Below the pieces are notes generated by a model, which saw only the letters and a list, made by a program, of their open reading frames with translations, made no database searches and was not told where the DNA came from. DNA of 26,129 nt from a virus: IMG/VR virus record IMGVR_UViG_3300034060_000040, positions 1 to 26,129 of that record, one strand, 5' to 3'. A program made the translations under genes and the position numbers. This document shows, one piece after another, positions 1 to 26,129 of this stretch (the first letter of the stretch is position 1; each line of letters opens with the position of its first letter).

Positions 1-3
1 AAA

Positions 4-36
4 CTCCCCCCATCTGGATATACCAGACAGGGGGAG
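4..36 (-). terminator. Hairpin terminator after the lysis cassette
   Basis: A 7-bp GC-rich outer stem (4-10 with 30-36), a 2x2 internal loop (CA/CA) and a 5-bp inner stem (13-17 with 23-27) close on an ATATA loop. Read on the minus strand it lies just after the endolysin stop, and its 3' side runs into TTT at the window edge, so the U-tract may continue outside. It would end the late operon. Confidence 0.65.
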
Positions 37-49
37 AAAGTGTCTTAGC

Positions 50-66
50 GTGGCTTACAGAGCCAC
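50..66 (-). terminator. Second hairpin after endolysin
   Basis: A perfect 6-bp inverted repeat, GTGGCT/AGCCAC, with a 5-base loop, lies between the endolysin stop and the stronger hairpin at 4-36. There is no clear U-tract, so it may be an RNA-stabilising stem or half of a tandem terminator. Its 16-base core (49-64) recurs inverted at 26050-26065. Confidence 0.4.
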
Positions 67-76
67 CTAGGGGGTA

Positions 77-580
77 CTACGGGGTACGCTTGATCTTACC
101 TGAAGCGGTGATACCAAGACGTTTCATATCCAACTTCACCAAGTCTACGCTAGGTGTCTTGATGACAAGATGCATAGGGTCATAGAAGTTCTTGTAGTTG
201 CCACCCCACTCAAGGAGTTTGTACTTACGCAAGAGAGCCTTCATGCGAGCAGCCTTAATCGGGTGCCTAGCCCACCACACATTGCTCTTGGACTGGCTGC
301 CCTCTTTGGTAGCATTCAGGTCGATGGCTACGCCACCGGAATGATCACTGATCTTGTCAGAAGCGTTACCCTTACGGGGAGGGTGATAAGCCCAGTCATC
401 TAAGATACCCACGTCAATGGGTGCAATCTGGGTGTGGTACTCAGAGGCGAAAGCAATCAGGTAGGGTCCAACATCCTTACGCAGTTTCAGATTGCGCTTA
501 GTCCCCGGCACAAGGAAGTTCCGTAGCATAGGGTCAGCGTAGGACTTGATGACAGGCCAGCCCTTAATAGTCGTAGTCAC
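77..580 (-). CDS. Endolysin, M15-type peptidase (D-Ala-D-Ala carboxypeptidase/VanY-like)
   Basis: The 167-aa product is a single catalytic domain that cuts the peptide part of peptidoglycan at lysis. The M15 zinc signature is complete: SDHSGGVAIDLN supplies His80 and Asp87, and DPMHLV near residues 134-139 supplies His137, preceded by a WGG turn at 125-127. There is no signal peptide or separate cell-wall-binding domain, so it should need the adjacent holin to reach the wall. The GTG start overlaps the holin stop as GTGA (4 bases), indicating coupled translation. It is the last gene before the terminators. The exact bond cut (D-Ala-D-Ala or L-Ala-D-Glu) cannot be decided here. Confidence 0.88.
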   Translation of the reverse strand: MTTTIKGWPVIKSYADPMLRNFLVPGTKRNLKLRKDVGPYLIAFASEYHTQIAPIDVGILDDWAYHPPRKGNASDKISDHSGGVAIDLNATKEGSQSKSNVWWARHPIKAARMKALLRKYKLLEWGGNYKNFYDPMHLVIKTPSVDLVKLDMKRLGITASGKIKRTP

Positions 581-807
581 TCTGAGACCTGTACGAGCGA
601 AGGTGAATGCGCAGGTCCGAATGGTGCTGAGGCGAGGGAGGTGAGAACACTTGCGATAGCAGCCACCGCAGCAACTCCACCGACCGTAGCCCAGTCAACG
701 GTTGCAATGCCCGTCTCGCCCACAATAAAGAAGGCAAGCCCTGCTTGCGCTGCCGTTTTAATTGCACGTTCAACTGTTTCCTTCCAGAACCCAATGGTCC
801 ACATCAC
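577..807 (-). CDS. Holin, r1t-like family
   Basis: The 76-aa product has the pattern I know from r1t-type holins: an N-terminal FWKETVERAIKTAAQAGLAF stretch, then TVDWATVGGVAAVAAIASVLTSLAS, giving two hydrophobic segments (about residues 20-35 and 42-60). It should assemble in the cytoplasmic membrane and release the endolysin, whose gene overlaps its end. GTG at 807 has GAGGA about 6 bases upstream; ATG at 804 directly after is an alternative (dual start GTG-ATG). r1t holins are common in phages of Gram-positive bacteria, a main reason for proposing such a host. Confidence 0.8.
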   Translation of the reverse strand: MMWTIGFWKETVERAIKTAAQAGLAFFIVGETGIATVDWATVGGVAAVAAIASVLTSLASAPFGPAHSPSLVQVSE

Positions 808-1076
808 TTCAATTCCTCCACATCCTGCTCTAATTTCTCCACGTCATCCTCCAACTGGAGGACCGCAGACTTAATAAGACTTACATCCACATACACAGAG
901 TCAACCTTCTTATGCAGGTCAGTCAAAGACCTACCACCATTAGTGCTCGGTTGAATCTGATAGGTAGCATCCTTAATCTTTTGACCTATCCACCAGCCAA
1001 GGGCGGCAAGTAGTGCACCAATAATGGTGATAATGCCAACGATCGTTGCGACAACCTCATACGGTTCCACGATCAC
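804..1076 (-). CDS. Single-TM, coiled-coil lysis-cassette membrane protein
   Basis: The 90-aa product has one N-terminal membrane segment (about residues 8-31: ATIVGIITIIGALLAALGWW) and a heptad-like acidic C-terminus (about 60-90). Its place between the last tail gene and the holin suggests a second holin, a holin regulator or an XhlA-like membrane anchor. A spanin-like role is less likely because there is no lipobox and no partner gene. The GTG start overlaps the preceding stop by 4 bases. The topology is clear from the sequence; the exact function is inference. Confidence 0.65.
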   Translation of the reverse strand: MIVEPYEVVATIVGIITIIGALLAALGWWIGQKIKDATYQIQPSTNGGRSLTDLHKKVDSVYVDVSLIKSAVLQLEDDVEKLEQDVEELK

Positions 1077-3025
1077 ACCAACCTGAGTAGGACCGTGGCT
1101 ATTCCGCCCTGTCCTTGAACACGGTTTGAGGGAGGAGTAACACGGGTAAAGGAGACACGCTCCACATAGGCAGTAGCAGCCTCACCCGTGGTGAAGTCAC
1201 GCCACTGCACAACAGCAGCAGTAGATTCTAGGTCTTGCAGTTTCTGCAATGTATCCCATGAGAATCCCGGCTTACCGATACGCATACCCTTACGGTCAGT
1301 AACAAAGTCAAAGAGTAAGATAGGTACACTGAGTAGACGAGTACGCTCTGGTGCAGGAACTGCACGCAACTGGTAGCCAATCATTCTCGCAGGACAACCA
1401 CACTCAGTATTACTACGCAGGCGGAAAGCAACATAGAGGTTAGATTCAGGAGCAGGAGCAGCAGCATTCAACTTACCCGTACGGTCATCAGCACCAGCAC
1501 CAACAGTGATCAGTTCTGTCCAACTAGAGGGTGCAGTAGCATCATTGGTTGCAGCGTATGCAGTGATAGTGCCCAGAGTACCGGGAGAGGCAAGGACTCG
1601 AAGGTCACGCCAACCCTTCTTCTCAATCGTACCCAAACGGATACGACCAGTCTCAATCCAACCCTCAGGGGTGTACGTTTCAGTCTGACGGTAAACGCCA
1701 GAAGTTGCATCAGAACCAGTCACAGCAAACCACAAGTCATCACCAGCAACAGTGACAGATGTGCAAGAACCAGTACTAGCAGTAGGTGTTACAAGGTCAG
1801 CAGCATGAGCAAACTTCAGTGGGTTACCGTCAAGGGTTTGACCAAGATCAATACGGTACAAACCGGGACGCTCAGTACGGTCACCAGCATTGCTCTTAGT
1901 GCGAGCAGTAATGTACACGTACGAACCAAAGCCAACTGAATCATCGACAACAATGCCTTCGATAACCAGTGGTCCAAGGGACAAAGAACCATCCGATGAG
2001 ATACTTGCAATACGAACACCGGAGGTAGTACCCACCACAAGGAAGGAACCAACGTAAGAGAACATGCTCAGTACGTTCTCACCACGGGGCATGTCAGCCA
2101 CAACAACAGGTTGCGACAAGGTAACAGTAGTTGTAGTAGCAGTCACACCAATGCGGAAGATGGAAGAGTTCTCACCACTAAAGCCACTGGCATAGATAGC
2201 AGTAGGACCATCAGCGAAGTCAGTCCACGTCCAGCCAGTATTAGGATGCTGAAAGAATGGTGTACCAATCGTGGCACTGGAAGGGCTAAGGTCAGTAACT
2301 TCCCAAATGCCCTGATTCTCTGCATACATGATACGGTTCTTAATCCAGCGAACAAGATTGTAACGAACAGAACCGTAGTGCTTGTTGTAAATCTTAGCAC
2401 CACTGGCAGCAGGTAACGTTCCCTTATAAATACCAGCACTAGCAGATACGATGTACACTTCACCAGTGTCAGTAAAGGAGTTAAGGTTACCGCCACTACC
2501 CCACGACACTGCACTAGCAGCACCAGTGTTAGGGATGTATGACAGTTGCCCATCACTCTCACCGAACAGAACACCAGTAGCAATACCCTGCACCTGCATG
2601 TTAGTAGCAGAGGCAGCGTAAGTTAATGATGCAGCGTTAAGTAGTGTCAGTTCACCGGGAGTCCACGGGTCCACACCACCAGACTGGAAGTAGCGGAAGC
2701 GTGCCTCATCAGCATTCGTCTCCAATGGTTCAGCACTAGATAGACCACTGCCGTAATGCCATGAAGACTGCGAACGAATCCAGTAACCTGAATCCAATGA
2801 CTGCTCACCGGGTTCACGTTCAGTATCAATACGTTGCCTACGGAACTCAGCAGTCTCACGCACAAACTTATTGGCATCACTGATGCCAAAGATGAAGCGC
2901 ATGTCACCAATGGAGCAGTCCCAGTTAGTTGACTCTGGTGCATCAACCTGTGCACCACCGGACACGGGTGAACCGTAGACCAGATCGTGTACTACTGGTT
3001 CGGTAATGTCAAATGGTACGGTCAA
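1073..3025 (-). CDS. Tail knob / minor tail protein (large beta-rich)
   Basis: The 650-aa product is rich in Gly, Ser, Thr and Val, with many short repeated strand-like segments (residues 120-450), suggesting a beta-propeller or other beta-structure. The N-terminus has a charged conserved-looking block, RRQRIDTEREPGEQSLD, followed by YWIRSQSSWHYGSGL, which I associate with minor tail proteins of actinobacterial phages. A C-terminal block has CGCPARMIGYQLRAV and RTRLLSVPILLFDF. Size and place next to fibers and lysis genes fit a tail-tip, knob or receptor-contact protein; T7 gp12-like tail tube is an alternative. The start is TTG with GGAG 7 bases upstream; no better start lies upstream. Confidence 0.6.
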   Translation of the reverse strand: MTVPFDITEPVVHDLVYGSPVSGGAQVDAPESTNWDCSIGDMRFIFGISDANKFVRETAEFRRQRIDTEREPGEQSLDSGYWIRSQSSWHYGSGLSSAEPLETNADEARFRYFQSGGVDPWTPGELTLLNAASLTYAASATNMQVQGIATGVLFGESDGQLSYIPNTGAASAVSWGSGGNLNSFTDTGEVYIVSASAGIYKGTLPAASGAKIYNKHYGSVRYNLVRWIKNRIMYAENQGIWEVTDLSPSSATIGTPFFQHPNTGWTWTDFADGPTAIYASGFSGENSSIFRIGVTATTTTVTLSQPVVVADMPRGENVLSMFSYVGSFLVVGTTSGVRIASISSDGSLSLGPLVIEGIVVDDSVGFGSYVYITARTKSNAGDRTERPGLYRIDLGQTLDGNPLKFAHAADLVTPTASTGSCTSVTVAGDDLWFAVTGSDATSGVYRQTETYTPEGWIETGRIRLGTIEKKGWRDLRVLASPGTLGTITAYAATNDATAPSSWTELITVGAGADDRTGKLNAAAPAPESNLYVAFRLRSNTECGCPARMIGYQLRAVPAPERTRLLSVPILLFDFVTDRKGMRIGKPGFSWDTLQKLQDLESTAAVVQWRDFTTGEAATAYVERVSFTRVTPPSNRVQGQGGIATVLLRLV

Positions 3026-3067
3026 CGTGTGCTCCGTAAGTTAGTGGAGATGTAATGATTGAGAGTT

Positions 3068-3331
3068 CTACTCAGTTACTTCAGCAACAACCGGAGCAAC
3101 GAACTCATCGAGTTCAGCATCATACTTGTAACCGATACCGGCATAAGTTCCACGGAAGTTCCCGTTGTAACTTGTTAACTTCCAAACGCCTTCCAAACCT
3201 AGCGAGTGCTGGAAAGCATTAGCCGCTGCCTCAGTCTCAGCGGAGAACTCTCCACCGTTAGGCAGGTCGCTGTTGTTTAGGACGTGTACTTCACGGACGA
3301 TGCCGTCCTCTATGCGTGCTACATGTGCCAT
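3068..3331 (-). CDS. Small phage protein with WKxTSYNGxFRxxYAGIGYxYD signature
   Basis: The 87-aa product begins MAHVARIEDGIVREVHVLNN and carries WKLTSYNGNFRGTYAGIGY, then KYDAELDEFVAPV. This layout matches a small family often seen next to tail genes in marine phages, especially cyanophages; the family's function is unknown and a structural or tail-accessory role is only suggested by position. Its ATG overlaps the sulfotransferase stop (TAATG), so the two are probably translated together. Confidence 0.7.
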   Translation of the reverse strand: MAHVARIEDGIVREVHVLNNSDLPNGGEFSAETEAAANAFQHSLGLEGVWKLTSYNGNFRGTYAGIGYKYDAELDEFVAPVVAEVTE

Positions 3332-4014
3332 TAGATTGCTCCTACTCTTGATCGAATATCGTGCATACCCGCAAGCCCGTACACGGAATCATCTTCCGGG
3401 TGCAGGTTCACGACGTTATCGTAGTCATGTGTGAAAGGTTCCCAGTCGCAGAACTCGTAGATGCGAGCAACCTGCGAACTAGGATCAGAAATTAAATCAG
3501 CGTACTCCACAAAAAGGAACTCGCCACTATTAGATGCCTTCGCTATCTCCACACCCATCAGGGAACGCATGATCGGTTCCGATTCAGGGTCAAGGAGTCC
3601 AGCCTTCGGGTCACCCTCCCACCCGTTAGCGGAGCGGAGCCGTGCGAACGATTCCACGATCTCATCAACGGGACGAGTCAGAACAATCACCTTCGGCTCG
3701 TCCGTGATGTACCTGCGGATCATGTTCATGTTCGCTGGCAGGGTCCACGACCGGCACTTGTCAACAATGTGCGTTGACCGAACATCCCGGTAGTAGATCG
3801 CAGGGATCGAACCGACTAGCGCGTCCTGATCCGTGTAGCGACGGTTAGCGACTAACTGTTGAGCCGCTCCACCTTCACAGGACTGCTGCATGTCCCACAT
3901 CAGTTGACACACCGCACTGTTTCCTTCGGCATGAATCTCAGGATTCTGCGACAGGATCGCCGAGAGCAGGGTTGAGCCCGTGCGCGGGAGGCCCGACAGG
4001 GCGACGAACGTCAC
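3331..4014 (-). CDS. PAPS-dependent sulfotransferase
   Basis: The 227-aa product has the sulfotransferase 5'-phosphosulfate loop GLPRTGSTLL at residues 8-17 and the 3'-phosphate-binding segment VIVLTRPVDEIVESFARLR at 109-127, followed by a late FVEYADLISDPSSQVARIYEF block typical of the family. It should move sulfate from PAPS to a hydroxyl or tyrosine acceptor. The acceptor cannot be read from the sequence; virion fibers or a host surface glycan are possible. The GTG start overlaps the Gly-rich fiber stop (GTGA). The region is much more GC-rich than its flanks (39 of 60 bases at 3601-3660, against 24 of 60 at 2341-2400), suggesting separate acquisition. Confidence 0.85.
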   Translation of the reverse strand: MTFVALSGLPRTGSTLLSAILSQNPEIHAEGNSAVCQLMWDMQQSCEGGAAQQLVANRRYTDQDALVGSIPAIYYRDVRSTHIVDKCRSWTLPANMNMIRRYITDEPKVIVLTRPVDEIVESFARLRSANGWEGDPKAGLLDPESEPIMRSLMGVEIAKASNSGEFLFVEYADLISDPSSQVARIYEFCDWEPFTHDYDNVVNLHPEDDSVYGLAGMHDIRSRVGAI

Positions 4015-5588
4015 GCCGTTCTCGAACGCACAATGACAACTCCTGAGCCGCCGCTTGAGCCGATTCCGTTGTCGTTGCGGCCACCGCCGCCGCCACCGGT
4101 ATTTGCCGTGCCAGCAGCGGGAGCGGTGTTGAAGGTGCCAGCCGCTCCGCCACCGGATCCGGCTGCGCCACCGCCCGCACTGCCACCACCGCCACCACCG
4201 CCGGCATAGGTCACAGAAGCGCCGGTTTTGGTCGACGCTGCGCCTGCGCCTCCTGCCCCGCCAACGTTGCCTGCGGTTCCGTTGCCGCCGGTCGCTCCTG
4301 CGCCGCCTCCGCCCCCGCCGATGTAAGTGCCGCCGCCGCCTCGGTTGCCGCCAGTGTTGCCGATGTTTGTGGTTCCAGCACCGCCATTAGTCCAACCGCC
4401 GCCGCCTGAGCCACCAATCTGCCCGTTGAACCCACCGCCGGATCCGCCGCCTGAGGCAAGTAGCCCAGCTGAATAGATCTGGCTGCTAGTGCCGGTGGTT
4501 GAGGTTGCGCCGCCGCCACCGACCACAACGGAAAGTGATCCTGCGGGGAGGTACATGCTTGACCGCTCAAGAAACCCACCACCGCCGCCGCCACCACCGC
4601 CGCCGCCGCCCCCGCCCCCGACAATCAGCACGTCAGCGAAACCAGCACGCTGCACAGTAAGAGTCCCATTACCCGTAAACGTGTAATAGTTAAACGTTGC
4701 TGAACCTTCCGTGTACGTACCAGTAGCAGTGTTAGTTACTACCGCTCCACCCGCTGCAACACTTACGGGGCGTGCAACACGAACAATGACAACACCAGAA
4801 CCGCCAGCAGCGCCGTTTCCACTTCCATCGAAAGCGCCACCACCACCGCCACCAGTATTAACTGTGCCAGCGGTTGCTCCGGTACTAACTGCACCAGTTC
4901 CTCCACCACCCGCTCCGCCTGCTCCTCCTGTGACAACTCCACCGCCCCCGCCGCCACCAGCACGGGTTACAGATGATCCAGTGTAAGAGTTTGCGAGACC
5001 AGCGCCGCCTGCTCCGCCCACGTTGGATACGGAAGGCGCAAACCCAACCGCACCGGCACCACCGCCACCACCGCCGTCATTTGCTGCGCCTGTACCACCA
5101 GCATTGCCTTGTCCAGTTGCCCCAGTATTACCGGCTCGGCTTTGTGAGCCACCACCACCGCTGCCGCCCGACGATGCGACACCGTTTGTAGTATCTCCTC
5201 GGCCCCCTCCAAGGGCATAGAAACCACCTATCAGGCTAGTGTTGCCATTAGCGTTTGCCGCTTGCGAAGAGTTGTTTGCACTACCTCCTGCACCAACGGT
5301 TACAGTCAAGGTTCCAGCAGCAAGGTAGGCGTTTGTTAATGACAAGTGGCCACCAGCGCCGCCACCGCCGCCCCTGAAGTGACCACCAGCGCCGCCCCCG
5401 CCAACGACAAGCACATCCGCATACCCAGCAGTCACCACACTCAGCGACGAGTTACCCGTAAACGTCCAATAATCAAACGTCACACCACCCTCAGTGTAAT
5501 TACCAGTAGGTGTGGTCGTGATCGTTGCACCACCGATACGGGACGGGGTGTTGAAACCTTGAATGGTGGAAAGTTTATTGATCGACAT
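4011..5588 (-). CDS. Glycine-rich fiber/adhesin with two repeat modules
   Basis: The 525-aa product has two copies of one module. Each opens with a TGxYTEGxxTFxYxTFTGNxxL beta-type head (about residues 28-50 and 290-312), continues with an AGxADVLxVGGGG turn, then a long Gly/Ala/Asn low-complexity body, and closes with SGVVIVR. Such Gly-rich domains occur in phage tail fibers and adhesins. The second copy includes about 15 glycines in a row near residue 325. The second half uses mainly GGC codons while the first uses more GGT/GGA, so the C-terminal module looks recently acquired or recombined. The ATG overlaps the upstream stop (TAATG). Receptor binding is inferred. Confidence 0.7.
   Translation of the reverse strand: MSINKLSTIQGFNTPSRIGGATITTTPTGNYTEGGVTFDYWTFTGNSSLSVVTAGYADVLVVGGGGAGGHFRGGGGGAGGHLSLTNAYLAAGTLTVTVGAGGSANNSSQAANANGNTSLIGGFYALGGGRGDTTNGVASSGGSGGGGSQSRAGNTGATGQGNAGGTGAANDGGGGGGAGAVGFAPSVSNVGGAGGAGLANSYTGSSVTRAGGGGGGGVVTGGAGGAGGGGTGAVSTGATAGTVNTGGGGGGAFDGSGNGAAGGSGVVIVRVARPVSVAAGGAVVTNTATGTYTEGSATFNYYTFTGNGTLTVQRAGFADVLIVGGGGGGGGGGGGGGGFLERSSMYLPAGSLSVVVGGGGATSTTGTSSQIYSAGLLASGGGSGGGFNGQIGGSGGGGWTNGGAGTTNIGNTGGNRGGGGTYIGGGGGGAGATGGNGTAGNVGGAGGAGAASTKTGASVTYAGGGGGGGSAGGGAAGSGGGAAGTFNTAPAAGTANTGGGGGGRNDNGIGSSGGSGVVIVRSRTA
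4575..4620. repeat. GGC/CCG simple repeat inside the Gly-rich fiber gene
   Basis: This is a run of CCG/CCA/CCC triplets on the plus strand, coding for about 15 consecutive glycines on the minus strand. The near-uniform triplet run could change length by slippage in steps of one residue. Confidence 0.7.
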
Positions 5589-6433
5589 TAGACAGCCACC
5601 CTAACTATTACGACACCGCTACCACCCGAACCAGAAGTACCGTTGAAAGTTCCCCCGCCACCGCCACCCGTATTGGCTGTGCCAGCCGTACCATTGGCGC
5701 TAGTCCCAGCGCCACCAGCGCCACCGCCGCCTGCTCCACCGGACCCTGCAACTGTCCATCCTTGACCACCACCGCCACCAGCGCGAGTAACAGAAGTCCC
5801 TGTTATCGAGTTGGCGGTACCAGCACCACCAGCACCGCCCGTAGTTCCAGAACCATTACTACCAGCCGCCGAGTGACCGCCCCCGCCACCGCCAGCGCCT
5901 TGCGTTCCGCCAGTTCCAGCGCCGCCATCTTTCCCAAGTACTGTCAGTGCGTTCCCATCACCACCAGCACTACCGCCACCCCAGTTCAACGCTTGCGGAA
6001 TAGACGCGGAAGAATAACTTGAGCCTTGACCACCGCCACCGGCAACAATAAGAACACCACTAATACGAGAATGACCACCACCGCTCAACGTGGTAGAAAC
6101 TGTTGAGAATCCATTCTGCCCTGCTCCGACAGTAACTGTGTAAGTGCCAGCAGGTATGTAAAAATTAGGCATATATAAGTAGCCACCGGCTCCACCACCG
6201 CCGCCATTTACGTTATTTGCATCACTACACCCACCAGCACCTCCACCGCCAATGACGAGAGCATCAAATAAGCCTGCCTTCGTCACCGTCAACGTCCCAT
6301 TACCAGTGAACGTCAGGTACTTGTAGTTCACGCCACCATCGGTGTAAGTACCCGTAGGGGAACCGCTGAAGTCAGCGGCAGAAGGCGAGGTGACCCTCGC
6401 TAACCCTGCACGCTTGAATGAACTAACAGCCAT
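5588..6433 (-). CDS. Glycine-rich fiber/adhesin, one repeat module
   Basis: The 281-aa product is a single copy of the module found twice in the next gene: TGTYTDGGVNYKYLTFTGNG (about residues 27-46), then AGLFDALVIGGGGAGG, a Gly-rich body and a closing GSGVVIVRVAV. The N-terminal 20 residues are not Gly-rich and could be the attachment end. The two genes are tandem paralogs. A surface or receptor-binding fiber role is inferred from composition and place. Confidence 0.7.
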   Translation of the reverse strand: MAVSSFKRAGLARVTSPSAADFSGSPTGTYTDGGVNYKYLTFTGNGTLTVTKAGLFDALVIGGGGAGGCSDANNVNGGGGGAGGYLYMPNFYIPAGTYTVTVGAGQNGFSTVSTTLSGGGHSRISGVLIVAGGGGQGSSYSSASIPQALNWGGGSAGGDGNALTVLGKDGGAGTGGTQGAGGGGGGHSAAGSNGSGTTGGAGGAGTANSITGTSVTRAGGGGGQGWTVAGSGGAGGGGAGGAGTSANGTAGTANTGGGGGGTFNGTSGSGGSGVVIVRVAV

Positions 6434-6435
6434 GA

Positions 6436-6768
6436 CTATGAAATCTCAGACAAGAACGCAGTGAAGTTACAAGTATTCGCTGAAGACGACACCCGAATAA
6501 AGTTAGCGGCAGGCATAGTCACACCCAGCGTCAACGCCACCGTGTCATTACCAGCAACAACAGCGTCATACACCAGCCACTCACTAGCACCGGGAGTGCC
6601 AGCGGCTGTGTCCATACCAATCCGAACGGTCACATCGGAGGATGCTTGGTTCGTGATAACGAGGGACGAGATCACCGCTTCAGTAGCGGAAGGTGTTTCG
6701 TAAAGGGTTGAGAGCGTGCCGACAGCGGCAGTGCCCTGAACCTGTGCGTATTTGTAGGCAGTAGCCAT
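6436..6768 (-). CDS. Small beta-sandwich tail/fiber accessory protein
   Basis: The 110-aa product is rich in Thr, Val and Ala and looks all-beta: a LSTLYETPSATEAVISSLVI stretch, then VTVRIGMDTA and GNDTVALTLGVTM. Proteins of this size and style are frequent between fiber genes. It sits 1-2 bases from both neighbours, so it is in the fiber operon. I do not recognise a named family; decoration or fiber-junction roles are possible. Confidence 0.55.
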   Translation of the reverse strand: MATAYKYAQVQGTAAVGTLSTLYETPSATEAVISSLVITNQASSDVTVRIGMDTAAGTPGASEWLVYDAVVAGNDTVALTLGVTMPAANFIRVSSSANTCNFTAFLSEIS

Positions 6769-6769
6769 G

Positions 6770-8221
6770 TCATGCTCCCATCAGAAAGAAAACGTCTTGT
6801 AAACCAGCGCCGCCACCAGCGGCAGCAGCAGCCCATTTCAGGCCAGTAGTCTCCGCACTATCAGCAGTCAGTACGAAGCCATTAGTGCCCACCGCTAGGC
6901 GAGCAGGTGTGTCATTAGCACTGGCAGCAATCAGGTCACCCTTAGCGTCCAGCAGGGACTTTAAGATGAACAAGTTAGAGTCAGCAGCAACCACTGCCCA
7001 AGCACTACCCGTGTACACCTTCATCGCGTTAGAGACACTGTTGAAGTACAGGGCACCAGTTAGCAGGGCATTACCGTCATTGTCCAGTGTTGGATCAGTT
7101 GTCTTAGCGCCAAGGTAACGGTCATCGAAAGAGTCAAACGAGGCAGCAGCAGAGTTGGCACTAGCCAACGCAGATGAAGCACTCACCGTAGCAGAGGCTG
7201 AAGAGGCGGCAGCCTCCAAAGCGTAGTACTTCGCTCCGTAGTCTGAGCCGCTCACAGGGGCGCTAGTTTTGGTAGCCCAGTCAAGTGATAGGGCAGCAGA
7301 AGTACTCGCGTTAGAAGCGCTTACAGAGGCTCCTGAGGCACTTGTAGAGGCACTCGTTGCTGACACACTAGCAGCAGCAGCGTAGGTGAGAGAGTTACCC
7401 GAATATGTTAGGGACAAATCCCGTGCAGCCTCAGAGGCTAGGCGAGAAGTCTGTGAGGCAGAAGCACTGGTAGCAGCAGCACTAGCACTGGTAGATGCAG
7501 CACTGGCAGAGCCAGAGGCAGCACTAGCAGAACCAGCAGCAGCAGATGCAGAGGCAGCAGCCTGAACTACCTGACTGGTCATAGCCGTATCGGTGTAGTT
7601 CTTCGTAGCAGCATCACCAGAAGCAGACGGATCAGCAAGACCTGTAACCTTGAAACCACCACCAGCAAGGTTAGAGCCAAGAGTCTTATTGCTGACCGTC
7701 TGAGTACCCGTAGTTGTAACCGCTTGCACACCACCCTGCTGTAGAGTAGTAGGATTGACGGTGCCACCAGATATGGTGCCAGAGTTCGTGGTCGTACCAG
7801 AAACCGTAGCACCAGAGATAGCGGGAGAAGTCAGAGTCTTATTCGTCAGGGTCTGAGCATCGGTCGTACCCACCACAGCAGAACCCAAAGCCGTGCCATG
7901 CACGTTCTCCGTATTGTCCTCATGCTGACGTGACTCCTCAAAGTCACGGGCAGAAACACCATGCTCCACAGAAGCACCAGCGGTGTGAGCCACACCAGCA
8001 GTACCATCAACACCACGGATCACCGTCAAGGATGTACCACTACGAGCAGATACAGTAACAATCTCTTCCGATACAGTGTCTTGATCAATGATCAAAGTGT
8101 AAGGGAACAGCGACGGCCAACCAGTAGCAGCAGCAACCTGCATAGACGTAGCAGAACCATTAACGTCGGAGGTAAGCGTGGTACGTCGGGCAACCGATGA
8201 GTAGTACCTAGAAACGGCCAT
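6770..8221 (-). CDS. Tail fiber protein with Ala/Ser-rich shaft
   Basis: The 483-aa product has three parts. Residues 1-110 look like an attachment domain and end in RDFEESRQHEDNTENVHG. Residues 115-210 carry fiber-type motifs: QTLTNKTLTSP, a related QTVSNKTLGSN copy and GGFKVTGLADPSASGDAAT. Residues 215-350 are an extended Ala/Ser heptad-like shaft. A DDRYLGAKTTDPTLDNDG to MKVYTGSAW block (about 358-400), typical of fiber ends, precedes a small C-terminal domain. It probably links the tail to the receptor-binding proteins encoded next. The ATG has an AGGA upstream (GATAGGAATATAG). Confidence 0.8.
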   Translation of the reverse strand: MAVSRYYSSVARRTTLTSDVNGSATSMQVAAATGWPSLFPYTLIIDQDTVSEEIVTVSARSGTSLTVIRGVDGTAGVAHTAGASVEHGVSARDFEESRQHEDNTENVHGTALGSAVVGTTDAQTLTNKTLTSPAISGATVSGTTTNSGTISGGTVNPTTLQQGGVQAVTTTGTQTVSNKTLGSNLAGGGFKVTGLADPSASGDAATKNYTDTAMTSQVVQAAASASAAAGSASAASGSASAASTSASAAATSASASQTSRLASEAARDLSLTYSGNSLTYAAAASVSATSASTSASGASVSASNASTSAALSLDWATKTSAPVSGSDYGAKYYALEAAASSASATVSASSALASANSAAASFDSFDDRYLGAKTTDPTLDNDGNALLTGALYFNSVSNAMKVYTGSAWAVVAADSNLFILKSLLDAKGDLIAASANDTPARLAVGTNGFVLTADSAETTGLKWAAAAAGGGAGLQDVFFLMGA

Positions 8222-8232
8222 CTATATTCCTA

Positions 8233-9126
8233 TCATCTGGTGAAATAACTTCTGTTGGGGAAGATCGACTGCAAGCCCTTCGTCTCCTCAGCAAAACGCA
8301 CTTGGTACATTTGCAGAAGGAAGCGAGCAACCTGAGCAGAGTTGCCAACCGGACGCATGTTCGCACTGAAGTCAGCCTCAGCACTCATACCCGACAGGTG
8401 AGCAGTATCAAAGAATGGAGTCATACGGTAAGCAGCACCCAGACGGATAACGTCTTCACAAGAATCAGGAAGACCAGTTACAGTTGAGAACACATCACTA
8501 TCGTTATCCATTGGTGAAGGTTGCTTAGTGAAAACGACTTTCACTGAACGACCGGGAACAATAGAATCATAGAGACTGATCGTGGCACCAGTAGAGAACG
8601 AGCCAACAGCAGCGTGCTTATCCACACGGTAGCGACGGACAGGGAGCCACTCTCTTGAGGGACCAATAGAAGACCACGAAACCTGAAGCACATCCAGAGC
8701 ACCAGCAGGCAACGAGTATGTAGAGACGGCAGGGTTAAAGTTAAACGTCGTCTCACCCACACCGAACAGTTCAGGGTGCACTGCACGAATAGCCTCGTTG
8801 ATAGCATTCTTCACAAGGAAGCGAGGAAACATTGGTGAAGACACCACGCGAGTACCAGCAGCATGGCTACTAGCATCAGTACTACGGAAGCCACGACCAT
8901 AAGGAGGCAACAACATGTTCTGCGATACGGTGTCCACGTTGTCAACGAACAACAACTCTGTGTCAATCTCCACAATGCCACGGGACATAGCAGTAGTGTC
9001 AGACACCTTCAGTGTCGTAGCACTAGCAGAGACAGACTCCGTAAGGAACGTAGCCTGATCCTGCACAGTAGTAAAGCCCTGCAAATACATCAGGGTCTGA
9101 TCAGTCATCTGGGAGAATGTAGTCAT
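8233..9126 (-). CDS. Head-tail adaptor / tail tubular protein A-like
   Basis: The 297-aa product has a beta-type N-terminal domain (residues 25-95, containing VEIDTELLFVDNVD and PPYGRGFRST), then a helical block FLVKNAINEAIRAVHPELF (about 103-121) and a C-terminal helical part with CEDVIRLGAAYRMTPFFD. Size, helical bundle and place after the capsid gene fit the ring adaptor that joins portal and tail in podoviruses (T7 gp11 role). The assignment is from architecture, not from a diagnostic motif. The ATG overlaps the previous stop by one base. Confidence 0.6.
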   Translation of the reverse strand: MTTFSQMTDQTLMYLQGFTTVQDQATFLTESVSASATTLKVSDTTAMSRGIVEIDTELLFVDNVDTVSQNMLLPPYGRGFRSTDASSHAAGTRVVSSPMFPRFLVKNAINEAIRAVHPELFGVGETTFNFNPAVSTYSLPAGALDVLQVSWSSIGPSREWLPVRRYRVDKHAAVGSFSTGATISLYDSIVPGRSVKVVFTKQPSPMDNDSDVFSTVTGLPDSCEDVIRLGAAYRMTPFFDTAHLSGMSAEADFSANMRPVGNSAQVARFLLQMYQVRFAEETKGLQSIFPNRSYFTR

Positions 9127-9443
9127 CAGTCAGTCGCATTCACGAAGCGAGCAGCATTCTTATTAACAATCATGCTTGCCGGGGGGTCAACATTTGCGTT
9201 ATACGGACGACCAAGAGCACGACTTGCAGTCTCAGCCTGACGGACCTTTTCAACTGTCGTCCCCTCTGGTTGGATACCATTCCTTCTGGCTGACCCATAC
9301 GCAGTCAGATCGGTTTTGGTCTTCTCATACATAGACTTCAGTGGTGACACAGCCGTAGCACTTACAGTAACGTTCGCTGCAATCAAGCAATCGGCATACG
9401 AATCGTGATCTTTCGTGGCACAACCAGTGCGGCATATACTCAT
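9126..9443 (-). CDS. Small conserved Cys-containing phage protein (CRTGCxTKDH)
   Basis: The 105-aa product begins MSICRTGCATKDHDSYADC: two closely spaced cysteines, a DH pair and a third cysteine, which could bind zinc. The rest is helical with an ARRNGIQPEGTT turn. I associate the CRTGC-TKDH start and GIQP-GTT segment with a small family near neck genes in actinobacterial and aquatic phages, without known function. The start overlaps the upstream stop as ATGA. Confidence 0.6.
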   Translation of the reverse strand: MSICRTGCATKDHDSYADCLIAANVTVSATAVSPLKSMYEKTKTDLTAYGSARRNGIQPEGTTVEKVRQAETASRALGRPYNANVDPPASMIVNKNAARFVNATD

Positions 9444-9691
9444 TCGATAGTCACATACTCTCCGAATCCGGCTGCAATAACAGCGTTGTATTCTTCATCA
9501 GTTAAGATCGTGAAACGACCACCACCGAAGTAGTAGTCTGCTTCGTCAATACTCAACTGGTCAGGGAAACTTGTAATCACACCAGAGGTGCCAGTTATCA
9601 ACAGCGAACGACCCTCATCAATGGGGTAACGCTGGAGGAGGACGTTAGTGGAATAGGCGACAGGCTCCGTGGGAAGCGTCAGCACATACAC
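9440..9691 (-). CDS. Small neck-region protein, unknown
   Basis: The product is about 83 aa from this start: a beta-rich first half (YVLTLPTEPVAYSTNVLLQR) and an acidic end with DYYFGGGRFTILTDEEY. I chose GTG at 9691 because GGAG sits 6 bases upstream; the open frame reaches TTG at 9703, which has no ribosome site. It is the first gene after the capsid terminator hairpin. I do not recognise it; head-completion or decoration are possible from position only. Confidence 0.55.
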   Translation of the reverse strand: MYVLTLPTEPVAYSTNVLLQRYPIDEGRSLLITGTSGVITSFPDQLSIDEADYYFGGGRFTILTDEEYNAVIAAGFGEYVTIE

Positions 9692-9720
9692 AAGTAACTC
9701 CAAAATCTAGGGATGAAGAT

Positions 9721-9751
9721 GGGGGCCACAGTTTCGTGAACCATGACCCCC
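9721..9751 (-). terminator. Hairpin terminator after major capsid gene
   Basis: A 13-bp stem (9721-9733 with 9739-9751, some G-U pairs) capped by a 5-base loop begins with five G-C pairs. On the minus strand it follows the capsid stop by about 20 bases and is followed by a loose U-containing tract (ATCTTCATCC), so termination is probably partial. A terminator directly after the capsid gene is also the arrangement in T7 (after gene 10), where it lets capsid be made in excess of tail proteins. Confidence 0.65.
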
Positions 9752-9770
9752 ACCGACAAGGTGTCTACGA

Positions 9771-10700
9771 CTACGCGATAGACGAGGTTGACTCAATGCG
9801 GTACAGCGAAGCCTCGCGGTAACGTGCCCAACCCTGAAGGCTGTACCAGCCGACGGGACGGAAACGCATCAACTTGTCAATGACCGGACCGATAACGATA
9901 CCGGGTTCAACAGCGGTTGCCTCAGCAAGAGCCTGCTGACCTGCGATGATGGTGCGGTAGACCTTAGCCGAACCATTACCATCGGTTGCAACGTACGCAC
10001 GCGGGGTTTCCACGACGTATGCTCCACCGTAAACGCCAGTGGTGGCATTCAGGATGTTGCCCACGTTCGGGTCCGTGTACTTACGGATGTCCTCGAAGGA
10101 GTTGCTACCAGTCTCTGCACGGAGGTCATGTGCGACCTCTGGGTGCATGTAGGCTGCGTAAAGCATGGAGTCCTTCGGAACAGCGTTGGCTGCACGCAAC
10201 TTAGCGACTGCACGGCGAAGGTCTGCACCCTCAATGTCGTCACCAGCGGTGAGGCCAGAAGTGGCTGTAGCCGAACCGGAGTAGATAACGTTCGTTCCAG
10301 CACGGAGAACGTTGACAACAATCTTGTCAATTGAATCTGCCATGTTGTATGCAACGATGTTAGCAATAGCCGGATCAACGTCAGAGAACGCGAACTCACC
10401 CAACTTGCGGGTGTTCAGCACGGTGTTGCCGTACTCGTTCAGCGTTACGCTGACAGTGTTGACGTTGCTGATAGCAACTGCATCGGGGTCAGTCGTCTCA
10501 GTGAGAGTGGACGTTGCAGCAGCAAGGTCCTGATACAATGAGAATACGACAGACGAACCGGGCATTGCCTGCTGTACGGGACGCTTATCCGCAAGGTTGC
10601 GGAAGAGCGGCTGCGAACGCAGAGCAAACTCAACATAACGATCGTAGGCTGCTTGGACCAGACCGGCCATAGCAGCAGTTCCTGTGTATGCGTTAGACAT
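9771..10700 (-). CDS. Major capsid protein, N4-gp56-like HK97 fold
   Basis: The 309-aa product follows a scaffold-like gene. VSVTLNEYGNTV at about residues 84-95, after an N-terminal PLFRNLADKRPVQQAMPGSS segment, is the pattern of N4-gp56-type coat proteins, and the C-terminus ends in an aromatic strand-rich domain (RPVGWYSLQGWARYREASLY). The length is typical for an unprocessed HK97-fold coat. The ATG has a strong GAGGAGG ribosome site inside a 7-bp hairpin, and a terminator follows the gene: both fit high expression. Confidence 0.82.
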   Translation of the reverse strand: MSNAYTGTAAMAGLVQAAYDRYVEFALRSQPLFRNLADKRPVQQAMPGSSVVFSLYQDLAAATSTLTETTDPDAVAISNVNTVSVTLNEYGNTVLNTRKLGEFAFSDVDPAIANIVAYNMADSIDKIVVNVLRAGTNVIYSGSATATSGLTAGDDIEGADLRRAVAKLRAANAVPKDSMLYAAYMHPEVAHDLRAETGSNSFEDIRKYTDPNVGNILNATTGVYGGAYVVETPRAYVATDGNGSAKVYRTIIAGQQALAEATAVEPGIVIGPVIDKLMRFRPVGWYSLQGWARYREASLYRIESTSSIA

Positions 10701-10706
10701 GTAGCG

Positions 10707-10724
10707 TTCACCTCCTCAGGTGAA
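10707..10724 (-). promoter_or_regulatory. Capsid ribosome binding site in a hairpin
   Basis: Minus-strand TTCACCT pairs with AGGTGAA around a GAGG tetraloop; the loop and 3' arm together form the GAGGAGGTGA ribosome binding site of the capsid gene, 6-7 bases before its ATG. It may stabilise the mRNA or tune capsid translation. The pairing is exact; the role is inferred. Confidence 0.6.
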
Positions 10725-10748
10725 TAGTAGAAACGGTTGGTTGTGAGG

Positions 10749-11234
10749 CTAGATAGCCTGCGGTCCAGTGGCGCTATTGAACAGAATCTGATTCAACTCT
10801 TCGGGCGTAGTAGCAGCACGAATGAGAGCATCCAACTGTCCAGCGTCGCCGCTGAAGGTTTGACCCGAAGATTGCGCAGACGCAATACGGTTCAGTGCCT
10901 GTAATTCAGGGTTCGGAGCCACAGGCTTCTGCTCCTCACTTGAGGTTGACCCACCGAAAATGTCACCATAGTCAGCAAGCCAAGCCTCCACCTCCTCAGC
11001 GGAGGTAACATCCTTCGGGATGAGAGCCGATACTTTGTCCGGCAATCCCTTAGATGCAATTACGTCCTTAACGGAGCGATCACGCAGAGACGACTTAAAC
11101 GAATCCAACTGCTCTGATAGGTCCTTGTTCTGCTTTTGCGCGGCACGATATGCCTTGCGTAGTTCCTTCATAGCGTTGGTGTCGTTAGGTGCACCATCGT
11201 TGTCGTCTTCGTCATCCCACTCGTAATTGGACAT
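10749..11234 (-). CDS. Capsid assembly scaffolding protein
   Basis: The 161-aa product starts with a very acidic segment (YEWDDEDDNDGAPND), then a charged helix (about residues 22-57, KELRKAYRAAQKQNKDLSEQ onward) with coiled-coil character, an acidic middle and a Gln/Ala-rich end. Acidic, helical proteins of this size directly upstream of the coat gene are the usual scaffold. The ATG is preceded by AAGGGAG at a normal spacing. No protease gene is seen nearby, so removal without cleavage is more likely. Confidence 0.75.
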   Translation of the reverse strand: MSNYEWDDEDDNDGAPNDTNAMKELRKAYRAAQKQNKDLSEQLDSFKSSLRDRSVKDVIASKGLPDKVSALIPKDVTSAEEVEAWLADYGDIFGGSTSSEEQKPVAPNPELQALNRIASAQSSGQTFSGDAGQLDALIRAATTPEELNQILFNSATGPQAI

Positions 11235-11277
11235 GCGTTTCTCCCTTACTATTCATTGATAGGTTAATCGCTACCCA

Positions 11278-11351
11278 CACCACAACTCGGGGAAGTAGTG
11301 GTGGCTGTAACTACCGGGCTAATACACAGTGGAGGCCGGTCGATTCCACTG
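11278..11351 (-). promoter_or_regulatory. Two hairpins in the gap before the scaffold gene
   Basis: The 177-base gap between the last internal virion gene and scaffold holds a 7-bp stem at 11327-11351 (CAGTGGA/TCCACTG, 11-base loop) and a 6-bp stem at 11278-11303 (CACCAC/GTGGTG). It is the longest non-coding stretch inside the operon, so a promoter or processing site for scaffold and capsid is expected here. I see no convincing -35/-10 pair. Confidence 0.35.
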
Positions 11352-11411
11352 GGGTTTAAGGTGAGCAGTTTTTGGACAATACTCAGGTCACACTACCCAC
11401 GAAGGGGTAAC

Positions 11412-12551
11412 TTAGATTACCTTTCCACGCGAAAGCGAGGCTGAGGTAAGGGCAGACGTGCCACCGAAGCGTGCACGTTCACGGGACTGAAGGCCACGAA
11501 CCTTCTCTTTAGCCTCAATGTCAAGGTCAAGGGTAGACAGTGCTGACTCTTCAGCAGAGAGAAGACCCTTCTCAATGTCAGCAAGACGCTTCGTAGAGCG
11601 TTGCACGCCAGCGATCTGTGTAAGTTCAGGCTCAAGGGCAGTGCCACTAATGTCACCACCACGACCGAAGAACTCACCGACACGCTCAGAGACACCAGCA
11701 CCGAACTCAAGACCAGCGCGTGTGGCAAAGCCACCAACGATAGCAGCGTTAGCGCGACGGTTAATCTCAGTGGAAGTACGGGTTGGGTCAAGGACGTAGG
11801 ACACCAGCGTTGCTGGGTCAACGTTGTAAAACTTCTGCAACGAGTCCCGAACCTCTTGAGGTGTCTCAGCAACTACACGTTGAGCGTCCGATACTCGGTC
11901 ACGAACCTCGTTTACGGAGACACTGAAGTCACCAGCAAGTTTCGCAATAGCATCAAACTCTGTTTGAGTACCCGCTTGACCAAGGAAGTTCTGCAACCCT
12001 GACTCACGGAACACCTGACGGTACTGACTCTCAAGGTTGAGATACTCACCCTCGTTACGGATGTCAGTAATACCGCGTTGCTGCAAAGCAGTTAGACCCT
12101 TGAAGCGAACCTTGTATGGTTCAGTCTGCTTTAGTTTCTCAGCAATGACTTCGGTGTTGGGTCCCCAGTCATTAATAAGAGACTCAATGTTGCCAGCAAG
12201 AGAACCAAGACCGTACTGAGTAAGAATGTTATTAAGGAATGACTTAGCACCCTCACGTTCTTGACGGTTGCGCTCTTTGCGATCTGTCTCTAAGCCTTCA
12301 TAATACAAACGCTGTGCTACTTCGGCGGCAGTTTCTGCGGCAGTTTCTCCACCACCCCCACCATCAGTGGTAGGGGGTCGGCTAGCAATAATCTTGGCGT
12401 CTTCTGCTCTTTGCTGAGCAATTCGTCTTTCGTCAGCGGCTTGTGCAGCGGCTCTCTGTGCATTTTGTGCATCAGCAACCATCAGTGCTTCTTTAGCCCT
12501 GCCAGCAGCAGTGTCTAGCCGATTACCAAACTGTCCCTTGGGAGGAGCCAC
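11412..12551 (-). CDS. Putative internal virion / minor structural protein
   Basis: The 379-aa product has an Ala/Gln/Arg-rich helical N-terminus (residues 12-60), a Gly linker (about 65-70) and a central block ending in EPYKVRFKGLTALQQRG, then EGEYLNLESQYRQVFRESGL near residue 170-190. I know this kx-RF-G-xAL / EYLxLExxYRxVxRxxGL block from structural proteins of many aquatic and actinobacterial podovirus-like phages, possibly ejected proteins. The C-terminus is helical. The start is GTG (GTGGCTCCT). No enzyme motif is seen. Confidence 0.6.
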   Translation of the reverse strand: MAPPKGQFGNRLDTAAGRAKEALMVADAQNAQRAAAQAADERRIAQQRAEDAKIIASRPPTTDGGGGGETAAETAAEVAQRLYYEGLETDRKERNRQEREGAKSFLNNILTQYGLGSLAGNIESLINDWGPNTEVIAEKLKQTEPYKVRFKGLTALQQRGITDIRNEGEYLNLESQYRQVFRESGLQNFLGQAGTQTEFDAIAKLAGDFSVSVNEVRDRVSDAQRVVAETPQEVRDSLQKFYNVDPATLVSYVLDPTRTSTEINRRANAAIVGGFATRAGLEFGAGVSERVGEFFGRGGDISGTALEPELTQIAGVQRSTKRLADIEKGLLSAEESALSTLDLDIEAKEKVRGLQSRERARFGGTSALTSASLSRGKVI

Positions 12552-12556
12552 TCAGA

Positions 12557-13507
12557 TCACCTAACCCCAAATATTCTTAGAAGATCGGTACCGACCTTGG
12601 TGTATGTTTCGTAGGCGTTATCTGTCTGATCCCAACGGGGGTCCTCGCGGATACTCTTGTCAAGTTCGTATAGGGGGACAACGCTAGGCTTACCATCATT
12701 GCCGACACCCTGCATATATCTCTGCAATAGTGGATCATCAAAAGTAATCTGACTTTCTTCCATCTCAAGCAACTTAGCAATGCGAGCCTGACCCGGTGCA
12801 GCAATAACTTCAGGGTCATATCCTTGCTCGATACGATCAGCCCATGCGGGGAAAGCACCAACTAGATAAGTCTTACGAAGGTCAGCCTTAATGTCATCAA
12901 CAGTTTGCTTACCAGTTACAGCATCTTGAACGTAACGCGATAGTGCGGTAGGTGTAAGGTCAAGACCGTTACGCCTAGACCATTCCATTAAGTCAGTCTG
13001 CACATCGCCAGAGGTGCCCTTAAGGTCAGCGCCGGTGGAGAATGCGGCCTGAAGGTTAGGCATGAGGTTATTCTGAATCTCAACGTTAGTCCAGCCATTA
13101 AAACGCGCCTGCTCAGCAAGACCATTATCCCCAAAAATTTCCTCATCGGTAATGGGGATACCCATAGTGTCAGCCATCTGACGAATCTGCTGACCCTTAA
13201 CCTCAACGTCACGCTTGTAGTCACCAGCGGTAACAGGGTTATTTTTGGACTTAAACGCTTCCTTCTGAACTGAGTCGTACTTCTTAAACCACTCGTTCTG
13301 GACAGCCCACTTGTCAAACTGGTACTGTGTTGGTGGCTTGCCAGTTCTCTTCATTTCATCAGAGATCATCTTGAAGAAGCCCTTAAGGGCACCAGAGGTA
13401 TCAGCAGTAATTACAGCAGCAGCAAAGCCATAGTCTTCAGCGGCCTTGTTAAAGTTGTAACCGTCATACTTGTTCCTGTCCTTAGCCTTCTCGTCCTTAG
13501 GAGCCAC
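12557..13507 (-). CDS. Putative internal virion protein with TDNAxxxY end
   Basis: The 316-aa product is mainly helical and charged. The C-terminal pattern DPRWDQTDNAYETYTKVGTD followed by LLRIFGV matches a recurrent ending (W-x-TDNA...LxxFG) of predicted virion proteins in aquatic phages. No enzymatic motif is seen. The GTG start lies within the 11-base overlap with the upstream gene. It begins M-A-P like the genes on both sides of the group (14282-19222 and 11412-12551). Confidence 0.55.
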   Translation of the reverse strand: MAPKDEKAKDRNKYDGYNFNKAAEDYGFAAAVITADTSGALKGFFKMISDEMKRTGKPPTQYQFDKWAVQNEWFKKYDSVQKEAFKSKNNPVTAGDYKRDVEVKGQQIRQMADTMGIPITDEEIFGDNGLAEQARFNGWTNVEIQNNLMPNLQAAFSTGADLKGTSGDVQTDLMEWSRRNGLDLTPTALSRYVQDAVTGKQTVDDIKADLRKTYLVGAFPAWADRIEQGYDPEVIAAPGQARIAKLLEMEESQITFDDPLLQRYMQGVGNDGKPSVVPLYELDKSIREDPRWDQTDNAYETYTKVGTDLLRIFGVR

Positions 13508-14282
13508 TGGTTCTTACCGCCTGACCACGCTTGATGTAGTTAGAAAACATATCCATAACAGTTGTATCCATCTGAAACTCTGCAAAGTCAGGGTTCTTAG
13601 AGATGATCTGCCGAAGTAACTCTTCCTTGCTAGTGGCAGTCTCTGTTACCGATGTACTTGCAGCACGACCCTGAGGTGTGGTAGTAGTTACCTGAGGTGC
13701 ACCCATCTCCGCCTTACGGAACTTGGATAGGTACTTCTCCACTTCACCTTCTTCAAGGCTACGGCCAAGATTTTCCCTAGCAAAGTTATCAAGGAGTGCA
13801 GCGGCGGTAACCTCATCTGTAAGAGTTACGGAAGTGGTAGTACGAGGACCAGTGTAGGCTCCCCCTTCTCCCTCTTCCTTGCGAGGCTTTGCCCCGGCAA
13901 CGTAGTTATCCAACCACGTAGTAAAGTCTTCCTTGCCGCCATTCATGTAGTACGCGCTGTACAAGTTTGTAGCGGAGTCCATTGCCCTAGCGGTATACTC
14001 AGGGACCGTATCAATGTACTTTCTGGTAGAAAGAAAGTTACCCTGATACAATTTATTTGCAAGATCATTGTATCGTGGATCACGCATTGCAGCAGTAGCA
14101 AGAACTGCATTTCGTAAACTATCAGAGTCACCCATTACCTTTTGGTAACTAACTCCAGAACCAGTTTGGTATCCAGTGGCAGCGCCAGAAGCAACAGGAA
14201 ACTTGAAATCTTTACCCGTAGAACTTGCTACCTGAACATTCTTGATTTCGCTTTTCGCTTGGTTAGCGATCTCGCCAGCCAT
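13497..14282 (-). CDS. Putative internal virion protein
   Basis: The product is 261 aa from ATG at 14282, which has GGAGG 4 bases upstream; GTG at 14285 is possible but too close to it. The first half has SATNLYSAYYMNGGKEDFTT, and a central helix pair (about residues 157-195: LLDNFARENLGRSLEEGEVE) resembles the 'LGR-x-x-x-x-E' segment seen in other phage structural proteins. A Thr/Ser-rich linker separates it from a helical C-terminus. The start overlaps the stop of the giant gene by one base. Role inferred from position. Confidence 0.55.
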   Translation of the reverse strand: MAGEIANQAKSEIKNVQVASSTGKDFKFPVASGAATGYQTGSGVSYQKVMGDSDSLRNAVLATAAMRDPRYNDLANKLYQGNFLSTRKYIDTVPEYTARAMDSATNLYSAYYMNGGKEDFTTWLDNYVAGAKPRKEEGEGGAYTGPRTTTSVTLTDEVTAAALLDNFARENLGRSLEEGEVEKYLSKFRKAEMGAPQVTTTTPQGRAASTSVTETATSKEELLRQIISKNPDFAEFQMDTTVMDMFSNYIKRGQAVRTSGS

Positions 14283-17200
14283 CACGCCTCCCTGAAGTCA
14301 TCACGATAAAGATACTGGTCGTAGAAATCAGCAAAGCCGATATCCTGTTGACGCAACTTGAATGCAGCGGCGTAGCCTATCTCCTTAAGTTGCTTACGAG
14401 AGGCGTCGTCATCATTGTCCTTGAGGGCTGCACGAATATCATTACGAATATCCATGTACTCAGCCAAAGCAGCAACTGTGGAGTCATCACCGATACGGTC
14501 AGCATTCTCTACAATTTTACTAACGCCCTGAAGAATGGCAGGCAACTTATCCTGATAAATCTTACGCTCTTCACCCCAAGCGGGGTACTGAGCACTTACT
14601 TTCTCAGCAGCCCTGTCCATAATCTCACGAAGTTCCTTGGCGTCATCTACCTGAAGACTTGACAATCCCAACTGAATTGCCCTTTCTTCGGCGTAGTCAC
14701 GCACTAGCCAGTATTCTTTCCAACCGTCTCGGATTTCGTTGTTCCTAACAATTTCATCTGGAGTCATCTTGCGACGAACTGGAGTATTGTTAGGACCAAT
14801 CTTCATGGAACTATACTCGCCATAAACTGCGTATGAGAAGGGATCATCAAAGGAACCCATGTTACCAAACATGCCAACCAGTTGTGGATCAATGGCGTAC
14901 AGATCATCAACTATGTCTTTGTTCTTTGTGATGCGCTGCCATGTAGCAAGGTTTGGTTGCAACTGAGTTTCGTTGTACGAACCAGCGCGAGTTATTGCAT
15001 CAAAGCCGGGGTACTGCTCAGTAAATAACTTAACTTTCTGTGCGTACGGAATAGACTCATCATCAAGAAGGCGGTTCCAAGCATCCCGCTCAATCTGGTA
15101 GCGTGACTGCATTGAAGACTGCACTGGTGCGACTAACGCAGCAGTAACTTGAAAGGCCCAAAATCTGTCAGCCTTTTCCTTAATCTTTTGCATGTCATTT
15201 TCAGTAAGAGTGCGTCCCTCAATTTGAGCGGATATGTACTCATCCTCAACTATCTGATTCCATGAAGTAAGGTACGCTGAGTCTGTAGACTCCTGACCAA
15301 GCCACTGCTTTACGCGACGAACAAATGTCGGAGCAACTACCTCAATGAGATCAGTGTTCGGATTTCCCGATGGAACCAACTGGCGGAACATCTCGTCACC
15401 CACGGCATTACGTAGAATCTCTTGCTCCTCTGGCTTACCACGAAGGACAAGAGCCGTAGGAATCTGAGTCATTGGACCAACGCCGGGGAACCACCACTCA
15501 CCACCGGGGAACACTAAGTTGAATCCCTGCTGCCGTGTACGCAGAGCCTCGCCGGGAGTGAAAGGACCAAACTTTTTACGCATAAGATCAGCAATAGGTT
15601 GCGGCCATACGATGAAGTTACCCTCGTCGCGAAGCATGTTAGAACGCTCTACTGGTTTACCCTCTTCGTCGTAGACCATGCCAAGGTTATTCGGGATGTT
15701 CCACAAGATGTTACCGTAACCGATAACTGCTGGGTTGTTCCAAGCAATGCGGCCCCATGTGCGAAGGCTGTTCTCAAAGGCAGGGAAGAATGGTGACACA
15801 AAGCGAAGCATCACTGCTGCGTTTGACAAGTTATCAATCGTGTACATGGTTTCTTTAGTTGCCTTAAGGGCAGCACCATGGGCAGACCTGTTGATGCGAG
15901 CCTTTACCGCCTCAGTACCCATGTCATCACCTTGACGTGCAGCAATAGCGTATAGTTGCTTTTGCTTCTCGTTGTACACGGTCTTGTAAAATGGATGACG
16001 TAGCATCTTATTTTCAGGAACCGTGCCAAGGTATTTCATAATCGTACCAGTGATGCTATCAACACCTTCTATAGTGCGATTGAACATACCACTAACAGGA
16101 ACACCATCATCAAGGCGACCAGTAATAATGGGAAGTTCACGACCACCAAGGGCAGCGGCAACCTCACCGGGCGCAAGTTCGTGATCCAGTGCTAACTGAC
16201 GCAGTTGAGTATCGCGTGGCAGTTCATTGTCAAGGCGTCGAACTGTTTCGTTAATATACTCGTAGAGTCCCTGATCGTCATTGATTTCCCTGTTGGTCAC
16301 AGAGAGTTGATCGCGGTAATTTTTACCTTCTGGACTTTTCATCCACGCTGCAATGTCGTCAACGGACTTGTTCTCAAGGATCATTCGACCGAATGGATCA
16401 TTGCGGTAACGATGGTTAATTCTGATTGCGTACTCGTCCCAGTACGTTGTCATCTGCTCAGGAGTCAACTTCTTGGGATCAAGTTTCTTCCCATTGGGTG
16501 AGTCCATCAAAGATGCAATACGCCTACCGGCAGCAGCATCAAAGGTCTGGTACACAGTTCGGTCGGCAGATGCGGCTAGTGCAGCAAGGCGTCCCTCTGC
16601 TCCCTCAAAAGCGCCAGCATAAAGTATCTCTTCTCCTAGTTCGTCATAACCCATGACGTTAGAGCGAGAGCCTCCGACATTTCGCTTTGCCTTTTTCAGG
16701 CGCAACGTCTGATAGGCACTAAGAGTGTCTCTACTAATGATGTCGATCTTGGCAAGTAAATCTTGTTCTTGGCGAGATAGATCAGTAAGTTCAGGAACTT
16801 CAGAACTGAAGTACTTACCTTTTAGGTTACGTTCTTCAGCAAGAGCATTCTTGCGAGCCTTCTTCATCTTTTCAAGAGAAGATAATTCCTTAGGAGTCTT
16901 CGTCTTCTTTTTTTCAATGAGACGAATCTTATCAGCGAGATCGGCGGCTTTTGTTTTTTCCGCGAACATAGTCTGCCGCGATGTTATAAGATTCCTAGTT
17001 GCCTGAAGGTTGTCGTAAGCATCCTTCATGCGCTTCTCTTGCGACCGCGCACCCCTGAGTGCCCTGCGTGCTCCAGCGTAGTAGTATGCGTTTGATGGCA
17101 ACTTACCCCAAGCCTCAGGGTTAGCAGCGACCATACCAAGAACTGCGAAGGAACGCATTGCACCTTCAGCAAGGTTACGCTGAGTGTAGCCGAGGCGAAG

Positions 17201-19222
17201 TAGGACGCTAACCTTCCACAGTGAGTTGATTTGGTTAGCGGCATTATTAATATCAGTTGTTGACTGAAGCCACTTGTTGTTACTGATCACCTTAGAGAAG
17301 TACTTAACATCAAGTAGGGGAACAGATTGATCCAGTTCCGCATAAAAGTCAGGTGTCTTAACTGGCTTACCAGTATCAGGATCAATGTAAAACTTTGTTT
17401 CACTCTTTGCAATGTTCTCAAGAGCAGCGGCACGCTTTGCGTCATAGCCCTCAAAGATTGCCATTGCTTGCTGGGAGGAAATTCCCCTCTTAGCGGCAAC
17501 TGCTGCTACAACTTCTTCTTCCATGCGCCTGACGATGAAGGTGCGCTCGTTTACTGTGCGTGCCATAGCGTACTCATTGAGGTAAGCGGAAGACTTAACC
17601 GAATCTATCGGTGACTTACGAAGCCAGTTGGTAAGTTCGTTTAATGAAGCCTGACCGTCAGAGCCGTCCTTGACGTACAAAATACCGTTAGGTGTGCCAC
17701 GGCCAATCCAGCGGATAACCTGCACTGGGCGAGAACCGGAGACACCTTCGATGGTGTCGTACACAAAATGGCCCGTACCTTTTGTGTCAACGACAGAAGA
17801 GTTCTTAAAGGCATTGTTCTCAAACTGTGAGCGAGAGGCACCCTTGCGCCATGCGTTAGCGGCACGGACAGTGCGGGGACCTACCCGTGCACCACCACGC
17901 TCAATCATCTGCATGGGCATTTTCGCCACATCAGGAAGTAACTCTGGACGGAACGCAAGGCGCTCGTAAACTAAATCGTCACCCTTAGCAATCTGATCTG
18001 GGGTGAGACGTATACCTGCGGTAGCGGTATTTAATACTTCATCCCCAACTGGTGCAAAAACATCCACACCAAGACTTGACGCAACGGCGTCATACTGATC
18101 CATACTGTGCCTAGCAAGATCGTCCCACGATTGGGGACGGCCAGCCATAGCACCAGCAACATGAGCAGCGCCGATAGGATCGTCAATACCAATGCTGCTG
18201 AGAAGCATTCTAGTATCACGCTGGAACGGAGAACTCTTTACCCACGGATGATTGACTAGAGTGTCAGCGTTTCCATCCATTGCGGATATAAGGTTCTCTC
18301 CTTCAGCACCAAGGCGACCACTAGCCCGTGCTCCATCAACGCCAAGTTCATCAATAAGGCGAGCGTCGTCTACAAGTTCAGCACCGAAGCGTTCGATTTG
18401 ATCAAAGTTCTTAAGGGCCTGATTACTCAAGCCACCAAACTCTCCAGCCTTTGTTCCAAGGCGAATGATGTTGGTGGCTTTGCCACCAATAATTGTTGGG
18501 TCTGCTGCTACCATCCAAATGGCGTCAGCAAAACCGGAAGCAAATTGACCAACACCACCGGACTCAAAGGCTTCTTTACGTTGCTCTTCACTAAGGATAT
18601 CGAAGTCATCTGAGTACAGGATACTATCTGGGTCTTGCCTCTCACCAATGCTGGCAGCAATAGAGAAAGGGGTCTGTAACGTCGCTGCGTTAATTAACCA
18701 ACCAAGACCACCGCGAGCATTGTTGATCGCCGCATTGGCCGTAACTACCTGACCAAGACTGATATCTTGTGACTGCTCCCAGTCAAGAGTCTGAATACCA
18801 CCGGGCATAGCAGAGAATAGTGCAGCACCAAGATGGTTCATTTGCTCACTGCCCCAGTTGACAGCGTTAATGACTGACTCAGCAGCAGAAAGGGGCACAC
18901 CAGCAACAGCGCCAAGAGTCTGCTGGTAGCCGGGAACTTCGGCAAGAATGCCGCTCTCTCCACGGATCATTCCACCCATGTCGTCAGGAACAATGTTGTC
19001 CATAACATTTAAGAAAGACCCAAGAAGTGAATCATTCTCAGAAGCCTGAGGTGGCAGTTGATCTTCAATCTTCGGAACATCCGGTCGTGCTACCGGAGCC
19101 GTAACATCAAACTCAGAAGGGTCAAGACCAACTGCGGGACCCTGCCTAAAAGATGCAGAGTTGTTGATGAAATCAACAAACATGTTGGACTTCTGTTCAC
19201 CCTTAGGTTTTGCAGGAGCCAT
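14282..19222 (-). CDS. Giant putative internal virion (ejection) protein, 1646 aa
   Basis: This is the largest gene of the window. The N-terminus (residues 1-60) is Pro-rich and probably flexible. Residues 60-250 contain Gly/Ala-rich amphipathic stretches such as GVPLSAAESVINAVNWGSEQ. A long charged coiled coil lies at about 725-845 (DKIRLIEKKKTKTPKELSSL and following). A hydrophobic segment near 1135-1165 (VMLRFVSPFFPAFENSLRTW) could touch membrane. The last 350 residues are helical and charged. I see no transglycosylase, peptidase or polymerase motif. In podoviruses proteins of this size between portal and coat genes, such as T7 gp16, are ejected into the cell to form a channel; that is my inference. 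The start is ATG. Confidence 0.6.
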   Translation of the reverse strand: MAPAKPKGEQKSNMFVDFINNSASFRQGPAVGLDPSEFDVTAPVARPDVPKIEDQLPPQASENDSLLGSFLNVMDNIVPDDMGGMIRGESGILAEVPGYQQTLGAVAGVPLSAAESVINAVNWGSEQMNHLGAALFSAMPGGIQTLDWEQSQDISLGQVVTANAAINNARGGLGWLINAATLQTPFSIAASIGERQDPDSILYSDDFDILSEEQRKEAFESGGVGQFASGFADAIWMVAADPTIIGGKATNIIRLGTKAGEFGGLSNQALKNFDQIERFGAELVDDARLIDELGVDGARASGRLGAEGENLISAMDGNADTLVNHPWVKSSPFQRDTRMLLSSIGIDDPIGAAHVAGAMAGRPQSWDDLARHSMDQYDAVASSLGVDVFAPVGDEVLNTATAGIRLTPDQIAKGDDLVYERLAFRPELLPDVAKMPMQMIERGGARVGPRTVRAANAWRKGASRSQFENNAFKNSSVVDTKGTGHFVYDTIEGVSGSRPVQVIRWIGRGTPNGILYVKDGSDGQASLNELTNWLRKSPIDSVKSSAYLNEYAMARTVNERTFIVRRMEEEVVAAVAAKRGISSQQAMAIFEGYDAKRAAALENIAKSETKFYIDPDTGKPVKTPDFYAELDQSVPLLDVKYFSKVISNNKWLQSTTDINNAANQINSLWKVSVLLRLGYTQRNLAEGAMRSFAVLGMVAANPEAWGKLPSNAYYYAGARRALRGARSQEKRMKDAYDNLQATRNLITSRQTMFAEKTKAADLADKIRLIEKKKTKTPKELSSLEKMKKARKNALAEERNLKGKYFSSEVPELTDLSRQEQDLLAKIDIISRDTLSAYQTLRLKKAKRNVGGSRSNVMGYDELGEEILYAGAFEGAEGRLAALAASADRTVYQTFDAAAGRRIASLMDSPNGKKLDPKKLTPEQMTTYWDEYAIRINHRYRNDPFGRMILENKSVDDIAAWMKSPEGKNYRDQLSVTNREINDDQGLYEYINETVRRLDNELPRDTQLRQLALDHELAPGEVAAALGGRELPIITGRLDDGVPVSGMFNRTIEGVDSITGTIMKYLGTVPENKMLRHPFYKTVYNEKQKQLYAIAARQGDDMGTEAVKARINRSAHGAALKATKETMYTIDNLSNAAVMLRFVSPFFPAFENSLRTWGRIAWNNPAVIGYGNILWNIPNNLGMVYDEEGKPVERSNMLRDEGNFIVWPQPIADLMRKKFGPFTPGEALRTRQQGFNLVFPGGEWWFPGVGPMTQIPTALVLRGKPEEQEILRNAVGDEMFRQLVPSGNPNTDLIEVVAPTFVRRVKQWLGQESTDSAYLTSWNQIVEDEYISAQIEGRTLTENDMQKIKEKADRFWAFQVTAALVAPVQSSMQSRYQIERDAWNRLLDDESIPYAQKVKLFTEQYPGFDAITRAGSYNETQLQPNLATWQRITKNKDIVDDLYAIDPQLVGMFGNMGSFDDPFSYAVYGEYSSMKIGPNNTPVRRKMTPDEIVRNNEIRDGWKEYWLVRDYAEERAIQLGLSSLQVDDAKELREIMDRAAEKVSAQYPAWGEERKIYQDKLPAILQGVSKIVENADRIGDDSTVAALAEYMDIRNDIRAALKDNDDDASRKQLKEIGYAAAFKLRQQDIGFADFYDQYLYRDDFREA

Positions 19223-19223
19223 T

Positions 19224-19376
19224 TTATCCCGTCTGAGGTTTAGTAATAGAGTCTAAGAATGTGTCGCGTTCTGAGTCGTCTCCCCAGTTAATGCTGGCAA
19301 GACCCCACACCAAGCCAACATCGGATGTACCGATGCGGCTCACAACTGCGTCAACATTATCGACAAAGCGTGGCAC
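19224..19376 (-). CDS. Small protein, 50 aa, unknown
   Basis: The product, starting at GTG, reads RFVDNVDAVVSRIGTSDVGL through VWGLASINWGDDSERDTFLD to a TKPQTG end. It fills the gap between two genes exactly: two bases after one stop and one base before the giant gene's ATG, so it is probably real. It is acidic with one likely helix and has no recognised domain. The 1-2 base junctions suggest coupled translation with the giant gene. Confidence 0.55.
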   Translation of the reverse strand: MPRFVDNVDAVVSRIGTSDVGLVWGLASINWGDDSERDTFLDSITKPQTG

Positions 19377-19378
19377 TA

Positions 19379-19861
19379 CTACATCCCCTGCGAGTTGCGG
19401 AGGTGACGCACAAATCTCTTGAAACCATCTGGCGTATTGGGATCGTTAGCCATAACGAGCATCTCTGGAAGATACTTCGACAGCATCTGTGCATCCTGTG
19501 CTGCAAGTTTCTGTGTACCGGGATTCATCGGAGGTCCTTCACCGGGACCGAATGATGCACCAGCAGTGACTGGCTCATCTGGGCGTTGCGTAGGTCCGAA
19601 CAGTGGTGTAGCAGATGGACCCTGCGGAGCCTTGGCTCTGGCAGCACTACTAGCACGACCAGCGGTACGGGAGGCAGACATAGGTGCGGAGGATTGTATA
19701 TCCTCAAAGTCCTGATTCTCGCCGTAAGCCATGCCACTCATGCGAGGGTTAACTTGCTGAGGTCCACCATCGGTACGACGCGATAGAGCGCCCGGTGCTG
19801 ATACTGGTGCTGGGTTACGAGGTGTACGCATTCCACCCTGCCGTCCTTCAGCCATCTTCAT
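19379..19861 (-). CDS. Pro/Ala-rich small structural protein, unknown
   Basis: The product is about 160 aa with a long disordered Pro/Gly/Ala/Arg-rich body and a folded C-terminal helix pair (KLAAQDAQMLSKYLPEMLVM, then TPDGFKRFVRHLRNSQGM). I chose ATG at 19861, which has GAGG 6 bases upstream; TTG at 19873 and ATG at 19867 or 19855 are alternatives. It overlaps the end of the upstream gene by 14 bases. Such proteins may be portal- or head-associated; no family is recognised. Confidence 0.55.
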   Translation of the reverse strand: MKMAEGRQGGMRTPRNPAPVSAPGALSRRTDGGPQQVNPRMSGMAYGENQDFEDIQSSAPMSASRTAGRASSAARAKAPQGPSATPLFGPTQRPDEPVTAGASFGPGEGPPMNPGTQKLAAQDAQMLSKYLPEMLVMANDPNTPDGFKRFVRHLRNSQGM

Positions 19862-20126
19862 CACCATCCTCAACGTAAACTACCTGTGCGCTATGCAACT
19901 CCCCATCGGGGGTAGGTGCCTCGTACTCTTCTTCGTCCTCGTCTTCACCAGAGAACATGCCGTACTCAATACCTGTCCGAATAGTATTCTCAACAAGTCT
20001 TTCCATACGGGTAACCATGTCATCCGCAACATCGGGTGACCACGACGTACCCTCCGATACCATAGAGATACGGAGGTCAAGGTAGCCAACATGCAAACTG
20101 ATGTCACGCGAAGGTATTTTCCTCAT
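19848..20126 (-). CDS. Small acidic protein, 92 aa, unknown
   Basis: The first half (DLRISMVSEGTSWSPDVADD, then a VTRMERLVENTIRTGIEYG helix) looks folded; the second half is very acidic (EDEDEEEYEAPTP and a VEDGDEDG end). The ATG has a strong TAAGGAG site 6 bases upstream. No family is recognised. The acidic tail could pair with the basic small proteins encoded just upstream; that is speculation. Confidence 0.55.
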   Translation of the reverse strand: MRKIPSRDISLHVGYLDLRISMVSEGTSWSPDVADDMVTRMERLVENTIRTGIEYGMFSGEDEDEEEYEAPTPDGELHSAQVVYVEDGDEDG

Positions 20127-20139
20127 GCTGGCTCCTTAG

Positions 20140-20283
20140 TTACTTAGTTCCCTTACCCTTTGTGCCCTTGGTGTGAACACCGAACTTGATCTTGTCCATG
20201 TCGGACGCCTTGCTACCTGCTGCACCCTGAACGGGGGCTGCGACATTGGGCTTACCGTGCGTGCCCTTATTCGGCTGTGGCAT
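20140..20283 (-). CDS. Small basic protein, 47 aa
   Basis: The product begins MPQPNKGTHGKPNVAAPV and ends in a Gly/Lys/Thr tail (HTKGTKGKGTK). It has AAGGAG 6 bases before its ATG and lies 17 bases after the next small gene. It is probably unstructured and nucleic-acid- or virion-binding. No family is known to me. Confidence 0.6.
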   Translation of the reverse strand: MPQPNKGTHGKPNVAAPVQGAAGSKASDMDKIKFGVHTKGTKGKGTK

Positions 20284-20300
20284 TGTTTCTCCTTAGTTGG

Positions 20301-20477
20301 TTACTTACCTTTAGCGTGGTATTGCTTACTAGCCTTAACGCCCTGAGCGACAGTCTTTGCTCCGGCCTTCTTGGTCAAGTTGATCTTGGAACCATCACCG
20401 TGCTTGACAACAACCTTCTTGCCTTCTTTAACAACGGTGTGCTTCTTCTTATCTGCTGCCTTGAAAGTCTTCACCAT
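20301..20477 (-). CDS. Small basic protein, 58 aa
   Basis: The product is strongly Lys-rich: MVKTFKAADKKKHTVVKEGK, then VVVKHGDGSKINLTKKAG, ending SKQYHAKGK. The VVKEGKKVVVKHGDGSKI strand pair suggests a small beta fold. The ATG overlaps the end of the upstream 88-aa gene by 7 bases and follows AAGGAG. Its K-rich composition and KGK end match its neighbours. Function unknown. Confidence 0.6.
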   Translation of the reverse strand: MVKTFKAADKKKHTVVKEGKKVVVKHGDGSKINLTKKAGAKTVAQGVKASKQYHAKGK

Positions 20478-20737
20478 TTCTCCTTATTAGCCCAGTACGC
20501 TGCACTCATCTTGCCCTTGGCAATATTCTGTGCGTGACGAGCCTTGAAGGAAGCCTGACGCTTCGTGGGCTGCTTATCGCCAGTAACACCCTGCTGACCA
20601 AAGCGAATGGTCTTAACCTTGTCACCCTCTTTAGCCACAACAACGTGTGACTTAGTGGGGTGACTAGGTGTACGCTTGGGCTTGTTAAATCCGGCTACAC
20701 CAGCACGCTCAAGGCGTGGGTCCTTCTTACTTGCCAC
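20471..20737 (-). CDS. Small basic phage protein with SFKARHxxNIAKGKMSAAYWA signature
   Basis: The 88-aa product has SHVVVAKEGDKVKTIRFGQQ (about residues 29-48) followed by SFKARHAQNIAKGKMSAAYW near the C-terminus. I recognise this combination from a conserved small family in cyanophages and other marine phages whose function is unknown. The start is GTG (GTGGCAAGT) and overlaps the end of the 52-aa gene by 11 bases. The protein is very basic. Confidence 0.75.
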   Translation of the reverse strand: MASKKDPRLERAGVAGFNKPKRTPSHPTKSHVVVAKEGDKVKTIRFGQQGVTGDKQPTKRQASFKARHAQNIAKGKMSAAYWANKEKW

Positions 20738-20885
20738 GACCTGCTCGCATATTGTCTACGAGGTTGGGGTACTTGCGTCCAGCCTTCTTGGCAGCGGCCT
20801 TAGCCTTAGCCTTCTGTGCTGGGGTAAGAGGTGTTGACTTCTTCTTAGGGTTGGGTTTGTCCCATACCTGCTTCTTAGCGGCCAT
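20727..20885 (-). CDS. Small basic protein, 52 aa, overlapping both neighbours
   Basis: The product begins MAAKKQVWDKPNPKKKSTPL and continues TPAQKAKAKAAAKKAGRKYP, ending NLVDNMRAGRGK. It overlaps each neighbour by 11 bases. The Lys/Ala-rich middle is like a histone tail and likely binds DNA or polyanions. No family is known to me. Confidence 0.65.
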   Translation of the reverse strand: MAAKKQVWDKPNPKKKSTPLTPAQKAKAKAAAKKAGRKYPNLVDNMRAGRGK

Positions 20886-21144
20886 ACATTTCCTTGGTCT
20901 TCTTCTCGTCCTGACGCATACGCTGAAGCGCTAGTTTGTCTGCGTCACGCTGTTTTGCCTCAGCGGCCTTCTTGGCTGCCATACGACGCTCTGGAGCCTG
21001 CATACGGGTGCGTGCCATCTCACGACGCTGCGCTTCACCGGCCTTAGCAAGAACCTTTGGGCCAGAAGCGGAAGCCTTCTTGACAGGCTTGGCTGACTTC
21101 TCTTTGTACTTACCAGTAGGCTTTGGCTTCTTAACGTTAGGCAT
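20875..21144 (-). CDS. Small Lys/Arg/Ala-rich helical protein, 89 aa
   Basis: The product begins MPNVKKPKPTGKYKEKSAKP and has a long charged helix (about residues 37-88) rich in Ala, Arg, Lys and Gln. The ATG directly follows the TAA of the Cys-rich gene. It is probably a nucleic-acid- or virion-associated protein and helical throughout its C-terminal two-thirds. No family is recognised. Confidence 0.6.
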   Translation of the reverse strand: MPNVKKPKPTGKYKEKSAKPVKKASASGPKVLAKAGEAQRREMARTRMQAPERRMAAKKAAEAKQRDADKLALQRMRQDEKKTKEMYGR

Positions 21145-21276
21145 TTACTTACCCTTCGTGGCGAGAGGAGAAACGTCAGTCTTCACGTTTGGCATCTTCG
21201 TAGAGTCATCGGGATGATTCCCGTCTCCACCGGCTTTGCCAGACGTGTCAGTCCAGCATCCACAACCAATACACAT
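21145..21276 (-). CDS. Tiny Cys-rich protein, 43 aa
   Basis: The product begins MCIGCGCWTDTSGKAGGDGN and ends LATKGK. The three cysteines at positions 2, 5 and 7 could bind a metal. The ATG follows AAGGA at a normal distance; the stop abuts the next ATG (TAAATG). It is too short for a named family. Very short Cys-rich proteins in phage operons are often missed. Confidence 0.5.
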   Translation of the reverse strand: MCIGCGCWTDTSGKAGGDGNHPDDSTKMPNVKTDVSPLATKGK

Positions 21277-21285
21277 AATGATTCC

Positions 21286-23163
21286 TTAGATAGGCATACG
21301 GCGTGAAACGCCAGCGGATAGATTTGCTTCGCCTCCAGCACCTAAAGATGCCATCAGCATTTGTAGATCAGGTCTACCCCCAGCAGCCATACCAGCCTGA
21401 CCGGGAGCAACACCACGCATGAGGCCACTAGAACTCAATCCCTCAAGGTCTTCACCCGGTCCACCGGGAGGAGCCTCACCGGGGGGGCCGACCATCTCTG
21501 CGGCCTCCTCACCCATCTGCTCAACTCCCGGTGGCGGGGTCATCTCCTGCGGTGCAAACGCCTCCGATACAACCTCTTCGATTGATCGACCCTTCTGGCG
21601 TCCAAGGATAATCATTGACAGGCGAGATAGCACTTCACCGGGGTCTTGCCCCGCTTGTGCCAGCACCGGGATCGCTTGAGCGTATCCAGCCACTGCCTGC
21701 TTCAGCGCGTCTCGCATCTCTTCGATGTCTACACGCTGCTCTTCCTCGGACGCATTCAGTGCGAATGGCATCTGTCTGCGCAAGAAGTCACGCGAAATAA
21801 GGCGGTCACCACGGGCCTGAAGTCCGAAGACAAGGGCGCGGTTCGGATCAAGTCCAGCCATAAGGCCATACTGGACATCCACAGTACGGTCGCCCTTGAT
21901 GTCCTTATCGGGCTGATACTTGATCTCGTATGGTGTTCCATCTGAGTTGCCGCGTAACGTTTTAGTTTCAGAACCAAACACTGCCTCGTCTACGAGGAAT
22001 GCTTTACGCATAAGGTTCTGGAAAGTCTTAGCAAACATCGACTGCCCGGTACGGATTTGGGTGTCGAAGCCTGACATGAGAGCCTGTACACCACGACCAG
22101 TGACAGTGCTTCCGTCTACCTCACCGTTGCGTGCGTTGGGGTAACGTGATCCTTGACGTAGTTCCTGATCCAGAATGCCCTGCTGCGCGAAAGCAGCCTG
22201 TGGTACATCTAGGGGAACACGACGCACAAGGTTGCCGTTGGCTGTACGGATAACGCTATCCGGTCCAAGGGCAAGTTCTTGTGCATCAGGTGGCAGAACG
22301 ATGGGTGCCTGTACGCTCTTCTGTGCCGCTTCCAGCGATAGGAGTGCGAAGCGGGCTTTAGCGACCTGCACTGCAAGTACATCATCGAACTGACCATGTG
22401 ACTCATCATCGACACCGGGCCGTTGAGTCCACTCAATCAAGCATTCCCCGATGGGGTTCTTGACTGACTCCAGCACCACACCATTACGGGTGGGCAGGAA
22501 GAGCATATCGACCTTGCGGTCGTGGTAGCGAACAATCTCAATCAGTTCACTACCTGTGGAAGATGCCCGAATAACGGACGCCGCCTGTGGGTACATCGCA
22601 ACAAGTTCATCGCGTGACTTATAGAACGAGAAGAAACCTGCACTGATGTTGTGCCAGCGGTCCATGATCGGGTATGCACCAATGGAATCCATGAAGGTAA
22701 TCCGTGGCATACGGTTCTCTACGTCAATCTCCACCATAGCCGGTACGAAACCGTAGGTGAAGTAACGATCAGTAGCCGTGTACATCTGACGCTGCACGTC
22801 AGAGAAGTCAAGGTAACCGTTAACGATACGGGTACGCTTCTCAGCGAACTCACGGGAAGCGGAAGAGATCATCTTGCTACTGGAGCAGTTGAAGGCAGGT
22901 AGTGGAGCAAGGACCTCAGCGAGGTCACGGGCTGCCACATCGACCATGTTGGCTACAATGCCCCGGTCGAAGGGACCCTCAGGGAACAGGTCGGGGAACA
23001 CGTCACGCATACGGCCCTGACGGACAGCAAGAACGTTCTGCATACGTTGGTTGCGGTCAGCGAAGTGTGCCTTCTGCCGTGTGTATAGTGCCTGAATCTC
23101 CCGAAGGGTAGTGTTGCCACCCGGCTGATCCAAGTAATTCTCGTCACTGATGGAGATAGTCAA
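21286..23163 (-). CDS. Portal protein
   Basis: The 625-aa product directly follows terminase and precedes the structural genes. The central segment ARNGEVDGSTVTGRGVQALM (about residues 350-370), followed by FDTQIRTGQSMFAKTFQNLM, matches portal proteins of podovirus-type phages as I know them. The C-terminus (about 545-605) is Pro/Gly/Glu-rich and disordered. It should form the dodecameric DNA gate at a capsid vertex. The start is TTG with GAGGGG 6 bases upstream. Confidence 0.82.
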   Translation of the reverse strand: MTISISDENYLDQPGGNTTLREIQALYTRQKAHFADRNQRMQNVLAVRQGRMRDVFPDLFPEGPFDRGIVANMVDVAARDLAEVLAPLPAFNCSSSKMISSASREFAEKRTRIVNGYLDFSDVQRQMYTATDRYFTYGFVPAMVEIDVENRMPRITFMDSIGAYPIMDRWHNISAGFFSFYKSRDELVAMYPQAASVIRASSTGSELIEIVRYHDRKVDMLFLPTRNGVVLESVKNPIGECLIEWTQRPGVDDESHGQFDDVLAVQVAKARFALLSLEAAQKSVQAPIVLPPDAQELALGPDSVIRTANGNLVRRVPLDVPQAAFAQQGILDQELRQGSRYPNARNGEVDGSTVTGRGVQALMSGFDTQIRTGQSMFAKTFQNLMRKAFLVDEAVFGSETKTLRGNSDGTPYEIKYQPDKDIKGDRTVDVQYGLMAGLDPNRALVFGLQARGDRLISRDFLRRQMPFALNASEEEQRVDIEEMRDALKQAVAGYAQAIPVLAQAGQDPGEVLSRLSMIILGRQKGRSIEEVVSEAFAPQEMTPPPGVEQMGEEAAEMVGPPGEAPPGGPGEDLEGLSSSGLMRGVAPGQAGMAAGGRPDLQMLMASLGAGGEANLSAGVSRRMPI

Positions 23164-23173
23164 AGTGTACCCC

Positions 23174-25057
23174 TCACGCCCCTATAGGGGTCCATGCTTT
23201 TTGTGCTTCCATGTCGGCAAGATTAATTGTGTGCTGTTGTTTACGGTCCCAACCAGTAAGGAATGGGTTCTTCACATGCGTACGGTAGTTACTATTTAAG
23301 GTGATACGGTCACGGCACGCCAGTTCAGCGAACCATAGGGCCATCACAATGTCCGTCTTCTGGCTCTTACCGGCATTGGGTGACCATGTAACCAGTTGCT
23401 CAATCATGCTCTTGCACGATTCCTGCCCGTGGGTGGAGGGCAACTCAATCAAATGGTTGCCATCCTCGTAGCCATTGAACAGGGTCGTCATGGACGACAC
23501 ACCAAAGTCCGTGTCATGCTTATTGGCACCAGTAAAGTGGGGCCGAATCACCGTACCCCTGCCAGCGCAGTAGTCGTTGATCTCCCTATCGTGCACCAAG
23601 AAGCCCTGAAAGCCGTTACGTTCGATACGCCACTCACTGATACCGTACTTATCGGTCCAGTTCTTGATCACTTCACGCATAGCATCAGGGGTAATACCGG
23701 ACTTGTTGTACACATCCAGTACATAACGCTTATTAGACTGAATGTCTAGTCCGATAACCACGGCAGCGGTATGTCCAGTGGTAGCAGGGTCCAGTCCAGC
23801 GACCACAATCAGGCCATCCATGCCATTCTCACGGCAGTTCACCATGCCACGGGGCATGATTCCGGCCATACGGTTACCATTAATAGTGGCACGCACCGCA
23901 TCAGGGTGGAAGATAGTATCCTCAGAGACCTGTTGCTGCTGGTACACCATAGCCCAAGCACGCGGAGAAACCCGTCTGCGCTTCTGTGAGAGCCTAGGAC
24001 CGTCCCACTTAGGGAAGTAACCATTAGCATCTGCGGTCTGTGTGTCCTGCTTAGAGCCCGGTTCGGGCTGATTGGACTTAGGCCACAGTGTTACCCAGTT
24101 CTTAGGGTCATCAGCGAAGTCCAGAACCGCTGGCATCGACAGGTATGACCACGGTGATTCCTCATCTGGGTACCTACCGGGGTCTCTTAACTCCCTATAC
24201 AGGTCCTTAGAGGCAAGCCTCGTACCCACAACCAGCATAGAACCAGAGGCAGAGACACGGGAGATAACCTCAGACTGCAACCAGTCGATCTGCTTCTCGT
24301 ACTCATGGGCGTTAGTAAGGTCCACGCAGTCATCAAGGAGGATCAGATCGGCACGGGCACCATAGATGTGGCCCCTAATACCCAGAGCCTGCACGGTAGG
24401 GTCCTTCTCACCAGAGTCCCTAGCATTATCAGAGACATAGATCATCGTCTGGTTCCACGCCTCAGAGTCCTTGTCAAAGCCACCCATAGGGGCGTACTTG
24501 CCAATCATCTCGTCATACTTCGGGTGGGTCAGCCGGGTCTTGATAGCGTACAGCATCTTCTTAGCCATCTCAGCCGTCTTAGAGACGATGATGACACGGA
24601 TGTTAGGGTCCATACAGATGCGGTAGACCACATAGTTGATCGTGATGGAGGTCGTCTTGGCGTGCTCTGGTGGCATGTTCACCATAACCAGATCGCGCTC
24701 ACCCTTCTCAAAGACCATCGACGGGTGTACCCACACGGGGTCACGGCCCTCAATCAAGTCCACCACATTCATCATGTGAGGGAAGACTTTAGCGTCCAGA
24801 TACTTCTCAGAGAACTCAGGGAAAGGAAGTACTTCCCTCTCCTGTGGGCCAGCGGCCACACGCAGATGCTTGATCCGCTCCACAGCGGAGACAAACTCAG
24901 GGTCCTCCCTGCGCCATCTCTCATAAGTAGACCTATTACGATCCACCGCCGTCAGAGCCTGATTGATATTCAAGCCCCGCTGCATGTGCCTCAAGAAGTC
25001 CGTCTTCGCCGTAGCGATATCGGAACCGGCCTTACGCCCTGCTCCCGCCACAGTCAC
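23174..25057 (-). CDS. Terminase large subunit with N-terminal HTH
   Basis: This is a 627-aa packaging motor. Walker A is MPPEHAKTT at 128-136, Walker B DLILLDD at 237-243, a LVVGTR motif at 275-280, and the nuclease domain opens with GLDPATTGHTAA at 421-432 (Asp423). Residues about 27-55 (GLNINQALTAVDRNRSTYER and WRREDPEF) form a helix-turn-helix like that of small terminases, suggesting the subunit reads the packaging site itself. No separate small terminase is seen in the window. The start is GTG at 25057, but GTG at 25051 has AGGGAG at a better distance. A tiny basic gene lies upstream. Confidence 0.9.
   Translation of the reverse strand: MTVAGAGRKAGSDIATAKTDFLRHMQRGLNINQALTAVDRNRSTYERWRREDPEFVSAVERIKHLRVAAGPQEREVLPFPEFSEKYLDAKVFPHMMNVVDLIEGRDPVWVHPSMVFEKGERDLVMVNMPPEHAKTTSITINYVVYRICMDPNIRVIIVSKTAEMAKKMLYAIKTRLTHPKYDEMIGKYAPMGGFDKDSEAWNQTMIYVSDNARDSGEKDPTVQALGIRGHIYGARADLILLDDCVDLTNAHEYEKQIDWLQSEVISRVSASGSMLVVGTRLASKDLYRELRDPGRYPDEESPWSYLSMPAVLDFADDPKNWVTLWPKSNQPEPGSKQDTQTADANGYFPKWDGPRLSQKRRRVSPRAWAMVYQQQQVSEDTIFHPDAVRATINGNRMAGIMPRGMVNCRENGMDGLIVVAGLDPATTGHTAAVVIGLDIQSNKRYVLDVYNKSGITPDAMREVIKNWTDKYGISEWRIERNGFQGFLVHDREINDYCAGRGTVIRPHFTGANKHDTDFGVSSMTTLFNGYEDGNHLIELPSTHGQESCKSMIEQLVTWSPNAGKSQKTDIVMALWFAELACRDRITLNSNYRTHVKNPFLTGWDRKQQHTINLADMEAQKAWTPIGA
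23179..23190. other. Perfect CCCC-TATA-GGGG palindrome at the terminase-portal junction
   Basis: A 12-bp perfect palindrome overlaps the last codons of terminase (T-P-I-G), 16 bases before the portal start. It could form an mRNA hairpin between the two genes, or be a coincidence of codons. Confidence 0.35.
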
Positions 25058-25081
25058 TCCCTACTTCTTCTTAATGGTCCC

Positions 25082-25243
25082 TCAGAACCGGGGGCCGTAA
25101 GATCGCATCGTATCCTTGTACTGCTTTGCCGGCGTCGGCTTCTTGGAGCCCTTGGCACCGGAAGTAGTTGGTCGCGGTGTATCCTTAGGACTCTTCTTTG
25201 CCGTAGTCTTAGCGGCAGGTGCAGCCTTCTTCTTAACAGCCAT
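25082..25243 (-). CDS. Tiny basic protein, 53 aa, first gene of the operon
   Basis: The product begins MAVKKKAAPAAKTTAKKSPK, is Lys/Ala/Pro/Thr-rich, and ends PAKQYKDTMRSYGPRF. It resembles the tiny basic proteins after the portal. The ATG is preceded by a weak AGGGGC site. It lies 24 bases before terminase. It is probably unstructured and DNA- or RNA-binding; a small-terminase role is conceivable only from position. Confidence 0.6.
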   Translation of the reverse strand: MAVKKKAAPAAKTTAKKSPKDTPRPTTSGAKGSKKPTPAKQYKDTMRSYGPRF

Positions 25244-25268
25244 GATTGCCCCTAAAGATTGTATATTT

Positions 25269-25282
25269 GATATTTGATCAAA
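25269..25282. repeat. Palindromic operator-like repeat, left copy
   Basis: A 14-bp sequence with the palindromic core TTTGATCAAA lies 26 bases before the first gene's ATG. It is identical to 25737-25750. It is a possible repressor or replication-protein site. It is preceded by a tandem ATATTTG repeat at 25263-25276. Confidence 0.55.
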
Positions 25283-25335
25283 AACCAGTACTAAGTTTAT
25301 ATTGCCTAGGCGAAGTGTAAATGGAGGGTACCTGA

Positions 25336-25507
25336 GGACCCGACAATGAAGGAGGGTCCGAACCAGTATAAAGAAGCCCCGGCGTTAGCAAGGGGCATAG
25401 TCCACCCCCCAGTACTTAGGTTGTAGTTAGTGACCCCAAAGGGGTCTAAAAGTAGTAGTGCCCCGAAGGGGCTAAGGTAGTATTTAGTAACGAAGCCCCT
25501 AAGGGGC
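25336..25507. repeat. Array of five GC-rich hairpins
   Basis: Five short hairpins lie in about 170 bases: GGACCC/GGGTCC (25336-25359), GCCCC/GGGGC (25376-25396), GACCCC/GGGGTC (25432-25446), GCCCC/GGGGC (25460-25472) and GCCCC/GGGGC (25495-25507). The last three have 3-base loops and are separated by AT-rich, ACTA-containing spacers. Function unknown: a structured RNA leader, tandem attenuators or a replication/packaging element are possible. Confidence 0.65.
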
Positions 25508-25650
25508 GTAGTTATTTTGTTCTCTATATAGGTATTCCTCGGAAATGACACCAGTTGTGACACCAAAAATGCCGATTTAGGCATATTGTTACCAAACTGT
25601 TACAATAGAAACGGACATATAGGTACAAAGCAGGACAATTATAGGGTGCT

Positions 25651-25700
25651 CCAGTAAATATCATGTAGGATTTTAAGGGTACTATATATATACTACCTAC
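25651..25700. other. AT-rich tract beside the DnaA boxes
   Basis: This tract contains AAATATC, ATTTTAAG and a CTATATATATACTA run between the hairpin array and the DnaA boxes. It could be the DNA-unwinding element of the proposed origin. The composition is visible; the role is inferred. Confidence 0.4.
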
Positions 25701-25736
25701 ACCCCCCTACACGCAAAGGGGTGGGTCAAGTGTAGA

Positions 25737-25750
25737 GATATTTGATCAAA
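25737..25750. repeat. Palindromic operator-like repeat, right copy
   Basis: This is the second identical 14-bp copy of the TTTGATCAAA-containing element, 20 bases from the first DnaA box. A related degenerate half (GATATGTGATC) follows at once. Confidence 0.55.
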
Positions 25751-25769
25751 GATATGTGATCTAGTTCCC

Positions 25770-25812
25770 TTGTCCACACCTTATGCACACCCTGTGGATA
25801 ACCTGTGGATGG
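25770..25812. other. Cluster of four DnaA boxes (origin-like)
   Basis: Four 9-mers lie in 43 bases: TTGTCCACA (25770-25778, +), TTATGCACA (25781-25789, +), TTATCCACA (25793-25801, -) and CCATCCACA (25804-25812, -). Two agree fully with TTATNCACA, and the first is the preferred actinobacterial DnaA box. Starts are spaced 11, 12 and 11 bases, about one helical turn, in a convergent two-plus-two layout. This strongly resembles a host-DnaA-dependent replication origin. Confidence 0.72.
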
Positions 25813-25853
25813 GGGGAGGGGGTCGAACCGACCGACCGATAGTAGACCACCAT

Positions 25854-25956
25854 ACTAGACCAGCGTTCTAGTTGTAGTTGAACGTTCAATCTCTTAACAT
25901 CAAGATACTTTACGTAAAGATACTTAACATTGAGATAGTTTAGGGGCGAGACTATC
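25854..25956. repeat. Iteron-like repeats and palindromes
   Basis: AAGATACTT occurs at 25902-25910 and 25917-25925, with a 7/9 match at 25932-25940: a strict 15-base period. TTAACAT recurs at 25894 and 25924, 30 bases apart. Around them are the palindromes TTGAACGTTCAA (25878-25889) and CTTTACGTAAAG (25908-25919) and the inverted pairs ACTAGA/TCTAGT (25854-25872) and GATAGT/ACTATC (25934-25956). They suit binding by a replication initiator or repressor. Confidence 0.55.
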
Positions 25957-25982
25957 AACGACCGACAACGGCTAACGATAAC

Positions 25983-26039
25983 GACTTTCATTACCGATAA
26001 GGATAGGTGACCTTGACTAATTGACAATGACTTTCATTA
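25983..26039. repeat. Direct repeat GACTTTCATTA
   Basis: Exact 11-base copies lie at 25983-25993 and 26029-26039, 46 bases apart, flanking the putative late promoter. A control site is possible. Confidence 0.4.
26000..26027 (-). promoter_or_regulatory. Putative late promoter
   Basis: On the minus strand TTGTCA (26022-26027) is followed after 16 bases by TATCCT (26000-26005), matching a -35 hexamer in 5 of 6 positions and the actinobacterial -10 pattern TANNNT. It points toward the late operon but is about 750 bases from the first gene. A perfect TATAAT also lies at 25638-25643 (minus) without a good -35 partner. Confidence 0.28.
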
Positions 26040-26065
26040 AGAGCCTCGCGGCTCTGTAAGCCACG
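26040..26065 (+). other. Hairpin and inverted copy of the left-end 16-mer
   Basis: AGAGCC/GGCTCT forms a 6-bp stem with a TCGC loop (26040-26055). Bases 26050-26065 are the exact reverse complement of 49-64. In the outward direction both copies read the same. No T-tract follows. Confidence 0.45.
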
Positions 26066-26083
26066 GAGAGGGCCTAGAACGTC

Positions 26084-26110
26084 GGAGGGTACTAGGTATC
26101 CAACCCCTCC
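26084..26110. other. GGAGGG/CCCTCC hairpin near the window edge
   Basis: A 6-bp inverted repeat with a 15-base loop. No gene is seen from 25244 to the window end apart from the elements listed; the role of this hairpin is unknown. Confidence 0.3.
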
Positions 26111-26129
26111 AAGTTCCGGATATCGGACA

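Follow-up and report, generated by a model that had tools for sequence, protein, structure and literature searches.

A phased DnaA-box array beside the terminase gene of an actinobacterial podophage as a candidate oriC-like origin of replication

The P1 plasmid origin and coliphage 186 are DnaA-assisted phage origins, and in many bacteria oriC itself adjoins dnaA. DnaA boxes have also been described, together with repeats and palindromes, in the T5-type injection stop signal (PMC13250531), which was the only case returned by an open-access literature search for phage DnaA-box parallels. The array discussed here lies in a virus record of 26,129 bases that is classed as linear (IMG/VR record IMGVR_UViG_3300034060_000040), the whole of which was analysed and is called the window below. 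Like P1 and 186 it belongs to a phage replicon, in this case with a putative use of host DnaA, but those two also use their own replication initiators, whereas none was detected in the relatives of the window phage.

Among the isolates of the phage collection, the closest relatives are podophages of Streptomyces that belong to the Beephvirinae, with a terminase 48% identical to that of the window. One of them, Abafar, is described as a podovirus (PMC11536984). In the terminase tree the Streptomyces phages are set apart by a branch of 2.19 changes per column, and by this and the terminase identity the window phage is of the same wider lineage as the Beephvirinae and not a member. Abafar, Zeigle, FlowerPower and Immanuel3 have a similar gene order with an annotated DnaB-like helicase and primase, no polymerase A was found in three of them, and some Beephvirinae have an annotated Holliday-junction resolvase. 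In contrast to the window, the Beephvirinae checked have no DnaA-box array upstream of the terminase and at most two exact TTRTNCACA sites per genome, so the wider group can replicate without one. WhiB, an actinobacterial marker, was present in 13 of 17 related records, from which the hosts are taken to be actinobacterial.

That the window comes from a phage, as had been supposed from its letters, is supported. Its structural genes are encoded on the minus strand, beginning with that for the terminase large subunit. Two glycine-rich open reading frames of 525 and 281 amino acids at 4011-6433, in a stretch that reaches about 64% GC and has a strong negative GC skew, probably encode tail or fibre proteins. 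As a fragment, the window lacks its early genes, and its replication gene content was inferred from kin. Among these, G002 carries a short DnaB/Sak4-like ATPase, a TOPRIM protein and a Cas4-like nuclease. Profiles for DnaA domains III/IV and for polymerases A, B and C (PF08299, PF00308, PF00476, PF07733, PF00136) gave 0 matches in 13-17 related records, with positive controls, and a phage-encoded DnaA as the binder was rejected, as none was found in the relatives searched. With neither polymerase nor DnaA detected in the relatives, borrowing of the host polymerase would be necessary and borrowing of the initiator plausible. The features of the region are as follows, in the order of their position.

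23174..25057, minus strand: terminase large subunit (PHROG 38), the anchor gene for finding relatives
25058..26129, no strand: gap of about 1.07 kb from the terminase to the contig end, holding the array
25509..25607, no strand: conserved non-coding segment, about 76-78% identical to relatives L014 and L017 when the relatives are compared, containing GTTACCAAACTGTTAC
25737..25764, no strand: a pair of neighbouring AT-rich 14-mers, GATATTTGATCAAA / GATATGTGATCTAG, separated from box 1 by 5 bp, a candidate unwinding element
25770..25778, plus strand: DnaA box 1, TTGTCCACA, actinobacterial-type, from the sequence and a box scan
25781..25789, plus strand: DnaA box 2, TTATGCACA, half of the conserved inverted pair (pair score 18/18)
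25793..25801, minus strand: DnaA box 3, TTATCCACA, the other half of the pair at a 12-bp offset
25804..25812, minus strand: weak DnaA box 4, CCATCCACA, two mismatches to TTATNCACA, in 11-bp phase
25893..25942, no strand: three AT-rich 15-bp tandem repeats on the far side of the boxes, a second candidate unwinding or binding element

The original prediction of four DnaA-type 9-mers, two forward and two reverse and spaced by 11-12 bases, was borne out by the sequence, with the qualification that the fourth box is weak; the array at 25770-25812 consists of three good boxes and this one, at start-to-start spacings of 11, 12 and 11 bp. Clustering of this kind had been called very unlikely to arise by chance, and only about one shuffle in 2000 does give such a cluster: at least three strict boxes (TTRTNCACA) within 45 nt were seen in 1 of 2000 dinucleotide-preserving shuffles of the window, and at least four loose boxes likewise in 1 of 2000. 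Across the whole window there is no excess of boxes with at most one mismatch (30 found against 37.6 expected), so that the clustering, and not the overall number of boxes, is the unusual feature.

Relatives were gathered as viral contigs through their terminase and form a large group. Of 64 regions upstream of the terminase, 17 contain at least two boxes within 60 bp and 14 at least three; among 513 downstream control chunks of 1 kb the corresponding numbers are 2 and 0. The 17 and the 14 include near-identical contigs (e.g., L018/L020, L028/L029 and L021/L022/L075). A chance cluster was rejected on the strength of the shuffles together with this enrichment over control kilobases. The commonest core in the relatives is the inverted pair TTATCCACA-3 bp-TGTGGATAA, 12 bp from start to start, which is perfect in the window (18/18). 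When all offsets from exact TTATCCACA anchors were scored, with no match required of the neighbour, the direct offsets +11 and -11 and then the inverted offset +12 came out on top. In an alignment of relatives the box columns stay conserved while the flanks diverge, and the boxes of independent arrays are of the known DnaA-box variants TTATCCACA, TTGTCCACA, TTTTCCACA and TTATGCACA. Relative to the terminase the arrays sit between about -590 and -800, the window boxes at -755 to -713, and distant terminase kin (37-46% amino acid identity) have the same three-box motif upstream of the terminase, one of them with about 11 boxes. Taken together, these observations leave us confident that the array is real, selected and DnaA-type.

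Conservation of the boxes and of their phase thus holds for many relatives, but the array is missing from close kin, as it is from those Streptomyces relatives that were checked. No array was found in 47 of the 64 upstream regions; five boxes are present in L041 but none in L040, a near relative. Mapped onto the terminase tree, the array requires eight gains or losses, at least six of them forced by well-supported branches.

The window's exact three-box arrangement was also sought in 84,980 prokaryote genomes and was found in at least 118 bacterial genome stretches. Among the matches listed, a dnaA gene lay 0-694 bp from the motif in 56 of the 118, as detected with a DnaA profile built from 25 of the 118 loci listed; this profile replaced an earlier dnaA/rpmH regular expression that was too strict (29 of 118 among the matches listed). 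Since the motif lies near dnaA, where oriC is often found, the layout of the array is one used by real origins. The matches listed were mostly from Bacillota and therefore support DnaA, not any particular host. The window shares with bacterial oriC identical 9-mers, a direct and inverted layout phased at 11/12 bp and AT-rich DNA nearby, but it has three good boxes only, on a phage and beside terminase instead of dnaA. The phage array has also been gained and lost among close relatives, unlike oriC, and its activity as an origin is putative.

About three segments of the window's 1.07-kb gap are conserved, and the box block is one of them. The two longer open reading frames of the gap, one of 88 amino acids with a TTG start that covers the boxes (25761-26027) and one of 92 amino acids (25306-25584), had no match in the relatives, compared with 94 for the terminase, so no conserved gene overlaps the boxes. 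A coding origin of the repeats was rejected on the same ground. The motif GTTACnAAAC, an element of the segment at 25509-25607, is present upstream of nine terminases. At 25878-25913 there is a perfect palindrome, TTGAACGTTCAA, followed by TCTCTTAACATCAAGATA, and this block is matched (87% over 31-39 nt) upstream of the terminase in the box-less L024, L025, L007 and L008; it is a further non-coding element that is conserved, and may act as an operator or as another site for an origin. Directly before the terminase, on the minus strand at 25082-25243, lies a small lysine/alanine-rich open reading frame of about 53 amino acids (MAVKKKAAPAAKTTAKKSPKDTPRP...), whose product looks like a small basic DNA-binding protein.

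AT-rich DNA had been placed beside the boxes. This is the case on the terminase side, where 25730-25769 has 35% GC against a window mean of 52%, and again at 25861-25960 (37%), but not directly after the boxes, where 25813-25860 is G-rich with 60% GC. TTTGATCAAA, from the pair of 14-mers at 25737..25764, was sought upstream of other terminases and not found. The AT-richest 100 bp of the whole genome falls within this gap in 7 of 10 complete or near-complete relatives, although AT-rich DNA here could be just promoter DNA. A skew switch near the array had also been looked to as a mark of an origin, and in 8 of 10 such relatives the cumulative GC-skew minimum does lie in the gap, between -401 and -743 relative to the terminase. 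This is not independent evidence, however, being confounded by gene orientation, which switches at the minimum where checked (most clearly in G025). The box-less relatives show the same minimum, and GC skew as proof of an origin was rejected because of this and its coincidence with the divergent gene boundary.

On balance we judge it probable that the array binds host DnaA; the best single explanation, somewhat more likely than not, is that it serves, wholly or in part, as an oriC-like origin of phage replication. The site would be an intergenic gap of an actinobacterial podophage, between late genes led by the terminase and divergent early genes. Host DnaA would bind the inverted core pair (TTATGCACA-3 bp-TGTGGATAA), spread along the neighbours phased at 11 bp, and open the adjoining AT-rich DNA, whereupon a phage DnaB/Sak4-like ATPase and TOPRIM primase, or a host helicase, would load a replisome built from host polymerase. 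The recruitment of host DnaA that had been suggested fits what is seen in the relatives, in which helicase- and primase-like genes are present and neither DnaA nor polymerases A, B and C were detected. Most of the checks named with the original prediction as able to refute it favour it instead, apart from the confounded skew switch. We infer binding, unwinding and origin activity from this arrangement.

The same bound DnaA might instead repress or activate the early leftward promoter (or a late one), with its timing tied to host DnaA-ATP. DnaA is a known transcription factor (review PMC8203912), the array is close upstream of the divergent early gene (which starts at -799 in G025 and at -896 in G002), and repeated gain and loss would be less surprising in a regulator than in an origin. 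Still, no conserved promoter was mapped onto the boxes, and a multi-box array in 11-bp phase with an inverted core is the layout found beside bacterial dnaA and is longer than a simple operator needs. Control of transcription seems to us unlikely, yet it is the foremost of the alternatives and a serious one.

Somewhat less likely again, though also a serious alternative, is that the array serves to mark or regulate the terminus of the phage, whether within a terminal repeat at the terminase cut or as an injection stop signal of the T5 kind bound by a host protein. The Beephvirinae bear on this from both sides: they have direct terminal repeats of 253-396 bp that begin near the corresponding position, and in those checked the left end of the repeat, at -695 to -738 from the terminase start, comes close to the window boxes, yet with the terminus at that position they have no box array. 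The stop signal resembles the window in its repeats, palindromes and DnaA boxes, and the window array is possibly near a genome end, but T5 is of a different phage family with a two-step transfer of its DNA. The likeness is a positional analogy only. When a common terminus was sought from contig ends, the end positions proved scattered, and the end overlaps of 124-127 bases in several circular contigs resemble assembly k-mers. The variation among the boxes, moreover, follows that of DnaA-box variants, and they are arranged as at bacterial loci close to dnaA.

The boxes could also be iterons of an unrecognised initiator or regulator encoded by the phage, resembling DnaA boxes by coincidence: iteron origins typically contain direct repeats in phase, and the relatives have many early genes without annotation. 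We consider this improbable, as independent arrays draw on known DnaA-box variants and the exact arrangement recurs beside bacterial dnaA. The other suggestion of the original prediction, that multiplying phage genomes soak up DnaA and so block initiation in the host, found no specific support and is very improbable: several boxes per genome would rise with phage copy number, and related loci have clusters of about 11 boxes, but a titration site could lie anywhere and needs no fixed phase, and here there are only three or four boxes in a phased array, next to AT-rich DNA, at an intergenic place common to relatives.

Strict three-box arrays were found in 80 viral contigs, which suggests that the DnaA-array device is widespread among phages and little described. 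In a collection-wide count, the two-box palindrome was found at least 120 times against 62 for its reversed control, the former being a lower bound only. A second, distant phage group (e.g., L154, L207, L549 and L593), with a terminase only about 21-23% similar, has DnaA-box clusters about 1.3-1.8 kb from the terminase, as if such arrays had been put to use by phages repeatedly.

If the array is an origin fired by host DnaA, a broader and more tentative proposal may be made, one that we regard as possible and short of probable: lytic actinobacterial podophages that have neither initiator nor polymerase would start replication at an oriC-mimicking array near the packaging end, the array would be swapped over short evolutionary times, and the type of origin would be an exchangeable module. 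Its coming and going in closely related phages provides a natural experiment for deciding whether DnaA boxes on a phage are an origin, a switch or a decoy. Were the origin reading true, replication in these mostly uncultured actinobacterial viruses would be coupled directly to the master initiator of the host, and the array would allow their origins to be predicted from sequence alone.
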